This document shows, piece by piece, positions 1 through 64,000 of a DNA stretch of 64,000 nt (position 1 is the stretch's first letter; every line of letters begins with the position of its first letter). Both the position numbers and the translations under genes were made by a program. This DNA comes from Pseudomonas gingeri (GTDB taxonomy: Bacteria; Pseudomonadota; Gammaproteobacteria; Pseudomonadales; Pseudomonadaceae), in NCBI RefSeq assembly GCF_013385425.1, contig NZ_JACAQA010000003.1, positions 496,001-560,000 on the forward strand. Reading direction: 5' to 3'. The notes beneath the pieces were generated by a model. That model worked only from the letters and a program-made list of their open reading frames with translations, had not been told where the DNA came from and searched no databases.

Positions 1-457
1 CCGTCGGCATAAACTGAACGGAGCGCTGACTCTTGTCCGCGAGCTCAGTCAACTTGATACCCGGGACTGACTGGCCAGAGGCGATAGGTTCGATGATGTC
101 CTGCGCATTCAGGTAGGTTGCAGGGGTACCGTTGACCCACAGCACCTCATCCCTCATTTCCAGCGTGTCGCCAGGAATACCCACGATCCGCTTGATCAGG
201 CGGATGCCATCCTTGGGTGAGGTGAAGGTCACGACATCGCCCCGGCGAGGATTATCAACCTTGACCAGGGAGATATCAGTGAGAGGCAACTTGAGGTCGT
301 AAGCCACCCGATTCACCAGCACCACATCCCCCTCAACCAAGGTCGGGCGCATGGATCCGGAAGGGATGGGATTCCAATCGGCCAAGGATGTGCGGAAAAC
401 GCCAAAGCACAGCCAGAAAATAATGGCGTAACGGTACCGGCTCAACCAACGTCGCAT
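1..457 (-). CDS. lepB: Signal peptidase I (partial, runs off left edge)
   Basis: A type I signal peptidase cleaves leader peptides from exported proteins at the outer face of the inner membrane. The first 152 codons are visible; the C-terminus lies beyond the window. One membrane segment (about residues 10-26) is followed directly by the Ser nucleophile in PSGSM (Ser35). The general-base Lys lies in RLIKRIVG (Lys89), followed by the conserved IPGD. With only one N-terminal membrane segment it resembles the short, second LepB paralogues of pseudomonads rather than the main two-segment enzyme (inference). The ATG at 457 follows GAGG at a usable distance. It is transcribed out of the window, and no partner is visible. 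Confidence 0.9.
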   Translation of the reverse strand, partial: MRRWLSRYRYAIIFWLCFGVFRTSLADWNPIPSGSMRPTLVEGDVVLVNRVAYDLKLPLTDISLVKVDNPRRGDVVTFTSPKDGIRLIKRIVGIPGDTLEMRDEVLWVNGTPATYLNAQDIIEPIASGQSVPGIKLTELADKSQRSVQFMPT

Positions 458-623
458 ACATCCTCGCAATACAGAAAGGGCTGCAGAGAACGCTCCTGGC
501 ATCCGCCAAGCAACCCGGGGTCATTTTTTGCCAACGTTTACTACAGCGCAAACAGCTTACATGAACAGCGCAGCGACTGGCGATGCCGGTCTCGGAGTGT
601 GTTGTTCGGTCGGGGCGGAGGGT

Positions 624-1520
624 TCAGCTTTTCCCCAACAACGCCAACAATCGCTCGACATCCCCCCGCCCCCGCTTGGCCCCCGGCACAAACGCACAAT
701 ACCCATGCCCAAGCTTCAACGAAACAGCGGAAAGCGCGATCAAGCGCCCCGCCTCCAACTCCCGTTGGGCAATCGCCTTCTGCCCCAGCGCAATGCCCAT
801 GCCCAACCTGGCCAACGTCACCGACAAACTCGATAACCCCGAGCGCCGACCATGGGCAGGGTCCGGCGGATTGTCCAACCGCTCGGCGGCAAACCAGTCG
901 CTCCACGTAGGGTGCGACGCATAATTGGCCCCCCATTGCGTATGAATAAACAGGCTCTCGTGAACAAGCGCGAGGTCAAAGTCCTTGTTCCCATGTCGGT
1001 ACCACAACTCCGGCGCGCACACCGGCAGCACTTCGTCATGGAACAAGGGAATGGCCTCACACGCAGGATAGTGATAGTCCCCGTAACTGACCCGCAGGTC
1101 CACGTCATGTCGGGCGAGGTCAACGGGGTCGTCCTCCACACGGACATCCACCGACAGTTGCGGGTAGAACTCCACAAGTTCCATGAGCTTGGGCGCCAGC
1201 CAACATTCCGCCAGGGAAAACGGCACGCTGACAATCAGCCGGGTGCGAATCTCGCCTTCCAGGGTGCGCAGGGTCATCGCGGCAATTTCGTTCAACGCCC
1301 GCGAGGTTTGCGGGTACATCGCCAAGCCTGCATCGGTCAGGGCCAGGCGATTGCCGTTGCGGACGAACAGCTTCTTGCCGAAGAAGTCTTCCAGATGACG
1401 GATTTGCTGGCTGACGGCCGCGGATGACACCCCCAGCTCAGCCCCCGCCAACACGAAGCTGCCCAGGCGCGCGGCGACCTCGAATGTACGCACGGCATTG
1501 AGCGGTGGTAAGCGTTGCAT
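624..1520 (-). CDS. LysR-family regulator (GcvA-like)
   Basis: This LysR-type regulator has 298 residues. A winged helix-turn-helix in the first ~60 residues (PPLNAVRTFEVAARLGSF, then VSSAAVSQQIRHLE) is followed by a substrate-binding domain with the PVCAPEL segment typical of the GcvA/AmpR branch. An upstream extension is open, but the ATG at 1520 is preceded by GGAAGAG at good spacing, so I start it there. It is divergent from the oxygenase and binding-protein genes at 1627-3351, which are its likely targets. An inverted repeat at 1541-1561 sits between them. The inducer is unknown; given the neighbours an amino acid is plausible (inference). Confidence 0.88.
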   Translation of the reverse strand: MQRLPPLNAVRTFEVAARLGSFVLAGAELGVSSAAVSQQIRHLEDFFGKKLFVRNGNRLALTDAGLAMYPQTSRALNEIAAMTLRTLEGEIRTRLIVSVPFSLAECWLAPKLMELVEFYPQLSVDVRVEDDPVDLARHDVDLRVSYGDYHYPACEAIPLFHDEVLPVCAPELWYRHGNKDFDLALVHESLFIHTQWGANYASHPTWSDWFAAERLDNPPDPAHGRRSGLSSLSVTLARLGMGIALGQKAIAQRELEAGRLIALSAVSLKLGHGYCAFVPGAKRGRGDVERLLALLGKS

Positions 1521-1540
1521 AAGCGCTCTTCCCATAAGTT

Positions 1541-1561
1541 TTACTAGGGGGAGCCTAACAA
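1541..1561. promoter_or_regulatory. Candidate LysR operator in the divergent region
   Basis: TTACTAGG and CCTAACAA form 8-base arms around a 5-base spacer (6 of 8 positions complementary). The site lies between the LysR start (1520) and the oxygenase start (1627), where a LysR protein controlling itself and its divergent target would bind. Assignment is by position and symmetry only. Confidence 0.4.
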
Positions 1562-1626
1562 TTTGTGCCGTTGTTGCGAAGTTTTTCGTGGGGTAAGTTG
1601 GGGCCATCTACAACGAGAGGGTCATC

Positions 1627-2415
1627 ATGAACAACGTCATGGATCTTGAGCGCTTTCCACTCGACCGCGAAGGCAGCAATGGGTGGAATGAACTGGTCGA
1701 TAGGTGCCGTACCGAATTGAAGCGCAACGGCATGTTCAACCTGGAAGGCTTCATCATGGCCGACGCGGTGCGTCAGGCGGCTGAGCACATTCGGCCAACC
1801 ATGAGCCGTGAATCCCATACCCACAGCCGCACCCACAATATTTACTTCAAACCGACAATCGAGGGTTTGCCGGCGGATCACCCGGCGCTGCGCCAGGTCG
1901 AGACGGTCAGCCATACCCTGTGCGCCGATCAACTCAAGGGCAGCCTGGTGAACGAGGTGTACGAGTACCCGCCGCTGCTGGCCTTTCTGGCCGCGGTGAT
2001 GGAAAAGCCGCAATTGCACCTGATGGCCGACCCGTTGGCCCGCGTCAACGTGATGAGCTATCGCCACGGCGAGACCTTGAACTGGCACTTCGATCGCTCT
2101 GAGTTCACCACCACGCTGATGCTCCAAGCGCCCGACGAGGGCGGTGAGTTCCAGTACCGCAGCGACTTGCGTAGCGCCGATGATCCCAACTATGCCGGCG
2201 TCGCCGAGTTGCTCGAAGGGCGTGATCCGCAGGTGCAGACACTCACCTTGCGCGCGGGCACGCTGAATGTGTTTCGCGGCAAGAACACGGCCCATCGCGT
2301 CACCCCCGTGCACGGTGCCCGGGAACGCATGGTGGCGGTGTTCTCCTACTACGAAAAACCCGACGTGCTGTTCAGCGTCGAGGAACAGCTGGGCTTCTAT
2401 GGCCGAACGGCCTGA
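1627..2415 (+). CDS. 2-oxoglutarate/Fe(II)-dependent oxygenase, probable amino-acid hydroxylase related to BesD/HalD-type enzymes
   Basis: This is a 262-residue cupin-fold oxygenase. The iron facial triad is visible as His154-x-Asp156 (WHFDRSEF) and His223 (NTAHRVTP), with Arg232/Arg234 as candidate 2-oxoglutarate ligands. The C-terminal block FSYYEKPDVLF and the overall length recall the BesD/HalD family, which chlorinates or hydroxylates free amino acids. Halogenases of that family replace the triad Asp with Gly to open a chloride site. Here Asp is kept, so hydroxylation is predicted (inference). The next gene encodes an amino-acid-type periplasmic binding protein and a LysR regulator is divergent, consistent with a free amino-acid substrate. 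The ATG at 1627 follows GAGAGGGTCATC. Family placement is from memory. Confidence 0.72.
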   Translation: MNNVMDLERFPLDREGSNGWNELVDRCRTELKRNGMFNLEGFIMADAVRQAAEHIRPTMSRESHTHSRTHNIYFKPTIEGLPADHPALRQVETVSHTLCADQLKGSLVNEVYEYPPLLAFLAAVMEKPQLHLMADPLARVNVMSYRHGETLNWHFDRSEFTTTLMLQAPDEGGEFQYRSDLRSADDPNYAGVAELLEGRDPQVQTLTLRAGTLNVFRGKNTAHRVTPVHGARERMVAVFSYYEKPDVLFSVEEQLGFYGRTA

Positions 2416-2496
2416 TCCATCCGTACCACTCAAACAAGAAGATCACCCGTCACTGCTTGCCCCTGCCGAACCTTTTCGAACTCTTTGGGGAAACAC

Positions 2497-3351
2497 ATGC
2501 ACGCCATCACTCGCTCCACCCGCACCCTTTTTACCTGCTGCGCCCTGAGCGGCGTGCTGTTCACCGGCATGGCCACGGCCAAGGATTGGACCACCGTCCG
2601 GGTGGCCACCGAGGGGGCTTATGAACCTTGGAACAGCACCCTGCCGAACGGCGAGATTTCCGGTTTCGAACCTGAGTTGCTGAAGGACCTGTGCGCGAGA
2701 ATCCAGCTTGAGTGCAAGCTCCAGGCCCAGGACTGGGACGGCATGATCGCCGGGATGAATGCCGGCAAGTTCGACATGCTGATGGACGCCATCGTTATTA
2801 CGCCAGAGCGCCAGGCCATCGTCGATTTCTCGCGGCCCTATGCGGCCACACAAGGTGTGTTCGTCAGTGCCACGCCGGCGATGATCGCAACCGCGCCAAG
2901 CACGCAGACGGTAAAACTCAGCGGTGACCCCATCCAGGATCAAGCCGCCATCGAGAAGCTCAAGGCCCTGGTCAAAGGCAAGACCATCGGCATCCAGTCG
3001 GGAACGGCCTACACGGACTTCGTGGAGAAAAACTTCAAAGGCGTGGCGACCATCAGGACCTACAAGAAGTCCGGTGAGCACATGATGGACCTGAACGCCG
3101 GCCGCATTGATTTTGCCTTTGACGACGTGACGTTCTTTTCCTCCGCGCTGCAAAATCCCGAGAACCAGGCGGTGCAGATGGTCGGCCCGAAGATTGGCGG
3201 ACCGATCTGGGGCCCGGGTGAGGCGCTGGCGTTCAGAAAGTCCGATGCGGACTTGAAGGCCCGGTTTAACCAGGCTTTGAGCGCAGCCTTGGCGGACGGG
3301 ACAGTCAAGAAACTCTCGGAAAAATGGTTCAAGGCCGATATAGCGCCTTGA
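2497..3351 (+). CDS. Periplasmic amino-acid-binding protein of an ABC transporter
   Basis: The protein has 284 residues: a signal peptide (about residues 1-24, ending ATA before KDWTTVRVATEG) and a type-2 periplasmic binding fold. Typical lysine/arginine/ornithine-class segments include YEPWN, GFEPELLKDLC, CKLQAQDWDGMIAGMNAGKFDML and SAALADGTVKKLSEKWF. The ATG at 2497 follows GGGGAAACAC. It lies 81 nt downstream of the 2OG oxygenase, probably in the same operon, but no permease or ATPase gene follows. It must borrow a transporter or act as a sensor subunit (inference). Ligand class is likely polar or basic amino acid; the exact ligand cannot be read. Confidence 0.88.
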   Translation: MHAITRSTRTLFTCCALSGVLFTGMATAKDWTTVRVATEGAYEPWNSTLPNGEISGFEPELLKDLCARIQLECKLQAQDWDGMIAGMNAGKFDMLMDAIVITPERQAIVDFSRPYAATQGVFVSATPAMIATAPSTQTVKLSGDPIQDQAAIEKLKALVKGKTIGIQSGTAYTDFVEKNFKGVATIRTYKKSGEHMMDLNAGRIDFAFDDVTFFSSALQNPENQAVQMVGPKIGGPIWGPGEALAFRKSDADLKARFNQALSAALADGTVKKLSEKWFKADIAP

Positions 3352-3353
3352 CA

Positions 3354-3365
3354 CCCTTATAAGGG
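3354..3365. other. Perfect 12-base palindrome after the binding-protein gene
   Basis: CCCTTATAAGGG begins two bases after the stop codon of the binding-protein gene. It has no loop and no T-tract, so it is not a convincing terminator. A GC-rich stretch follows to about 3385. Confidence 0.25.
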
Positions 3366-3442
3366 GGCGGCGGGAGGGGGCGGCATCTACTGCGAGCCTT
3401 ATCAGCAGCCATAGATGCCCTAACGCTCATAATTCATTTGAA

Positions 3443-4078
3443 ATGCTGGCTATTTGCCGGTATTTCTATGCGCCTTTTTTAAGAGCAAAGAAGCTGAATT
3501 TCTTGAACCGGGCTGAAAGTAAAATCGGGCAGACTCCTCCGTCGAGGAACCGGAACGGGTTTGCCATGGGCCACTTCTGCGTCTGGCTGGTGTTCGGCAC
3601 TGTTTTCTATCTGGGCCACGAGTTGGACCGGATCTTTGGACTTTATCTTCTCCTGGTCCCCCTGCTCGTTATCCCTGCCCTGATCGCCTCGTGTGCTTTT
3701 GTCATAGGCCTTGTGGCCAATCTATGGGCCCGTCGATGGCGAAGGTTGATGTCTGTTGTCGCGGCACCCGCCGTGACGATCGGGCTACTGGCGGCATCGA
3801 CCCATTATCAAATAAGCCCCGAATGGATTCATTTTCAGCTGACCCGCAGTCATTACACGGAACTGGTGCGCAACCTGCCCGGACCGTCTCCCAAGTATCA
3901 GGAATGGGACTGGGGTGAAACCGGTGGAGCTGGCAGCGCAAATATCTTCCACAGTCTTGTCTACGATGAAACGGACAACCCACTTAATCGGCCCGAACAA
4001 TCGGGACACAATGAAGCGATCTCTTCAGCGCGACCGTGTGGGGATCATTTCTTTTTAGTCACTGATACTTTTCAGTGA
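3443..4078 (+). CDS. Hypothetical membrane protein
   Basis: I do not recognise this protein. If started at 3443 it has 211 residues; an internal ATG at 3566 would give 170, and the first 40 residues look less protein-like, so the start is open. Three hydrophobic segments can be seen (roughly residues 44-62, 66-92 and 100-118), the second pair separated by a basic ARRWRR loop. A soluble ~90-residue C-terminal tail follows. No signature motif is visible. It stands alone between the binding protein and a GNAT remnant. Confidence 0.55.
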   Translation: MLAICRYFYAPFLRAKKLNFLNRAESKIGQTPPSRNRNGFAMGHFCVWLVFGTVFYLGHELDRIFGLYLLLVPLLVIPALIASCAFVIGLVANLWARRWRRLMSVVAAPAVTIGLLAASTHYQISPEWIHFQLTRSHYTELVRNLPGPSPKYQEWDWGETGGAGSANIFHSLVYDETDNPLNRPEQSGHNEAISSARPCGDHFFLVTDTFQ

Positions 4079-4095
4079 ATGGTAAAAAACCTTTC

Positions 4096-4221
4096 TTAAG
4101 GCACGGGACCGGGCTTCCTGCCGATTCGCGGGATGTAAGACGAATAGGCTTCGGCCACCAGGGCTGTTATCTGCTCGACATCATCTTGAGTGGCCTTGCG
4201 AATACTCGTCTGTACATCCAT
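4096..4221 (-). pseudogene. N-terminal remnant of a GNAT acetyltransferase
   Basis: An ATG at 4221 opens a 41-codon frame starting MDVQTSIRKATQDDVEQI and ending SYIPRIGRKPGPVP before a stop at 4096-4098. Beta-1/alpha-1 of GNAT enzymes (IRxATxDD) and the YIPRIGRxPGP segment are clear. The acetyl-CoA-binding part of the usual ~150-170 residues is absent: downstream sequence is unrelated and runs into the membrane-protein gene. I read it as a truncated, nonfunctional gene. Confidence 0.7.
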
Positions 4222-4296
4222 TGCATGACCACTCGGAGATAGGTGATGGGGAGCGGAAACTGGCCGGCGTCAATTCCCGGCTGAAGCAGCCTTCGA

Positions 4297-5202
4297 TCAT
4301 CGCGCTAGAAAAGGCTCGATCAGCGTCGCGAACCACTCGATAAACATGCCGAGCCGGCGCGAGCGCTGTCGCCGATCAGGATACAACACCGAAACCGTCA
4401 TGGGTGCCGCTCGGTACGCGGGCATGACTTCAACCAGAACCCCGGCCTCCAGCAGATGCCGGACATCGAACAACGGTACCTGGATCAGTCCCAGCCCGGC
4501 ACAGCAGCTGGCGATATAGTTTTCAGCGTTGTTCACCACGACCTGGCTGGGCAGTGCCCGGGACTGTTCGACACCCTCGAGGACGTATTCCCAAGGTAAC
4601 TCCTGGCCACCGAGGGTGGGCGCGTAGCCGATACACAGATGACCGTCCTCCAGATCATCAGGATGCTCCGGCACACCCCATTCGGCCAGATACCCCGGGC
4701 TCGCGCAGTTGACCAGTAGCACCTGCCCCAAGGGTTTTACCACCAGGCTGCTGCTCTCTGGCGTGCCGAAACGGATCACGCAATCGACCCCCTCCTCTAT
4801 CGGATTGATGGCCCGATCAGTGGAGCCCAAACAGAGTTGAAGTCCTGGGTAGCGACGCAGCAAGTCGGGCAATGCCGGGATGATCAGGCGCCGGGCGATG
4901 CGACTGGGTGCATCGACACTCAGCCGCCCCAAGACGTGCTGCTGATGGGTCTGGAACAGTTGGTCGATATCATCGATATCCAGCAGCACCCGCCGTGCAC
5001 GCTCCAGCAACTGGCTGCCGTCGGCGGTCAGGCTGACCTTGCGCGTGGTGCGATGCAGCAGGCGCGTGCCGACATCCGCCTCCAGTTTCTGCACAGCCGC
5101 GGACACCGTCGCCCGTGGCAGTTTCAACACCCGCGCGGCCTGGATGAAACTGCCCAGCTCGGCCACCTGAAGAAAGACCCGGTATTGCTCAATTCTGTCC
5201 AT
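4297..5202 (-). CDS. LysR-family regulator (CrgA-like)
   Basis: This 301-residue regulator starts MDRIEQYRVFLQVAELGSF and has the helix-turn-helix segment LPRATVSAAVQKLE. RLLHRTTRKVSLTADG marks the CrgA/PtxR branch of LysR proteins, which often control nearby oxidoreductases or transporters. It lies 6 nt downstream of the LtrA gene on the same strand. The SDR, LtrA and LysR genes may therefore be one transcription unit, with the regulator as last gene. There is no divergent partner, so the target cannot be deduced from position. Confidence 0.88.
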   Translation of the reverse strand: MDRIEQYRVFLQVAELGSFIQAARVLKLPRATVSAAVQKLEADVGTRLLHRTTRKVSLTADGSQLLERARRVLLDIDDIDQLFQTHQQHVLGRLSVDAPSRIARRLIIPALPDLLRRYPGLQLCLGSTDRAINPIEEGVDCVIRFGTPESSSLVVKPLGQVLLVNCASPGYLAEWGVPEHPDDLEDGHLCIGYAPTLGGQELPWEYVLEGVEQSRALPSQVVVNNAENYIASCCAGLGLIQVPLFDVRHLLEAGVLVEVMPAYRAAPMTVSVLYPDRRQRSRRLGMFIEWFATLIEPFLAR

Positions 5203-5208
5203 AGGCCG

Positions 5209-6411
5209 TCAATGCTTGAGGGTTGCGTGGGCGTGCCGGGCTCGATAGCGCCTGACCACGCGTCCTTCAATAACACACACCACCAGCATCACCGCCGTGG
5301 TCAGCCAGCTCATCATCAGCAGGTCCGTGGTATAGGCGACGGGCACCAGCGCCAGCAGTAACAGCAGCCCGGCGAGATGGGATTTGGGCACCACCCGATA
5401 CACCACACGCTTGTACAGAATGCTGCCGAACAGGTAGATCATCGGACCGGCCACAAGGGTAATGGCATCGACCATCGACAGGTGCCTGTCGGGATGCAGC
5501 ATCACCAGATCGTTACCCACGGCCGTGGTGATGATCCCCGCCACCAGAATGGCGTGGATATAGTGAAAGTAGGCGCCGATACGGCCCGGATCCTCGGCGC
5601 TGGTGATGCGCTGCGTGGCGTCCTTGCCGGCGGTTCCGAAGTACAACCACCACATCGCCAGGGTACCGAGGAACGTCGCTCCCAGGCCCAGCAGGATAGC
5701 CATGTCCCAATGCCCGGTTTCGCCCAGGACCGCGCCGCTGGCCAGCAGGGTTTCGCCCAGGGCGACAATCACGAACAACTGGCAGCGCTCGGCCAGATGG
5801 CCGCCTTCGATGGTCCAGTCACTCGTACGCGAACGTCCCAGGCCGGGGAAGGCAAAACCGAACATGGGCGAGATGTACTCGCACAACACGGCGATCAACC
5901 AGAGGCCAATGCGCAGCGGCCCGTCCACACAGGCACCGGCCACCCAGAACACTGCGGCCACCACCACCCAGCCGAGCATGCGTCTGAAATTGGGCGCCAG
6001 GGGATGCTCACGGGGCAGTTGCAACACGATAAAGCCCGTGCGCCCGACCTGTATCGAGACATAGGCCAGGGCAAAAACCGGTCCGCGCCCGGCAAAAGCC
6101 TCGGGGATACTGGCGGCCATCAGCAGGGCCGGGATCATCAGGGCAAAGATCAGCCCCCGTATCAACGGCGTCTCGGGATCGAACCAGTTGGTGACCCAGC
6201 CGGTGTACTGCCAGCCCAGCCACACGGCGAACCACAGGACCAGGGTCTCCATCACCCCGACCCCGGTCAGATGATTGAGCAAGCCGTGACTGAGTTGCGT
6301 CACGGCGAACACATACACCAGATCGAACATGAGTTCTTCGAAGGTCACCCGCGCATGATGGCCGTCGCGATGGCGAAGCAAAGGATGAGGCGCGTGCTGG
6401 TTTACGCTCAT
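5209..6411 (-). CDS. LtrA-family (low temperature requirement A) integral membrane protein
   Basis: The protein has 400 residues. Its N-terminus carries the LtrA hallmark EELMFDLVYVFAVTQLSH, followed by about ten hydrophobic segments up to the basic C-terminal tail RRYRARHAH. LtrA proteins were named from Listeria growth at low temperature; their biochemical role is unknown. The ATG at 6411 is used rather than the TTG two codons upstream. It lies between an SDR gene (76 nt upstream) and a LysR gene (6 nt downstream) on the same strand. Confidence 0.85.
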   Translation of the reverse strand: MSVNQHAPHPLLRHRDGHHARVTFEELMFDLVYVFAVTQLSHGLLNHLTGVGVMETLVLWFAVWLGWQYTGWVTNWFDPETPLIRGLIFALMIPALLMAASIPEAFAGRGPVFALAYVSIQVGRTGFIVLQLPREHPLAPNFRRMLGWVVVAAVFWVAGACVDGPLRIGLWLIAVLCEYISPMFGFAFPGLGRSRTSDWTIEGGHLAERCQLFVIVALGETLLASGAVLGETGHWDMAILLGLGATFLGTLAMWWLYFGTAGKDATQRITSAEDPGRIGAYFHYIHAILVAGIITTAVGNDLVMLHPDRHLSMVDAITLVAGPMIYLFGSILYKRVVYRVVPKSHLAGLLLLLALVPVAYTTDLLMMSWLTTAVMLVVCVIEGRVVRRYRARHAHATLKH

Positions 6412-6487
6412 GTCCAACCCCGTGGCCTGGTAGTGTCGGGAAAAAGTGTCAACGCGCCTTGCCGGGGTTGCAATGTTTTTTATCGAC

Positions 6488-7261
6488 TCACTTGGTGGTG
6501 TAGCCGCCGTTGATCAGGATCGTCTGGCCGGTGACCCACCAGCCGTCGCTGACCAGATGGCGAATGAACGGCACCACATCCGCGATATCCGTCAGCCCGG
6601 TATGGGAGAACGGCGACAGAGCCGCTGCGGTTTTATGGTAGTTGACCGCGTCCTGGCCTTCAGCCGGGTAAAAGAACGGGGTGTCCATGGGGCCCGGGCC
6701 TACCGCCGTCACCGAGATACCGCGTGCGCCCAACTCCTTCGCCGCGGCCCGGGTGAAGTGCTCGACGGGGGCCTTGCCACCGGCATAAGCCGCATAGAAA
6801 GGCGTGAACGCCCCCAGCAACGAGGTGACGATGGAGCAGATCTTGCCGTTGTCGTTGAGCTGTTTACCCGCCTCCTTGATAAAGAAGAAGGCGGACTTGG
6901 CATTGACCGCCATCATCTCGTCGTACTCGGCCTCACTGATATCGGACATCGGTTTTTTCAAGACTTTGCCGACAGTGTTGATCGCAATGTCCGGCCGCCC
7001 CACCGCCGCCACCGCATCCTTGAAGAGTTTTTCCACCGCACCGGCCGTGGTCAGATCGGCCTGCAACGCCACGGCCTCGGCGCCCAAGGCCTTGATCGCC
7101 GCCACAGTGGCCTCGGCATCCGGCTGGCTGGCGGCGCTGTTGTAATGCACCACCACAGCCTTCGCACCTTGTTGCGCCAGGTCCCGAGCGATAAGCCCCC
7201 CCAGATTCTTGGCGCCACCGGCGACAAGCACCACTTTACCTTTGATGGAATGGTCTGGCAT
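6488..7261 (-). CDS. Short-chain dehydrogenase/reductase
   Basis: This classical SDR has 257 residues. The N-terminal Rossmann motif is GGAKNLGG, a divergent form of TGxxxGIG. The catalytic Ser is in VTSLLGAF and YxxxK appears as YAGGK. The C-terminal block VTGQTILINGGY is normal for the FabG-like fold. KVVLVAGG and VVVHYNS suggest NADP preference (inference). The ATG at 7261 is chosen over an upstream in-frame codon because MPDHSIKGKVVLV is the usual N-terminus. It is the first gene of the apparent SDR-LtrA-LysR unit. Substrate unknown. Confidence 0.87.
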   Translation of the reverse strand: MPDHSIKGKVVLVAGGAKNLGGLIARDLAQQGAKAVVVHYNSAASQPDAEATVAAIKALGAEAVALQADLTTAGAVEKLFKDAVAAVGRPDIAINTVGKVLKKPMSDISEAEYDEMMAVNAKSAFFFIKEAGKQLNDNGKICSIVTSLLGAFTPFYAAYAGGKAPVEHFTRAAAKELGARGISVTAVGPGPMDTPFFYPAEGQDAVNYHKTAAALSPFSHTGLTDIADVVPFIRHLVSDGWWVTGQTILINGGYTTK

Positions 7262-7592
7262 GGCGTAGCTCCTGGCTGATGAAAGTACGCCACAGTCTAG
7301 AGAGGCATTGCACAAAGATAAGCCAGTGAAGGCTGGATGATCTGTCCAGGTATTACGACCAATCCTCAGTGGCGAGCGGAGAAAGTCTCAGAGAGATCCC
7401 CGCACCTGAAAAAGCCATGACTCATCAGCCACTTCTATCGACCGTTATCACAAACACCTATTTTCCATAAAACCTGGCAATTTCTCGTCGGATTGCCCTA
7501 CAAGCCGCTCTATCTCAAGCCATTCAGCCTATAGCATCAAAACTGAAACATTGGTAATTTGCGCCGCACGTGATTACCCCAGAGTTCTAATA
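7262..7592. other. 331-base intergenic region upstream of fadL
   Basis: This divergent region between the SDR (minus) and fadL (plus) holds both promoters. The ~150 bases nearest fadL are AT-rich compared with the surroundings, as expected for a promoter. I looked for a PsrA-like GAAAC-N4-GTTTC operator and found only a GAAAC half-site at about 7546. No small gene or hairpin stands out. Confidence 0.4.
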
Positions 7593-8840
7593 ATGAAAAA
7601 AGTCATACTCAAGACCACACTCAGCCTTGCTGTTACCCTCGCTTCCAGCCCACTTTTCGCCAGTGGTATTGCCATCAACGAACAAAGCATCAGCGGAATG
7701 GGCACCGGTTATGCCGGTCGTTCTTCTTCCGCCGAAGATGCCAGCACCCTTTACGGTAACCCGGCCGGCATGTCGCTGCTCAAGCGCGACCAAGTCACTG
7801 CCGGCGTCGCGGTGCTGGATGCCAAGACCGATATCAAGAACACCAGCGGCGGTCGCCCGGGCGGCACCAACGACGGTGATATGGTCCCGTTCACGTCCGT
7901 ACCCAATGCCTTCTTCGTCAAACAGCTGGGTAACGGCTGGGCAGTGGGTCTGGGGGCCTACGCACCTTTCGGCCTGATCACCGATTATGAAAGCGGCTTT
8001 GCCGGCAGCAACTACGGCCAGAAGAGCCAGGTCAAGGTTGTGACCCTGCAACCGACGGTCAGCTACGCCATCAACGACGTGGTTTCCATCGGTTTCGGTC
8101 CGACCTTCAACCGTATCAACGGCGAGCTGAGCTCCACACTGCCGATCGGTAACGGCTTTGTCGACGTCAAGGGCGACGACACAGCGGTGGGCTACAACGT
8201 CGGCGTGATTGTCCAACCGACCGACACCACTCGCCTGGGCCTGACCTACCATTCCAAGGTCAGCTACTCGCTGGACGGCCACACCAGCGTCACCGGCCTC
8301 ACGCCCTTTATTCCCAACGCCCGCTACAAGACCTCCCTGGATATCACCACGCCAGAGAACGTGGACTTCTCGATCACCCAGAAACTGGATGATCAGTGGA
8401 CCGTCTATGGCGGTGCCACCTGGACCCGCTGGAGCCGCCTGCAAGACATCACCATCAACAACCAGGGTGTGACCGGCCCGCTCGCCGGTCAGCTCACCAC
8501 CAGCACCGAACCGCAGAACTGGCATGACACCTGGGCCTCGGCCATTGGCGTGTCCTACCGGGTCAACAAGGAATGGGTCCTGCGCAGCGGCCTGTCGGTC
8601 GACCAGGCACCGACCAACAACACCGACCGTTCCGTGCGCATCCCAACGGGTGATCGCCGTGTTGTCAGCGTCGGTGCCGGCTACAGCCCAACCGACGACC
8701 TGACCATCGACCTCGCCGTCTCCTACCTCAAGGAAGAAGACGTCAACATCAACCTGAACAACCCGCAGAAAGGCTCCTACAGCGCCCAGTACCAAAACAG
8801 CGCATGGGGCTACGGCCTGGGCTTTACCTACAAGTTCTGA
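7593..8840 (+). CDS. fadL: FadL/TodX-family outer-membrane transport protein
   Basis: This 415-residue outer-membrane beta-barrel takes up long-chain fatty acids or other hydrophobic compounds. A signal peptide (MKKVILKTTLSLAV...FASG) is followed by the FadL N-terminal hatch signature: NEQSISGMGTGYAGRSSSAE, then DASTLYGNPAGM. Alternating amphipathic strands end in the barrel-type terminal Phe (YGLGFTYKF). The ATG at 7593 is the MKK start. The gene stands alone and is followed by an intrinsic terminator at 8919-8956. The specific substrate (fatty acid or aromatic) cannot be told. Confidence 0.92.
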   Translation: MKKVILKTTLSLAVTLASSPLFASGIAINEQSISGMGTGYAGRSSSAEDASTLYGNPAGMSLLKRDQVTAGVAVLDAKTDIKNTSGGRPGGTNDGDMVPFTSVPNAFFVKQLGNGWAVGLGAYAPFGLITDYESGFAGSNYGQKSQVKVVTLQPTVSYAINDVVSIGFGPTFNRINGELSSTLPIGNGFVDVKGDDTAVGYNVGVIVQPTDTTRLGLTYHSKVSYSLDGHTSVTGLTPFIPNARYKTSLDITTPENVDFSITQKLDDQWTVYGGATWTRWSRLQDITINNQGVTGPLAGQLTTSTEPQNWHDTWASAIGVSYRVNKEWVLRSGLSVDQAPTNNTDRSVRIPTGDRRVVSVGAGYSPTDDLTIDLAVSYLKEEDVNINLNNPQKGSYSAQYQNSAWGYGLGFTYKF

Positions 8841-8879
8841 TTCACGGCGAGCTTGAAGCGCTCGATTGTTGGCTAGAAG

Positions 8880-8903
8880 AACCTGCCGGGTCTGATGCAG
8901 GTT
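8880..8903. repeat. Inverted repeat after fadL
   Basis: AACCTGC at 8880-8886 and GCAGGTT at 8897-8903 form a perfect 7-base stem with a 10-base loop. It lies just before the fadL terminator and may stabilise the mRNA 3' end. It has no T-tract of its own. Confidence 0.4.
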
Positions 8904-8918
8904 GATGAGAGCCCCCCA

Positions 8919-8956
8919 CACCCTGCGAAGGTCAGCTTTCGCGGGGTGTTTTGTTT
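8919..8956 (+). terminator. Intrinsic terminator of fadL
   Basis: CACCCTGCGAA (8919-8929) pairs with TTCGCGGGGTG (8938-8948) through 11 pairs including one wobble. A T-rich run (TTTTGTTTT) follows. It lies 78 bases after the fadL stop. Confidence 0.85.
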
Positions 8957-9014
8957 TCTCAAGCCGATCAAGGAGCTGATACCATTGATGCATTGACAAG
9001 CCGAGTAGGAAAAT

Positions 9015-9176
9015 ATGAATCGTCAAAAAAAGCTGAAGCAGTTATTCAAGGCCAACGCCAAAAAGGCCAGTGCCAAACTGGCACCCAAGAGCAAAAACAC
9101 GTACATCAGTAAAGCTGACCGATTGAAACTGGCGGCTGAAGCCGGTCAGGACCCCATCATCTCCCCTGAAAGCTGA
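9015..9176 (+). CDS. Small basic protein, DUF2986-like
   Basis: This 53-residue gene starts MNRQKKLKQLFKANAKKA, contains KSKNTYISKADR and ends ISPES. The Lys/Ala-rich N-terminus and YISKADR match what I recall of the DUF2986 family of small gammaproteobacterial proteins of unknown function. TAGGAAAAT upstream of the ATG can serve as ribosome binding site. It is highly basic and has no membrane segment. It stands alone between the fadL terminator and the VOC genes. Confidence 0.7.
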   Translation: MNRQKKLKQLFKANAKKASAKLAPKSKNTYISKADRLKLAAEAGQDPIISPES

Positions 9177-9267
9177 TCGATAACGGGCATCACGGCATGC
9201 TCGGCAATCGCTCCAATCTGTCATCGACTAAAATCCACGGACCATTCCCCAATCGTGGAGACTCAAG

Positions 9268-9747
9268 ATGACCGGCAAAAACACGATTTGCCTCTGGTAC
9301 GACGGCACCGCCCTGGAGGCCGCGACGTTTTATGCCGAGACCTTCCCGGACAGCGCGGTGAGCGCCGTCCACCGTGCACCTGGCGACTATCCTTCGGGCA
9401 AACAGGGCGATGTCCTGACGGTCGAATTCAGCGTCATGGGCATCCCTTGTCTCGGGCTGAACGGCGGGCCGGTGTTCAAACATAGCGAGGCGTTTTCGTT
9501 CCAGGTGGCGACCGACGATCAAGCCGAAACGGATCGCCTGTGGAACGCGATTATCGGCAACGGCGGCGAGGAAAGTGCCTGCGGCTGGTGCAAGGACAAG
9601 TGGGGGCTGTCGTGGCAGATCACCCCACGGGTATTGACGACAGCGATCGCCAGCCCTGATCGAGCCGCGGCCAAGCGGGCGTTCGAGGCCATGATGGGCA
9701 TGAGAAAGATCGATATCGCGGTGATCGAGGCGGCGCTGAAGGGTTAA
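9268..9747 (+). CDS. VOC-family protein, PhnB / 3-demethylubiquinone-9 3-methyltransferase-like domain
   Basis: This 159-residue protein starts with ICLWYDGTALEAATFYAETFPDS, the mark of the PhnB-like VOC subgroup. It also has FSVMGIPCLGLNGGP, FSFQVATDDQAETDRLWNAI and GWCKDKWGLSWQI. These single-domain proteins are usually annotated after a methyltransferase that they are not, and their true activity is generally unknown. The ATG at 9268 follows GTGGAGACTCAAG. A second, unrelated-subgroup VOC gene follows 81 nt downstream on the same strand. Confidence 0.82.
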   Translation: MTGKNTICLWYDGTALEAATFYAETFPDSAVSAVHRAPGDYPSGKQGDVLTVEFSVMGIPCLGLNGGPVFKHSEAFSFQVATDDQAETDRLWNAIIGNGGEESACGWCKDKWGLSWQITPRVLTTAIASPDRAAAKRAFEAMMGMRKIDIAVIEAALKG

Positions 9748-9828
9748 GCCGTACGGCTCGGGGCCGGGTGTTTGGATAGATTGGCAATCCGACTATGCTG
9801 AACGCTCCTGCCCCATCTGGAGCCCCTC

Positions 9829-10182
9829 ATGACCGTCCGCCGTATCGTCGCCAACCTGACCAGCCAGCACCCCGCCGAAGTCGCAACCTTTTATAGCGAG
9901 CTGTTTGATATCGCCCCGGTGATGGACCACGGCTGGATCGTCACCCTGGCCTCCGACAGCCAGGCCCTCGCACAGCTGAGCATTGCCAGCGAAGGCGGTT
10001 CCGGCGCGCCGGTTCCGCAGCTGTCCATCGAAGTGGACAACCTCGACGAGGTCTTCGAGCGGGCGCAACGTGCGGGTTATGAGATCCCCTACCCGCTGAC
10101 CGTCGAACCTTGGGGCGTTCGGCGCTTCTTCGTGCGTGATCCGCTGGGTACGTTGATCAATGTGCTGCAACACAGTGGCTGA
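9829..10182 (+). CDS. VOC-family (glyoxalase/bleomycin-resistance fold) protein
   Basis: This 117-residue protein starts MTVRRIVANLTSQHPAEVATFYSELF. The C-terminal WGVRRFFVRDPLGTLINVLQH matches the metal-binding last strand of the VOC fold, where the Glu/Asn of the final strand normally sits. Function is unknown; such proteins may be lyases, dioxygenases or drug-binding proteins. The upstream region and first codons recur as a decayed copy at 12690-12803, so this locus took part in a local duplication. Confidence 0.8.
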   Translation: MTVRRIVANLTSQHPAEVATFYSELFDIAPVMDHGWIVTLASDSQALAQLSIASEGGSGAPVPQLSIEVDNLDEVFERAQRAGYEIPYPLTVEPWGVRRFFVRDPLGTLINVLQHSG

Positions 10183-10185
10183 ACT

Positions 10186-10716
10186 TCATAGCATCCGGCG
10201 CAGCACCGGGTTGCCTCGGAACTGATGCCGCACCACTGCGGCCAGGTGCAATGCCAGCAGCGCGACCAGCATCGTGCAGAGCAGATGATGCAGTTGCTGA
10301 ACCTCTGCCAAGGCTGGCACCGAGTGAAGCAACTGCGGCAATGGCATGATCCCAAGCAACAGCAAGGGATGGTTCATCATCACCACACCGGTCAGCAGTA
10401 CGCCACTTACGCAGAAATAGATCAGGGTGTGGGTCAGCTTGGCGATGCTTTTCTGCAGGTCTCGGGGGCCTGTCGGCTGTTCGGACGAGACGCTCAGGTA
10501 TAACCACAGGCGCCAGGCAAAGAGCGGAATAAACACCGTGGTTATTTGGGGATTGATGCTTTCCACCCACTGGCGAACGGGGTGATGCACGGGAAGCAAG
10601 GTCACACCAAAGCCGCTCAACGTAGCCCAGAGGATGACCAGCGCGGAGATCCAATGCAGGTAGATACGGGTGGTCGTGTAGGGCTTGGGGGGTGATTGCA
10701 AGACGGGGTGGTCCAT
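10186..10716 (-). CDS. Cytochrome b561 family protein
   Basis: This 176-residue diheme membrane protein has four hydrophobic helices. Candidate heme-ligand His residues lie in IYLHWISA (helix 1), KLTHTLIYF (helix 3) and the QQLHHLL...LHLAAVV region (helix 4). Bacterial b561 proteins carry electrons from quinol to periplasmic acceptors, for example in superoxide handling. The ATG at 10716 is the first Met. It converges with the VOC gene, only 3 bases apart, and is otherwise alone. Confidence 0.85.
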   Translation of the reverse strand: MDHPVLQSPPKPYTTTRIYLHWISALVILWATLSGFGVTLLPVHHPVRQWVESINPQITTVFIPLFAWRLWLYLSVSSEQPTGPRDLQKSIAKLTHTLIYFCVSGVLLTGVVMMNHPLLLLGIMPLPQLLHSVPALAEVQQLHHLLCTMLVALLALHLAAVVRHQFRGNPVLRRML

Positions 10717-10860
10717 AAAATCGTGCGGCGCCGATTAGTAAGAAGGATTTGCATTTATATTTGCAGTACCACAGTACTATCCCGCTATGCGCACTGCAAG
10801 GGTTTGGGCGCCCTACCCTCAGTGTTTGCTGGGTTTGGATGCTCTGCGTCAATGAAATCC

Positions 10861-11095
10861 CTTCGCCACAATCGGTAATACTCCCGGGCTTGTCGCTGTG
10901 AAGGCTGGGCACTAGCCTTTGAATGTCGCTGCTCATTCAGCGACCGGGCCTGGAAACCCGGCAAGAAATCAGGCGCTCGACGCCTCCATGGATTACGATT
11001 GCAGGCGTTTTTTTGTGCCCGCTTATCTGTGTCATGGCGGCTGTGCGCGGGAGACCTTCGGGTCTGCCGGGGTCCTGATTTCCCGGTTTCCAGCC
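10861..11095 (+). ncRNA. Structured element, copy 1 (orphan)
   Basis: A ~235-base noncoding stretch matches copy 2 at about 12817-13040, and the helices persist although their bases differ. Stems: AAGGCT/AGCCTT (10901-10906, 10914-10919); TCGCTG/CAGCGA (10926-10931, 10938-10943); CCGGG/CCCGG (10944-10948, 10957-10961); AGGCG/CGCCT (10971-10975, 10981-10985); AGACC/GGTCT (11052-11056, 11061-11065). A long-range option pairs CTGGAAACC (10950-10958) with GGTTTCCAG (11085-11093). A T7 run lies at 11008-11014. No DUF3077-like gene follows; it sits between two minus-strand genes. Strand is taken from copy 2, and RNA rather than DNA function is inferred. Confidence 0.5.
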
Positions 11096-11167
11096 TGCGT
11101 ACAGCTGCCACCCTTCGCCTGGAAACTGTCAGTACCGATGCAAAACTGACCCACCGAAACAACCAGC

Positions 11168-11695
11168 TTATTGCTCCTGTCTGACGAACCTAAGACACGC
11201 AAAACCCGTCTTGATGTGCAGCTGTTGAACGGGTTCGACGCTCTCCTGAGTCCCGATTTTTTTAATAACGCCAAGCCCGCAGTAATGTTGGTCTCTGGTA
11301 AAGATGGGCAGGATGCCCGTTCTGGACTCACTCCAGAAGCCCGACTTCAGGATGTAAGTAGCCCCTTCCTGAGGCGTGAAGGAAAAAGGGATTTGACACA
11401 CGCTATCCGCGAGTACTCGTCGGTACGTCAATACCAGCTCTTTGCCCACGGCTACCGGCGCTTCGATAAGACCGTCAGTGTTTGGCAATGGCGTGAAGCC
11501 CGCGTAACAACCTGATTCGTTGAAGGTCATGGCGTCCAGGGTGGTGCCATGTTCGTATGCAAGACGAACCGTCGCTGAAGGTTCGTCCGGCCGGGGGAAG
11601 AGATACTGCTGACCCTGAAGTAGTGAAGTACAACCGCTGAGCGCAACCGTTCCAGCTAACAGCGCATACCAGAAAAACTTGTTGTTCCCGTCCAT
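11168..11695 (-). CDS. Hypothetical lipoprotein
   Basis: This 175-residue protein is predicted to be a lipoprotein. MDGNNKFFWYALLAGTVALSGC is a lipoprotein signal with lipobox LSGC. The mature part is short and beta-rich (DAMTFNESGCYAGF, SFTPQEGATYIL), and I do not recognise it. The frame is open far upstream, but the ATG at 11695 has GGGAGCGGTTG before it and begins the signal peptide. It follows the 268-residue hypothetical gene by 56 bases on the same strand, so the two may form an operon. Confidence 0.7.
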   Translation of the reverse strand: MDGNNKFFWYALLAGTVALSGCTSLLQGQQYLFPRPDEPSATVRLAYEHGTTLDAMTFNESGCYAGFTPLPNTDGLIEAPVAVGKELVLTYRRVLADSVCQIPFSFTPQEGATYILKSGFWSESRTGILPIFTRDQHYCGLGVIKKIGTQESVEPVQQLHIKTGFACLRFVRQEQ

Positions 11696-11717
11696 CAACC
11701 GCTCCCTGATACCTTTT

Positions 11718-11731
11718 GAGCAAGCTTGCTC
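11718..11731. repeat. Perfect palindrome GAGCAAGCTTGCTC, REP-like
   Basis: This 14-base perfect palindrome lies in the 56-base gap between two same-strand genes. I recall the core (GAGCAAGCTTGCTC) as common in repetitive extragenic palindromes of fluorescent pseudomonads. The usual flanking bases are only partly present, so this is at most a partial REP. Confidence 0.45.
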
Positions 11732-11751
11732 GTGATAGACGCCAACCAAGC

Positions 11752-12558
11752 TCAACGCACAGGATAGGCGATCATCTCCAACGGCTTGGACTTGGATTCG
11801 ACCGTATAACGACCTATCTTCACCGAGGCCGAATCGCCGTTGGCCGGCCAGATGGCGTCGGCCTCTGTCTGAACCTCTTGCGTCGACAATTCTGGCGCGA
11901 GGGTTCGCAGCAACGCATAGGTCATGCAACGCATCAGCCGGAGCTGCTCCTTGGGTTGCATGAATTGCTCCCCTGTCGTCCATTGTGCTTTTACAACCCT
12001 TCCGTCTTCGTCCTTGGAAAACTTCATATCAACAGCGCCGTCCTGCACAAACATGGATTGCTGTGTCTGAGTGCCCGGTATCGAGTACGTCCCGGCACGA
12101 ACATCCCTGCACGTGAAGTCCTCTTTAGCCCGCTCCTCCATGGCCTGTGACATTTCCCGAGGCGTTAATTCGAAAGACGGTGGCCTGACAAAGCCGCAGG
12201 TATAGACAAATTCGACCTTGTCGGGCCAACCCAGCCCGGCGTCATGCACCCGGTGAACGACCGCATCAAGGTAGCGCGGAGGATTGATGGAGCTGCACGT
12301 CAGTATAGCCCGGACCGTCTTGGTGACGGTGCCGTTGTGGTCGCTACTGACGGCGTAAGAGAAACTCGCCTGTTCGCCGAAGTCCTTTTTCAAGCCTTGG
12401 AGAATCTGCTTGTTTTGCTCGTCTGTGAGCATCGATGCCTGTGCCAGACGGAGACCATGGTAGAACCTTCCAAGCCTCGACCAATCGACATTGAGCCAGA
12501 GAGCAGCAGCTGACAACAGCAAAAGGATAATCAGTAAGGTACGCGTCCTGCGAGCCAT
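11752..12558 (-). CDS. Hypothetical membrane-anchored protein
   Basis: This 268-residue protein has one N-terminal hydrophobic anchor (RRTRTLLIILLLLSAAALWL) and a long extracytoplasmic domain. The domain holds four Cys that could form disulfides (LTCSS, VYTCGF, FTCRD, RCMTY). No family is recognised. The ATG at 12558 is preferred over an upstream start because it opens directly into the basic, hydrophobic anchor. It is followed at 56 bases by the lipoprotein gene on the same strand, and both may act in the envelope (inference). Confidence 0.6.
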   Translation of the reverse strand: MARRTRTLLIILLLLSAAALWLNVDWSRLGRFYHGLRLAQASMLTDEQNKQILQGLKKDFGEQASFSYAVSSDHNGTVTKTVRAILTCSSINPPRYLDAVVHRVHDAGLGWPDKVEFVYTCGFVRPPSFELTPREMSQAMEERAKEDFTCRDVRAGTYSIPGTQTQQSMFVQDGAVDMKFSKDEDGRVVKAQWTTGEQFMQPKEQLRLMRCMTYALLRTLAPELSTQEVQTEADAIWPANGDSASVKIGRYTVESKSKPLEMIAYPVR

Positions 12559-12689
12559 AACGGGAAACTCTGAAGAGGTGCGGCCTGTATTGGCCAATGG
12601 GTTTCGGGTGTGAACGGGGGTCCATAGCAGGGGCCGCATGCTACTAATTAGCCACTGCCGTATTCAAGGCAATTCTACTGATTGTGCTG

Positions 12690-12803
12690 GTCTGGATAGT
12701 GCAGCAATCCGACCTATGTTGAACGCCTATGCACCGCCTTGAGTCCGTCATGACCATCTTTCGTATAGTCGCCCACCTGCCCCCCCCGCCGAGGTCGCAG
12801 TCC
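12690..12803 (+). pseudogene. Decayed copy of the upstream region and first codons of the VOC gene at 9829
   Basis: This stretch aligns with about 9771-9890. Shared blocks include TGGATAG, GCAATCCGAC, GAACGC and TCATGACC, then codons for xRIVAxL. The ATG at 12750 opens MTIFRIVAHL where the intact gene reads MTVRRIVANL. A run of nine C then breaks the frame, and the match ends at GCCGAGGTCGCAG. The structured element copy 2 starts about 15 bases later, so VOC codons after ~20 and everything up to the element were lost. Confidence 0.75.
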
Positions 12804-12816
12804 TCCAAAATGCCTC

Positions 12817-13040
12817 CTCGCCACAATCGGTAATAATCCTGACCTTGTCGCGGTAGAGACCGAACACTAGTCTTCGGTAGTCGCCGCCTATTCGGCGACC
12901 GGGCTTGGAAACCCGAAGACATAGCGCACAGGCGCTACCGGTCACGATTACAGGCATTTTTCGTCTGCAACTTTGCTGATGGCATCAGTGCGTGGGAGGA
13001 CTCAGGTCCTGCCAGATCTATGCCTCCAGCTTCCAACCTG
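12817..13040 (+). ncRNA. Structured element, copy 2 (upstream of leader ORF and DUF3077-like gene)
   Basis: The counterpart of 10861-11095 shares CGCCACAATCGGTAATA and TTGGAAACCCG blocks. Its stems keep pairing after base changes: AGAC/GTCT (12857-12860, 12870-12873), TCGCCG/CGGCGA (12881-12886, 12893-12898), CGGG/CCCG (12900-12903, 12912-12915), AGCGC/GCGCT (12923-12927, 12932-12936), AGGAC/GTCCT (12997-13001, 13006-13010). Long-range TTGGAA/TTCCAA pairs 12905-12910 with 13031-13036. It ends about 55 bases before the ATG of a 22-codon ORF. A 5' leader or separate small RNA controlling the DUF3077-like gene fits best (inference). Confidence 0.55.
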
Positions 13041-13095
13041 CGTATATCGCCTGGGACGAATGCGGTGGCTCTCACTTAGACGTAGGAGCTTTACC

Positions 13096-13164
13096 ATGCA
13101 CGTACTCGCTTCGCTCGACCTTCACACCTCGGACACCTTCGTAATTGCTGGAGGTGTCCAATGA
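13096..13164 (+). CDS. 22-residue leader ORF coupled to the DUF3077-like gene
   Basis: ATG at 13096 opens MHVLASLDLHTSD, continuing to TFVIAGGVQ, with the stop at 13162-13164. The Shine-Dalgarno TAGGAG lies 7 bases upstream. The stop overlaps the start of the next gene as ATGA, the classic arrangement for translational coupling. The peptide has no known family. It may be a leader peptide or a small protein in its own right; a spurious ORF is possible but unlikely given the ribosome binding site and exact overlap. Confidence 0.55.
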   Translation: MHVLASLDLHTSDTFVIAGGVQ

Positions 13165-13439
13165 ACGACTATCCCCCGATCAAGACCCTCGGCGTCATTA
13201 CCTTTGCCTCCTGCGGCGCGGGGGATCAGGAGTTGTTCCGAGTCAACCCCGATATTCCGATAAAGGACGCCATGGAATACGCCTCCAATCTGTTTTACTG
13301 CGCAAAGCACTTGGCCTTGGACGCTGCCATGGAGAAGGATGGGGAACGTTATGCTTGGGCGTCCCACTACCTTTGTGAAATGGGCAAAGCGGTGGTCGAT
13401 GATCTGAACCAGAGAATACTGTCTCGCCAAAAGGCTTAG
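13161..13439 (+). CDS. DUF3077-like small protein
   Basis: This 92-residue protein is of unknown function. The central segment ELFRVNPDIPIKDAMEYASNLF followed by CAKHLALDAAME matches what I recall of the DUF3077 family, small Pseudomonas proteins often found in several copies per genome. The ATG at 13161 follows GGAGGTGTCC and overlaps the stop of the 22-residue ORF. It is predicted cytoplasmic and helical. Upstream lies structured element copy 2; downstream a bidirectional terminator at 13536-13576. Confidence 0.75.
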   Translation: MNDYPPIKTLGVITFASCGAGDQELFRVNPDIPIKDAMEYASNLFYCAKHLALDAAMEKDGERYAWASHYLCEMGKAVVDDLNQRILSRQKA

Positions 13440-13535
13440 GCTGGGCAGCCGGCGGTAGCCTTCAGGTTGCCGCCCTCCTCCGGCGTTTCGTCCACCGAGT
13501 ACCACCAGCAGGCCATACATTGCTCATCCCATAAC

Positions 13536-13576
13536 AAAAAAAGCCCCACAACCGAATCCGGTGCGGGGCAAAAAAA
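13536..13576. terminator. Bidirectional intrinsic terminator
   Basis: A GCCCC...GGGGC stem (13543-13547 with 13565-13569), extended by ACCG/CGGT, is flanked by A-runs on both sides. It can therefore end the DUF3077-like transcript (plus) and the lipoprotein transcript (minus) that converge here. Confidence 0.85.
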
Positions 13577-13631
13577 TGGGTCGGTTGCGGCCAACCAAAG
13601 GAGCGCGATAAAAAGCGTTTACTCGCCGACG

Positions 13632-13973
13632 TCAGATGCAATCCTGAGCCGCACGTTCAAAACTCGAAGGCAGAAAGTTCGACGCCAGCAAATGCCGCTC
13701 GTAGACGAACACCTTGCCACCCGTCCCAGCCTTGTGGGCTTCCAGCACGTTGTCCGCCGAGACCTTGCTCGTCACTACGATCCGGTAGCTGCGCTGGGTC
13801 TGCGAGACGGTCGGGTTCAACGCGCTGTGCTGCAATTTCGGTACGACGCAGTCGGCGTATTGGGCTGGGGTCTTGCTGGTCTGCAAGGTCAGGGTCGGGT
13901 CGTTCGGCGCGGAGGCACAACCGGCCAGCAACAAAGAGCCCAAGGCCATGGCAAGCACAAATGAAGGGCGCAT
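13632..13973 (-). CDS. Hypothetical small lipoprotein
   Basis: The protein has 113 residues. MRPSFVLAMALGSLLLAGC is a lipoprotein signal with lipobox LAGC, followed by a short alpha/beta domain (DCVVPKLQ, SYRIVVTSK, VFVYERHLLAS). No function is assigned. Similar lipoproteins are common in Pseudomonas (recalled, not checked). The ATG at 13973 follows AGGAAGAGATTG and begins the signal peptide; an upstream open frame is not used. It is alone on its strand and ends at the bidirectional terminator. Confidence 0.75.
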   Translation of the reverse strand: MRPSFVLAMALGSLLLAGCASAPNDPTLTLQTSKTPAQYADCVVPKLQHSALNPTVSQTQRSYRIVVTSKVSADNVLEAHKAGTGGKVFVYERHLLASNFLPSSFERAAQDCI

Positions 13974-14146
13974 CAATCTCTTCCTGAAAATAAGCAATGT
14001 GTTCGATGGCGGCGATTTTCCGGTTATTGTCGACAAAGTAGAACTTGCGTTTCGTGATGGTGAGTATTACGTCTAGCAATAGTTGTCCGCCGTGCAGGCA
14101 GCGACACACCCCATCACCACAATAAAAGACTCATAAGGAGGTCTCC

Positions 14147-14383
14147 TTGAGAACATTCGACCTGATCCGCGACGCCGTTTTGCCCGATTTCCGTGAGCGG
14201 GTGGCCGATTACCTGGTCCAGTACGAATCCGTACTGCTGGCCGAAAGCCCGGCCGACCCCGAGCTTCTCCAGGCCACAGCCAATCAGTTGCGCGGTTATT
14301 TGCGCGGTTTGAACACCACCCGGGTGCTGGGCATGGCGGAGTGGGAGGAGCTGGATCGGCGGGTGGTGAATACCTGGCTTTAG
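14147..14383 (+). CDS. Conserved hypothetical protein, TTG start
   Basis: This 78-residue helical protein is acidic (AVLPDFRERVADYLVQYESVLLAES, LRGYLRGLNTTRVLGM). It starts with TTG at 14147, supported by a near-perfect Shine-Dalgarno (AAGGAGGT) 5 bases upstream and by no in-frame ATG nearby. It has no membrane segment or known motif. It converges with cheV, with a 72-base gap. I cannot name a family. Confidence 0.7.
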   Translation: MRTFDLIRDAVLPDFRERVADYLVQYESVLLAESPADPELLQATANQLRGYLRGLNTTRVLGMAEWEELDRRVVNTWL

Positions 14384-14455
14384 CGGCCAAGTATAAGTGG
14401 TGCCTCACCCGCACAAGGCCCACGGCCTCCTCCTGCATTGAGCAACGACAGACGA

Positions 14456-15388
14456 TCAGCCCTTCCCGACCGCCTGTATACGCTCAACCACGCGACTGGC
14501 CAGGTCATCGGGGCGAAACTTGGCCAAAAAGTCGTCCGCCCCGACTTTCTTGATCATCGCCTGGTTGAAAATGCCGGATAAGGACGTGTGCAAAACAATA
14601 TGCAGCTTCTGCAGCCGAGGATCATTTCTCACCTCCGCCGTCAGGGTATAACCGTCCATCTCCGGCATTTCTATATCGGAGATCATCATCAGCAGATCGT
14701 CCGCCGGCGACTTTCCCTCGTCGAGCATGCCATGCAGGTAGTCCAGGGCCTGGCGACCATCGTTGAGCGCTATCACCTTCACACCCACCGACTCCAGGCA
14801 GCGACTGACCTGCTTGCGGGCCACGACCGAGTCGTCCACCGTCAGTACCAGGAATTCGGGGGCCTTGGCATTGGTCTGGGCATCGATCACCCCCAGGGAG
14901 ATGACTTCGCTGGTGGGCGCCACCTCGGACAACACCTTCTCGACATCAATGATTTCCACCAGCCGGTTATCGACCCGGGTCACGGCGGTCAGGTAATGAT
15001 CGGAGCCACTGCCCTTGGGTGGCGGATGAATGTCCTCCCAGTTCAGGTTCACAATATGCTCGACCGCCGAGACCAGAAAACCCTGGGTCTTGGTGTTGTA
15101 CTCGGTAATGATCACAAACGCCGAGGCCATGTCCTGGACCCCAGGCAAACCGGTAGCCCGCGCCAGGTCCAGGATCGGAATGGAGGTGCCGCGAATATTG
15201 GCCACACCGCAGACCACGGGGTGGGACTTGGGCATGATATGCAACGCCGGACAGGGCATGACCTCTCGCACCTTGAACACGTTGATGCCATAGAGTTGGT
15301 GTTCATCGAAGCGGAACAACAGCAATTCGAGGCGATTCTGCCCCACCAGCTGGGTTCGACTGTTCACGGAATCCATCAGACCTGCCAT
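14456..15388 (-). CDS. cheV: CheV chemotaxis coupling protein
   Basis: This 310-residue protein joins an N-terminal CheW-like domain (residues ~10-165: LLLFRFDEHQLYGINVFKVREV, GVANIRGTSIPILDLA) to a C-terminal receiver domain. In the receiver the acidic pocket is LTVDDS, the phospho-acceptor is in MISDIEMPEMDGYTL, and the conserved Thr/Ser and Lys lie in LHTSLSG and ADDFLAKF. CheV couples receptors to CheA and tunes adaptation by phosphorylation. The ATG at 15388 follows AAGGGGGTGGTG. The MCP gene lies divergent 395 bases away, and both may serve one receptor array. Confidence 0.95.
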   Translation of the reverse strand: MAGLMDSVNSRTQLVGQNRLELLLFRFDEHQLYGINVFKVREVMPCPALHIMPKSHPVVCGVANIRGTSIPILDLARATGLPGVQDMASAFVIITEYNTKTQGFLVSAVEHIVNLNWEDIHPPPKGSGSDHYLTAVTRVDNRLVEIIDVEKVLSEVAPTSEVISLGVIDAQTNAKAPEFLVLTVDDSVVARKQVSRCLESVGVKVIALNDGRQALDYLHGMLDEGKSPADDLLMMISDIEMPEMDGYTLTAEVRNDPRLQKLHIVLHTSLSGIFNQAMIKKVGADDFLAKFRPDDLASRVVERIQAVGKG

Positions 15389-15783
15389 CACCACCCCCTT
15401 GAGCATTCAATTGCCAATCCCCGCCAACACTGGTCGGGAGTGGTTGGATATCGTTGGTCCGTCACCTGCGCAGTGCTTCCGAAATGCGTAAACGCAATCA
15501 GGCGGATCGCGCAATAGAGGCCGTGAGCACTGACTGGCGTTAAAAAATCATCGCTGCATGCGTGCCCCTCCACCATCGGTGCATCCCTATTTTTGGGTAG
15601 GGATAACAGGACATAGGGTAGGAAATTCCCTAGAGCGTAGCTCGTCTGATCGTTCTCCGTCTGCAAGGGGCAATGCCATCACCGTTCGAACATGAAATTC
15701 CCGTCATCCACAAAAGCGTCATAAAGCCATCATGCAATATTGTTACAACCGCTGGCGTAGTTCCTCATTAAGAGCCCGACGCC
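15389..15783. other. 395-base divergent region between cheV and the MCP gene
   Basis: This region holds the promoters of both chemotaxis genes. The notable structure is four copies of one pentamer in 48 bases: CCCTA (15585-15589), TAGGG (15598-15602), TAGGG (15614-15618) and CCCTA (15628-15632), that is two nested inverted pairs. I found no convincing sigma-28 (FliA) promoter. No additional gene is visible. Confidence 0.4.
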
Positions 15784-17457
15784 GTGAACCTTCGTTTCGC
15801 CTTTCTCCGCAAGCCCTCCCAACGACCTGCCCTGCTGCGCCGCCTGAGTATCGGCAAGCGCCTGCTGGCCAGCTTCGGGCTCTGTGCCCTGTTGCTGGTC
15901 GCCCTGGGCGGGTTGTGCCTGACGGCCATGCAGCACATTCGCCATGACGGCGAGTTGATCGAGCAAGGACCGCTGTCGAGTATCGCCCAGGCCGACGCCA
16001 TCGCCATCGACCTGGCCAAGATGCGCACCGAAGCCGCGCTGTTGCTGGTGTATGCCAACGACCCGGCCGAACTGACCAACCGCAAGATCAACCTGCAACA
16101 GCTCAGTGCCGAGGTGAGCCAGGGGTTTACCGAGTACCTGGCCAAGGTTCCGGAAGGCACCGAACGGGACTCGATCAAGTTGCTGCAGGACGCTTCGCAG
16201 CAATTTGTCACCCTGTTCAAGCAGGCCATCGACCTGGTCGAGCAGAAGAAAATGAGCGAGGCCACCAACCTGTCCAACAACGACCTGGCCAACCAGGGTT
16301 CGATGATGGACATGCAGGTGCAACTGCTCCGTGAGCTGAACAAGCAGACCACCGCGCAGGCCCTGGAAAACACCGCCAGCACCTTCAAGAAGGTCCAGCT
16401 GTTGCTACCGATTGTCATCGGCGTGGCGCTGGTGCTGATGCTGTTGCAGGCCTGGCGCCTGAGCGTGAGCATCACCCGGCCGCTGCGCCAGGCCTTGCAG
16501 GTGGCCAAGACCGTGGCCGCCGGCGATCTCAGTCAATTGGTGGTCGCCCATGGCCAGGACGAAGTGGCGCAACTGCTGCAGATGCTCGGGCATATGCGCG
16601 ATCAACTGCACGCGGTGATCAATCAGATCGGTGGCGCCGTCGGCCGCTTGAACGCGGCCACCCAGGAGATGGGCGCGATCATGCATGACAGCGCCCAGGA
16701 CCTGCACCAGCAATACGGCGAGATTGAACACGCCGCCACCGCCGTCACCCAGATGAGCCAGGTGGTGGAGGAAGTGGCGCGCAATGCGGTGGAGACCTCC
16801 AGCGAGTCCCGCAGCTCCAGCACCGCCGTGCGCGAAGGCCAGCAACAACTGGACGAGACCATGGCCGATATCAGCGTCCTCGCCGATCAGGTCGAACAGG
16901 CCAGCCTTCGTGCCCAGGCCCTGGCGGTGGAGACCCAGGGCATCAGCAAGGTGCTGGAGGTGATCCGCAGCGTGGCCGCCCAGACCAACCTGCTGGCGCT
17001 CAATGCGGCCATCGAGGCGGCGCGGGCCGGTGACGCGGGGCGCGGGTTTGCCGTGGTGGCCGATGAGGTGCGCGGCCTGGCGCAGCGCACCGATGCGTCA
17101 ACCCGGGAAATCGAAAAGATGATGGACGGTATTCATCAGGGCACCGGCGACACGGTCGTGGCCCTGGCCGAAAGCGCCGCCCAGGCCGGTCGCACACGCC
17201 AGCGGGCGCAGGTGGCCAAGGATGTGCTGGGGAGCATCTCCAGGTCGGTGGCCGGCATTGACGAGCGCAACCTGGTGATCGCCACCGCCGCCGAGCAGCA
17301 GGCCCAGGTAGCCCGTGAAGTGGACCATAACCTGGTACGCATCCGCGATCTGTCCATGCAGACCGCCAGCGGTGCGGCGCAAACCAGCAATGCCAGCCAG
17401 GAGCTGGGGCGTCTGGCAGTGGAGCTGGATGGGATGCTGGCGCGCTTTTCGCTGTAA
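15784..17457 (+). CDS. Methyl-accepting chemotaxis protein with four-helix ligand domain
   Basis: This 557-residue transmembrane receptor has a first membrane segment at about residues 25-48. A periplasmic helical ligand-binding domain (four-helix-bundle type) follows, then a second membrane segment at ~217-235 and a HAMP domain ([22 protein letters not shown]). The cytoplasmic hairpin carries the invariant tip ([33 protein letters not shown]). The start is GTG at 15784 with a weak upstream AAGAG, since no ATG precedes the membrane segment. The ligand is unknown. It is divergent from cheV. Confidence 0.92.
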
Positions 17458-17590
17458 CAGGTGACGCCGCAGGTCAGGCAAGGCTCGGCGCAGGAGCATT
17501 TCGATACACGCGAAACCCGTTGGAGGGGATCGCTTATCGGGCTAATCTTGCTCCTTGCGCCGTCCTGAACCTCAACTGGAATCCTGCCGG

Positions 17591-18913
17591 GTGATCAAAC
17601 CGTTATTGCTGCTACGTCGTCGTTTTGCCTCCCTGCGCTGGCGCACTCGCGTGACCCTCTGGGCTGCCGCGACCCTCGCCGGATTACTGGTGGTGCTGTT
17701 CGCCCGGCTGGCGGACCTTGCGCTGACACAATTTGCCCTGCACACCGCTGAACGCCCCTGGCTGCCCTTTCTCTACACGCCACTGGTTGGCATGCTGGTG
17801 GTGTGGATGACCACGCGCTTTTTTGTTGGAGCCCAGGGCAGTGGCATTCCCCAGGTGATCGCCGCCACCCGCCTGGCCCACAAGGGCGCGCCGGTCAACC
17901 ACTTGGTGTCGTTGCGTATCGCCTTCGCCAAGATAGGCCTTGGCACATTGGCGCTGACCGGCGGCTTTTCCGCGGGACGCGAAGGCCCCTCGGTCCAGGT
18001 CGCCGCTTCGATCATGCATTTCTTTCATCGCTACCTGCCCAATGCACGCATTATCCGTAGCGAAGACCTGATCCTCGCCGGCGGCGCGGCGGGCATCGCC
18101 GCCGCGTTCAATACGCCCCTCGCCGGCGTCGCGTTTGCCGTGGAGGAGCTGGGACGCAAGCTGGAAACCAGAACCAGTGGCGTGCTGCTCAGCACCATCA
18201 TCCTGTCGGGCATGGTCGCCATCGCCTTGCAGGGCAACTACAACTATTTCGGTCACTTCAACGTTCAGGAGATCACACTCGACATCGCCCTGGCGGCGCT
18301 GGCAACGGGTGTCGGCTGCGGGCTGCTGGGTGGTTTGTTCAGCCGCATGCTGCTGTGGCCCCAGCGCCATCGTCATTTCATCATCTGGGAGTGGCGCCGC
18401 ACGCACCCGGTCTGGTTCGCAGGCGTCTGCGGGCTGCTGGTGGCGATCCTCGGTTGGTTCAGCGGCGGTATGTCATTTGGCAGCGGTTACAGCATCACCA
18501 CCCATATCATTGCGTCCGATACCGGCCTGCCTTGGCACGCGCCTGTCACGCGTTTCCTCGCCACCCTCGTGACTTATTTTTCCGGTATTCCCGGCGGCAT
18601 TTTTGCCCCGTCCCTGGCCGTCGGCGCCGCCGTGGGGGCCAATGCCGCAGACTTTTTCGGCCTGGCCGCGCAGCCGATGATTGCCCTGTGCATGGTGGGT
18701 TTCCTAGCCGCCGTGACACAGTCCCCCATCACTTCCGCGATCATTGTGATGGAGATGATCGACAGCCATGGGATGGTGATCAGCCTCATGGCCGTTGCGC
18801 TGATTGCCAAGGCGGTCAGTTCACGGATGAGCCCCGAGCTGTACCAGCAGATGGCCCGGGGGTTTCTTCAGTCTTCGGACGATGGCAGCGCCTCTAAAAA
18901 AGAAACCCCATAA
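17591..18913 (+). CDS. CLC-family chloride channel or Cl-/H+ antiporter
   Basis: This 440-residue CLC protein shows the anion-pathway signatures: GSGIPQ (about 83-88, with Q where E is usual), GREGPSVQ (about 129-136, containing the gating Glu) and [14 protein letters not shown] (from about 335). An internal Glu in AFAVEELGR may match the proton-pathway Glu of E. coli ClcA, which would favour an exchanger (inference). The start is GTG at 17591; a TTG at 17555 is an alternative. nhaA follows 167 bases downstream on the same strand, so ion homeostasis genes sit together. Confidence 0.9.
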
Positions 18914-19080
18914 CCCAGGGCTGGGTCGCGACGAGCCAGCAGGCCTCCATCGAGTCGCGTGGCACAGGGGATTTGCATCTCGCCCATCAGGTTCTTATCA
19001 TCGCGCTGGGTGCGCTGCTGCATACGGCACAGCGCAGGTTAAAGCATAAACGTTGGTCGGGCCGCCAACGGAGAATTGCT

Positions 19081-20424
19081 GTGCCTGAAAGACACCCAGC
19101 CTCGCCTTCCATCCCTCGCCCGCAGGCTCTGACCGAACGCGCCTTGTCGGCCCTGGAGCGCTTCTCGCATATCGAAGCCGTCAGCGGCATCGTGCTTCTG
19201 CTGGCCGCGATTGCGGCCCTTATCTGGGCCAACAGCCCCGTCGCCGACTCCTACGAACATTTCTGGAACACCCCGCTCACCGTGGGCCTGGGCGACTTCA
19301 CGGTCTCGCGCTCACTGCACTTTCTGGTCAACGATGGACTGATGACCATCTTCTTCCTGGTGGTAGGGGCTGAAATCCGCCAGGAGATCAAGGACGGGGC
19401 ACTGGCCAACCTGAAGCTGGCCACCCTGCCCCTGGGTGCCGCCTTGGGCGGCGTGCTGATGCCGGCGATCATCTACACCCTGCTCAACCACGGTACCCCG
19501 GCAGCCAATGGCTGGGCCGTACCCACCGCCACGGACATTGCCTTTGCCGTGGGTGTCCTTGCCCTGTTGGGCAAATCGATTCCAAGCGGCGTGCGCGTCC
19601 TGTTGCTGGCCCTGGCAATTATCGATGACATCGTCGCCATCCTGATCATTGCCCTCTTCTATGCCGCCAGCCTGGATTACCTGGGACTGGTGATCGCGGC
19701 CGGCGGCCTGTTGCTGGTGCTGGTGTTTCAGCGGATGGGCATCGGCAAGGCCTATGCGTACCTGCTGCCGGGGGCTATTGTCTGGTTCGGGCTGTTGAAG
19801 ACCGGCGTGCACCCGACCCTGGCAGGCGTGATGCTCGGCCTGATGACCCCGGTCAGCTCCCGGCCCGCCAAGGAACAGCCGCTGGAGACTATCGGGCGGA
19901 CGTTCCAGGAGCTGATGGATCGATTTTCCGCTTCGGGCGATAGCCCACAGACCGTAGCCAAACCCCTGAAGCAACTCCGGCAGGCCCAGCGGGAAATGTT
20001 GCCGCCGGTCCAGCGCGTTCAGGCCGGGTTGCATCCGTGGGTAGCGTTCGGCGTCATGCCGCTCTTCGCGCTGGCCAACGCGGGCGTCAGCCTGCAGGGG
20101 GTCAATCTGGACGATGGGCTGTCCCTGCATGTGTTCATGGGCGTGATACTGGCGCTGGTACTGGGCAAGCCCCTGGGGGTCATGCTGGCCAGCGTGGTTC
20201 TGGTCAAGCTGAACATCTGCAGGCTGCCTGAAGGCGTGACCTGGAGTGGTGTCGCCCTGGTCGGCCTGCTGGCGGGTATCGGATTTACCATGTCGATTTT
20301 CATTTCGTCGCTGGCGTTTACCGACCCGAGACTACTCTCGGCGGCCAAACTGAGCGTGCTCGCTGCGTCGTCCCTGGCGGCGGTGTTGGGGTTGCTCTGG
20401 GGGAGGACCCGGTTGAAAGGATAA
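19081..20424 (+). CDS. nhaA: Na+/H+ antiporter NhaA
   Basis: This 447-residue inner-membrane antiporter exports Na+ for H+ and supports pH and salt tolerance. Hallmarks: [29 protein letters not shown] (Asp about 152, matching E. coli Asp133) and the catalytic [10 protein letters not shown] (Asp182-Asp183). The last helices end in [15 protein letters not shown]. The start is GTG at 19081 with GGAG upstream; codons further 5' lack protein character. It is slightly longer than E. coli NhaA because of a ~35-residue insert ([20 protein letters not shown] region) in the central loop. It follows the CLC gene. Confidence 0.95.
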
Positions 20425-20534
20425 ATGGGTCGCCGGCGTCGGCAAGACGGACGACTGGAACCGCACCCTCGATGCCCGACGTGGCCAAGGGCATTACGGC
20501 GTCACTTCCAAGGCAAGCGGATCGAGCCAGCAGC

Positions 20535-22550
20535 TCAACCGCTTGCCGCATCACGAAACGCGTCGGCGTTCAGTCCGAAGCGCTGCATCTTGTTGTACAG
20601 CCCGCCACGGGAGACGTTCAGTTGCCTGGCGGCGACGCGGACATTGCCTCGGGTGTCCTTGAGGGCCGCGATGATCGCGTTCATCTCATGGGTGCCCAGG
20701 TCCAACGCCGCCCGGGGCTCAGGAACACGGCCCGGTACCGGCGGCTGGAGCCGCTGCTTGATTTCAAGCGGCAGGTCGCCCGGCTGGATCAACTCGGTCA
20801 TCGCCAGGTTGGTCGCGCGCTCGATGGTGTTCTCCAGCTCGCGGACATTTCCCGGCCAGTGGTAGGCCAACAGTATCTCCAGGGCCTCGGGGGACAGGTC
20901 CAACACCGACTTGCGTAGCGACTGGGCACAGCGACCGAGAAAATATCGCGCCAGCAAGGGAATATCCTCGCGGCGCATCCGCAGCGGCGGGACCGTCAGG
21001 TTGAGGACATTGAGGCGGTAGTAAAGGTCTTCGCGAAAAGCCCCATCGGCCACGGCCTGGCTCAGGTTGCGGTGGGTGGCGGCGATAATGCGCACATCGA
21101 CCCGCTGGGATTTTTTCGCCCCTACCCGCGTCACCTCGCCCTCCTGCAAAACCCGCAGCAAGCTGACCTGGGCTTCGAAGGACATATCGCCGATTTCGTC
21201 GAGGAAGATGGTACCCCCATCGGCCAGTTCGAACTTCCCGGCCGAACCGCCACGGGCCGAGCCGGTAAAGGCGCCCTCGACATGACCAAAGAGTTCGCTC
21301 TGCACCAGGTCGCGGGGAATGGCGCCGCAATTGACCGCGACAAACGGACCGCTGCAACGCTCGCTGGCGTTATGGATCGCCTGGGCGAACAGTTCCTTGC
21401 CGGTGCCGCTCTCCCCCAGGATCAAGGTGGTGGAATCACTGCGACTGGCGATCCGGCCCAGGTGCAAGGCGTCCTGGATGGCCCGCGAACTGCCCTGGAT
21501 GGTTTCGAAGGTGTAACTGGCCTGGGTGCCGATAATGCGTCGGGTAATTTCTCGGATACGGCGGTTCTCCCGCAGCGAAACAATCCGTCCGCCCTGCTCC
21601 AGTGAGCACACCGACACCAGGCACGCCAGGTGGCTGCGGTCAGGCAGCTCGAAGGTGCAGTCCAGATCCCGCAGTCCCTCGCCGCTGCGCAATAACATTT
21701 CGGCGGTCAGCTCGCTCTGCCCCAGGCGCTCGAACGGACTGCCCAGCAGGTCCCGGCCGACGCGAAACAGTTGCCGGGCATAACGGTTGAGCGCCTTGAT
21801 GCAGCCGCGCTCATCAAGCACCACCAGCCCTTCGTTGAGCACCTCAAGGACGGCTTGTTGTTCATCCAGCAGGGTCTGCAAGGCCATCTGCCGCGACACG
21901 GCTTCGGCCGCCGCCTGCACGGTACCCAAAGTATGGAAATGGAACCAGCCCGGCTCCGCGGTCAGGGTCAGCATGGCCAGTGTCCGGCCCTGGGCATCGC
22001 GGATCGGTGCGGCGGCACAGTGCATGCGCCGTCGACGCAGGCCAGTGCCGAAATTTTCCTCGGCCAGCACGTACATCAGGCGGTCTTCGGCCAGTGCCAA
22101 GCCCGTGCAGTTGGTGCCCTGGACCGACTCCAGCAATCGGCTGCCCACGGGTGTGAGGTCCAGGCCGCAGAAATACAGGGTCGTTCCTTCGGCGTCCGTC
22201 AGGTTGATATGACCCCTGGGGTTGTAGGCCAGCAACCCGCGCATGACTTCCGCGGCGGCGGTGATCAACGCGCGATTGGCCGACAGCGTTGCGGTCAGAG
22301 CCTGCGGAGCCACCAGACGATACTCGCCGTCCTCGGGATCGAGACCGGCACTGACACTGCGCCGCCAGGAGTCCCAGATCACCTGCCTGACCCCTTCCGG
22401 TCGATCCTGATGCCCTTGCCGGCAAGCCAACCAAGCCTGCTCCAGGGCGGCAATCGGCCCCTCGCTCAAGGATGCGGGACCCAAGGCGGTCAGATAGTCG
22501 AGATCCTGCGCACTGAAGGCCATCAGTTGTGGGTTCACCGTCATCGACAT
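20535..22550 (-). CDS. Sigma-54-dependent transcriptional activator (AcoR-like)
   Basis: This 671-residue enhancer-binding protein has a GAF-type sensor at residues ~90-220 and a PAS-like segment at ~230-330. The AAA+ domain carries Walker A GESGTGKE (379-386), GAFTGS (426-431) and Walker B GTIFLDE (446-452). A Fis-type helix-turn-helix lies at ~634-660 (GNVRVAARQLNVSRGGLYNKM). The sigma-54 contact loop reads GAFTGS instead of the usual GAFTGA. It is divergent from the dehydrogenase/isomerase/binding-protein genes, whose promoter is a clear -24/-12 site, so those genes are the obvious target. Start ATG 22550; 22544 is an alternative. Confidence 0.93.
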   Translation of the reverse strand: MSMTVNPQLMAFSAQDLDYLTALGPASLSEGPIAALEQAWLACRQGHQDRPEGVRQVIWDSWRRSVSAGLDPEDGEYRLVAPQALTATLSANRALITAAAEVMRGLLAYNPRGHINLTDAEGTTLYFCGLDLTPVGSRLLESVQGTNCTGLALAEDRLMYVLAEENFGTGLRRRRMHCAAAPIRDAQGRTLAMLTLTAEPGWFHFHTLGTVQAAAEAVSRQMALQTLLDEQQAVLEVLNEGLVVLDERGCIKALNRYARQLFRVGRDLLGSPFERLGQSELTAEMLLRSGEGLRDLDCTFELPDRSHLACLVSVCSLEQGGRIVSLRENRRIREITRRIIGTQASYTFETIQGSSRAIQDALHLGRIASRSDSTTLILGESGTGKELFAQAIHNASERCSGPFVAVNCGAIPRDLVQSELFGHVEGAFTGSARGGSAGKFELADGGTIFLDEIGDMSFEAQVSLLRVLQEGEVTRVGAKKSQRVDVRIIAATHRNLSQAVADGAFREDLYYRLNVLNLTVPPLRMRREDIPLLARYFLGRCAQSLRKSVLDLSPEALEILLAYHWPGNVRELENTIERATNLAMTELIQPGDLPLEIKQRLQPPVPGRVPEPRAALDLGTHEMNAIIAALKDTRGNVRVAARQLNVSRGGLYNKMQRFGLNADAFRDAASG

Positions 22551-22571
22551 CCGCCTAAATGTTCATATTTT

Positions 22572-22617
22572 TGACATGTCAGTATAGACATGTCATCCGA
22601 TTGAACAATCACTTCAA
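22572..22617. promoter_or_regulatory. Candidate upstream activator sites
   Basis: Two copies of the palindrome GACATGTC (22573-22580 and 22587-22594), each followed by A, are spaced 14 bases apart. A TTGAA-N7-TTCAA inverted repeat follows at 22601-22617. They lie between the activator start and the -24/-12 promoter, 65-90 bases upstream of it, suitable for the divergent sigma-54 activator. The link is inferred from position. Confidence 0.5.
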
Positions 22618-22659
22618 ACACCCATAGATAAATCCGTTAAATATCAAGTAGTTAAATAT

Positions 22660-22675
22660 TGGCACAGCCTTTGCT
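22660..22675 (+). promoter_or_regulatory. Sigma-54 (-24/-12) promoter
   Basis: TGGCACAGCCTTTGCT matches the consensus TGGCACG-N4-TTGCW with exact spacing between the GG and GC elements. It lies 75 bases upstream of the dehydrogenase ATG (22750) and points toward it. A sigma-54 activator gene is divergent next to it. Confidence 0.88.
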
Positions 22676-22749
22676 CCCATGCCTTGTACCAGCCACGGCA
22701 TTGCCTGCTGCCAAGCCCTATGAACAACAATAAGACGGAGTCATTTTTC

Positions 22750-23769
22750 ATGAGCACATCCAAGATCATCCGCCTGGGACTTATCGGCGCCGGTCGCATG
22801 GGCAGCTTTCATGCCCAGACCGCCGCCCGGCACATTCCCGGTGCCTGCCTGAGTGCTATCGCCGACCCGGTGCCCGGCCAGGCCGCCCGCCTGGCGGCGG
22901 AGCTGGGCGTGGCACGGGTCTATACCGATCCACAGCAACTGCTCGATGACCCCGAGATCGACGCCGTCCTGATTGCCGCCCCGGCCCGTAGCCATGCCGA
23001 ACTGGTGATCAGCGCCGCCCGCGCCGGCAAAGGCGTGTTCTGCGAAAAACCCATGGCCATCACCCTGGATGAAGCCGACCGCGCCATCGCCGCCGCCGCC
23101 GATGCCCGCGTCACGCTGCAGGTCGGCTTCAACCGGCGCTTTGCCAGAAGCTTTCGCACCGCCCACCTGGATGTGGTCGCCGGCCGTATCGGCACGCCGC
23201 AACTGCTGCGCTCGCTGACCCGCGACCCGGCGCTGAACAACCCGGCCGCCTCACCGCAGTGGGTGATCTTTCTCGAAACCCTGATCCATGACTTCGACAC
23301 CCTGCGCTACCTCAACCCGGGCGCTGAAGCCGTCGAGGTGCATGCCATGGCCGATGCCCTGATCGCCCCGGAGTACAAGGACAAGGGCCTGCTGGACACC
23401 GCCGTGGTGACGATCCGCTTCGACAACGGCGCCATCGCCACGGCCGAGGCCAACTTCCAGGCGGTGTATGGCTACGATGTGCGCGGGGAAGTCTTCGGCA
23501 GCGCCGGCATGCTGACCATGGGCAACGTCAATGACTCGGACCTGGTGCGCTATCTGGCCGGCGGTATCCAGGCCGACACGCTGCGCCTGGACACCGACCT
23601 GCTGCGTGATGCCTACATTGCCGAGCTCAATCACTTTGTCGGCTGTGTACGTTCCGGGGAAAAACCCCTGGCCAGCGGCGAAGATGCCCGGGCGGCACTG
23701 GCCATTGCCCGCGCCTGTATCGAGTCCTTCCAGCAAGGTAAAACCGTACGTGTGCAAGGAGCCCATTGA
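22750..23769 (+). CDS. Gfo/Idh/MocA-family dehydrogenase (inositol 2-dehydrogenase-like)
   Basis: This 339-residue NAD(P)-dependent oxidoreductase has the Rossmann motif GLIGAGRMGSFHA near the N-terminus. The family Lys is in the EKP motif (VFCEKPMAIT), and LETLIHDFDTLRYL carries the catalytic Asp/His region of inositol-dehydrogenase-like enzymes. It likely oxidises a cyclitol or sugar hydroxyl. The ATG at 22750 follows GGAG; an in-frame ATG at 22720 lacks a ribosome binding site. It is the first gene behind the sigma-54 promoter and overlaps the next gene by one base. The exact sugar is not readable. Confidence 0.88.
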   Translation: MSTSKIIRLGLIGAGRMGSFHAQTAARHIPGACLSAIADPVPGQAARLAAELGVARVYTDPQQLLDDPEIDAVLIAAPARSHAELVISAARAGKGVFCEKPMAITLDEADRAIAAAADARVTLQVGFNRRFARSFRTAHLDVVAGRIGTPQLLRSLTRDPALNNPAASPQWVIFLETLIHDFDTLRYLNPGAEAVEVHAMADALIAPEYKDKGLLDTAVVTIRFDNGAIATAEANFQAVYGYDVRGEVFGSAGMLTMGNVNDSDLVRYLAGGIQADTLRLDTDLLRDAYIAELNHFVGCVRSGEKPLASGEDARAALAIARACIESFQQGKTVRVQGAH

Positions 23770-24557
23770 TGAGCTTTTCACCCTTCAAGCTGGCGATCAG
23801 CGCCGAAATGGTTTTCCTCGACCTGCCGTTTACCGAGCGCGTCAAACGCATTCATGCACTGGGCTTCAGCGCCGAAATCTGGGACTGGACAAAAAAGGAC
23901 ATCGCCGCCCTGGTCGCCACCGGTGCCGACTTCACCTCCATGACCGGCTATATCTCGGGCAACCTGACCGACCCCGAAGAGATCCGCCAGTTGCTCGACA
24001 GCGCCCGGGAATCCCTGGCCGTTGCCGCGCAACTGAACTGCCCGAGCCTCAACCTGCATGGCACGGGGTTGGGCGACAAGGGCCTGCCGGTCAAACCGGT
24101 GGCCTGCACCACCGGCCGCATGTGGTTGAGCGCCTGCAAGACCCTGGAAAAAATCGCCCGCCTGGGTGAAGACGCCGGCCGGGTGTTCCTGCTGGAAAAC
24201 CTCAACACCGAGGTCGACCACCCCGGTACCCCGTTCGCCCGCGCCGATGACACCCTGGCGCTGATCGAGGCTGTGGGGAGCCCGCATCTGAAGATGAACC
24301 TTGACCTTTACCACGCGCAGATCGGCGAAGGGAACCTGATCGAACTGATCCAGCGCGCCGGCCCCGCCATCGGCGAAATCCAGGTCGCCGATGCCCCCGG
24401 ACGCAAGGAGCCCGGCACCGGCGAGATTCATTATCCGGCTATTGCCAGGGCCTTGTTCGGCATGGGATATACCGGCGTGGTCGGGCTCGAGGGTTGGGCC
24501 AGCGGCGACAGCGAAACGGCACTTGAGCGCTTTCGGCAGGCGTTCACGCTTGATTGA
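23769..24557 (+). CDS. TIM-barrel sugar-phosphate/hydroxypyruvate isomerase family protein
   Basis: This 262-residue protein has the xylose-isomerase-like TIM-barrel fold of hydroxypyruvate isomerase (Hyi/OtnI). Metal-site segments visible are VFLLENLN (first Glu ligand), KMNLDLYHAQI, GEIQVADAPGRKEPGTGEI and GVVGLEGWA (last Glu). The N-terminus has KLAISAEMVFLDLPF. It isomerises an oxo-acid or keto-sugar downstream of the dehydrogenase (inference). Its ATG overlaps the TGA of the dehydrogenase, showing tight coupling, and a binding-protein gene follows 98 bases downstream. Confidence 0.85.
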   Translation: MSFSPFKLAISAEMVFLDLPFTERVKRIHALGFSAEIWDWTKKDIAALVATGADFTSMTGYISGNLTDPEEIRQLLDSARESLAVAAQLNCPSLNLHGTGLGDKGLPVKPVACTTGRMWLSACKTLEKIARLGEDAGRVFLLENLNTEVDHPGTPFARADDTLALIEAVGSPHLKMNLDLYHAQIGEGNLIELIQRAGPAIGEIQVADAPGRKEPGTGEIHYPAIARALFGMGYTGVVGLEGWASGDSETALERFRQAFTLD

Positions 24558-24655
24558 GGACCGGTACTTCCGGCGGATTCAACTTGCAGTGCGCCGGAGG
24601 TCTTCATGTTTGATCTTGATGAATTTCAACTCATAACAACAAAAGGAAAACCATC

Positions 24656-25582
24656 ATGCGTCGCTACACACTGCTTTTTGCCACGCTGTTACTGCTCTTC
24701 AGCCAATGGGCCAGCGCCGGTTATCGCATCGGCGTCAGCATTGCCCGGGTTGACGACAACTTCATGACCTATGTGCGCAATGGCCTGGAAGCCGCCGCCA
24801 AACAGGAGGGCGTGCAGATCCAGTTCGAGGATGCCCAGGGCGATGTGGTGCGTCAGCTCAACCAGGTCGAGGGCTTTCTCGGCCAGAAGGTTGATGCGGT
24901 GATCGTCCTGCCGGTGGACACCTCCGCCACCGCCAATATGACCCGCGCTGCCGTCGAGGCGAAGACCCCGTTGGTCTACGTCAACCGCCACCCGGACGAA
25001 CGTACCCTGCCCAAGGGTGTGGTCACCGTGGCGTCGAATGATATCGAGGCCGGGCAACTGCAGATGCGTTATCTGGCCGAGAAGCTGGGGGGCAAAGGCA
25101 GCCTGGCGATCATCATGGGCGACCTCGCGCAGAATGCCACCCATGACCGAACCGAGGGTGTGAAACAGGTGCTCAAGGACTATCCCGGGATCAAGATTGT
25201 CGAGCAGCAAAGTGCCGAGTGGCAGCGCAACAAAGGGATGGACCTGACCAGCAACTGGCTGTTGGCGGGCACCCACTTCGACGCCATTGTGGCCAACAAC
25301 GACGAGATGGCCATTGGCGCCGCCATGGCCTTGCAGCAGGCCGGCAAGGCCAAGGGTGAGATTGCGATTGTCGGCATCGACGGCCTGCCTGACGGCCTCG
25401 CGGCCATCAAGCGCGGGATGCTGATAGCCTCGGTCTTCCAGGACCCCAAGGCCCAGGCGACCGTGGCGGTCCAGTCGGCGATCAAGATGATCAAGGGCGA
25501 AGCGGTTGAACCGGATGTGTGGGTGCCGTTCCAGCTGATCAAGCCGGAGCAGGTGGCGATGTTTGAGCAGCACTACAAGTAG
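24656..25582 (+). CDS. Sugar/inositol-type ABC transporter periplasmic binding protein
   Basis: This 308-residue type-1 periplasmic binding protein (ribose/inositol group) has a signal peptide, MRRYTLLFATLLLLFSQWASA. Typical blocks follow: RIGVSIARVDDNFMTYV, VDAVIVLPVDTSAT, PLVYVNRHPDE, DAIVANNDEMAIGAAMAL and AIVGIDGLPDGLAAIKRG. Its partners should be an ATPase and a permease, but neither follows: a hairpin and a convergent gene come next. It probably belongs to the sigma-54-controlled dehydrogenase/isomerase unit. Start supported by AAGGAAAACCATC-ATG. Confidence 0.9.
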   Translation: MRRYTLLFATLLLLFSQWASAGYRIGVSIARVDDNFMTYVRNGLEAAAKQEGVQIQFEDAQGDVVRQLNQVEGFLGQKVDAVIVLPVDTSATANMTRAAVEAKTPLVYVNRHPDERTLPKGVVTVASNDIEAGQLQMRYLAEKLGGKGSLAIIMGDLAQNATHDRTEGVKQVLKDYPGIKIVEQQSAEWQRNKGMDLTSNWLLAGTHFDAIVANNDEMAIGAAMALQQAGKAKGEIAIVGIDGLPDGLAAIKRGMLIASVFQDPKAQATVAVQSAIKMIKGEAVEPDVWVPFQLIKPEQVAMFEQHYK

Positions 25583-25591
25583 TGTCGAATT

Positions 25592-25618
25592 GGAGGGTGG
25601 CGCAAGGCCCCCTCCTTT
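25592..25618 (+). terminator. Probable terminator after the sugar-binding protein gene
   Basis: GGAGGG (25592-25597) pairs with CCCTCC (25610-25615), followed by only TTT. The stem is strong but the T-run is short. It lies between convergent genes. Confidence 0.5.
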
Positions 25619-25621
25619 GAA

Positions 25622-26137
25622 TCACGTTCGCACTCTGCTCAAGCGCTTATGGTACAGATGCTCTGCGAAGGACCACACAGCAAAGAACGCAGCGAACGAA
25701 AATAAGAACCACGAGAAAAATTGGCCGGTTTTGTCGCTAACCAAGCGTTGCATTTTGATGCAGCTGGCTGCATCCCAACAACGCGCGGCACAGAACTCGA
25801 TGCCATTGATCCGGCATGTCAACACGTTGCCTGCAAGATGGCTCAGCTCAATGGGCTGCCCCTTGAGCAGGCCGGATCTATTGCTGAAATTGCTCAGTCT
25901 GACGACTGAAAACACCTGATAGCTCCCAGTTTCCAGGTTCTTTGTCACGAGGTCCACACCGGGGCCCCGATGATAGGCTACATGGTTGAGCGTCCCATTG
26001 AACAACTTGACTGTCTTTCCTTGAAGACCAAAATCCGAATGGGACGGAAATAGCTGAAAGGGCAAGCTGAGTATGCATAGAACCATGCAGAACAAGGCGT
26101 AGCGCCCTGCTCCATTCAACGAGCTGTACCTGATCAA
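25622..26137 (-). CDS. Hypothetical membrane protein
   Basis: The protein has 171 residues. An N-terminal hydrophobic segment (ALFCMVLCILSLPFQLF) and a C-terminal one (FFSWFLFSFAAFFAVWSF) enclose a ~100-residue extracytoplasmic domain with Cys pairs (LTCRINGIEFCAARC, ASCIKM). Family not recognised. The frame begins with TTG at 26137, and a start at an internal Met is possible. GC content is lower than in neighbouring genes. It converges with the sugar-binding-protein gene. Confidence 0.5.
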   Translation of the reverse strand: MIRYSSLNGAGRYALFCMVLCILSLPFQLFPSHSDFGLQGKTVKLFNGTLNHVAYHRGPGVDLVTKNLETGSYQVFSVVRLSNFSNRSGLLKGQPIELSHLAGNVLTCRINGIEFCAARCWDAASCIKMQRLVSDKTGQFFSWFLFSFAAFFAVWSFAEHLYHKRLSRVRT

Positions 26138-26290
26138 ATCGCATTATCCCTTGCTGAATTTATTTGACCCAACGCTTAAGCATAAGTAATGGCTAGACAA
26201 TATCAGACACAACATGGCCTACATGTGCGGCATTTGGCTTGATTCGCCTCCATCCGAAGGTCGTTCAGCAATCATTCAGTTTGATAGGAC

Positions 26291-26683
26291 TTACGAATCG
26301 AGGCGCAGACGGCTTGGCGTCGCCTGCCAGACCCTAGGCGAAAGCAGCATAACCGCGACAAGAAAGGCCACCTGAGACAGATAGAAAGACGCCAGCCACT
26401 GCTGATTCAGCGCAACGTAGTAAGTGTTATGGGCAACGTCAGCCACGATAATCGCGGCGGTCAGGGCAATGCCGGCCCTGGGCTTGATGAATAGCAGCAG
26501 CGCGGCCAACGGATCAAGGAAGGTCAACGCGCCCCAGAACACACGGCTGGCCCAGTGCGCACTTTCCCCATACCCGTAGTCCCAGAAGAATCCGTGCTGA
26601 AAGTCCGCTCGCAGGTGGTTGGCGGTGGCAACCAGCAGACAACATGCGAACAACACGCGGATGACGAAAGACAACCTGGGCAT
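26291..26683 (-). CDS. Hypothetical integral membrane protein
   Basis: The protein has 130 residues with about four hydrophobic segments (SFVIRVLFACCLLVA, VFWGALTFLDPLAALLLF, GIALTAAIIVADVA, ASFYLSQVAFLVAVMLL). The four-helix size and FLDPLAALLLFIKPRAG segment recall DoxX-like or small inner-membrane proteins, but I cannot assign a family. ATG at 26683. It is transcribed alone, between a hypothetical gene and the aldo/keto reductase. Confidence 0.6.
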   Translation of the reverse strand: MPRLSFVIRVLFACCLLVATANHLRADFQHGFFWDYGYGESAHWASRVFWGALTFLDPLAALLLFIKPRAGIALTAAIIVADVAHNTYYVALNQQWLASFYLSQVAFLVAVMLLSPRVWQATPSRLRLDS

Positions 26684-26773
26684 AGCGTGATTCGCTTGTG
26701 TGAAGTGGGCCCGACAGGATATCGGGCAATCACGCTACTTTCTCCAAGAATCGACAAGGTATTACCCGGTCAT

Positions 26774-27784
26774 TCAAAGCACCCTGCGCCCCTCCACCGG
26801 ATACCCCGGATCAGTAAAGCCATGGGTCGACGCATGCCCAGGCACAACAAGACCATCAACCAATTTCTCGTCATCAGGTCCCAGTTCCAACCCAAGTGCC
26901 TCCATGTAGCTATCCCAATGCGCCTCGGTACGCGGCCCCGCGATAGCAGCGCTGATCAGCGAGTTTCTCAACACCCAGGCGATCGCAAAGGCAATGGAAG
27001 TGGTCCCACGCTCCGCCGCATGACGGGCAATGGTCTGGGCAATTGCCAAGGACTCAGGACGCCATTCGGTCTGCTGGATACGCTTGTCGCCACGCCCGGC
27101 GCGGGTGTCCGCGGGAGGTGGTGCATCCGGTGCATATTTGCCGCTCAACACGCCACGCGCCAATGGACTGTAGGGCACGACACCCAACCCATAATTACCC
27201 GCCACCGGCAGTTGCTCGACTTCCGCCATGCGGTTGACGATGTTGTACAGCGGCTGGCTGACCACCGGCCGCTCGATGCCCAGTTGGTCGGCGATACGGA
27301 CCATTTCGGCAATGCGCCAACCGTGGAAATTGGACACACCGTAATAACGGATCTTGCCTTGGCGAATCAGATCGCCGACCGCACGAATCCCCTCCTCCAT
27401 CGGTGCGTCAGTCAAGGCACGGTGAAAATACAGGATGTCGATATAATCCGTGCCCAGGCGCTTGAGGCTGGCTTCGACGCTTTGCATGATCCACTTGCGC
27501 GACTGGCCCTGTTCGTTCGGGCCGGCGGTCGCGGACGACGGATAGCCAAACTTGGTGGCCACCACCCAACGATCACGCTGCTCGGCAATCGCACGGCCCA
27601 CCACTTCCTCTGAACGGCCGGCATGATAGGCATCGGCGCTGTCGATAAAGTTGATACCGCTGGCACCGGCCTTGTCGATGATGCGCCGGGAGGTCGCCTC
27701 GTCGGTCTCACCGCCAAACATCATGGCGCCCAGGCACAGGGGAGAAACTTTCAAGGCGCTGCGGCCCAGATAGCGGTAGTTCAT
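26774..27784 (-). CDS. Aldo/keto reductase
   Basis: This 336-residue NADPH-dependent oxidoreductase has the (beta/alpha)8 fold. The catalytic tetrad is complete: Asp48 and Tyr53 in FIDSADAYHAGRSEE, Lys78 in VVATKFG, His121 in ILYFHRAL. Substrate unknown. It lies on the same strand as, and downstream of, a LysR gene with a 123-base gap that holds an inverted repeat containing ACTCATGA (27895-27913). The same octamer occurs twice in the LysR/CMD divergent region, so the reductase is probably controlled by that LysR (inference). Confidence 0.92.
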   Translation of the reverse strand: MNYRYLGRSALKVSPLCLGAMMFGGETDEATSRRIIDKAGASGINFIDSADAYHAGRSEEVVGRAIAEQRDRWVVATKFGYPSSATAGPNEQGQSRKWIMQSVEASLKRLGTDYIDILYFHRALTDAPMEEGIRAVGDLIRQGKIRYYGVSNFHGWRIAEMVRIADQLGIERPVVSQPLYNIVNRMAEVEQLPVAGNYGLGVVPYSPLARGVLSGKYAPDAPPPADTRAGRGDKRIQQTEWRPESLAIAQTIARHAAERGTTSIAFAIAWVLRNSLISAAIAGPRTEAHWDSYMEALGLELGPDDEKLVDGLVVPGHASTHGFTDPGYPVEGRRVL

Positions 27785-27894
27785 CAGTCACCTTCCATCA
27801 GCGTTGAAACAGGATGGCCGAGCAGGTGCCCAAAGCCGTGACGTCATCCTAGTCACAAGCCGATTGATGATTAAGACCAAAAAAACGCATTCGA

Positions 27895-27913
27895 TCATGA
27901 GCCAGACTCATGA
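27895..27913. promoter_or_regulatory. Candidate operator TCATGAG-N5-CTCATGA upstream of the aldo/keto reductase
   Basis: Perfect 7-base arms flank five bases. The right arm is part of the octamer ACTCATGA, repeated at 28861-28868 and 28874-28881 in front of the LysR and CMD genes. The site overlaps the end of the LysR gene and lies 111-129 bases upstream of the reductase start. Confidence 0.5.
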
Positions 27914-28807
27914 GTCTTCGGAATAACGCAGGGCCGCGATCACCAAGGCCAGCGCCCGGGACGACTGCCGACGGCTGGGGTAGTAGATATGCAACCCGGG
28001 AAAGGTCGGAAACCAGTCTTCGAGTACCCACTGCAAGCGCCCGGCGGCGACATGGGGCGCGGCAAGGTCCTGCGGAATGAACGCCAGCCCGCAGCCGCTG
28101 AGGGCCGCTTCGAGCATCTGATAGGAACTGTTGAAGGTCAGTTGTCCCTCTACACGCACCTGCAGTTCGGTCTTGCCCTTTTTCAGTTCCCAGGGATAAC
28201 AACCGCCGTGGGTAGGCAGGCGCAGGTTAATGCAATTGTGCACGGCCAGATCTTCGGGCTTGCGCGGCGCCGAGTGAACTTGCAGGTAGGACGGTGCAGC
28301 AACGATAACCATCCGCAGATCCGGCGCGACGCGTACCGCGATCATGTCCTGGGCCACCTGATCGCCCAGGCGTACGCCAATGTCGTAGCGCTCGGCGACG
28401 ATATCGGTCAACCCGTAGTCGGTCATGATTTCAATCTTGATATCGGGATACTGCGACATGAACGGCGCCAACCTCGGCCATAGCACGCTGTTGGCCGCGT
28501 AATCGGTGGCGGTGATACGGATGGTGCCGCGCGGGCTGTCGCGTAATTCGGTGACCTCGGCCAACCCGGCATCGATCTCCTCAAAGCGCGGAGCCAGGTT
28601 GTTGTACAGCTGCTCGCCCGCCTCGGTTGGCGCCACACTACGCGTGGTGCGGGTCAGCAGACGTACGCCGAGGCGTGTCTCCAAGGCGCGGATGGTGTGG
28701 CTCAGGGCCGATTGTGAAACACCCAGCTGGGCGGCGGCGCGGGTAAAGCTGCGCTCGCGGGTCACGGCGAGAAACGCCAGCAGATCGTTGTAACTTTCCC
28801 GGGCCAT
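27908..28807 (-). CDS. LysR-family regulator
   Basis: This 299-residue regulator has an N-terminal helix-turn-helix (RERSFTRAAAQLGVSQSALSH), then TRLGVRLLTRTTRSVAPTEAGEQL. The effector domain contains the YDIGVRLGDQVAQDMIAVRV segment common to regulators of nearby redox enzymes. The ATG at 28807 follows GCAGGAACTCATCA; upstream in-frame codons lack protein character. It is divergent from the CMD-family gene and upstream of the aldo/keto reductase. A shared ACTCATGA motif near both targets suggests it controls both. Confidence 0.9.
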   Translation of the reverse strand: MARESYNDLLAFLAVTRERSFTRAAAQLGVSQSALSHTIRALETRLGVRLLTRTTRSVAPTEAGEQLYNNLAPRFEEIDAGLAEVTELRDSPRGTIRITATDYAANSVLWPRLAPFMSQYPDIKIEIMTDYGLTDIVAERYDIGVRLGDQVAQDMIAVRVAPDLRMVIVAAPSYLQVHSAPRKPEDLAVHNCINLRLPTHGGCYPWELKKGKTELQVRVEGQLTFNSSYQMLEAALSGCGLAFIPQDLAAPHVAAGRLQWVLEDWFPTFPGLHIYYPSRRQSSRALALVIAALRYSEDS

Positions 28808-28858
28808 TGATGAGTTCCTGCCATGAATAGCCGGGATTATAGCGCCATGGCCTTTCGA

Positions 28859-28881
28859 GCACTCATGAACTGCACTCATGA
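28859..28881. promoter_or_regulatory. Tandem GCACTCATGA repeats in the LysR/CMD divergent region
   Basis: GCACTCATGA occurs at 28859-28868 and again at 28872-28881, 13 bases apart. The pair also forms an ATGA-N7-TCAT dyad, the shape of a LysR box. It is 52 bases from the LysR start and about 100 from the CMD start. Confidence 0.5.
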
Positions 28882-28980
28882 CTTCATGCCGGTTGATGAC
28901 CTTAATGAATCTATCCGAGCCTCTTAACATGGGATACGGCTGCTACCGCGGCATTGCCTTTCATCCCTGGAGTCGACTCA

Positions 28981-29379
28981 ATGAAAATATTAGCCAGCGC
29001 CTTCGCCACCTTGTGTTTCTCGACCCTGGTCGGCGCCGACCAGGGCCTGCCCCGCCCCGATCCAAAACCCTCGCCGGAAGTGCTTGAAGTCACTCCCCAG
29101 CTCTACAACTACACCACCCGGTTACTCTTCGGCGAAGTCTGGAAACGCGAGGAACTGGCGCCCCGCGACCGCAGCCTGATCACCGTGGCTGCACTGATCG
29201 CCCAGGGTCAGGCCGCACAACTGCCTTTCCACCTGAACCGGGCGATGGACAACGGCCTGGCTCAAACGCAGGCGGCAGAAGTAGTGACCCACCTGGCGTT
29301 CTACGTGGGTTGGCCAAAAGCGATGTCGGCGGTGCCAGTGTTGAAGGAAGTGTTCGATACCCGGGACAAACAAGGCTGA
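28981..29379 (+). CDS. Exported carboxymuconolactone decarboxylase (CMD/AhpD-like) family protein
   Basis: This 132-residue protein has an apparent signal peptide (MKILASAFATLCFSTLVGA) and a CMD domain: PRDRSLITVAALIAQGQAAQ and EVVTHLAFYVGWPKAMSAV. The catalytic-type Glu/His of EVVTH are present, but the CxxC of AhpD peroxidoreductases is absent. It is therefore unlikely to be a thiol peroxidase partner; gamma-carboxymuconolactone decarboxylase-like chemistry or an unknown role is more likely. The ATG at 28981 follows GGAGTCGACTCA. It is divergent from LysR. Confidence 0.85.
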   Translation: MKILASAFATLCFSTLVGADQGLPRPDPKPSPEVLEVTPQLYNYTTRLLFGEVWKREELAPRDRSLITVAALIAQGQAAQLPFHLNRAMDNGLAQTQAAEVVTHLAFYVGWPKAMSAVPVLKEVFDTRDKQG

Positions 29380-29526
29380 TTGATGAATTTGCCTCACAAG
29401 GCAAAACAGGTTTGGTTGGCTAATCAATCCATTGCTCGCCCCGTATATTGATCCGGCCCAACAACCGGGCCTACCGGCCTCGGCCATTCAGGTAGACGTA
29501 ACGGACGCCCCAACGGAGAAATGAAC

Positions 29527-30351
29527 ATGACAAACGTCACAGTGGTAATTGGCGCCGGCTCCATCGGACAAGCCATCGCGCGGCGGGTCAGCGCGGGCAA
29601 GCACGTGCTGCTGGCAGACTTGCGGGAGGAGAATGCAGCGGCGGCCGCCAAGGTCCTCAGCGATGCCGGATTCGAGGTCACCACGGCGAGCGTCGATGTT
29701 TCTTCACGGGCATCGGTTGAAGCGCTGGTGCAGACCGCCACGGCCATCGGCGATATCACCGGAGTGATTCACGCCGCCGGGGTCTCGCCCTCTCAAGCGT
29801 CTCCGGCGACGATCCTGCGGGTCGATCTTTACGGCACCGCGCTGGTACTGGAAGCCTTCGGCAATGTGATCGCCAAGGGCGGTTCGGCCATCGTTATCGC
29901 CTCACAATCCGGGCACCGTTTACCCGCGCTGACACCTGAGCAGAACAAGGCTCTGGCCCTGACACCGGTCGACGAACTGCTGGCCCTGCCGATGCTGCAA
30001 CCCGATCAGGTGACCGACCCACTGAACGCCTACCAGATCTCCAAACGCGGCAACTCTCTGCGGGTCATGGCCGAAGCAGTGCGCTGGGGCAAACGCGGGG
30101 CGCGAGTCAACACCATCAGCCCGGGCATTATCTTTACCCCTCTGGCCCGGGATGAACTGTCGGGGCCGCGGGGTGAAGGCTATCGGCGCATGATCGACTC
30201 CTGCGCGGCAAAGCGCGGCGGCACGCCCGATGAAGTCGGTGCGCTCGGTGCCCTGCTGATGGGGCCGGAAGGCACTTTCATTACCGGTAGTGACTTCCTC
30301 ATGGACGGCGGGGTGACTGCCCAATACTGGTACGGCGAGCACGTCCAGTAA
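29527..30351 (+). CDS. Short-chain dehydrogenase/reductase
   Basis: This 274-residue SDR has an N-terminal nucleotide motif GAGSIGQAIA, followed by the acidic LLADLREENA that favours NAD. The catalytic Ser is in IASQSGH, and YQISK supplies Tyr and Lys (AYQISKRGNSL). A ~30-residue insertion (LPALTPEQNKALALTPVDEL) lies between Ser and Tyr, an arrangement known in several SDRs of unknown substrate. Of two ATGs six bases apart I use 29527, because GGAG is then 8 bases upstream. It converges with the TetR gene 26 bases away. Confidence 0.88.
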   Translation: MTNVTVVIGAGSIGQAIARRVSAGKHVLLADLREENAAAAAKVLSDAGFEVTTASVDVSSRASVEALVQTATAIGDITGVIHAAGVSPSQASPATILRVDLYGTALVLEAFGNVIAKGGSAIVIASQSGHRLPALTPEQNKALALTPVDELLALPMLQPDQVTDPLNAYQISKRGNSLRVMAEAVRWGKRGARVNTISPGIIFTPLARDELSGPRGEGYRRMIDSCAAKRGGTPDEVGALGALLMGPEGTFITGSDFLMDGGVTAQYWYGEHVQ

Positions 30352-30377
30352 GGTCCTGCCGACCAGGCGATATAGAC

Positions 30378-30983
30378 CTAGGCCTCCAGCGCCGAAAGAT
30401 AAAGCCGAACCATATCCTTGGCCTCCACCAGCAGCACCTGTTGCATGGCGGGCGCCTCCCCGCTGATCCGTCCCACGCCCTTGAACACGTTCAGCAGCGT
30501 CATGGCCACGGCCTTCGATTTGGCCGGGGCCAGGGACGGAATCACCTCACGCAATGCCACCTCGATACCTTCCACCATGGCCTTGCGAAACTGTTGCCGC
30601 CGGCTTTCGCTGGCCCCCGCGACATCCACCAGGTTGATGGCGAACTGACGCTCAGACTGCAGCGCGAGACTGAAGTCGATAAACGCAGAAGCCAGTTCCG
30701 ACGCTGTCATGGTGCGGGCTTGCGCGCCCAGCTCAGCGAGAGATTCAAAGGCGTGCTCGACGTAGTTCATCAACAGCGCCTCAGCCACGGACTCCTTGGT
30801 CGGAAAAAACCGGTAGAGCGAGGCAATCGCCGTCCCCGAGCGCGCAGCGATCTCCGTCATTGTCGTCGCATCAAAACCCTTTTCCGTAAACAGCTCGACC
30901 CCAGCTTCCAGAATGGCCGCCACACGAATATGCCCTTTGGCACGTTTGGGCTCCTGACCCTTGGCGATAGGTTTTGTTGACAT
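30378..30983 (-). CDS. TetR-family regulator
   Basis: This 201-residue regulator has an N-terminal helix-turn-helix: AILEAGVELFTEKGFDATTMTEIA followed by GTAIASLYRFFPTKESVAEAL, the usual TetR core. The C-terminal ligand domain is not assignable. It is divergent from the AbrB-family transporter at 31093. Two copies of an AGAGGATATCCTCT-like operator lie between them, so it probably represses itself and the transporter. ATG at 30983. Confidence 0.92.
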   Translation of the reverse strand: MSTKPIAKGQEPKRAKGHIRVAAILEAGVELFTEKGFDATTMTEIAARSGTAIASLYRFFPTKESVAEALLMNYVEHAFESLAELGAQARTMTASELASAFIDFSLALQSERQFAINLVDVAGASESRRQQFRKAMVEGIEVALREVIPSLAPAKSKAVAMTLLNVFKGVGRISGEAPAMQQVLLVEAKDMVRLYLSALEA

Positions 30984-30984
30984 A

Positions 30985-31026
30985 TGAGAGGATGTCCTTC
31001 ACTATTTTTACTAGAGGATATCCTCT
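30985..31026. promoter_or_regulatory. Probable TetR operator pair
   Basis: A perfect 14-base palindrome AGAGGATATCCTCT lies at 31013-31026. A related imperfect site TGAGAGGATGTCCTT lies at 30985-30999, immediately upstream of the TetR ATG. Centres are about 28 bases apart. Position and symmetry fit repression of the divergent TetR and transporter genes. Confidence 0.75.
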
Positions 31027-31092
31027 CATTCTAGCATCGCACCGACCCGAAGCAACGCCCAACCTCCAGTCCGGTTTCATCAAGGGGTTTCC

Positions 31093-32205
31093 ATGTCCAA
31101 CGCAGATGCTCATCTCGCCATTTCCAGAACCGGCAAGCTCGCCTCGATAGGACAGTGGAGCGTGCTCCTGGGATTGTCAGCCCTGTTCGCCCTGGCCCTG
31201 ACCTGGGTCGGCATTCCAGCTGCCTTGCTGCTCGGCCCCATGCTGGGCGCCGTCATCACCGCCATCACCTTCGTCAACACCCGGGTGCGGATTCCAGGGC
31301 TGGCCTCCGCCTTCGCCCAGGGCATTCTGGGCTGCATGATTGCCAGAACCCTGGTGCAATCGCTTGCCGGTGCCGCCATCGGCAGTTGGCCGCTGTTTGT
31401 ACTGGGCGTGATCGGTGTCGTCGTCGCCGCCGGTTTGCTGGGCTGGGGACTGACCCTCCTGCGGGTATTGCCGGGAACCACCGTTATCTGGGGGCTGAGC
31501 CCGGGCGCCGCCACGGTGATGATCCTGATGGCCGAGAACGCCGGGGCCGACGCGCAACTCGTCGCCTGCATGCAGTACACCCGCGTGATTCTGGTGGCGG
31601 TCATCGCCACGCTGATTACCCACTTCACCGGTGCCGGCGTGGTGCATGAGGTGCATTCGGTCATCTGGTTTCCGAGCATTGACTGGCTACCGCTGGCCCA
31701 GACCCTGGCCCTTGTGGTCGCCGGCCCGCTGGTCGCACGTCTGGCAAAAATACCGGTGGCCTCCCTGCTGGTGCCGATGATCGGCGGGATCTTCCTCACG
31801 CATCAGGGCTTGATCAGCATCGAGATCCCCCATTGGTTGCTGGCACTCGGTTATGCGGTTATTGGCTGGCGGATCGGCCTGCCCTTCACCCGACCACTGG
31901 TGAGGTACGCCCTGAAAGCCTTTCCGGCGATCCTCGCCAGCACCCTGGCGCTGATCGCGATCTGTGGCTGCCTGGCCCTGGTGTTCGTCTTTGCCGCCGG
32001 CATCGACCCGCTCACCGCTTACCTGGCAACCAGCCCGGGCGGCGCGGATTCCGTCGCGATCATCGCCGCTTCCAGCCACGTCGACGTGCCCTTCGTCATG
32101 ACCATGCAGATGGCGCGCTTCGGCGTGGTGCTGCTGGCCGGACCGGCAATCGCGGCCTTCATCTCCCGGCGCGTCGCCCCGACAAGCCGCGCTACCGATA
32201 GCTGA
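31093..32205 (+). CDS. AbrB-family membrane transporter
   Basis: This 370-residue integral membrane protein shows the internal duplication of the AbrB family (not the DNA-binding AbrB). Each half begins with a proline/glycine-rich helix (VGIPAALLLGPMLGAVI; IPVASLLVPMIGGIFL) and contains a signature: GLSPGAATVMILMAE in the first half, ATSPGGADSVAIIA in the second. Members are regarded as putative transporters and are often mis-annotated as ammonia monooxygenase. It is divergent from a TetR regulator with a clear operator between, as for an inducible exporter. ATG at 31093. Confidence 0.88.
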   Translation: MSNADAHLAISRTGKLASIGQWSVLLGLSALFALALTWVGIPAALLLGPMLGAVITAITFVNTRVRIPGLASAFAQGILGCMIARTLVQSLAGAAIGSWPLFVLGVIGVVVAAGLLGWGLTLLRVLPGTTVIWGLSPGAATVMILMAENAGADAQLVACMQYTRVILVAVIATLITHFTGAGVVHEVHSVIWFPSIDWLPLAQTLALVVAGPLVARLAKIPVASLLVPMIGGIFLTHQGLISIEIPHWLLALGYAVIGWRIGLPFTRPLVRYALKAFPAILASTLALIAICGCLALVFVFAAGIDPLTAYLATSPGGADSVAIIAASSHVDVPFVMTMQMARFGVVLLAGPAIAAFISRRVAPTSRATDS

Positions 32206-32245
32206 AACCAGCAACCTTTATCCATGCCCAGCCTGAAGGTGATCC

Positions 32246-32554
32246 ATGTCCATCACAGCGTTTTTTGCCGGTGTTTTTCTTTGCAATGCCCTTCCGCACA
32301 TCGCTGCCGGATTGTGCGGTCAAGTCTTTCCCACACCCTTTGCAAAACCACGAGGAAAAGGCCCCTCGTCACCCTTGGTGAATTTTCTCTGGGGTGCCTT
32401 CAATCTGCTGGTGGGCCTTGCCCTGCTGTCGAGACAGCCCGTGACTGTCGGCTTAAATTCGGAGTTCATCGCACTGATGGTCGGAGCCCTGGCGATCGGG
32501 ACTTACCTGTCCGTGCACTTCGGCAAGGTTCGTGCGCCCTCCTCCCGAGCCTGA
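32246..32554 (+). CDS. Small integral membrane protein
   Basis: The protein has 102 residues and about three hydrophobic segments (ITAFFAGVFLCNALPHIAAGL, LVNFLWGAFNLLVGLALL, FIALMVGALAIGTYLSV). CNALPHIAAGLCG and the loop FPTPFAKPRGKG are distinctive and I believe conserved in Pseudomonas, but no function is known to me. GAAGGTGATCC precedes the ATG. It follows the AbrB-type transporter by 40 bases and may be co-transcribed. Confidence 0.7.
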   Translation: MSITAFFAGVFLCNALPHIAAGLCGQVFPTPFAKPRGKGPSSPLVNFLWGAFNLLVGLALLSRQPVTVGLNSEFIALMVGALAIGTYLSVHFGKVRAPSSRA

Positions 32555-32564
32555 CCCCTGGCGT

Positions 32565-32584
32565 CGCTCTTGGCGAAAAGAGCG
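32565..32584. repeat. Hairpin between convergent genes
   Basis: CGCTCTT (32565-32571) pairs with AAGAGCG (32578-32584) around a 6-base loop, between the small membrane protein (plus) and the hydrolase (minus). No T-run follows, so terminator function is uncertain. Confidence 0.4.
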
Positions 32585-32600
32585 GTGGCGCGTCCATCGC

Positions 32601-33530
32601 TTATTGCGCAGTCAGAAACTCACGATACTGCGCCGCCGTCTGCTCCGGGCGCTCGACCATCGGCAGATGGCCCACGCCGTCCCAGCACTCCAGGCGCGCA
32701 TGGGGGATGCCGGCGATCCAGGTTTTTGCACTGGCCAGGGGGACCATGCGGTCTTCACGCCCCCACAGCAGCAGGGTCGGGACACGGATATTGTTCAGCC
32801 AGGGCTCCATGCGCGGGCTGTCATGGAAGTCGTCGAAGATTTCCGCCAGTTCAGGACGCCGATCGATATAGGTCTGCGACTCCGCCGCCAGCAACACGCC
32901 AGGTATCCAGGGGGGCGAGGCCATGGTCATGGAGAAAAACCGATCGAACTCCGCCCGCGAGTGGATCAGAAAAGGGTTCCTGCCTTGCTTGACCAACTCT
33001 TCCACTTCATTGGGTTGCGGCAGGTTGACCCCCACCGGTCCCATCAACGCCAGGGACAACACCCGCTCCGGAAAATGCGCCGCCAGCCAGGTGCCGACGT
33101 AAGCGCCCATGGAGCTGCCGACCACATGCACCTTGTCGATCCCGCTGGCGTCCAGCAGTTCGACCATGCGTTGCGCCTGGGTCGCGATACTGTAGTCGCC
33201 CCCCGTTTCGAAACCACTTTTGCCGTGCCCGGCCAGGTCGGGAATGATCACCCGGTGGTCAGCAACGAAGGATCGCGCAAAGCGCAGCCAGAGGTTCTTG
33301 TCGGCACTGAAACCGTGGATCAGCAACAGCGGCGGCGTGTTGCTTTGAGTCCCGCCCTGGAAGGTCGACAAGGTCATCCGCTCAATCGCCACCGGGACTT
33401 CCTTCACCCGGGAGAGCCGTGCTTCCAGACTCGTGATCAGGTCAAACAGCAGACCTCCTACACGTGGATAGGTCCACCATCCCCATACGACGAGGAGGAC
33501 GATCAGGGCAAGGATCAGGAACATCAACAC
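32601..33530 (-). CDS. Membrane-anchored alpha/beta hydrolase
   Basis: This 309-residue hydrolase has one N-terminal membrane helix (residues ~2-20, MFLILALIVLLVVWGWW). The oxyanion segment is LLLIHGFSADKNLW. The nucleophile is Ser140 in VVGSSMGAYVG, with the acid in LLLWGREDRMVP and the base His in GVGHLPMVE, so the triad is complete. The anchored form resembles lipase/esterase-like hydrolases acting at the membrane; substrate unknown. Start ATG 33530. It stands alone. Confidence 0.9.
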   Translation of the reverse strand: MLMFLILALIVLLVVWGWWTYPRVGGLLFDLITSLEARLSRVKEVPVAIERMTLSTFQGGTQSNTPPLLLIHGFSADKNLWLRFARSFVADHRVIIPDLAGHGKSGFETGGDYSIATQAQRMVELLDASGIDKVHVVGSSMGAYVGTWLAAHFPERVLSLALMGPVGVNLPQPNEVEELVKQGRNPFLIHSRAEFDRFFSMTMASPPWIPGVLLAAESQTYIDRRPELAEIFDDFHDSPRMEPWLNNIRVPTLLLWGREDRMVPLASAKTWIAGIPHARLECWDGVGHLPMVERPEQTAAQYREFLTAQ

Positions 33531-33696
33531 TTCTCCGGAACAGGGTTGGCGAAACCAGTCTCCGCGCGACCGGTCGAGTCATAAAAACAGAACAGGCATC
33601 CGCCAGCAAGGTGCCTTGGCGGATCGGCATGCCAACGCTTGAGTGGCTTCTGATAGGCTGCCAGGCCGGACAATCCACACAGCCAGGCTCAGCCCC

Positions 33697-34131
33697 ATGA
33701 TCAATATCCGTGTCATGACGATGGACGATTACCAGGCGGTCATCGACCTTATGCGCAATACACCCGGCATTTCCCTGCGTGACGCCGACTCCCGTGAGTC
33801 GACCGCCCGCTACCTGGAGCGAAACCCGGGGATGAGCTTCGTGGCTGAAGTCGACGGCGAACTCGGCGGTTGCATCATGTCCGGGCATGACGGTCGTCGG
33901 GGCTACTTGCAGCACTTGCTCGTGCTGCCCCGTTATCGGCGCCAGGGCATCGCCAATGCACTGGTCGAACGCTGCCTGTCGATCCTGGAAACCCACGGCA
34001 TCCTCAAGTGTCATCTCGACGTGTTCAAGACCAATGAGGACGCGGCCCGTTATTGGCAAAGCCAGGGTTGGCAGCTCCGGCAGGATATCGACCGCTATTC
34101 GTTTACCCGCTCGGGCAATCAGAACGCGTGA
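33697..34131 (+). CDS. GNAT-family N-acetyltransferase
   Basis: This 144-residue GNAT acetyltransferase starts INIRVMTMDDYQAVIDLM. The acetyl-CoA-binding signature is LLVLPRYRRQGIANALVERCL (R/QxxGxG/A form), followed by CHLDVFKTNEDAARYWQSQGW, typical of the RimI-like branch. The acceptor could be a small amine or a protein N-terminus and cannot be told. The ATG at 33697 is preferred over an upstream one because the fold begins there. It ends 9 bases before the convergent methyltransferase gene. Confidence 0.9.
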   Translation: MINIRVMTMDDYQAVIDLMRNTPGISLRDADSRESTARYLERNPGMSFVAEVDGELGGCIMSGHDGRRGYLQHLLVLPRYRRQGIANALVERCLSILETHGILKCHLDVFKTNEDAARYWQSQGWQLRQDIDRYSFTRSGNQNA

Positions 34132-34140
34132 CGCAACGGC

Positions 34141-34800
34141 TCAATAAACCCAGGGCAGCAGGCGCCAGGTGCGCGCACGATAAGCCTCGTACTCTTCGCC
34201 AAATTCGGCCTTGAGCAAGGCCTCCTCCGAGTGCATGCGCGCAATCAGCGGGATCAGCGTCAACGCCGTCAGCAACACCCCGACACCGGAGCGAAAAGCC
34301 AGTGCCCAGCCCAGCGAGTTGACCAGCAGCCCGAGGTAGCTCGGGTTGCGCAAAACCCGATAGAGCCCGGTGGTCACCAGCCGATGCCCCGGCTGAATCG
34401 CCACCAGCCCGCTGAAGCGCTTGCCCAGCACAAACACCGGCCACATCCGCAGCACACCGCCAACGGTAAACAGCAGCACGCCGAGCCAACGCACGCCCTC
34501 ACCGCCAAAGGTCCACCAGCCCAGGCGAGCCGTCCAGGGCACCAACCCCACCAGCAGCAAGCCGAGGGCGCCGATGACCGGAATCACCCAGCGATTGCCG
34601 CGATCCTCGCGCACGCCGGAGCTGAGGTTAGCTTCGGTAAACAGCGCCGAGCCCGCCAACAACAGGGTCACCACGGCGATCGCGAGCAATGCGGGTTGGG
34701 CAGCAAAGGCCGACCAGCCACCGAATCCCCACACCGCCAGCCCGAGATAGCCCAGCGTCGCCGTCACGCTGAAAAACGCCAAGCGAAGTGAGATTTTCAT
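34141..34800 (-). CDS. Isoprenylcysteine carboxyl methyltransferase (ICMT/PEMT-like) family membrane protein
   Basis: This 219-residue membrane protein has about five hydrophobic segments. The C-terminal SAM-binding block of the ICMT/PEMT family is present: HRLVTTGLYRVLRNPSYLGLL, then the acidic EEALLKAEFGEEYEAYRARTWRLLPWVY. Bacterial members methylate unknown lipid or small-molecule targets. Start ATG 34800. It is single and convergent with the GNAT gene. Confidence 0.88.
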   Translation of the reverse strand: MKISLRLAFFSVTATLGYLGLAVWGFGGWSAFAAQPALLAIAVVTLLLAGSALFTEANLSSGVREDRGNRWVIPVIGALGLLLVGLVPWTARLGWWTFGGEGVRWLGVLLFTVGGVLRMWPVFVLGKRFSGLVAIQPGHRLVTTGLYRVLRNPSYLGLLVNSLGWALAFRSGVGVLLTALTLIPLIARMHSEEALLKAEFGEEYEAYRARTWRLLPWVY

Positions 34801-35013
34801 ATTGCCCTCGACGGGATAAACCTGATGCTTTCAGTGTAGAAGCATTCGTCCGAGCCAGTGATCGGCAACGCTCTAGCCCGCGGTTTACACGAGGTCCCCG
34901 GAAAACCGACTTATTCCATAAAAGCATCAACAAATTCTTTTATATTCTTTTATTGTTTATCCATGGACTGCAAGACTCGGTACCAGAATCATCCACCAAG
35001 TGTTGAGATCACC

Positions 35014-35820
35014 ATGAAGAAATTAACTGCCCTCACTGCCCTCACCCTCGCCGTCCTCTCGGGATTGGCCCATGCCGACCGCCTGGAGGACATCAAGAAA
35101 TCCGGCGTTCTGCGCGTCGCCTCGTTCGACAGCAACCCGCCTTTCGGCTTTATCGATGCCAAGAGCAAACAGATCGAAGGCCTGGACGTGGACTACGCCA
35201 AGGCCATCGCCGACAAGCTGGGCGTCAAGCTGCAACTGCAACCGACCAACCCGGCCAACCGCGTGCCGCTGCTGGTCGCCAACAAGGTCGACCTGGTCCT
35301 GGCCAACTTCACCATCACCCCGGAGCGCGCCGAGCAGGTCAATTTCAGCATTCCCTACTTCAGTTCCGGCCAGCAGTTCATCGTCAAGAAAGGCACCCTC
35401 AAGTCCCAGGAGGACCTGAACAAATGGCGTGTCGGCGTGGACAAGGGCACGGTCAACGAAGGCGTGCTGCGCGAGAAATTCCCCGGCGCCAAAGTCATCG
35501 CCTATGACGACACCCCGTTCGCCTTCACCGCCTTGCGCAACGGCAATGTCCAGGCCATTACCCAGGACGGTCCGAAGCTGATCGGCCTGCTGGCCAACGT
35601 CCCGGACAAGGACAAGTACGAAGTGCCGCCCTTCACCATTTCCAATGACCTGATCGGCGTCGGCCTGCCCAAGGGCGAGACCGCCCTGACCGACCTGGTC
35701 AACCAGACGCTGGTCGAGCTGGAAAGCAAAGGCCAGGCGCAGAAGATCTACGACACCTGGTTCGGCCCGGACACCAAGACACCGCTGGCCCGCCTGTACA
35801 AGATCGGCGACAAGAGCTGA
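35014..35820 (+). CDS. Periplasmic amino-acid-binding protein (glutamate/aspartate-type)
   Basis: This 268-residue binding protein has a clear signal peptide (MKKLTALTALTLAVLSGLAHA). Type-2 fold blocks follow: LRVASFDSNPPFGF, LDVDYAKAIADKLGVKLQLQPT, LVLANFTITPERAEQVNFSIPYF and WRVGVDKGTVNEGVL. It delivers a polar amino acid to the two permeases encoded 79 bases downstream. A strong hairpin between (35845-35877) probably trims transcription so that binding protein exceeds permeases. Start at the MKK ATG with weak TGAGAT. Confidence 0.92.
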   Translation: MKKLTALTALTLAVLSGLAHADRLEDIKKSGVLRVASFDSNPPFGFIDAKSKQIEGLDVDYAKAIADKLGVKLQLQPTNPANRVPLLVANKVDLVLANFTITPERAEQVNFSIPYFSSGQQFIVKKGTLKSQEDLNKWRVGVDKGTVNEGVLREKFPGAKVIAYDDTPFAFTALRNGNVQAITQDGPKLIGLLANVPDKDKYEVPPFTISNDLIGVGLPKGETALTDLVNQTLVELESKGQAQKIYDTWFGPDTKTPLARLYKIGDKS

Positions 35821-35844
35821 TCGCCCTCCCCGTCGTACACCCAC

Positions 35845-35877
35845 AGCCCGCGCGGTTTTCCGCGCGGGCTCTTTGTA
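35845..35877 (+). terminator. Hairpin between binding-protein and permease genes
   Basis: AGCCCGCGCGG (35845-35855) and CCGCGCGGGCT (35860-35870) form a perfect 11-base stem with a TTTT loop, followed by CTTTGTA. The weak T-run suggests partial termination or mRNA stabilisation favouring the upstream binding-protein message. Confidence 0.75.
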
Positions 35878-35899
35878 TTCTGGATGGACACCGTGATTG

Positions 35900-36628
35900 A
35901 TGTTTGGTGAATTGCTGGGCCCGCATTACCTGAAATGGCTGTTCGATGGCTTTCTCCTCACCCTGGCCCTGTCCGCCGTGGTCTGCCTGGTGGCCACCGG
36001 GCTCGGCTTCCTGGTCTGCCTCGCGCGCCTGGGCAGCTCGCGCCTGGCGTCCTGGCCGGCACGGGCCTACCTGGCGTTGTTTCGTAACACGCCGCTGCTG
36101 GTGCAATTGTTCTTCTGGTATTTCGGCCTCAGTGCCCTGCTGCCCGAAGGACTGGTGAGCTGGCTGAACACGCCCCATGAAGTGAGCGTGGCCGGCATTG
36201 AAATCAGCTGGCCGTCCTTTGAATTCATCGCCGGTTTCTGGGGGCTGACGCTGTATACCTCGGCCTTTATCGCCGAAGAATTTCGCGCCGGCGTCGCCTC
36301 GGTGCGCCCGCAGCAACGCGAGGCCGGCGTGGCCATGGGCTTTCGGCCGGCACAGGTGTGGCGTTATATCGTCCTGCCCCAAGCCTTGCGCACCGCCCTC
36401 GGGCCGCTGCTGGGGCAATACATGAATGCGTTGAAGAACTCCTCGCTGACCATGGCCATCGGCCTCGCCGAGCTGTCCTACGCCTCACGCCAGGTGGAGA
36501 CCGAAACCTTCAAGACCTTCCAGGCCTTCGGCTTCGCCACCCTGCTCTACATCTTCAGCATTGCGCTGCTCGAAGCGGCCGGCCAATGGATCCGCCAGAC
36601 CAAACGTTATCGCCAGGGAGCCGCATGA
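35900..36628 (+). CDS. Amino-acid ABC transporter permease (first)
   Basis: This 242-residue inner-membrane permease of the HisMQ/GltJK type has five or so helices. FRNTPLLVQLFFWYFG is the family N-terminal signature. The ATPase-contact EAA loop is EAGVAMGFRPAQVWRYIVLPQALRTALGPLLGQ. It forms the channel with the next permease, whose start is one base after this stop. The ATG at 35900 is used (a TTG lies directly before it). No ATPase gene follows in the cluster. Confidence 0.92.
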   Translation: MFGELLGPHYLKWLFDGFLLTLALSAVVCLVATGLGFLVCLARLGSSRLASWPARAYLALFRNTPLLVQLFFWYFGLSALLPEGLVSWLNTPHEVSVAGIEISWPSFEFIAGFWGLTLYTSAFIAEEFRAGVASVRPQQREAGVAMGFRPAQVWRYIVLPQALRTALGPLLGQYMNALKNSSLTMAIGLAELSYASRQVETETFKTFQAFGFATLLYIFSIALLEAAGQWIRQTKRYRQGAA

Positions 36629-36629
36629 C

Positions 36630-37316
36630 ATGGACCTTTCCGTTATCAGTGACAACCTCGAGTACTTCCTGATCGGCGCCTACCCCGACGGTCCCTTGGG
36701 CGGCGCGGCCCTGACCCTGGTGCTGAGCGTACTGTCCGGAGTATCCGCCGCCCTCCTGGGCCTGGTGCTGGGCATAGCCTTGAGCGGCCTGAAGGGCTGG
36801 CCACGGGGAATATTGATCGCGGTGCTGGGTTTCCTGCGGGCGATCCCGGTACTGATGTTGATCTTCTGGAGCTACTTCCTGCTGCCGATCATCTTCCACG
36901 TGGATATCCCGGCGCTGTTCACCGTGGTCTGCGCCCTGTCGCTGATCGGCGGCGCCTACCTGGCGTACTCGGTCCATGCCGGTATCCAGAGCCTGCCGGA
37001 CGGCCAATGGGCAGCGGCCCGCGCGCTGGGCATGCGACCCGTCCAGGTCATGCGCCTGATCATCCTGCCACAAGCCTTGCCGATCATGCTGCCGTCGTTC
37101 CTCAACCAGTGGATCTCGCTGATCAAGGACACCTCCCTGGCCTATGTGATCGGTGTCGGCGAACTGTCCTTCGTGGCGACCCAGGTCAGCAACCGGGTGA
37201 TGGTCCACCCTACGGAGATCTTCCTGTTCGTGGCGCTGGTCTACTTTGTGTTCTGCTCCAGTCTCGACTTGCTGGCCAATTTCGCGAGCAGAAAGCAGAC
37301 GGTGAAGCACGCTTGA
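36630..37316 (+). CDS. Amino-acid ABC transporter permease (second)
   Basis: This 228-residue permease of the same type has the signature FLRAIPVLMLIFWSYF in place of RNTPLL. The EAA loop is AARALGMRPVQVMRLIILPQALPIMLPSFLNQ. The start is one base after the previous gene's stop, with GGGAG inside the preceding codons, so the pair is translated together. The next gene is a LysR on the other strand. The operon therefore has binding protein and both permeases but lacks the cognate ATP-binding gene, which must be elsewhere. Confidence 0.92.
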   Translation: MDLSVISDNLEYFLIGAYPDGPLGGAALTLVLSVLSGVSAALLGLVLGIALSGLKGWPRGILIAVLGFLRAIPVLMLIFWSYFLLPIIFHVDIPALFTVVCALSLIGGAYLAYSVHAGIQSLPDGQWAAARALGMRPVQVMRLIILPQALPIMLPSFLNQWISLIKDTSLAYVIGVGELSFVATQVSNRVMVHPTEIFLFVALVYFVFCSSLDLLANFASRKQTVKHA

Positions 37317-37333
37317 TCAGGCAACCCGGGGAC

Positions 37334-38227
37334 TTAGTCAGTCCCCAGAAACTGCGTCAGCGATGCTCCCAGCGCATCGAACACCAAGGCAATACGCTGA
37401 ACCCGTCGCATGTCCTGGTGCATGGCGATCCAGACATCCACGGAAAATTCCACCTGTCCGGGCAGTACGCGTATCAGTCCGTGACGTCGGGCCAGTTGGC
37501 TGGAACAGACGCCGATCCCCAACCCCGCGCGCAACGCCGCCAGTTGTGCGAGGTGATCATCGGTACGAATCAGCGTGCGCTGCGCCGTGCAGTCGAAGCC
37601 GCGCTCACGCAGAAACTGCAGTTCCACCAGATTGCGGTCAGGCCCGATCAGCGGATAGTCATCCAACTGCGCAACGGTATCCGGCGCGCCCTGCTCCGCC
37701 AGGAGTTCAGGGGTGGCATACAGGCCGACTTGCAGATCACCGACCTTGCGCGTGACCACCGCCGCTTCGGTCGGCCGACGGATACGCACCGCCACATCGG
37801 CCTCCTGCCGGGCCAGCGCCTGCAGACGGTTCGACACACTGAGCTCGACAGCCAGCTGCGGGTAGGTCTGGCGTAGCGTGCGCAACATGGGCGGCAATAC
37901 CTCGACCCCGAGCAGTTTGCTGCTGGTCAGGCGCACCGTGCCCCCCGGCAATTGCGCATCCGCCGACGCCGCTCGATTGAACGCGTTAGCCGCCATGGCC
38001 ATGGCTTCGACATGGCTGATCAGGTCCTTGGCCATCTCCGTCGGCAGCAGACCCGCTGGTGAGCGGATAAACAGGCTGACGCCCACGCTCTGCTCCAACG
38101 CCTCGATCCGCCTACGCGCGGTGGCCTGCGCGATGCCCAGCAAACGGGCCGCCCCCGATAGACTGCCGGTGCGCAATACCGCCAGAAAGGCACGCTGGGT
38201 TTCCCACTGTAGCTGAGGCGCGTTCAT
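37334..38227 (-). CDS. LysR-family regulator
   Basis: This 297-residue regulator begins WETQRAFLAVLRTGSLSGAA and has the helix-turn-helix segment GIAQATARRRIEALE, then SLFIRSPAGLLPTE. The QATARRRIE recognition helix places it in the branch where the usual SQPAxSxxI is replaced, seen in YwbI-like regulators of Proteobacteria (recalled). It is convergent with the permease gene and has no divergent partner; the next gene upstream on the plus strand is the GFA remnant 129 bases away. Target unknown. Confidence 0.88.
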   Translation of the reverse strand: MNAPQLQWETQRAFLAVLRTGSLSGAARLLGIAQATARRRIEALEQSVGVSLFIRSPAGLLPTEMAKDLISHVEAMAMAANAFNRAASADAQLPGGTVRLTSSKLLGVEVLPPMLRTLRQTYPQLAVELSVSNRLQALARQEADVAVRIRRPTEAAVVTRKVGDLQVGLYATPELLAEQGAPDTVAQLDDYPLIGPDRNLVELQFLRERGFDCTAQRTLIRTDDHLAQLAALRAGLGIGVCSSQLARRHGLIRVLPGQVEFSVDVWIAMHQDMRRVQRIALVFDALGASLTQFLGTD

Positions 38228-38356
38228 ACATTTCCTGTGAGCCGCTGGGCAATTTTGGCTAATTTTCTTTCGTGAGGCGCGGCCTCATGCTGGTCAAGCA
38301 TATCCCACGGACACCCCGCTTCGTCCGCCACCTCTACCCTTGAAGGAGTTTTACCC

Positions 38357-38467
38357 ATGCCACTCACTGGCCAATGCCGCTGTCGCGCCACGAGCTACAC
38401 CCAGGCTGATCCTGCCGAACGGGCTGCCCACCTGGCCACAGGGCCAGACGCCAGTAGCGTTCGCTAA
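38357..38467 (+). pseudogene. Remnant of a GFA-family gene
   Basis: ATG at 38357, preceded by GAAGGAGTTTTACCC, opens a 36-codon frame starting MPLTGQCRCRATSYTQADP. This is the N-terminus of glutathione-dependent formaldehyde-activating-type (GFA) zinc proteins, with two zinc-ligand Cys. The remaining Cys-rich domain is missing and the frame ends at 38465-38467. A complete GFA gene follows 25 bases later, so this is probably the deleted first member of a tandem pair. Confidence 0.55.
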
Positions 38468-38492
38468 ATCGTCAAGAGGAAAGGAGGTAGTG

Positions 38493-38948
38493 ATGAGTCA
38501 CCCAGTATTCGCCTACGGCAGTTGTCGCTGTGGCCAGGTCGTTTTTGAACTGCGCGCCCCACCGATCATCACCACGGCCTGCCATTGCACCGGCTGCCAG
38601 AAAATGTCGGCCAGTGCGTTCTCCCTCAGTGCGCTAGTGCCGAACGAGCAGTTCGTGATCACCCAAGGCGAGCCGGTGATCGGCGGCTTGCACGGGACAA
38701 CGCGACACTACTTCTGCCCTCATTGCCTGAGCTGGTTGTTTACCCGCCCAGCGGACAACGAAGCGATCGTCGGTGTCCGCTCCAGTCTGCTGGATAACCC
38801 ACGACAATTCGCTCCGTTCATTGAAACCTGGACTCGTGAAAAGCTGCCTTGGGTCACCACCGGGGCCGTGCATGGTTTCGAGGCGTTCCCCGAATCACAG
38901 GACTTTATAACGCTGGCGCAGCAGTATGCGCAGCGGCATCAGGCATAA
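38493..38948 (+). CDS. GFA-family (CENP-V/GFA domain) zinc protein
   Basis: This 151-residue protein shows the zinc-ligand pattern of the GFA family: GSCRCGQVVFEL (CxC), ACHCTGCQKMSASAFSLSALV (CxxC) and HYFCPHCLSWLF (CxxC). The zinc sites support glutathione-thiol or related chemistry, but physiological activity is unknown for most members. The ATG at 38493 follows AAAGGAGGTAGTG, an excellent ribosome binding site. A truncated paralogue sits directly upstream. Confidence 0.9.
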   Translation: MSHPVFAYGSCRCGQVVFELRAPPIITTACHCTGCQKMSASAFSLSALVPNEQFVITQGEPVIGGLHGTTRHYFCPHCLSWLFTRPADNEAIVGVRSSLLDNPRQFAPFIETWTREKLPWVTTGAVHGFEAFPESQDFITLAQQYAQRHQA

Positions 38949-39228
38949 GGATTCAAGCAAGGCGCTATTCAACCAGCAATACCAGCGCGATGAGCGACTG
39001 TCCGTGCTGCCCAATGTGCAGCGTCTCAGCTCAACTCTCGTGATGAAGCAAGTCATTCAGGATCGAGCCCTCGCGCTGTGATATCAGCGCCTGTCCGCTA
39101 CACTTCTCGGCAAGACAAAACGCCCTTGCATCACACTCAAAAAGATTAACCAACACAACAAAAACACCCAAAAAGATGATTTCACTTTAATAAAATAAAC
39201 CTAAACTACACAAAGCCATTTCAACCAC
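38949..39228. other. 280-base intergenic region upstream of the diguanylate cyclase
   Basis: The 3' ~110 bases are strongly A-rich (CACTCAAAAAGATTAACCAACACAAC type sequence), unlike flanking DNA, suggesting a curved promoter region. No clear -35/-10 pair, operator or gene is seen. Confidence 0.35.
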
Positions 39229-40812
39229 ATGGATGTGTTGTTCATGCTCACAAAAACAACTTCAGCTTTCAGCGCCAAGTGGGCGGATACCAAGCTCAAG
39301 ATCAGTCATGTGATTCTCTTTGTGGCGGCGGTCTGTATCTCATTGATCGGCATCAGCCTCTGGGGAATCTCCAACTCCCTGGGGTATCACCTGCATGAAA
39401 AAGAGATCGAGATGTCAAACCTCTCGAAGGCCTTGTCGTCCAGCATAGCCGCCACCCTCACCCAAGCCGATACCGCGATACTCGGTGTTCAGGAACGGAT
39501 CAACGTTGAAGGCACTGGGCCGGAGGAGCTGAAAAATCTGGAGATCATATTAAAAGCTCAACAAAAACGCCTACCACAAATCTATGGCTTTTCCATTTAC
39601 GACGAACAAGGACGTTGGTTATTAAACTCAAACGATAGAAACCAATCCAACTTGAACAACTCGGACCGCGACTATTTCATCTACCATCGCGACCATGCCG
39701 GTTCCACTCCATTCCTGGGCCCTCCGATCCGCAGCCGCCTGACAAACGAATGGGTCATCACCCTATCGCGCAGGATCGATCATCCTGACGGCAGCTTTGC
39801 AGGCGTGGCAATAGCCACTGTCTATCTTAAATACTTCCTCAGCCTCTACGACAGCATCGACATGGGCAAGAATGGCATCATCAATCTCACCTCCTCGGCA
39901 GGGCAGATCATCGTGCGTCACCCCTTTCACGACACTGAGGTGGGTACGGACATTTCAAGCGGGGAGGTATTCGCCTTATTGACGCCGGGTGTCGCCTCGG
40001 GCACCGCAACAATAAGGTCATTTATTGACAATGTCGTCCGCATCATCAGTTTTCACCGCGTCGATGGCTATCCGCTTGTGGTCATCGCGGCTTTTGAAAG
40101 AGATGAAATATTGACGGACTGGCGTCGAGAGTCCCTTGCCAGTTTTATCATATCGTCCATATTGCTGCTTATTCTCGGCCTGCTGGGCTATCGCCTGATA
40201 AAAATCATGAGCCAGCAGATTCAAGCACAAAAAGAACTGCAATTTTCCGAAAGAGCCTACATCGAGGCGAACAAGGCGCTCGGCCAACTGGCACTCGAAG
40301 ATGGCTTGACCGGGCTCTCGAATCGCCGCAAGTTCGACCTGTTTATCGACTCGGAAATAAGTAAAGCCAAGCGCAAACCCGATGACCTCGCCCTCATCCT
40401 GATCGATATCGATCTGTTCAAGAAGTACAACGACCATTACGGCCACGTACAAGGCGATGAATGCCTGAAATCCGTGAGCACCCTGATCAAGAAAAATATC
40501 ACTCGGGAACATGATCTTGCGGCCAGGTATGGCGGAGAGGAATTTGCCATCGTCCTCCCTGGTACCGATTATGTCGGCGCTTTTATCATCGCCGAGAAAA
40601 TCCGAACAGACGTGGAGCGCAGTGCCATTCAACACTGTGAATCACCGGCCAAGGTCGTCACCATCAGCATTGGCATCAGTGCCTTGTCCGGATCAAAGGC
40701 CGACACCCCCGAGCAGTTGATCGATATCGCTGACAAAGCCCTGTACGTCGCAAAATCCAATGGCCGAAACCGGACGGTCATTTCCAACAATCTGTCCAGC
40801 GCCCTGGCCTGA
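39229..40812 (+). CDS. Membrane diguanylate cyclase with dCache sensor and GGDEF domain
   Basis: This 527-residue c-di-GMP synthase has two membrane helices (~27-48 and ~304-324) enclosing a ~250-residue periplasmic sensor of the dCache/PAS type (NNSDRDYFIYHRDH, GTATIRSFIDN, RIISFHRVDGYPLVVIAAF). The cytoplasmic GGDEF domain holds the active signature GGEEF (435-439). RxxD (Arg426-Asp429) five residues before it forms the inhibitory I-site, so the enzyme should be active and product-inhibited. GC is lower than in its neighbours. The ATG at 39229 has no good ribosome binding site; 39244 is an alternative. Confidence 0.92.
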   Translation: MDVLFMLTKTTSAFSAKWADTKLKISHVILFVAAVCISLIGISLWGISNSLGYHLHEKEIEMSNLSKALSSSIAATLTQADTAILGVQERINVEGTGPEELKNLEIILKAQQKRLPQIYGFSIYDEQGRWLLNSNDRNQSNLNNSDRDYFIYHRDHAGSTPFLGPPIRSRLTNEWVITLSRRIDHPDGSFAGVAIATVYLKYFLSLYDSIDMGKNGIINLTSSAGQIIVRHPFHDTEVGTDISSGEVFALLTPGVASGTATIRSFIDNVVRIISFHRVDGYPLVVIAAFERDEILTDWRRESLASFIISSILLLILGLLGYRLIKIMSQQIQAQKELQFSERAYIEANKALGQLALEDGLTGLSNRRKFDLFIDSEISKAKRKPDDLALILIDIDLFKKYNDHYGHVQGDECLKSVSTLIKKNITREHDLAARYGGEEFAIVLPGTDYVGAFIIAEKIRTDVERSAIQHCESPAKVVTISIGISALSGSKADTPEQLIDIADKALYVAKSNGRNRTVISNNLSSALA

Positions 40813-40853
40813 TGGGCTCCATCGGCGGCACGCTGCCAGCACTGCAGCTTGAC

Positions 40854-42278
40854 TCAGCCCTGCCAGCCCAACCCCAAGGCCTTGTGCAACGAAGCAAAAT
40901 TCTTCAGCAATTCACTGTCCCCGCTCACTCGATTCTGCTCGGCATCAAAGCGCGTGCGCTCGGCATTCAGCCAGTCCAGGGTGCTGGCGGTACCGGCGTC
41001 GTAGCGTTCTCGGGTCAAGCTCGCCGCGCGGGCCGATGAGGCTTCGATATCACGGAGCAGGACCACGTTTTCACGCTGGTGGCCGTAGCGCGCCAGGGCG
41101 GTATCCGCGTCGCGCAACGCGCCGAGGACCACGCCACGGTAATGGGCCCGGGCTTCGTCGACGCCGCCTTCGGCGCTGTCGACATCGGCTGCTACACGAC
41201 CGAAGTCCAGGGCGTTCCAGGTCAGGCGCGGGACCAGCAACCAGGTGGCGTTGTCCGTACGCACCAGATGCGAAGGCGCCGCGGCACTGAAGCTGAGGTC
41301 ACCCGTCAGGGACAATTTGGGAAACCAGTCGGCCTTTTTCTCGCCGACCTGCGCGGTGCTGGAGGCCAGTTGACGTTCGGCGGCACGAATGTCCGGGCGG
41401 GATTTGATCAGCGCCGCCGGGTCGGCGATCGGCACACTGGCGGGGACGCTCGGCAACGCACCCGGTTGACCGAGCCGGCCGTCCAGTTCGCCCGGCTCCA
41501 GATCACAGAGCACCGCCAGTTGATCCAGCGACTCGATAATCTGCGCCTGCAACGGCAGGCGCTGCGCACGGGTGGTCTGCCATTGGGTGGTGACTTGTTC
41601 CAACTGTAATTGCGAAGCCACGCCACGGCTGCGGCGTTGCCGGGTCAGATCGACCACCTGGGCTTCCAGGCCCGCCGAGGCATCGACCAGGGCCAGGCGG
41701 GTTTGTTGGTCACGCAAACCGACATAGGCCTGCACGACTTCGGCAGCCAGTTGCACCTGGGCATCGGCCAGGCTCTCGGCCGAGGCATCGGCGCTGGCAG
41801 AAGCCGCCTCGATGGCGCGACGTGTACCGCCAAACAGATCGACTTCCCAGCTGGCATCGAAGTCCGCCAGATACAGCGACAGCGGCCCGCGACCACCACT
41901 GCTCTGCTGCCCCGTCAGGCTGGAAAGGTCGGGAGAGCGCATACGAATCGCCGTGGCATTGGCACTCATCTTGGGCAGCTCGGCGGCCTGCCGGCCGTGC
42001 AGCCCGGCCCGCGCCTGGCGCAAGCGCGCCTGGGCCACGCGAATATCCGAGCTGTCGTTGAGGGCGGTTTCCACCAGGCTGTCGAGTTGTGCATCCCCCA
42101 GCTCACGCCACCAGTGGGCAACCGCCGGGGTGCTGACGGCAACCGGGTCCGCGTGGGCGAAACGTCCCGCGGCCACGGTTTTCTCGGCAACCGCGGGCGC
42201 GCCGTGGTAATCGGGGCCGACGGTGCAACCGGCGAGCAGGCCCACGATCAGGGCCGAAATCAGGGTTCTATCGATCAT
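40854..42278 (-). CDS. Outer-membrane efflux lipoprotein (OprM/TolC type)
   Basis: This 474-residue outer-membrane factor starts with a lipoprotein signal (MIDRTLISALIVGLLAGCTVGPDY). The NodT/OprM family repeats include WWRELGDAQLDSLVETAL, RLRQARAG, SWEVDLFGG and LIKSRPDIRAAERQL. It forms the exit duct for the EmrAB-like pump encoded upstream. Its ATG overlaps the pump gene stop as ATGA. It is the third gene of the emrA-emrB-OMF operon and ends 41 bases from the convergent diguanylate cyclase gene. Confidence 0.93.
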   Translation of the reverse strand: MIDRTLISALIVGLLAGCTVGPDYHGAPAVAEKTVAAGRFAHADPVAVSTPAVAHWWRELGDAQLDSLVETALNDSSDIRVAQARLRQARAGLHGRQAAELPKMSANATAIRMRSPDLSSLTGQQSSGGRGPLSLYLADFDASWEVDLFGGTRRAIEAASASADASAESLADAQVQLAAEVVQAYVGLRDQQTRLALVDASAGLEAQVVDLTRQRRSRGVASQLQLEQVTTQWQTTRAQRLPLQAQIIESLDQLAVLCDLEPGELDGRLGQPGALPSVPASVPIADPAALIKSRPDIRAAERQLASSTAQVGEKKADWFPKLSLTGDLSFSAAAPSHLVRTDNATWLLVPRLTWNALDFGRVAADVDSAEGGVDEARAHYRGVVLGALRDADTALARYGHQRENVVLLRDIEASSARAASLTRERYDAGTASTLDWLNAERTRFDAEQNRVSGDSELLKNFASLHKALGLGWQG

Positions 42279-43861
42279 CGTGCAGGGCTCAGCGCAAGGG
42301 TCGGTTTCTTGAGTAAGAGGGCCAGGGGAATACACAGGGCCAAGGCAATACCCAGCAGGTAGAAACAATCGGTGAAGGTCATGACCGACGCCTGCAAGGC
42401 GATGTCGCGACTCAACTGGCCGACCGTCTGCAATTGCGCCAGGGCCTGGTCACCGCCCTGGCTCATGAAGGACGCCGTCTGCGCCGCCATATGGTCCTGG
42501 CCCAAGGTGCTGTTGGCCGTCAGCGATTCGCGAATCATAGCGTCGTGATAGCTGCTGCGCCGATCGATCAGCACCCCGGTCAGGGCCAGCCCGATGGAGC
42601 CGCCGATATTGCGCGACATGTTGTAGAGCCCTGCCGCCTCGCCTTTTTCGTGGGGCAGGACAGCCGCCATGGTGATCTGGTTGAGCGGCATCATCGCCAG
42701 GATCTGGGCGAACCCGCGCACCAGCTGCGAGGCGTCGAAATCATGGCCGACACTATCGACCGTCAGGTTCAGGCTCATCATGCAACTGATCACGAACAGC
42801 ACCAGTCCGGTGCCCACCAGCCAGCGGCTGTCATAGCGCTGCATCAGCCGCGGCAGGATCGGCATCATCATGAACGCCGGTACGCCGGAGAGCAGCATGA
42901 TTGCCCCGGATTGCTGGGCGTTGTAACCGGCAATGCTGTTGAGAAACTGCGGCAGCAGGTAGGAAATCCCATAGATGGCCGCCCCCACCGTCGACACGAT
43001 CAGGATCACGCTGGCGTAGCGCGGGTTACGCATCAGGCTGAGCTTGATGATGGGCTGGCGGGCCGTGAATTGACCGATGGCGATCAGGATAAAACCCAGC
43101 AACATCAGCAGGCTCAGACCGACAATCAGCGAGGACTCGAACCAGTGTTCACGCTGGCCCTCTTCCAGGATCACCGTCAGCGAGCTCAAACCCAGGGCCA
43201 GGCCAAGGATGCCGGTCCAGTCCGCCTTGATGAACTGTTGAAGGTCGGCTTTTTCCGGGCGGATGCCGGTCCAGAGCAAGGCGATCAGTGCCAGGCTGAT
43301 GGGCAGGTTGAGAAAAAAGCACCAGCGCCAACTGGCGTTCTCGGTCAACCAGCCGCCCAGTACCGGCCCCATCAAGGGCCCGAGCAGAACGGTCAGGCCG
43401 AACATCGACATGCCGATTGCCATCTGGTGCCGGGGCAAGCGGGTGCCGATGATGGTCTGTGCCGTGGGGATCATCGCGCCACCGGCAAAGCCCTGGCCGA
43501 CGCGCGCCAGGATCATGCCCGTGAGGCTGCTGGACATGCCGCAGAAAAACGAAAACAGCGTGAAGGCCATTGCCGTGCCCATCAGGAACCGGCGCAAGCC
43601 GAAGACCCGGGTCAGCCAGGCCGCCAGCGGGATCATGACGATCTCCGACATCAGGTAGCCGGTGGCGATCCAGGTGCCTTCCGTGCCCGAGGCGCCGATC
43701 TGCCCCTGGATCTGCGGCAAGGCCGAGTTGGTGATGGAGATGTCCAGCGTGGCCAGCAAGGCACCGAGGGAACCGGCCGCGACCGCGATCCAGTCGGTCA
43801 CCGAGGCATTGTCCTCCCGCGGCGCGCCCTGTGTGGTGGCGACCGTCGCGGCGTTAGCCAT
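42275..43861 (-). CDS. EmrB-type DHA2 (14-helix) MFS multidrug transporter
   Basis: This 528-residue inner-membrane proton-driven drug exporter has 14 hydrophobic segments. DHA2 signatures are LATLDISITNSALPQIQGQIGAS (helix 1), WIATGYLMSEI, LARVGQGFAGGAMIPTAQTI (motif B region) and GPLMGPVLGGWL (motif C). It pairs with the periplasmic adaptor encoded immediately upstream (8-base overlap) and the outer-membrane factor downstream (4-base overlap), giving a three-part pump. Exported compounds are unknown; hydrophobic toxins or phenolics are typical. Confidence 0.93.
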   Translation of the reverse strand: MANAATVATTQGAPREDNASVTDWIAVAAGSLGALLATLDISITNSALPQIQGQIGASGTEGTWIATGYLMSEIVMIPLAAWLTRVFGLRRFLMGTAMAFTLFSFFCGMSSSLTGMILARVGQGFAGGAMIPTAQTIIGTRLPRHQMAIGMSMFGLTVLLGPLMGPVLGGWLTENASWRWCFFLNLPISLALIALLWTGIRPEKADLQQFIKADWTGILGLALGLSSLTVILEEGQREHWFESSLIVGLSLLMLLGFILIAIGQFTARQPIIKLSLMRNPRYASVILIVSTVGAAIYGISYLLPQFLNSIAGYNAQQSGAIMLLSGVPAFMMMPILPRLMQRYDSRWLVGTGLVLFVISCMMSLNLTVDSVGHDFDASQLVRGFAQILAMMPLNQITMAAVLPHEKGEAAGLYNMSRNIGGSIGLALTGVLIDRRSSYHDAMIRESLTANSTLGQDHMAAQTASFMSQGGDQALAQLQTVGQLSRDIALQASVMTFTDCFYLLGIALALCIPLALLLKKPTLALSPAR

Positions 43862-44960
43862 GGTGGCGGGTGTCCACGTCGACGGTCACCGACAGGCCCG
43901 GCATCAGCACCGCGCGCGCCGACTCCGGCACATCCAGCTGGATACGCACGGGGACCCGTTGGACGATCTTGGTGAAGTTGCCGGTGGCGTTCTGCGCCGG
44001 CAACAGCGCGAACTGCGAACCGGTGCCGGGCGAGAGGCTGTCGATATGCCCGCTCAGATCTTCACTGCCCAACGCGTCAACGTGCACCGTGACTGCCTGG
44101 CCAGGTTGCATATGGTGAATCTGGGTTTCCTTGAAGTTGGCCGTCAGGTACAGCGCCTGCACCGGCACCACGGTCAGCAGGCGTGTACCGGGCTGGGTGA
44201 ACTGACCGACCCGCACACTGCGGTCGGCCACCCGGCCGGCCAGCGTGCTGATCACCGTGGTGTCGTCCAGGTCCAGCTGCGACTGCCGGGCACTGGCCTG
44301 GGCCACCGCCAGTTGCGCCTGGGCCTGCTGCAATTGTGCCTTGAGTGTGCCGATGCGGGTTTCGGCCGCGCGCAACGAGGCTTGATGCGCGGTCAGGCCG
44401 GTGCTGGCCTGGGCCAGTTGATTGTTGAGGTCGGCCAGATGTTCTTCCGTCTCGGCACCGGAACGGGCCAGTGGCGCGTAACGTTTGACCTGGGTCTGGG
44501 CGTGTCGCAAGTCGGCGTTGGCGCCGTCCAGTTGGGCGCGAACCTGGGCAATGCTGGCCCCCTGCTCCACCAACTCGGCTTCGGCCCGGGCCACATCGGC
44601 CTGGTGCGAGATCACGGTGGCCTGGGCTTCGTCGAGCGCCGCCTGATACTTGCGCGGGTCCAGGCGCACCAGCGGCTGGCCGATACTCACGGTTTCGTTG
44701 TCACTGACCAGCACTTGCGCGACATACCCACCGACCTTGGGCGCCACGGTCATGCTGTCGGCCTGCAGGTAAGCGTCATCGGTGCTTTCAATAAAACACC
44801 CGCTGAACCACCAGTGCGCGCCCCAGCCGGTCAGCGCCAGCAGCGCGACAACGCCGACCCCGATCAAGGCTCGTGGCGGCTTGTTGCGACGCTCGGAAAG
44901 ATTGCTGTCAGCCACGGGCTCAAGGCGACCGTGTTGACCGATAGGCTGATCGACGGACAT
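43854..44960 (-). CDS. EmrA/HlyD-type periplasmic adaptor
   Basis: This 368-residue membrane-fusion protein has an N-terminal anchor (ALIGVGVVALLALTGWGAHWW). The EmrA signature FIESTDDAYLQADSMTVAPKVGGYV is followed by a long coiled-coil hairpin (~100-215) and a barrel domain (ADRSVRVGQFTQPGTRLLTVVP). It links the DHA2 pump to the outer-membrane factor. The ATG at 44960 follows GGAGTGCGGC. It is divergent from the CecR-like TetR regulator, which probably represses it. Confidence 0.93.
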   Translation of the reverse strand: MSVDQPIGQHGRLEPVADSNLSERRNKPPRALIGVGVVALLALTGWGAHWWFSGCFIESTDDAYLQADSMTVAPKVGGYVAQVLVSDNETVSIGQPLVRLDPRKYQAALDEAQATVISHQADVARAEAELVEQGASIAQVRAQLDGANADLRHAQTQVKRYAPLARSGAETEEHLADLNNQLAQASTGLTAHQASLRAAETRIGTLKAQLQQAQAQLAVAQASARQSQLDLDDTTVISTLAGRVADRSVRVGQFTQPGTRLLTVVPVQALYLTANFKETQIHHMQPGQAVTVHVDALGSEDLSGHIDSLSPGTGSQFALLPAQNATGNFTKIVQRVPVRIQLDVPESARAVLMPGLSVTVDVDTRHHG

Positions 44961-45059
44961 GCCGCACTCCAAAATATTCCAGTTGGTAAAAAATGCGGCG
45001 ATGGCGAATTTATGTCAAGTGATATAATTTGTCCGGGCATTCTTTTTCCAGGCTTACCC
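44961..45059. promoter_or_regulatory. Divergent promoter region of the emr operon and its TetR regulator
   Basis: This 99-base AT-rich region contains TATAAT at 45023-45028 on the plus strand and TTGACA on the minus strand (complement of 45013-45018). It must carry the operator of the TetR protein, but no clean palindrome stands out by eye. Confidence 0.45.
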
Positions 45060-45782
45060 ATGGCACGACATCGACCAGCAAATGAAGGCGGCTACCAGCG
45101 CGGGGAAGAAACGCGCCTGCGGATTATCGAAGCCGCCGTGGACCAGTTCGCCACCCATGGTTTCGAAAGCGCCTCGACGCGCCAGATCGCAACCGCTGCC
45201 GGGGTCAATGCGCCGGCGCTGCAATACTATTTCGACAACAAGGAAGGGGTTTACCTGGCCTGCGTCGAGCACATCCTCGCGCAGCTCTGGGCACAGCTGA
45301 CCGACGAGGTCTCGGCCGCCGAAGCGGCGCTGGAAGATCCCCACGCCGATGACCGGACATTGATCGAGCGTTACCTGGATATTCTTGGCGTCTTCCTGTC
45401 GTTCATTCTCGAGACGCCGGAATCCGCCGACTGGCGTCGCTTCATGGCCTGCGAGCAAGCCGGCCTGGGTCCGCCATCGGCCGCCAAGCTGATGGAGCAA
45501 GGCCTCAATCAGCGGTTGTCCCACGTCACCCGCAGCATCGTCGGGCGCCTGACCGGACGGCCCGCCGATGACGAAGCCACGATCATCCGGACGATGGCCC
45601 TCAACAGCCAGAGCATCGTGTTTCGCGTGAAGCGCGCGCCCGTCCTGCGGGCGCTGGGCTGGGACACCATCGACCAGCAACGCATGGAAACCGTGCGCAA
45701 CGTGATGCTGTCACAGAATCGCCTGACGCTGCTGGCGCTGGTCAGTGAGCGCGACGCGGCAGGCGCGGAAACGGCGCAGTGA
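45060..45782 (+). CDS. TetR-family regulator, CecR/YbiH-like (DUF1956)
   Basis: This 240-residue regulator has a helix-turn-helix, ATHGFESASTRQIATAAGVNAPALQYYFDNKEGVYLACVEHI, in the form seen in CecR-like proteins with a DUF1956 ligand domain. E. coli CecR controls an efflux system. The ATG at 45060 is used although the frame is open far upstream (that part is antisense to emrA). It is divergent from the emrA-emrB-OMF operon, making it the probable repressor (inference). Confidence 0.9.
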   Translation: MARHRPANEGGYQRGEETRLRIIEAAVDQFATHGFESASTRQIATAAGVNAPALQYYFDNKEGVYLACVEHILAQLWAQLTDEVSAAEAALEDPHADDRTLIERYLDILGVFLSFILETPESADWRRFMACEQAGLGPPSAAKLMEQGLNQRLSHVTRSIVGRLTGRPADDEATIIRTMALNSQSIVFRVKRAPVLRALGWDTIDQQRMETVRNVMLSQNRLTLLALVSERDAAGAETAQ

Positions 45783-45787
45783 CGCCT

Positions 45788-46480
45788 TTAACGAGCCTGT
45801 AGGCCAAACGCGGTTGCCAGGCTCTTCGCGCCTTTCGGCGTCAGATTCAGGGCCCTGGAGTCGAGATGGCGGTTCACCCAGCCGCGCTTGAGCAGCAGGT
45901 CCAGAAGGGCTGCGCCCAACGCACCGCCGATATGCGGTGAGCGCTCGCTCCAGTCCATGCAGGGATAGGCCAGGCGTCGGCGTTGGCGCGACACGGCCTC
46001 GATATCGATGCCCAGACGCACCAACGACGCGGCGCCCGTTTCCGTGAGGACATAGTCCTTGCCCTGCTCTTCGATCCAGCTCGCCTGCAACAAGGCGTCA
46101 TGCAGTTTGACCGCGACTTCCCCGGCGATATGGTCATAACAGGTCCTGGCCTGCTTCAAGGCCGAAGGCGTGCTGGGCTGAAACGGCGTCATGCGGCGAT
46201 CAGTCAGCGATAACAAGGCCTCCAGCGCATGCGCCACCTGGGGATTGGCCAATCGGTAATAGCGATGCCGACCCTGGACCAGCATCTCCACCAGCCCCTG
46301 CTCACGCAAACGTAAAAAATGGCCGCTGGCGGTGGACGCGCCGATATCGGCCACGGCGGCCAATTCCGTGGCCGTGCGCGCGTGCCCATCCAGCAGGCTG
46401 CAAAGCATTCGCGAGCGGGCCGGATCAGCAATCGCACCGGCCACCGCCGCCAGGGAAAGATCAGCCGCTTCGACATCCAT
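45788..46480 (-). CDS. ArsR-family (HTH) regulator with extended C-terminal domain
   Basis: This 230-residue protein has an ArsR-type winged helix in the first ~95 residues (AIADPARSRMLCSLLDG, TATELAAVADIGASTASGHFLRLREQGLVEML, HRYYRLA). A second ~120-residue region resembles the long ArsR proteins of Proteobacteria (CMDWSERSPHIGGALGAALLDLLLKRGW). No obvious metal-binding CxC is present, so a non-metal inducer is likely. It is divergent from the MFS gene at 46555 (74 bases), its probable target. Confidence 0.88.
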   Translation of the reverse strand: MDVEAADLSLAAVAGAIADPARSRMLCSLLDGHARTATELAAVADIGASTASGHFLRLREQGLVEMLVQGRHRYYRLANPQVAHALEALLSLTDRRMTPFQPSTPSALKQARTCYDHIAGEVAVKLHDALLQASWIEEQGKDYVLTETGAASLVRLGIDIEAVSRQRRRLAYPCMDWSERSPHIGGALGAALLDLLLKRGWVNRHLDSRALNLTPKGAKSLATAFGLQAR

Positions 46481-46554
46481 AGTTCACTCCTTTGCGAAGT
46501 ATCGCGGTTTTTTCATCATCATACTGATGCCAAACCACTTGAAGGGATTCACCC

Positions 46555-47811
46555 ATGCAGCAATCGAATTTTTTTGGCCGAAAGGTCGTGGCGGCGACCT
46601 TTGTGATGGCGGTGTTCGGCTGGGGGATCGGCTTCTACGGTCCGCCGATCTTTCTCTACGCGGTGATTCAGCGAACCGGCTGGTCGCTGCCCTTGTGCTC
46701 GGCCGCCGTCACCCTGCACTTTCTCGCGGGCACCCTGGTGGTGGTGAACCTGCCCGTCTTGTACAAGCGCCTGGGCCTGCCCCGCACCACTGTGCTCGGA
46801 TCGATCCTGCTCGGCATCGGCGTTTATGGATGGTCGGTAGCCGATCAACCCTACCAATTGTTCCTGGCCGCACTGCTCAGTGGATTGGGCTGGGTGACCA
46901 TGGGCGCCGCCGCCGTCAACGCGCTGATCGCCCCATGGTTTGTGGCCAAGCGTCCGGCGGCCCTGGCAATGGCCTGCAACGGCGCCAGTATCGGCGGGGT
47001 GATCTTTTCATCCGCGTGGGTGTTCCTGATCGACCGGATCGGCTTCACCCAGGCCGCGCTAGGGGTTGGCCTGGTGTCGATAACGACGATTGCCGTGCTG
47101 TCGATCAAGGTCTTCAAGGTTCGGCCTGAAGACCTCGGGCAATATGCCGATGGGGCGGATCAGCCACCTGAGCAGCCGACCGTCTCCCCGGGTAGCAAGG
47201 CAACCTCGCTATGGTGCAATCGTCGATTCGTGACATTGGCGGCCGCCATGTCCCTGGGATTGTTCGCCCAGATCGGGCTGATTACCCACTTGTTCCTGCT
47301 GTTGGTCGATCACGTCACAGAGGCAAAGGCCGGCCTGGCAATGGGCCTGGCAACGGCAAGCGCCATCGCCGGCCGGTTTCTGGTCGGTTGGCTGATGCCA
47401 CCCAATGCCAACCGGCGCACCGTTGCCTGCCTGAGCTATGGCTGCCAGTTGCTCGGCTGCCTGGTCATGACCGGATTAGGCAGCTTCCCCGATCTGCTGT
47501 GGCTGGGGGTCATCCTGTTTGGCGCGGGGATCGGCAACGCCACCTCCTTGCCGCCGCTGATTGCCCAAGCGGAATTCCCGCGCCAGCAAACACAGCGCGT
47601 GGTGACGCTGATCGTCGCTACCGCCCAAGGCTGCTATGCCTTTGCGCCGGCGCTCTTTGGCGCCGTTAAATCACTGGTCGGCGGGTCCCATGGCGAACTC
47701 CTGCTGCTGGGGCTGGCGGCCGGAATCCAGGGCCTGGCGATACTGGCTCTAGTAGTGGGTAACCAGCATTCGGCTCAAAAAATTCCGGAATTCAGCCGGC
47801 CCTCACGCTGA
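46555..47811 (+). CDS. MFS transporter (12-helix, CynX/OFA-like)
   Basis: This 418-residue major facilitator transporter has twelve hydrophobic segments and no long linker. It starts with FVMAVFGWGIGFYGPPIFLYAVI; LSGLGWVTMGAAAVNALIAPWFVAKRPAALAM resembles the helix-5 region of monocarboxylate/oxalate-type carriers. Substrate unknown. The regulator ArsR is divergent. Start ATG 46555 after AAGGGATTCACCC. Confidence 0.88.
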   Translation: MQQSNFFGRKVVAATFVMAVFGWGIGFYGPPIFLYAVIQRTGWSLPLCSAAVTLHFLAGTLVVVNLPVLYKRLGLPRTTVLGSILLGIGVYGWSVADQPYQLFLAALLSGLGWVTMGAAAVNALIAPWFVAKRPAALAMACNGASIGGVIFSSAWVFLIDRIGFTQAALGVGLVSITTIAVLSIKVFKVRPEDLGQYADGADQPPEQPTVSPGSKATSLWCNRRFVTLAAAMSLGLFAQIGLITHLFLLLVDHVTEAKAGLAMGLATASAIAGRFLVGWLMPPNANRRTVACLSYGCQLLGCLVMTGLGSFPDLLWLGVILFGAGIGNATSLPPLIAQAEFPRQQTQRVVTLIVATAQGCYAFAPALFGAVKSLVGGSHGELLLLGLAAGIQGLAILALVVGNQHSAQKIPEFSRPSR

Positions 47812-47992
47812 CGGCGGCTTTGACCGGGTCTACTTGCTGCAAGCCGCCGAAGTGTTGAGCACCATGGCCGTTGTCGTCCCCTTCGTGGCGGTTACCGCTC
47901 GCCGGTTTCATCAAGAAAGAAACCACGCTGTGCTAGTTTTTCCAACACTTGCCAGCCGCACTGGTTTCACTTATCAAGCGTTGAGATAGAGC

Positions 47993-49057
47993 ATGTCACG
48001 AGTTTTTCCCGGCACTGCAGCATGGGCCTTCGGTATCGTCGCAGCACTGGTCAGCACGCTCTCGAGTGCCACCACCTCACCTCAAATCATGAGCCTCTGC
48101 CAACCCGTCGCCACCAGCCCGTCCACCAAACATCTGCTGGCTACCGCACAAGGACATCTCGGCGATGGCATCCACGCCCTGCCCCATCTGCATACGGAAG
48201 GTACCCTGCCGAACCAGGGCATTCGCGAGCAGAGCATCGCGGCGGAAAAGGATTGGCCAGTATTGCGCCAAGCCGCCCTGGCCTGGCGCCTGGGCGCCGA
48301 TCCGCGCTATCTGCAACAGGTCGACGAGGGGCTTGCCGCCTGGACCCGCACCTATCAGCCGGACTTCAACCCGATTGACGAGACCAATCTCGATCAACTG
48401 ATCGATACCTATACCCTCACCGCCAACGCACTCAGCCCGCAAACGCGGGCCGCCAGCCAGGCTTTCCTGCGCAAACTCGGAAACGGCTACATCGCGCAAA
48501 TCCGGCAGTTCCACGGTTCGAAGGGCGGTAAGGAGATCAACAACTGGCAGAGCCATCGCGTCAAGCTGGTGACAATGGCCGCCGCCGCACTGGCTGATCA
48601 CGCCATGCTCGAACAGGCCTTCCAGCTGTTCCAGCAACAGGTGGCGGACAATCTCCTGCCGGATGGTTCGGTGTTCGACTTCAGGGAGCGCGATGCACTG
48701 CACTACGTCGTCTATGACCTGGAGCCGCTGGTTCAGGCGGCCCTGGCGGCCAAGCCCTACGGTGGCAACTGGCTGACTTACACCGCCCCCACCGGTTCTT
48801 CCCTGGTCCGTTCGCTCGATTGGCTGGTGCCCTATGCCAACGGTCAACGCAGCCATCAGGAGTTCGTGCATACCCGCGTGAAGTTTGACCGCGACCGTGC
48901 CAACGTCGGAGAGACCGGGTACAGCGGCACCTGGGAGCCGAAAAGCAGCAACAAACTCTACTGGCTCGCCGCGCAACTGGATGCCCGTTACTTGCCCCTG
49001 GCCCGGCAACTGTCACCAAACCCTCAGGACTGGATCGGGGCCTGTTACCTGAAATAG
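47993..49057 (+). CDS. Alginate lyase-family (PL5-like) secreted protein
   Basis: This 354-residue protein starts with a signal peptide-like segment (TAAWAFGIVAALVSTLSSA). An all-helical barrel domain of the alginate-lyase superfamily follows: KEINNWQSHRVKLVTMAA, DGSVFDFRERDALHYVVYDLEPLVQAAL and RANVGETGYSGTWEPK. Canonical Pseudomonas AlgL sits in the alginate biosynthesis operon; here no alginate gene is near, so this is a stand-alone relative whose substrate may differ. Start ATG 47993. Confidence 0.85.
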   Translation: MSRVFPGTAAWAFGIVAALVSTLSSATTSPQIMSLCQPVATSPSTKHLLATAQGHLGDGIHALPHLHTEGTLPNQGIREQSIAAEKDWPVLRQAALAWRLGADPRYLQQVDEGLAAWTRTYQPDFNPIDETNLDQLIDTYTLTANALSPQTRAASQAFLRKLGNGYIAQIRQFHGSKGGKEINNWQSHRVKLVTMAAAALADHAMLEQAFQLFQQQVADNLLPDGSVFDFRERDALHYVVYDLEPLVQAALAAKPYGGNWLTYTAPTGSSLVRSLDWLVPYANGQRSHQEFVHTRVKFDRDRANVGETGYSGTWEPKSSNKLYWLAAQLDARYLPLARQLSPNPQDWIGACYLK

Positions 49058-49093
49058 GCACGGGTAATATTTTCTTCAAGGAAAGAGAGGAAC

Positions 49094-50017
49094 TCAGCCT
49101 CCAACGCTGGGGGACGCCTGCTCAAGCAGCCAGTCACGGAACGCCTGGATCTTTGCCAACCCCTCCATCTCGGGTCGATAGACGATGTAGTAGGCAAACA
49201 CCAATGGATGACTGGCTTCGCCAAAGGGGCGGATCAACCGCCCCGCCGCCAGGTCATCGCGTAACATCACGCTGCGCCCCAGGGCCAGGCCCTGGCCATC
49301 AATGGCCGCTTGCAGCACGGCCGCCGAATTGTTGATGCGCAGTCCGTGTTCCGCGTTGATCTCGCCGTATCCTGAGGCATCGAGCCAGGTCCGCCATGTC
49401 GGGTAGGCCGGATCGCTGGCCATCGACAAATCATGGATCAGCGTGGCCTCGGCCAGGTGCTTGCCCGGTAATCGCCCGGCCTTGAGCAATGGATAGCTGG
49501 GCGCGCACACCGGGTACATTTCCTCGTCCATCAATTTGATCGCGGTCAATCCCGGCCAACGTCCCGCACCATAACGCACGCCGATATCCATGCCTTCGGC
49601 AATGAAATCCACGGGCCTGAGATTGGTGTCCAACAGCACATCGGTCTGCGGATAGGCCAGTTGGAAACGCTCGATCCGTGGCAACAGCCACTTGGCGGCA
49701 AACGCCGGGCTCACCGTTACGGTCAGCCCGGTGCTGAGCCCCCCCTCCTTCAAGCGCGCCAGCCCAACGCTCAGGCGCTCAAAGCCGTCACGAATATCCG
49801 GCAGCGCCTTGCGCGCGACATCGGTCAGCACCAGCCGCGTCGAACCACTCGAAGCACGATTGAACAGGGCAATCCCCAGCCACGCCTCCAGCGTGCGCAC
49901 CTGCTGGCCCACGGCCGCGGAGGTGACATGAAGCTCTGCGGCCGCGGCCGAAAAGCTCTGGTGCCGGGCAGCCGCTTCGAATGCGCGAAGCGCGTTGAGA
50001 TAGGTTGGCGTGGTCAT
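49094..50017 (-). CDS. LysR-family regulator (GcvA-like)
   Basis: This 307-residue regulator starts YLNALRAFEAAARHQSFSAAAAELHVTSAAVGQQVRTLEAWLG, as in GcvA-type regulators. VCAPSYPLL and LGRSVMLRDDLAAGRLIRPF follow. It is divergent from the SDR at 50174 (156 bases), which is the likely target. No strong ribosome binding site precedes its ATG at 50017. Confidence 0.9.
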   Translation of the reverse strand: MTTPTYLNALRAFEAAARHQSFSAAAAELHVTSAAVGQQVRTLEAWLGIALFNRASSGSTRLVLTDVARKALPDIRDGFERLSVGLARLKEGGLSTGLTVTVSPAFAAKWLLPRIERFQLAYPQTDVLLDTNLRPVDFIAEGMDIGVRYGAGRWPGLTAIKLMDEEMYPVCAPSYPLLKAGRLPGKHLAEATLIHDLSMASDPAYPTWRTWLDASGYGEINAEHGLRINNSAAVLQAAIDGQGLALGRSVMLRDDLAAGRLIRPFGEASHPLVFAYYIVYRPEMEGLAKIQAFRDWLLEQASPSVGG

Positions 50018-50173
50018 CTGCTAAAGATTTTCTTTAATAAATGAAAAAAACTTCTGATTTGTTAGCCCTGCTGGCAAGGCGAAGAATAGCACCCAAGCCG
50101 AAGCACTACAGCAATTAAGACCCAAGCGTAGAACGGTTCAGGTTATTTCATCCACCCAGCACAGGGCAAAAAC

Positions 50174-50947
50174 ATGAAAAGATTTTCTTCCAAGGTCGCC
50201 ATCGTCACCGGCGGCGGTTCAGGCATCGGCAAGGAAGTGGCGCAACGCCTGGTGGCCGAAGGCGCCAGCGTGGTGATCAGCGGCCGTGACGCGGCGAAAC
50301 TGGAAAAAGCCGCCGTGCAGATCGACCCCACCGGCAAGCAGGTACGTTTCCTCGCGGCCGATATCGCCAAGCCCGCCACGGCCCAGGCCCTGGTCGAGCT
50401 GGCCAGCGCCGAGTTCGGCGGCGTGGATATTCTGATCAATAACGCGGGTGTGTTTAACCCCAAACCTTTCCTCGAGCTGGACGAGCAGGAATACGACGGC
50501 TTCGTCGATATCATCCTCAAGGGCAAATTCTTCATGGCCCAGGCGGCCGCCAAAGCCATGCAGCAACGCGGCGGCGGCGCCATCGTGCAGACCGGTTCCC
50601 TGTGGGCCCTGCAAGCCATTGGCGCGACGCCGTCGGCGGCCTACTCGGCAGCCAATGCCGGCGTCCATGCCCTGACCCGCAACCTGGCCATCGAGCTGGC
50701 GTCGTCGAATATCCGCATCAACACCGTCGCCCCCGCCGTGGTCGAAACGCCGGTGTACAACACCTTCATGGACAGCGAACAAGTCAAGGCCGTGTTGCCG
50801 ACCTTCAACGCCTTCCACCCGCTGGGTCGCAACGGTCAGCCTGGCGATGTGGCCGAGGCCATCCTGTTCATGGCTTCGGAACAGGCGTCGTGGATTACCG
50901 GCACGGTATTGCCCGTCGATGGTGGCGTCACTGCCGGCCGTATCTGA
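50174..50947 (+). CDS. SDR-fold protein lacking the catalytic Lys and Asn
   Basis: This 257-residue SDR-fold protein has an intact nucleotide site (TGGGSGIGK, GRDAAKLEK, NNAG). Ser142 (QTGSLWAL) and Tyr157 (AAYSAAN) are present, but the Lys of YxxxK is Asn161. The Asn of the usual VNLKG helix is Ile in DIILKGKFF. Two of four tetrad residues are therefore missing, and classical SDR proton relay is not expected. It may bind nucleotide only or use an altered mechanism (inference). It is divergent from a GcvA-like LysR. Confidence 0.88.
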   Translation: MKRFSSKVAIVTGGGSGIGKEVAQRLVAEGASVVISGRDAAKLEKAAVQIDPTGKQVRFLAADIAKPATAQALVELASAEFGGVDILINNAGVFNPKPFLELDEQEYDGFVDIILKGKFFMAQAAAKAMQQRGGGAIVQTGSLWALQAIGATPSAAYSAANAGVHALTRNLAIELASSNIRINTVAPAVVETPVYNTFMDSEQVKAVLPTFNAFHPLGRNGQPGDVAEAILFMASEQASWITGTVLPVDGGVTAGRI

Positions 50948-51067
50948 TCAAGGGAGACGGACGGCCGGGCGCGACGTTATGTCCGTTAGGCGACATTCAT
51001 GGACTTATTGGCGTTAGTCGGCAATCCGTAGACAGGCTAAAGTCCCTCTACTGTTTCTGGCTTCTGG

Positions 51068-52078
51068 ATGACCCGCCTGATGACCCGCCCTCGTTTCCTG
51101 CCCGACAATTTCACCCTGACCCTGGTCAGCGTGGTGCTTATCGCCAGCTTCCTGCCCGCCAGTGGCCAGGTCGCCGTCGGTTTCAGCTGGTTGACCAATA
51201 TCGCCATTGCCCTGCTGTTCTTCCTGCATGGCGCCAAACTGTCGCGCGAATCGATCATCGCCGGTGCCGGCCACTGGCGCCTGCACCTGCTGGTGTTCAG
51301 CCTGACCTTTGTCCTGTTCCCACTGCTGGGCGTCGCGCTCAAGCCGCTGCTGTCGCCGCTGATCGGCGACAAGCTGTATATGGGCATGCTCTACCTCTGC
51401 GCCCTACCGGCCACGGTGCAGTCGGCGATTGCCTTCACCTCCCTGGCCCGGGGCAATGTGCCGGCGGCGATTTGCAGCGCGGCGGCGTCGAGCCTGTTCG
51501 GCATCTTCCTCACGCCCTTGCTGGTGACCTTGCTGCTGGATGTACACGGCAGCGGTGGCTCGACCCTCGATGCGATCCTGAAGATCAGCGTGCAACTGCT
51601 GCTGCCGTTCATTGCCGGGCAGATCGCCCGACGCTGGATCGGTGCCTGGGTGGGACGTAACAAGGCCTGGCTGAAGTTCGTTGACCAGGGCTCGATCCTG
51701 CTGGTGGTCTACAGCGCCTTCAGCGAAGCGGTGAACGAAGGCATCTGGCATCAGATCCCGCTCTGGGACCTGGCCGGTCTGGTGGTGGTCTGCGGCGTGA
51801 TACTCGGGCTGGTGCTGCTGGCGTCTACCGTGCTGGGCAAGGCCTTTGGCTTCGACCAGGAAGACCGCATCACCATCCTCTTCTGCGGCTCGAAGAAAAG
51901 CCTGGCCACCGGCGTGCCGATGGCCCAGGTGCTGTTCGCCGGCAGCACCATCGGCGTATTGATCCTGCCGCTGATGCTGTTCCATCAGATTCAGCTGATG
52001 GTCTGTGCGGTGCTGGCGCAGCGTTATGCCAAACGGCAGGAGTCGGTGGCTGAATTGATGGGCCAGGTCGATCCGTGA
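51068..52078 (+). CDS. Bile acid:sodium symporter family transporter (YfeH-like)
   Basis: This 336-residue membrane protein of the bile-acid/sodium symporter (BASS) superfamily has about ten hydrophobic segments. LCALPATVQSAIAFTSLARGNVPAAICSAAASSLFGIFLTPLL is the hallmark of the YfeH subgroup; ITILFCGSKKSLATGVPMA is the crossing-helix region. The substrate is probably an organic anion (inference). Start ATG 51068, with ATG 51080 equally possible. It stands alone downstream of the SDR. Confidence 0.9.
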   Translation: MTRLMTRPRFLPDNFTLTLVSVVLIASFLPASGQVAVGFSWLTNIAIALLFFLHGAKLSRESIIAGAGHWRLHLLVFSLTFVLFPLLGVALKPLLSPLIGDKLYMGMLYLCALPATVQSAIAFTSLARGNVPAAICSAAASSLFGIFLTPLLVTLLLDVHGSGGSTLDAILKISVQLLLPFIAGQIARRWIGAWVGRNKAWLKFVDQGSILLVVYSAFSEAVNEGIWHQIPLWDLAGLVVVCGVILGLVLLASTVLGKAFGFDQEDRITILFCGSKKSLATGVPMAQVLFAGSTIGVLILPLMLFHQIQLMVCAVLAQRYAKRQESVAELMGQVDP

Positions 52079-52189
52079 TGGTTTTGCCGGCTTTCGCGAG
52101 CCGGCGGCCTATACGGCAGAAGCCTTGACGACGACGCTGGCTGCGGACTTGCCGACCTGCAAGATATAGCCTCCCGACAATGGGCGGCT

Positions 52190-52621
52190 TTATTTTTTAT
52201 TCTCATCGAAATCTCGACGCGACTTCTCGATCTCATCCAGGTTATTGGCGGCCCAAACCCAAACGCCACAAAACGCCGCGCTCAAGGTCACGCCTAAAGA
52301 AGTGAGGGTGTACTCGACTTTCGGAGGAACCACGGCGTACACCGTACGTTGCACCAATCCATCACGCTCCATCGCGCGCAAGGTCTGAGTCAGCATTTTC
52401 TGGCTGATGCCCTCTACCCGCTCGCTCAAACGAGTGAAGCGCAAAGGTTTTTTATCAATCAAGGCCTCAAGGATCAACATCGTCCATTTGTCCGCGACAC
52501 GACCGATAAGGTCCGTCACCAACGATGAAATACGCGGATCTATGTCTACCGGGGGAGTCAAGCTGGAATAGAACCGCGCCGCCGCAATCTGCTCCTCGGT
52601 AAAGTTCGGAATGTCCCTCAT
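52190..52621 (-). CDS. HxlR-family (MarR-like) regulator
   Basis: This 143-residue winged-helix regulator of the HxlR type contains IGRVADKWTMLILEALIDKKPLRFTRLSERVEGISQKMLTQTLRAMERDGLVQRTVYAVVPPKVEYTLTSLG, which covers the whole signature. It lacks the usual N-terminal Cys and has a ~25-residue N-terminal extension. HxlR proteins commonly sense electrophiles or aldehydes and control a divergent oxidoreductase. Here the divergent gene is the SDR at 52730, 108 bases away. Confidence 0.92.
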   Translation of the reverse strand: MRDIPNFTEEQIAAARFYSSLTPPVDIDPRISSLVTDLIGRVADKWTMLILEALIDKKPLRFTRLSERVEGISQKMLTQTLRAMERDGLVQRTVYAVVPPKVEYTLTSLGVTLSAAFCGVWVWAANNLDEIEKSRRDFDENKK

Positions 52622-52729
52622 CTTTTACACTCTCCGCCGGGTAAGTATCTAACGTTTGGGTGCCTTCTTTCATTTGGATAGTGTATCGCCCATGCTGGCC
52701 GCTCGTATCAAAAAACGAGGGCTAACCTG

Positions 52730-53494
52730 ATGAAAATGAATAACCGTGTTGTCCTGATTACGGGCGCAAGCAGTGGGATCGGACTCGAACTGGCCCGTCA
52801 ATTGATGGCGCTAGGGAATACCGTAATTATTACCGGGCGCGATAGGGAGAAGCTCAACTCAGTCCAAGCGTTACTGCCTGGCATACACACTTTTCAAAGC
52901 GACGTGAGTGACCCGGAGAGTATTCGCTCATTATTTCTGAACGTCAGCGAACAATTCGCCAATCTCGACATACTGATCAACAATGCAGGTGTGATGCGTA
53001 ATATCCGGCTGAAGAACGAGTTCGAGCTCGTCAACCTGACCCAGGAAATAGACATCAACCTGAATGGCCCGATATGGATGATCCAGCAGTTTCTTCCGCT
53101 GTTACTCAAACAGCCGGAGAGCATGATCGTCAATATATCCTCCGGTCTCGCGTTTGTTCCCTTCCCCGCCGCGCCTATCTATAGCGCAGCAAAATCCGCA
53201 CTCCATGCGTATACCCGATGCTTACGGGCGCAACTGAAGCAGTCCAGCGTCTCGGTTGTCGAGGTTGCTCCGCCGGGCACTGAAACCCCGTTATACCGAG
53301 ACGAGTTTGCTCAGGAAATGAAGGGTACAAAAGGCATGGAGGTGGCGCTTCTGGTACGACTTGCAATCAAAGGGATAGAGGCCGGAAAGCCCGAAATCCG
53401 CCCAGGTCTCAGCAACGTACTGAAGATCGCAAGCCGAATCGCACCCGCTAGCATTTTCCGGCAGATGACCAGGATGAGTCAGCTTTTCGGCTGA
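52730..53494 (+). CDS. Short-chain dehydrogenase/reductase (DltE-like)
   Basis: This 254-residue SDR has ITGASSGIGLELARQL, NNAGVM and the catalytic IVNISSGLAF...IYSAAKSALHAY (Ser, Tyr and Lys present). The C-terminal part, EVAPPGTETPLYRD, fits the DltE/oxidoreductase group of Gram-negative SDRs. GC is lower than in its neighbours. It is divergent from an HxlR regulator, its likely controller. ATG 52730; its 3' end overlaps the convergent nucleotidase gene by 16 bases. Confidence 0.9.
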   Translation: MKMNNRVVLITGASSGIGLELARQLMALGNTVIITGRDREKLNSVQALLPGIHTFQSDVSDPESIRSLFLNVSEQFANLDILINNAGVMRNIRLKNEFELVNLTQEIDINLNGPIWMIQQFLPLLLKQPESMIVNISSGLAFVPFPAAPIYSAAKSALHAYTRCLRAQLKQSSVSVVEVAPPGTETPLYRDEFAQEMKGTKGMEVALLVRLAIKGIEAGKPEIRPGLSNVLKIASRIAPASIFRQMTRMSQLFG

Positions 53495-54417
53495 TTCGTC
53501 ACACCGAACGGAATATGCACGGAAGGCACGACCGCGCTGGCCGACTTCAGGTGCCCCGACTGGTCGTCGAAGAAGATGTGCGGTTTCAGCACCGCCAGCA
53601 CCCGACCTTTCTCGATGCCGCCGAGGAAAAAAGCGTCGTTGGCCATGACGCCCCAACTCTTCAGCGTATTCAGCGCCCGTTCGTGGGACGGCGCACTACG
53701 GGCGGTCACGATGGAAACCCGCAGACGGTTCTTGTACTCGGCGTTCTGCGCCTTGTATTTCTCTTCCTCCGACTGGATCTTCGCAATACGCACAAAGAAC
53801 TCCTTGAGAGGTCCCGGATTGTGGGGCTGCGCGACATTCTTCACTTCATGGGCGTGAAAACCCACCAACCCGGACGCCTGCATCACCGACTCGGACTCAT
53901 CCCCCGCGAGGACGCCATCAAAGTCGAAGGCGATCCTGAGGGTATCGTCGTCCTCGTCATCATCGGATTTCGAGTCCATCACCTGACCCGCCGGATACCC
54001 GGCCTTGATGGCGGCATCCACATCGGTCTTGTCGGCCGAAAGAAAGAGCGCAATATTCAAGGCCGGGATGTACTCGTAAGGCGACTTGCCCTGCATGAAG
54101 ATCGCCCGCGTCATCCCCAGCCCATAGTGATCGATGGTTCTCATCACCCGCAGCCCCGTGTCCGGATCGTTCTTGGACAACAGCACCACTTCCACCAGGG
54201 GATCTTCCGGATCGGCGCTCAAATCATTCAGAGAGAGCAGGCGCTTGATAAAAGGAAAGGCGATACCCTTGGGCAACGGCTCGTCCAGCTTGCGCTCCTG
54301 GAATTTCCGATACTCCTCCTCCCCCTGACTCTTGAAGACCGCATCCGAAGCACTGAGGTCAAACACAGCGCTCGATGCCACGCCAATCACCAAGCGATTA
54401 TCCAGCTCATAGGGCAT
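53479..54417 (-). CDS. 5'-nucleotidase (cytosolic NT5C1-like family)
   Basis: This 312-residue 5'-nucleotidase of the family with DFDGVL as nucleophile block has IAFDFDGVLAGDES at residues ~163-176. A second HAD motif, VTARSAPSH, and the acidic IFFDDQSGHL complete the site. A highly acidic spacer (DSKSDDDEDDD) precedes the nucleophile. The enzyme dephosphorylates nucleoside monophosphates. The ATG at 54417 follows GGAGATTGGTT. It stands alone and overlaps the SDR end by 16 bases. Confidence 0.88.
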   Translation of the reverse strand: MPYELDNRLVIGVASSAVFDLSASDAVFKSQGEEEYRKFQERKLDEPLPKGIAFPFIKRLLSLNDLSADPEDPLVEVVLLSKNDPDTGLRVMRTIDHYGLGMTRAIFMQGKSPYEYIPALNIALFLSADKTDVDAAIKAGYPAGQVMDSKSDDDEDDDTLRIAFDFDGVLAGDESESVMQASGLVGFHAHEVKNVAQPHNPGPLKEFFVRIAKIQSEEEKYKAQNAEYKNRLRVSIVTARSAPSHERALNTLKSWGVMANDAFFLGGIEKGRVLAVLKPHIFFDDQSGHLKSASAVVPSVHIPFGVTNQPKS

Positions 54418-54494
54418 AACCAATCTCCATCGTCATGGCGACATACTATCAGTAACCGCCAGTCGATGACCGTGACCAGCCTGCCACCCGGCAC

Positions 54495-55820
54495 CTAGGA
54501 AAAGAATCGATTCTCCGGGCGTGGTAATCCGAGATTTTCCCGCAGGGTCGTCCCCTCATATTCACGCCGGAAAATGCTCCGTGCCTGCAACTCGGGAACC
54601 ACCTTGTCGACAAAATCATCCAGTCCGCCCGGCAACCAGGAAAACATGATGTTGAAGCCGTCACTGCCTTCGGTCTCCAGCCACTGCTGCATCTCATCGG
54701 CAATGCTCCGGGCCGTCCCCACGAACGACAACCCAGCATAACCGCCCAGGCGCTGGGCCAGTTGACGGACCGTCAGTTGCTCGCGATCAGCCAGGGCCAG
54801 CACCCGCTCACGGGAACTCTGGCTGCCATTGGTTTCGGGGATTGGCGGGAGAAACCCGTCCGGATCAAACTTCGTGGCGTCGACCCCCAGGGCCACCGAC
54901 AGCGAGGCCATCGCACTCTGCTCATGCACCAGGCTGTCGAGGTGCGCGCGGATTCGCCGGGCCTCCTCTTGCGTATCGCCCACCACCACAAAGGCCCCGG
55001 GAAGAATCTTCAGGTGTTCCGGGTTGCGACCGATCAGCTGCATGCGGCGCTTGATGTCGGCATAAAACGCCCGGCCCTCCTCCAGGGTGCCGGGCGCGAC
55101 AAAAATCACCTCGGCCGTTTCAGCCGCCAACTGGCGTCCCGGCTCGGATGAGCCGGCCTGGACAATCACCGGCCACCCCTGCACGGGACGGGCGATATGC
55201 AAGGGGCCGCGCACGCTCAGATAACGGCCTTTGTGGTCCAGGGTGTGCAATTTGTCCGGATCGAAGTACACGCCGCTGTCGGCATCGCGCACAAAGGCGT
55301 CATCCGCCCAACTGTCCCACAACCCGGTCACCACATCGTAGAACTCCCGTGCCCGGGCGTAACGCTCATCATGGGAAAAGGCCTGCTCCAGGCCAAAGTT
55401 CAGGGCCGCATCGGGGTTGGCGGTGGTGACGATATTCCAGCCGGCGCGACCGTTGCTCAAATGATCGAGGGAAGCGAACCGACGGGCGATATGAAACGGC
55501 TCGTCATAGGTGGTCGATGCGGTCGCCACCAGGCCGATATGTTCGGTGGCCTGGCTGAGGGCGGACAACAATGTGAAGGGTTCGAATGAAGTGGCGGTAT
55601 GACTGCGCTTCAAGGCCTCGATGGGCATGTTCAGCAAGGCCAGGTGATCGGCCATGAAAAACGCATCGAACCGGGCACGCTCCAGGCTTTGGGCGAAACG
55701 CTTGAGGTGGGCGAAATTGAAGTTGGCATCGGGATAAGCGCCAGGGTAACGCCAGGCGCCGGTGTGGATGCTGACCGGACGCATAAAGGCGCCCAGTTTG
55801 AGTTGACGTCGTGCACTCAT
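54495..55820 (-). CDS. FMN-dependent monooxygenase (NtaA/SnaA/DszA family)
   Basis: This 441-residue luciferase-like monooxygenase uses FMNH2 supplied by a separate reductase. Family marks: LGAFMRPVSIHTGAWRYPGAYPDANFNF, FDAFFMADHLAL, LIGLVATASTTYDEP (as EHIGLVATASTTYDEPFHIARRFASLDHLSNGRAGWNIVTT) and QAGSSEPGRQLAA. Substrates of this family are sulfonates, nitrilotriacetate and similar compounds. The ATG at 55820 follows GGAGTTCTTC. It is divergent from the LysR gene, which probably regulates it. No FMN reductase is visible. Confidence 0.92.
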   Translation of the reverse strand: MSARRQLKLGAFMRPVSIHTGAWRYPGAYPDANFNFAHLKRFAQSLERARFDAFFMADHLALLNMPIEALKRSHTATSFEPFTLLSALSQATEHIGLVATASTTYDEPFHIARRFASLDHLSNGRAGWNIVTTANPDAALNFGLEQAFSHDERYARAREFYDVVTGLWDSWADDAFVRDADSGVYFDPDKLHTLDHKGRYLSVRGPLHIARPVQGWPVIVQAGSSEPGRQLAAETAEVIFVAPGTLEEGRAFYADIKRRMQLIGRNPEHLKILPGAFVVVGDTQEEARRIRAHLDSLVHEQSAMASLSVALGVDATKFDPDGFLPPIPETNGSQSSRERVLALADREQLTVRQLAQRLGGYAGLSFVGTARSIADEMQQWLETEGSDGFNIMFSWLPGGLDDFVDKVVPELQARSIFRREYEGTTLRENLGLPRPENRFFS

Positions 55821-55904
55821 GAAGAACTCCATCGTCAAAGAAGATTCCCGAGCATCGACCGGGAGGGCTTTTTCTGTCCAATAATCAAACGTGCTGGCTT
55901 ATGC

Positions 55905-55929
55905 CATTGCCTCTCTTCGAGAGACAATG
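55905..55929. promoter_or_regulatory. Candidate LysR operator between the monooxygenase and LysR genes
   Basis: CATTGCCTCTC (55905-55915) and GAGAGACAATG (55919-55929) form 11-base arms with one mismatch around a 3-base spacer. The half-site GAGAGACAAT recurs exactly at 56014-56023, touching the LysR start codon. The arrangement suits control of the monooxygenase and autoregulation. Confidence 0.6.
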
Positions 55930-56013
55930 TGTCGCCCCAAAGGCGTCAATCACTCGGAAAATAACGTCTATAGTTCGCCTGCCGAAACCCACTGACAGGC
56001 TGAGGCGCTCAAC

Positions 56014-56023
56014 GAGAGACAAT
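56014..56023. promoter_or_regulatory. Direct repeat of GAGAGACAAT at the LysR start
   Basis: This is the same 10 bases as 55919-55928, one base before the LysR ATG at 56025. GAGAG also serves as the Shine-Dalgarno. A bound regulator here would block its own translation start region. Confidence 0.45.
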
Positions 56024-56024
56024 A

Positions 56025-56921
56025 ATGGAACGCATCGATGCTTCATTTCCGGACATTGCCGCCTTTGTCGGCGTCGCACAGACCGGCAGTTTTACCCGCG
56101 CCGCCGAGAACCTCTCGACCAGCAAATCCAATGTCGGCAAGGCCGTCCAGCGCCTGGAGGCGAGGCTCGGCACCAAGTTGTTCCAGCGCACTACCCGTGC
56201 CGTACGCCTGACCGAAGACGGTGAAACCTATCTGGAGGCGGCCATCGCCGCCCTCGATGGGCTTCGCGATGCCGCGCAGGCGTTGGCGGCCCGCAAGGAA
56301 GAACCCATTGGCCGCGTGAGGCTGGATATCCCCTCGGGCTTTCGCCAACTGTTCCTGCCGACCATTTCCGAGCTTCGTCAGCGCTATCCGCAGGTGACAC
56401 TGGAGCTGTCCATGACCGATCGCATGTCCGATGCCGTGGGCGAAGGCTGGGACATCGTGGTCAGGGCCGGCGAACTGCCCCAGGACAGCGAGATGACCGT
56501 GCGCCGCTTATGCAACACCACACTCGCCCTGTACGCCGCCCCCGATTACCTCGCGCGCCACGCACCGATAGAGTCCGCGGCTGATCTGGTCAACCATGAA
56601 GCGATTATCTTTCGTGGGTTCACCGGTCGGTTACGGCCCTGGTCACTGGCTGAAAATGGCCAGATCCGCGAGTTCTCCCCCACTCCGGTGCTGGTGGTCT
56701 CGGATGGCCAGGCGGTGATCGACGCGGCCGTTGTCGGACTCGGCATTGCCCAACTCTTCGACAAGGTCGCCCAACCCTACGTGGATTGCGGCAGGCTGGT
56801 GCGTGTGTTGCCGGTGGTGGATGCACCCGGCCCGCCGGTTCACGCGCTGATTCCCCTGGGCCACCGGATGCCGGCGAAAATCCGCGCCGTGCTGAACTAC
56901 CTGGCGGACCGCCTGCGCTAG
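56025..56921 (+). CDS. LysR-family regulator (CrgA-like)
   Basis: This 298-residue regulator starts ASFPDIAAFVGVAQTGSFTRAAENLSTSKSNVGKAVQRLEARLG, with TKLFQRTTRAVRLTEDGETYL as in CrgA-type regulators. The effector domain includes EGWDIVVRAGELPQDSEM. It is divergent from the FMN monooxygenase and followed by a bidirectional terminator. The inducer is unknown; a sulfur or organic substrate of the monooxygenase is plausible (inference). Confidence 0.9.
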   Translation: MERIDASFPDIAAFVGVAQTGSFTRAAENLSTSKSNVGKAVQRLEARLGTKLFQRTTRAVRLTEDGETYLEAAIAALDGLRDAAQALAARKEEPIGRVRLDIPSGFRQLFLPTISELRQRYPQVTLELSMTDRMSDAVGEGWDIVVRAGELPQDSEMTVRRLCNTTLALYAAPDYLARHAPIESAADLVNHEAIIFRGFTGRLRPWSLAENGQIREFSPTPVLVVSDGQAVIDAAVVGLGIAQLFDKVAQPYVDCGRLVRVLPVVDAPGPPVHALIPLGHRMPAKIRAVLNYLADRLR

Positions 56922-56950
56922 ACCATCTCCTCCGGCAGAAAGTTGCCAAT

Positions 56951-56977
56951 AGGAAAGGCCGCAAAGCGGCCTTTCCT
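56951..56977. terminator. Bidirectional intrinsic terminator
   Basis: AGGAAAGGCCGC and GCGGCCTTTCCT form a perfect 12-base stem around AAA, with A/T runs on both sides inside the stem. It can end the LysR (plus) and GST (minus) transcripts. Confidence 0.85.
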
Positions 56978-56994
56978 GCGCAACGACATCAACC

Positions 56995-57639
56995 TCAGGC
57001 CGACTTGCGCTCTTCGTGAAGCGCCACGATTTCGGCTTCGTCTTTCAGTGCTTTTTGTACAGAAGCCCGCGAATCGATACGGGCCTTGTAGGCCATCAGG
57101 TTTTTCAGATGAGTAATCGGCGCGCCGGAACGCTCATGCCACCAGGTACCGAACACATAGGCGTCGGCAACGGTGAAGGTATCGCCAGTGAGATAGGCAC
57201 GGCCATCGGCCAGACGCGCATCAAGCACACCGTAGGCGCTGACCAACTTGGCGTGGCTCCATTTGATCCCTTCCTCGGTCATCAGCTTGCGCATCAGGGG
57301 GATGTGTTTCTGGGCGATTTCGGTCGCCAGGAAGTTCAACAGTTGATCAAACTTGGCTCGTTCCAGAGTGCCGGATGGCGGTGCAAGTTGCGATTCCGGA
57401 AACTGGTCGGCCAGGTAGGAAGAGATAATGACGGTTTCAGACAGTTGATCGTTCTGAGCATTGCCGAGAAGCAGAACCGGTACATAACCCAATGGATTGA
57501 TTTCATTGAAGTCATCGCCATTGGAAGTGCTCTTGCCGAACACGTCGAAATGGATCAACTCCGGAGTCAGGCCCAGTTCATTGGCAATGATCTGGACGGT
57601 TTGGGAACAGGTCTGATTGGCGATATAGAGTTTGTTCAT
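56995..57639 (-). CDS. Glutathione S-transferase (beta-class-like)
   Basis: This 214-residue GST has the N-terminal MNKLYIANQTCSQTV with a candidate catalytic Cys11 in the beta-class position, then NPLGYVPVLLL (thioredoxin-fold cis-Pro region) and SETVIISSYLADQFP. The C-terminal all-helical domain includes GDTFTVADAYVFGTWW. It detoxifies electrophiles with glutathione. The gene is 127 bases downstream of the DHA2 pump gene on the same strand and may have its own promoter in that gap. Confidence 0.9.
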   Translation of the reverse strand: MNKLYIANQTCSQTVQIIANELGLTPELIHFDVFGKSTSNGDDFNEINPLGYVPVLLLGNAQNDQLSETVIISSYLADQFPESQLAPPSGTLERAKFDQLLNFLATEIAQKHIPLMRKLMTEEGIKWSHAKLVSAYGVLDARLADGRAYLTGDTFTVADAYVFGTWWHERSGAPITHLKNLMAYKARIDSRASVQKALKDEAEIVALHEERKSA

Positions 57640-57766
57640 GATAGCGATACCTGAAGTCAGTTCGGTGAGTCGTACCCAGGTTGGGCGCGATGGATAAAGT
57701 GTGTGCTTTCAAGTTTTTTTGATAAACAACCGGCAAAGCGATGCTCTGTAGATCATTGGGCGACAA

Positions 57767-59314
57767 TCAAAACGCGTCGCTGACCCCTTCCTCGGACACC
57801 GTGAGGTTTTTACTCAACAGGCCCAGCACCACCGCGGCGGAGGCCAGGGTGATCAGGGTCAGGATGTGCAACAGGTACTGGAACGCGGCCGCATAACCCG
57901 CCACCAGGCGCTCGTTGGCCAGGCCCGGTATCGTGTTGATCGCATGGGCCATATCGCCCGTGGTGACCCGATGCGCGGTTTCGGCGATCAGCGCCGCATC
58001 GGCACTACCGGCAACCACCTGGACGGCGTCGGACAAGTGGCTGTGCAGCAAGGAGGCAAGCATCGCGGCAACGCTGGCCAGGGCAATGCCCTCACCCGCC
58101 ACCCGCACGGTGTTGAAAATCCCGGCGGCCATGCCGGCGCGCTCTTTCGGCACGACGCTGACCGACAGGCCATCCATCAAGCCCCATGGCAAGCCGGCAC
58201 CGATACCGATCAACAGCATCGGGCCCACGAGGCCGAATTTCGGCTCGCCGACGTTGTACAAACTCAACCAGTGCAAGCCCACGGCAGCAATCAGAAAGCC
58301 CACGCCCGAGAGGATCCCCGCCGAGAGAAAACGGGTCAGCGAGGCGGCCAGCATGGGCACGACGAGCATCGGCGCGGACAGCGCCAGCAACAACAGGCCG
58401 GCGTCGATTTCACTCAGGCCTTCGACACCGATAAAGCGCAACGGCAGCATGACCACCAGGACGATATAGCAGTAGCAGGTACCGATCGGCAGCATCTGCA
58501 CGCCGACGAACCGTGGGAACCGGAACAAGGTCAGGTCAAGCATCGGGCGCTTGACGCGCATTTCGATCATCACGAACGCCATCAGCAAGACTGCCGAAGC
58601 CGCCAGCAGGCAGACCACCAACGGGCTGCCCCAGCCGCTGTCCGGCGCCTGGATCACGCCAAAAGTGAACAGGGCCAGCATCGCGCTGAAGGTGATCGTG
58701 CCGGGCCAGTCCAGCCCCGTGGCGTCCGGGTCGCGGGTTTCACGCATGCGCGGAAGGCCAAAGACCATGGCGATCACACCAATCAGGGCGGTAAAGACAA
58801 AGATCGCCCGCCAGCTGAAGGCGTCAATCAGTACACCCGCCACCAGAGGGCCAAACGCCAGGCCGATACCGAAGGTCGTTCCCAGCATGCTGAACGCCCG
58901 GGTACGGGCATGCCCCTCGAACTCCTGCGCCAATGCGGCCGAACCACTGGCCAGCGCCGCCGCACCGGCAACGCCTTGGACGGCGCGCAGGACATCCAGC
59001 CAGAACACCGAGGGTGCCAGGCTCTGCGCCACGGAAGCGGCGGTGAACAGCAGCATGCCAAGGGTGAACAGGCGCTTGCGCCCATAGACATCGGCCAATG
59101 CGCCGGCCGCCATCAGCAAACTGCCGAAGGACAGCATGAACGCGTTGGTGATCCAGGTCAGGGCCACCGGGCTGCCGCCCAGATCCCGGCCAATCGCGGG
59201 CGTGGCAACCGCCCCGCCGGTAAAACTCAGGGGCAGCACCAAGGCGGAAAGACAAATCGCCGCCAGAATCAGCAGTTTGTCCCGCGACTGGGTGTCGTGG
59301 TCAATCGAGGTCAT
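57767..59314 (-). CDS. DHA2-family (14-helix) MFS drug transporter
   Basis: This 515-residue MFS pump of the QacA/EmrB family has 14 hydrophobic segments. Marks are VLPLSFTGGAVATPAIGRDLGGS, WITNAFMLSFGSLLMAAGALADVYGRKRLF and AVQGVAGAAALASGSAALAQ. It lies 66 bases downstream of the MexF/outer-membrane-factor genes on the same strand, so it may be the last pump of that operon. No HlyD-type adaptor is next to it. Toxic compounds are likely substrates. Confidence 0.9.
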   Translation of the reverse strand: MTSIDHDTQSRDKLLILAAICLSALVLPLSFTGGAVATPAIGRDLGGSPVALTWITNAFMLSFGSLLMAAGALADVYGRKRLFTLGMLLFTAASVAQSLAPSVFWLDVLRAVQGVAGAAALASGSAALAQEFEGHARTRAFSMLGTTFGIGLAFGPLVAGVLIDAFSWRAIFVFTALIGVIAMVFGLPRMRETRDPDATGLDWPGTITFSAMLALFTFGVIQAPDSGWGSPLVVCLLAASAVLLMAFVMIEMRVKRPMLDLTLFRFPRFVGVQMLPIGTCYCYIVLVVMLPLRFIGVEGLSEIDAGLLLLALSAPMLVVPMLAASLTRFLSAGILSGVGFLIAAVGLHWLSLYNVGEPKFGLVGPMLLIGIGAGLPWGLMDGLSVSVVPKERAGMAAGIFNTVRVAGEGIALASVAAMLASLLHSHLSDAVQVVAGSADAALIAETAHRVTTGDMAHAINTIPGLANERLVAGYAAAFQYLLHILTLITLASAAVVLGLLSKNLTVSEEGVSDAF

Positions 59315-59380
59315 GATTTCACCGTTAGAAGGATGGAAAGTTGCGCGGGCAGCCTTTGAACATCGCGCTGCCCGCCAAAA

Positions 59381-60892
59381 TCAATTTTGCGAAACCGCCA
59401 CGCCCACCTTGGTCGGTACGGCATCGCCCCAACCGCCGCCCAGGGCGCGAATCAGGTTGACCGTTGCGGCCGCCTGAACGCCTTCCAGCTGCACCGCCGC
59501 CCGGCGTGATTGCAAGGCCACACGCTCGGCATCGATGACCGCGAAATAGCTGGCATCACCCTCGGTGTACCGAGCCCTGGCCAGTTTGGCCGCGCGCTGG
59601 GACGCGTCCACCGCTTGCGATTGAGTGCGGGTCTGGTCCTCCAGCAGCCTCAGGTCGGAGAGGTTGTCTTCCACTTCGCGGAAGGCCACCAGCACCTGTT
59701 GCCGGTAGTTGGCGACCTCTTCTTCGTAGACCGCCCGGGCATTGGCCAGATTGCCCTTGCGCAGGCCGCCATCGAAGATCGGCAGGTTCAGCGCGGTTCC
59801 GGCCAGAGGCCCCAACAGAAACGTACGGCTGCTCCACTTGAAGAGATTGCTCAACGAACCCGACTCGAAACCCGCCGAACCGGTCAGGGTCAGCGACGGG
59901 AAAAACGCCGCCTTCGCCACACCGATCCGTGCATTGGCGGCTGCCATGGAACGCTCGGCCGCGGTGATGTCCGGGCGCCGTTCCAGCAGCGATGACGGTA
60001 GGCCGGCGGGCACCCGCAGGTTCACCGCTTGCAGGGGATTGGCGGCCATGGAGAACTCCGCCGGCGTCTTGCCCAGCAATACCGCGAGACTGTGCTCCGA
60101 GGTCGCGCGAAGGCGCTGCACGGTCATGGCATCGGAACGTGCCGTCGCCAGTTCGGACTCGGCCCGGGCAACATCCAGATCGGCGATGTCACCCGTTGCG
60201 TAGCGCTGCTGGAGCAATTTCAAGGCCTGCTCGCGCAACTCGATCGCCCGGTTGTACACCTCGACTTCCGCGTCCAGTTCACGCAAGGCGAAATAGTTCT
60301 GCGCGACATCCGCCTGCAACGCCAGCAACACCGAATGGAACAAGGCTTCACTGCGCTGGGTTTGGGCGTCGGCGGCATCCACCGTCGAGGACACCCGACC
60401 GAACATGTCGACTTCGTAAGACACCCCGGCCTGGGCCCGCCACATCGTCTGGCTCGCGCCCTGGCCGCTGTCCGACTGGAACTGCGAGGCGGGCGAGACT
60501 TTCTCCCGGGTCGGGCCGAAGCCCGCGTCCAGGGTCGGGAACAGCGCGGAACGGGCCGATTGGTTCAGCGCCCGCGCCTCCTTCAGCCGGGCCGCCGCCG
60601 CCACCAGGTTCTGGTTGGCGTCGTGGGCCTGGCTTTCGAGCTGATTCAGCGCGGTGTCGTTGAACACCCGCCACCACTCGCCCCGTGGGATGGACTCCGA
60701 CGGCTCGGCGGTTTTCCAGCTGCCCGCCTCAGCAGGCTTTAAAAGCGGCTGGGTCTTTTCCTCCTTGTACGCCGGCGGCATCGATACCTGTGGTTTGAGG
60801 TAGCTCGGGGCCAATGAGCAACCGGCAGTCGCCAGCAGGGTTGCCAACCACACCGTCCCGAAAAACATGCGATTCAAGGTCAATACTTTCAT
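59381..60892 (-). CDS. Outer-membrane factor of the RND pump (OprN-like)
   Basis: This 503-residue outer-membrane factor has a lipoprotein-type signal (WLATLLATAGC) and NodT-family repeats: WWRVFNDTALNQLESQA, AQAGVSYEVDMFGRVSS and LERRPDITAAERSMAAANARIG. It follows the MexF-like RND gene with a 19-base gap and good ribosome binding site (AAGGAGAACGAC), as OprN follows MexF. Together they form the outer parts of a tripartite pump. Confidence 0.92.
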   Translation of the reverse strand: MKVLTLNRMFFGTVWLATLLATAGCSLAPSYLKPQVSMPPAYKEEKTQPLLKPAEAGSWKTAEPSESIPRGEWWRVFNDTALNQLESQAHDANQNLVAAAARLKEARALNQSARSALFPTLDAGFGPTREKVSPASQFQSDSGQGASQTMWRAQAGVSYEVDMFGRVSSTVDAADAQTQRSEALFHSVLLALQADVAQNYFALRELDAEVEVYNRAIELREQALKLLQQRYATGDIADLDVARAESELATARSDAMTVQRLRATSEHSLAVLLGKTPAEFSMAANPLQAVNLRVPAGLPSSLLERRPDITAAERSMAAANARIGVAKAAFFPSLTLTGSAGFESGSLSNLFKWSSRTFLLGPLAGTALNLPIFDGGLRKGNLANARAVYEEEVANYRQQVLVAFREVEDNLSDLRLLEDQTRTQSQAVDASQRAAKLARARYTEGDASYFAVIDAERVALQSRRAAVQLEGVQAAATVNLIRALGGGWGDAVPTKVGVAVSQN

Positions 60893-60911
60893 GTCGTTCT
60901 CCTTACTTCTG

Positions 60912-63900
60912 TTACGCGATTTCAGGCGCGCGAACCGAAGACTGTGTGGAAGGAATAGGGTGCTCCGCAGCTTCATGGCCGCCGAGCTCAGCGCCCAGGT
61001 GCGGGTGCTTGCCGTGCTTGTCCACCAGGTGCTCCACCCCCGACAGCTTGCGCAACAGCACGTAGAACACCGGCGTCAGCATCAGGCCGAACAAGGTCAC
61101 CCCGAGCATGCCGAAGAACACCGCGACGCCCATGGCCTGGCGCATCTCGGAACCCGCGCCGGAGGAAAACACCAGCGGCACCACGCCCATGATGAAAGCG
61201 ATGGAGGTCATCAGGATCGGACGCAGCCGCAACCGACTGGCTTCCACCGCCGCCTGGACGATGGTGCGCCCCTGCATCTCCAGTTCCCGGGCGAACTCGA
61301 CAATCAGGATCGCGTTCTTCGCCGACAGTCCCACCAGCACCATCAAGCCGATCTGGGTGAAGATGTTGTTGTCGCCATGGGTCAGCCACACGCCGAGCAA
61401 GGCAGAGAGAATGCTCATCGGCACGATCAGGATGATTGCCAGCGGCAAGGTCAGGCTTTCGTAGAGGGCAGCCAGCACCAGGAACACCAGCAGCACGCTG
61501 ATGGGGAACACCCACATCGCCGCGTTGCCCGTCAGGACCTGTTGATAGGTCAGGTCCGTCCACTCGTACTTGATGCCGCGCGGAAACACTTCCTTGGCAA
61601 TGCGATCGACCGCCGCCTGGGCCTGGCCGGACGAATAACCCGGCGCCGGGCCGCCGTTGATGTCCGCCGCGGTGTAGCCGTTGTAGCGCACGACCATTTC
61701 CGGGCCGTAAGTGGTGGTGACCTTGATCAGGGACGACAGCGGTACCATTTCCCCGGCGGCGTTGCGGGCTTTCAGCAAACCGATGTTTTCAGCAGTGGCA
61801 CGAAACGGTGCATCCGCCTGGGCCCGCACCTGGTACACGCGACCGAAGGCGTTGAAGTCATTGACGTACATCGAACCCAGGTAGATCTGCAGGGTGTCGA
61901 ATACATCCGTCACCGACACGCCCAGTTGCTTGGCTTTGACTCGATCCAGCTCAACGTTCAGTTGCGGCATGTTGATCTGGAACATCGAGAACGCCGGGCC
62001 CAACTCAGGGGCTTTCGCAGCAGCGGCGAGGAAATCCTGGGTTGCCTTGTTCAGCGCCTCATAACCCAGCGCGCCACGGTCTTCGACCATCAGTTTGAAG
62101 CCGCCGACCGTTCCCAGGCCCGCCACTGGCGGTGGTGGGAACACGGCAATCGCTGCGCCCTTGATCCCGGCATACTTCGCATTCAACTGCGCCACGATGG
62201 CCGAGGCGGATTGTTCCTTGGAGCGGTACTTGGACGGTTCAAGCACAGGGAACACCAGCGCGCTGCTGGGGGAGTTGGCCAGGCTGACCGACAACCCCGG
62301 GAACTGCGGCAGGTTCTTGATCCCTGGAATAGCGAGGGCAATATCACCCATTTCACGAACGACTTTCTCGGTACGGTCAAGGGTGGCGCCGCTAGGCAGT
62401 TGCGCAATAGCGACCACATAGTCCTTGTCTTGTGCGGGAACGAAACCGCCGGGCACGATCTGCCCCATCCACACTGCGCCGCCCAGCAGGATGCCGTAGA
62501 TCAGCAGCATCACCAGCTTGCGGTTGATCACCCGGCGCACGCCGTGGCCATAGCTTTGCGAGCCACGGTTGAAGAGCCGGTTGAAAAGCGTGAAGAAGCG
62601 CCCGAACAGCGCGTCCATGACCCGCGTCAACCGGTCTTTCGGTGCGTCGTGCCCCTTGAGCAGAATGGCCGACAGCGCGGGCGACAGGGTCAGCGAGTTG
62701 AACGCCGAGATCACGGTGGAGATGGCGATGGTCATCGCGAACTGCTGGTAGAACTGCCCGGTCAGCCCGGACATGAACGCCAACGGCACGAATACCGCGA
62801 CCAGCGTCAGGGCGATGGCAATGATCGGCCCGCTGACTTCCTGCATGGCTTTATAGGTCGCATCCCGCGGCGAGAGACCGTCGGCAATGTTGCGCTCGAC
62901 GTTCTCCACCACGACGATGGCGTCGTCCACTACGATGCCGATGGCCAACACCATGCCGAACAGCGACAAGGCGTTGATGGTGTAGCCAAAGCCCAGCAGC
63001 AACGCAAAGGTGCCGATGATCGACACCGGCACCGCCAGCAACGGAATCAGCGAGGCACGCCAGGTTTGCAGGAACACGATCACCACCAGCACCACCAGGG
63101 CGATGGCTTCGAGCAGGGTCTGGATCACCGCATGGATACTGTCGCGCACGAACTGGGTCGGGTCGTACTTGATGCCGTAGTCGACACCGTCCGGCATGTC
63201 CTGCTTGATCTCCTCCATGACCTTGCGCACGTCATCGGAAATCTGCAGCGAGTTGGCGTTGGGCTGCTGGAAGATGATCATCTGCACGGCCGGTTTGTTG
63301 TCCAGCATCGCCCGCAGGGTGTACTCGGAAGCCGCCAGCTCGACGCGCGCCACATCGGACAGATGGGTCACCGCCCCGCCGCCGGCCTTGAGGATGATGT
63401 CGCGAAATTCCTGCTCGGTTTTCAAACGACCCTGGGCGTTGACGCTCAGTTGCATCGGCACATTGGTCAGCATCGGCGCACCGCCGACGATACCGGCCGC
63501 CACCTGCACGTTCTGCTCGCGGATGGCATTGACCACATCGGTGGCCGTCAGGTTCAGGCGCGCCACTTTCTGTGGGTCGAGCCAGATCCGCATCGAGTAG
63601 TCACCGGCGCCCCACATCACCACTTCACCCACCCCCGGAATCCGCGCCAGGCGATCCTTGACGTTGATCAGGGCGTAGTTGCGCAGGTAGGTCAGGTCGT
63701 AGCGCTGGTTGGGCGAGGTAATGCTCACGCCCATGGTCAGGGTCGGCGACGATTTGATCGTTGTCACACCCAGGCGCTGCACATCCGGGGGCAGGCGCGG
63801 CAGGGCCTGGGCCACGCGGTTCTGCACGAACTGCTGGGCCTTGTCCGGGTCGGTGCCGAGCTTGAAGGTCACGGTGGTGGTCAGCTTGCCGTCACTGTTG

Positions 63901-64000
63901 GCCAGCGACTGCATGTACAGCATGTCTTCGACGCCGTTGATCTGCTCCTCAATCGGCGATGCCACGGTTTCAGCGATGACTTTCGGGTTGGCGCCCGGGT
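60912..64000 (-). CDS. mexF: RND multidrug efflux pump, MexF-like (partial, runs off right edge)
   Basis: 1,029 codons are visible; only the first ~30-40 residues are missing. Marks: IPGVGEVVMWGAGDYSMRIWLD, the proton-relay helix-4 segment GMVLAIGIVVDDAIVVVENVERN (twin Asp), and TQIGLMVLVGLSAKNAILIVEFA in the second half. MPQLNVELDRVKAKQLGVSVTDVF closely recalls MexF of MexEF-OprN. The C-terminal extension HPHLGAELGGHEAAEHP is long. MexE (adaptor) should lie upstream, outside the window. MexEF-type pumps export chloramphenicol, quinolones and quinolone precursors. Confidence 0.92.
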   Translation of the reverse strand, partial: PGANPKVIAETVASPIEEQINGVEDMLYMQSLANSDGKLTTTVTFKLGTDPDKAQQFVQNRVAQALPRLPPDVQRLGVTTIKSSPTLTMGVSITSPNQRYDLTYLRNYALINVKDRLARIPGVGEVVMWGAGDYSMRIWLDPQKVARLNLTATDVVNAIREQNVQVAAGIVGGAPMLTNVPMQLSVNAQGRLKTEQEFRDIILKAGGGAVTHLSDVARVELAASEYTLRAMLDNKPAVQMIIFQQPNANSLQISDDVRKVMEEIKQDMPDGVDYGIKYDPTQFVRDSIHAVIQTLLEAIALVVLVVIVFLQTWRASLIPLLAVPVSIIGTFALLLGFGYTINALSLFGMVLAIGIVVDDAIVVVENVERNIADGLSPRDATYKAMQEVSGPIIAIALTLVAVFVPLAFMSGLTGQFYQQFAMTIAISTVISAFNSLTLSPALSAILLKGHDAPKDRLTRVMDALFGRFFTLFNRLFNRGSQSYGHGVRRVINRKLVMLLIYGILLGGAVWMGQIVPGGFVPAQDKDYVVAIAQLPSGATLDRTEKVVREMGDIALAIPGIKNLPQFPGLSVSLANSPSSALVFPVLEPSKYRSKEQSASAIVAQLNAKYAGIKGAAIAVFPPPPVAGLGTVGGFKLMVEDRGALGYEALNKATQDFLAAAAKAPELGPAFSMFQINMPQLNVELDRVKAKQLGVSVTDVFDTLQIYLGSMYVNDFNAFGRVYQVRAQADAPFRATAENIGLLKARNAAGEMVPLSSLIKVTTTYGPEMVVRYNGYTAADINGGPAPGYSSGQAQAAVDRIAKEVFPRGIKYEWTDLTYQQVLTGNAAMWVFPISVLLVFLVLAALYESLTLPLAIILIVPMSILSALLGVWLTHGDNNIFTQIGLMVLVGLSAKNAILIVEFARELEMQGRTIVQAAVEASRLRLRPILMTSIAFIMGVVPLVFSSGAGSEMRQAMGVAVFFGMLGVTLFGLMLTPVFYVLLRKLSGVEHLVDKHGKHPHLGAELGGHEAAEHPIPSTQSSVRAPEIA

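Follow-up and report, generated by a model that had tools for sequence, protein, structure and literature searches.

C4-Type Antisense RNA Units near a DUF3077 Gene of Pseudomonas gingeri and Their Relatives across the Genome and Genus

Identity of the Two Repeated Elements

The window, that is, the whole stretch of 64,000 nucleotides of Pseudomonas gingeri DNA analysed here, contains two similar intergenic elements, and the question they raise is what kind of element this is and what it does beside a DUF3077 gene. The initial annotation had described a structured, non-coding RNA selected for pairing, present in two diverged copies and not matched to a named family, and had stated that a match to an established family would decide the matter the other way. 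This description was confirmed in part. The copies were found at 10861–11115 and 12817–13060 and are alignable along their full length, one precedes the DUF3077 gene and the other is orphaned, most of the proposed stems stood, and selection for pairing is borne out by two-sided changes among 101 C4 sequences; the unnamed status, one stem, and the meaning given to a long-range pair did not stand. The Rfam search returned a known pair of families, C4 antisense RNA (RF01695, gathering score 45 bits) and c4-a1b1 (RF03163, 46.7 bits), which rules out an unknown RNA family. Copy 1 (unit 1) passes the gathering score of both, and copy 2 (unit 2) passes that of c4-a1b1, its C4 half being decayed (Table 1). 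Both repeats are antisense-RNA off-switches of the kind used by phage P1 to restrain its antirepressor. The RNA family is already known, and its deployment in this genome context is the new part.

Table 1. Positions of the features of both units in the window.
Feature	Position	Strand	Remarks
Unit 1, predicted promoter	10890–10918	+	TTGTCG, 17 nt, TAGCCT
Unit 1, c4-a1b1 (RF03163)	10912–10964	+	49.6 bits, E 1.6e-09
Unit 1, target site a1, CTGGAAACC	10950–10958	+	Pairs with a'; sequence; register of c4-a1b1 and P1 a1
Unit 1, target site b1, AAATCAGG	10966–10973	+	Pairs with b'; run of 8 bases pairing with own C4
Unit 1, mutually exclusive hairpin AGGCG/CGCCT versus terminator-like GACGCCT...AGGCGTTTTTTT	10971–11014	+	Putative attenuation
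Unit 1, C4 antisense RNA (RF01695)	11030–11115	+	76.1 bits, E 4.2e-13; intact fold
Unit 1, C4 loop b'	11074–11081	+	
Unit 1, C4 loop a'	11085–11093	+	
Unit 1, a2 remnant, CCTGGAAAC	11118–11126	+	Comparison with relatives
Unit 2, predicted promoter	12845–12873	+	TTGTCG, 17 nt, TAGTCT
Unit 2, c4-a1b1 (RF03163)	12867–12919	+	55.4 bits, E 2.9e-11
Unit 2, target site a1	12905–12913	+	
Unit 2, target site b1	12918–12924	+	
Unit 2, decayed C4	12977–13060	+	P1 stem lacks its 3' arm; no C4 hit in Rfam up to E 0.01
Unit 2, b2 site, GACGTAGGAG	13079–13088	+	Over Shine–Dalgarno of leader ORF; sequence; orthologue alignment
Unit 2, leader ORF, 22 aa, MHVLASLDLHTSDTFVIAGGVQ	13096–13164	+	4-nt overlap with DUF3077 start
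DUF3077 gene (PF11275)	13161–13439	+	E 1.6e-33

Stems, Fold, and State of the Two Units

Four local stems had been proposed, each written here for copy 1 and then copy 2. Stem 2 (TCGCTG/CAGCGA; TCGCCG/CGGCGA) is the first hairpin of the Rfam c4-a1b1 model, and stem 4 (AGACC/GGTCT; AGGAC/GTCCT) is P2 of C4, in which all five pairs carry two-sided changes across the 101 sequences. Stem 3 (AGGCG/CGCCT; AGCGC/GCGCT) is also real, its 3' arm in copy 1 doubling as the 5' arm of a terminator-like hairpin; a hairpin/terminator triple of this kind was looked for in copy 2 and none was found. The letters of stem 1 (AAGGCT/AGCCTT; AGAC/GTCT) are present but straddle the predicted −10 (TAGCCT, 10913–10918; TAGTCT, 12868–12873), so the stem would lie mostly before the transcript start. 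A comparable Watson–Crick dyad of at least 5 bp occurs at 2 of 44 genome loci, namely both window copies, against a shuffle mean of 1.6, which gives no support to an RNA stem; with GU allowed, a dyad of at least 6 bp occurs in 7 of 10 sequences of the window type, a set made up of the two copies and relatives, in a shifting register and as a count without a chance control. Being rare genome-wide and lying over the −10, stem 1 is therefore, as far as can be told, not an RNA stem; most likely it is a promoter-region feature, and possibly a DNA dyad peculiar to the window's subgroup.

The long-range pair (CTGGAAACC/GGTTTCCAG; TTGGAA/TTCCAA) does pair, and its meaning proved to be the a1–a' antisense-target pairing of the P1/P7 immI region. 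Three elements had been overlooked, namely a second antisense-target pair, b1–b' (AAATCAGG/CCTGATTT; CATAG/CTATG), the P3 stem of C4, and its long P1 stem, intact in copy 1 and broken in copy 2. Over 101 sequences, 98.3% of cells in the C4 fold are paired and 18 of 27 pairs show two-sided change, a count reached in 0 of 500 shuffles; an earlier count had used a hand-chosen 73 of 100 sequences, and the repeat on all 101 gave the same outcome. Unit 1 folds as its relatives do, into three stems with the loops b' and a' (MFE −51.8). The fold of unit 2 is broken and differs from that of three orthologues with intact C4, which score 73–75 bits to RF01695 (MFE −29.3 versus −46.4 to −48.3).

In relatives, the a2 site of unit 1 is followed by a leader ORF and a DUF3077 gene, and since both are gone from this genome, unit 1 is orphaned; it also has no b2 site in the window. 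The window thereby holds two natural half-broken units, unit 1 having lost its gene and unit 2 its C4; in a relative the two RNA elements stand in tandem, neither of them damaged. Because unit 2 is without a working C4, its DUF3077 gene is predicted to be derepressed. Rescue in trans by unit 1 was considered and found no support, as the unit 1 C4 ranks 15th of 45 on the unit 2 target (−18.4); the decayed C4 of unit 2 itself ranks 37th of 45 (−14.7).

Comparison with Phage Immunity Regions and Proposed Mechanism

The P1 record has the order promoter, a1, b1, c4, a2, b2, icd, and ant1, with a 4-nt overlap of icd and ant1; the papers on P1 are reportedly those of Citron and Schuster. The Pseudomonas units resemble P1/P7 immI (c4-icd-ant) in this order up to the short leader ORF with its 4-nt overlap, which unit 2 retains, and in the leader hairpin/terminator arrangement. 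The predicted −10 of unit 1 lies 31 nt from the conserved CCGG, the same distance as the annotated −10 of P1. As a set, the C4 RNAs are complementary to their own a1b1 and a2b2, with b2 over the ribosome-binding site. Unlike P1/P7 immI, the units are chromosomal, occur in dozens per genome with locus-specific codes, and mostly carry DUF3077/DUF6124 or another small protein in place of the antirepressor, the regulated gene in the window being DUF3077. The best reading is that these are domesticated, multiplied phage immunity modules, mostly self-specific, and very probably the two copies are C4-type antisense modules from the RNA part of immI that keep their own gene off, unit 1 now without the gene and unit 2 without the C4.

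A single promoter would drive a leader containing the target a1b1, then the C4 RNA, and then the second target a2b2, which would cover the ribosome-binding site of a short leader ORF, coupled to the small protein gene via the 4-nt overlap, or that of the gene itself. By analogy with P1 and Acinetobacter, C4 would be cut out of the transcript as a three-stem RNA, the loop regions b' and a' of which would pair with a2b2 and turn the gene off. The site a1b1 often lies beside a terminator-excluding hairpin, and C4 pairing there probably also sets read-through. Architecture, pairing, specificity, and conserved fold come from the sequence here, C4 processing and translational repression are carried over from P1 and Acinetobacter, and attenuation is something that we only infer. 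A mutually exclusive hairpin and terminator with a score of at least 40 occur at 21 of 37 loci of this genome (shuffle mean 1.2) and at 35 of 60 loci of other genomes (shuffle mean 3.5), the P1 leader scoring 41; attenuation cannot be general because the arrangement is wholly absent from 13 of the 37 and 15 of the 60.

A terminated leader RNA, a read-through mRNA, and a leader ORF coupled to a second gene are also features of Salmonella IsrK-orf45-anrP (PMC4825925). It is conceivable, if rather unlikely, that the short terminated a1b1 RNA is the active regulator here and turns the long mRNA on, in the mode that the same paper shows for IsrK (Hershko-Shalev et al. 2016), the C4 segment being a folded part of the mRNA. 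The a1b1 and terminator of both copies do resemble isrK (RF01394), but with 37.9 and 35.8 bits they stay under its gathering score of 50 bits. A further difference is that IsrK is a single prophage locus (PMC4825925). Moreover, PMC5320573 describes P1 C4 as a processed RNA and reports higher read coverage over C4 than upstream in Acinetobacter. The two modes can be compatible, in which case the a1b1 RNA would act as a C4 sponge. The CI RNA of phage P4, compared by its description in PMC4825925, is likewise a processed antisense RNA between complementary sites up- and downstream (seqA and seqC); unlike the C4 units, it acts by premature termination.

Distribution and Cognate Specificity

The host genome contains 44 C4 matches (43 over the Rfam cut-off) and 44 a1b1 matches (19 over and 25 below), forming 36 C4/a1b1 pairs on the same strand, 42–68 nt apart. 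The pattern TTGnnn-N16–18-TAnnnn was present at 37 of the 44 a1b1 loci, the −10 falling at the 5' end of the c4-a1b1 model, and among 99 genomes sampled from the genus, 92 carry C4. Bacteria with dozens of copies of a single cis-acting antisense system are, to our knowledge, few. According to PMC5320573, A. baumannii has 21 C4-like Group 1 sRNAs, similar to the present set in their many chromosomal copies, conserved core, and variable loops; their targets are left open there, in contrast to the matching a1b1 and downstream sites within the same loci and the named gene families found here.

Pairing was measured as the summed duplex energies of b' and a', a measure that ignores target structure. 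For 37 host-genome units, C4 paired with its own a1b1 at −25.3 versus −16.4 when permuted (z −18.7, within gene classes −11.7), and for 45 units with its own downstream site at −23.7 versus −16.8 (z −16.9, within classes −11.4). A replicate with 45 distinct specificities from 60 other genomes gave z values of −14.5 (a1b1) and −18.7 (downstream). The cognate ranked first among all partners in 30 of 37 (a1b1) and 25 of 45 (downstream) cases in the host genome, and in only 17 of 45 and 21 of 45 in the replicate, and since it is not always the best, cross-talk between units is likely, judging from predicted pairing. Loop a' against the downstream site alone separated cognates weakly, the cognate ranking first in 2 of 45 cases in each set. 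The longest b' match spans a Shine–Dalgarno-like triplet that has a start codon no more than 22 nt away at 33 of 45 loci of this genome and 58 of 60 others. Among the 44 host C4s there are 42 distinct b' loops and 44 distinct b'/a' pairs, so many in one genome that avoidance of antisense cross-talk becomes directly measurable.

These data bear on the proposal that C4s are trans-acting sRNAs acting on other mRNAs genome-wide, the nearby pairing being a leftover. The A. baumannii paper favours this one of two roles on the basis of variable a' loops (PMC5320573), and some cross-pairing exists, with 52 of 1980 non-cognate pairs at least matching the median cognate in strength. The cognate match to both neighbouring sites in two sets, the loop diversity, and the position of the b' match over Shine–Dalgarno-like sites nevertheless make it improbable. 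Still slightly less probable is that the units are decaying prophage relics without a present role. The RNA is phage-like, both window units are damaged, the units are fused by deletion in MWU13-2100, two host C4s have no gene, and truncation or a frameshift affects a few genes; set against this are the two-sided compensatory changes in C4, the cognate specificity maintained within gene classes, the spread of C4 through the genus, and the result of a tblastn search of 50,697 phage records, in which neither the one DUF6124 protein nor the one DUF3077 protein used as query had a match.

Downstream Genes and Viral Contigs

Most of the units in this genome precede a small gene of their own that bears the matching code. 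These downstream genes encode proteins of the DUF6124/DUF3077, Bro-N, and QslA-like kinds as well as small proteins without a name. Some are preceded by a leader ORF, which is mostly missing from the DUF6124 units of this genome. The DUF-class proteins have 86–147 aa, and the named ones match DUF6124, DUF3077, Bro-N, or QslA, with Bro-N at only 3 loci of this genome among those translated; NCBIfam gave no name for 7 representatives. An Rfam C4 lies upstream of 13 of 15 named DUF3077 loci, of only 2 of 6 DUF3077 matches in this genome, and of QslA-family genes at 7 of 12 loci examined. QslA is a LasR-specific antiactivator according to its Pfam description. The predicted DUF3077 structure is a helical hairpin (mean pLDDT 74) for which a PDB fold search gave no match at E 0.001 or better, and the alignment profile found one match of 21 positions among PDB sequences, in a chain named DHP1. 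A search of open-access literature listed no paper that links C4 to DUF3077, DUF6124, or QslA in Pseudomonas. The present results assign a regulator to the DUF3077 and DUF6124 families, and a phage ancestry to the control region of their genes. More speculatively, and with rather more doubt than confidence, the units might form a genome-wide bank of at least 40 mostly orthogonal, self-specific C4 switches made by Pseudomonas from a phage immunity RNA, each holding off a small helical protein that captures a transcription factor (like P1 Ant and QslA), many with both an attenuator under C4 control and blocked translation.

Type I toxin-antitoxin loci, in which the antisense RNA would restrain a toxic small protein, share the logic of a cis antisense RNA that blocks small-protein translation, and P1 Icd is recorded as an inhibitor of cell division. 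The size of the DUF-class proteins, the lack of a known toxin among the named families, and the retention of the window DUF3077 gene despite its broken C4 leave this explanation very unlikely. As the gene has been kept in that state, its expression is apparently tolerated.

Single representatives of the DUF proteins had no tblastn match that would point to an origin in phages or plasmids, although DUF3077 is matched by PHROG 36471, a group of unknown function. Viral contigs scanned with one profile yielded one DUF3077 relative, and a Bro-N scan for close relatives yielded none. In IMG/VR, 112 stretches carry the exact C4 5' pattern. Among 81 sites from 80 of these, 58 have a named class within 900 nt downstream (DUF3077 25, DUF6124 21, class F3 8, Bro-N 4), the classes being assigned by our own profiles and some contigs possibly containing host flanks. 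At the 72 readable viral-contig sites, a short leader followed by a second ORF was found 37 times, in 36 of them with the 4-nt overlap.

Identity of the two copies

The initial annotation described two diverged copies of an RNA-like element belonging to no family that it could name. Both copies are present as units, and the Rfam search assigned them to named families: four matches were obtained within the window, three of them at the two copies, with c4-a1b1 in units 1 and 2 and the C4 antisense RNA in unit 1. At the copies, a permissive Rfam search of the window added only sub-threshold isrK (37.9 and 35.8 bits). The two copies are two units of a single known architecture, in which target sites a1 and b1 lie 5' of C4, a2 and b2 lie 3' of it, and C4 pairs through its regions a' and b'. 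By analogy, a complete module would work like the immunity operon immI of phage P1, although the antirepressor feature of immI is not found in the window module. An nhaA-I riboswitch (RF03057) was matched at 19008-19070 (54.4 bits).

Rfam matches at the two copies (window positions)
Feature	Unit	Position	Score (bits)
c4-a1b1	1	10912-10964	49.6
C4 antisense RNA	1	11030-11115	76.1
c4-a1b1	2	12867-12919	55.4

C4 and c4-a1b1 have been published (PMC2864571), 21 chromosomal C4-like sRNAs are reported from A. baumannii, with their targets left open (PMC5320573), and leader-RNA logic has been shown for IsrK in a prophage (PMC4825925). Within the literature searched, the scale of C4 modules in Pseudomonas, the cognate code linking C4 with both its sites across dozens of loci, the gene families putatively under C4 control and the half-broken unit pair in the window are new.

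Structure, covariation and predicted promoter

Most of the pairings proposed initially correspond to parts of this architecture: the a1b1 hairpin accounts for stem 2, the hairpin adjoining b1 for stem 3 and P2 of C4 for stem 4, and the long-range pair joins a1 to a'. The proposal that compensatory change reflects selection on structure was borne out with 101 C4 sequences (44 from the host genome, 56 distinct ones from other genomes of the genus, and P1), using an alignment not fitted to structure, although the structure itself was taken from folding the window sequence. The three-stem fold gave 98.3% standard pairs, with two-sided change at 18 of 27 pairs (201 such cells), a covariation level matched by 0 of 500 shuffles; when the structures were slid, the paired share fell to 34-48%.

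Stem 1, in contrast, was not supported as an RNA stem across the genome; it sits over the predicted -10, where a Watson-Crick dyad occurs in 2 of 44 host-genome loci, the window copies only. However, a dyad of at least 6 bp (GU allowed) overlies the -10 in 7 of 10 window-type sequences with a shifting register, a raw count without chance control, and stem 1 may be a DNA operator limited to the window subgroup. The motif TTGnnn, a 16-18 nt spacer and TAnnnn precedes the model start in 37 of 44 host-genome a1b1 loci. In copy 1 the predicted -10 lies 31 nt 5' of the conserved CCGG, the distance also annotated for P1. The 5' end of the Rfam c4-a1b1 model thus resembles part of a promoter more than part of the RNA. 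Farther upstream, a box like TTTCCTAGAAA about 45 nt before the -10 is common to the DUF6124-class units listed from the host genome, TTTCCCAC..GGGAGAATA to several units of the F2 small-gene class, and CACAATCGGTAATA to both window copies. A separate transcription factor may act on each unit class.

Pairing of C4 with its own sites

Duplex energies were calculated for the b' loop and a' strand of each C4 with its own and all other sites, using host-genome a1b1 sites from 37 units and post-C4 sites from 45 units, a count that takes in orphans and the broken unit 2. The cognate mean sum was -25.3 versus -16.4 on permutation for a1b1 (z -18.7) and -23.7 versus -16.8 for the downstream site (z -16.9), and none of 10,000 permutations per set was as low as the cognate value. 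Permutation within gene classes assigned by pattern (19 DUF6124-like units, 8 F2, 8 F3, 2 Bro-N and 8 others, with window unit 2 counted in the last group) gave z values of -11.7 and -11.4, respectively, and a replicate drawn from 60 other genomes (60 loci, collapsing to 45 distinct loop pairs) gave -14.5 and -18.7. The best single partner was the cognate one in 30/37 (a1b1) and 25/45 (downstream) host units, and in only 17/45 and 21/45 in the replicate. Across the 44 host C4s the b' loop takes 42 forms and the b'/a' combination 44, and 52 of 1980 non-cognate pairs reached the median cognate strength; separation is good, not perfect.

At the downstream site discrimination is due to b' and hardly to a', which ranks the cognate first in 2/45 in each set. 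At 33/45 host and 58/60 other loci the longest b' match covers a Shine-Dalgarno-like triplet that has a start codon no more than 22 nt away, for example b' TTTCCTATTGG with CCAATAGGAG.

In many units a hairpin directly follows b1 and shares its 3' arm with a terminator-like hairpin, which uses it as 5' arm. Scores of at least 40 for this arrangement were found in 21/37 host units (shuffle mean 1.2, maximum 3) and 35/60 others (mean 3.5, maximum 7), and P1 scored 41; it is absent from 13/37 host units, window unit 2 included, and 15/60 others. The arrangement suggests a putative attenuator, in which C4 bound to b1 would free the terminator.

Distribution and associated genes

The host genome (7.13 Mb, 71 contigs) contains 44 C4 matches, 43 above the cut-off, and 44 a1b1 matches, 19 above it. 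An a1b1 lies 42-68 nt upstream of 36 C4s on the same strand, leaving eight of each unpaired. In the genus, identified as Pseudomonas from its named close relatives, C4 was present in 92 of 99 genomes, with at least 39 scored candidates in 8 of the 99, and across the phylum in 42/299 genomes and 28/153 genera.

By our reading, 40 of the 44 host C4s are followed by a small gene from one of the recurring classes, frameshifted in one case; two more precede a truncated gene and two no gene (window unit 1 and C4:85318). At C4:85318-85703 two C4s lie less than 400 nt apart, the first without its own gene. Among 23 Pfam DUF6124 matches in the host, 20 closely follow an Rfam C4, one follows the broken unit 2 and two follow none; among six DUF3077 matches, C4 lies upstream of two, the broken unit 2 upstream of one and a1b1 alone upstream of another, and two have neither. 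An Rfam C4 also lies upstream of 13 of 15 DUF3077 loci from named genomes, six of the window type and seven more distant loci in which another ORF intervenes; of the others, one has a1b1 only and P. agarici has no match over threshold. In furfural-tolerant P. putida strains, a one-base insertion is reported in the DUF3077 pseudogene PP_RS01475 (PMC9630843). Pfam Bro-N was found at three host loci, one of them following an a1b1 that has no C4; a single host locus carries QslA. QslA occurs in 18/99 genomes of the genus; among 12 loci examined, the seven strongest have a same-strand upstream C4 and the five weaker ones do not. Some C4-led QslA loci show the order leader, second short ORF, QslA.

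Phage counterparts

The P1 record shows the order promoter, a1, b1, c4, a2, b2, icd, ant1, and the start of ant1 overlaps the last 4 nt of icd. The window leader ORF (13096-13164) overlaps the DUF3077 gene in the same way, and the next Shine-Dalgarno lies inside its last codons (GGVQ). A short leader and second ORF occur at 37 of 72 viral-contig C4 sites with sufficient downstream sequence, 36 of them with the 4-nt overlap. Four viral contigs carry C4, a 52-aa leader, a 68-aa ORF (4-nt overlap) and then a Bro-N match, likely a phage form of the module; the leaders at these four sites resemble those before other genes in bacterial genomes.

History of the window units

At the same site after the cytochrome b561 gene, Pseudomonas sp. 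QS1027 carries unit 1 with leader and DUF3077, a lipoprotein-like gene, and unit 2, in which C4 is intact; the 3.3-kb stretch examined ends at the start of the unit 2 leader. The unit 1 type is kept in P. batumici and P. gingeri A6001, and the unit 2 type with intact C4 in P. gingeri A8002, MWU13-2105 and P. batumici. Sequence at 11127-11733 of the window, which has no counterpart within the QS1027 stretch, has taken the place of the unit 1 leader and DUF3077. From the C4 of window unit 2 the 3' arm of the P1 stem has disappeared (MFE -29.3 versus -46.4 to -48.3 in intact orthologues). In MWU13-2100, a deletion fuses the unit 1 a1b1 to the end of DUF3077.
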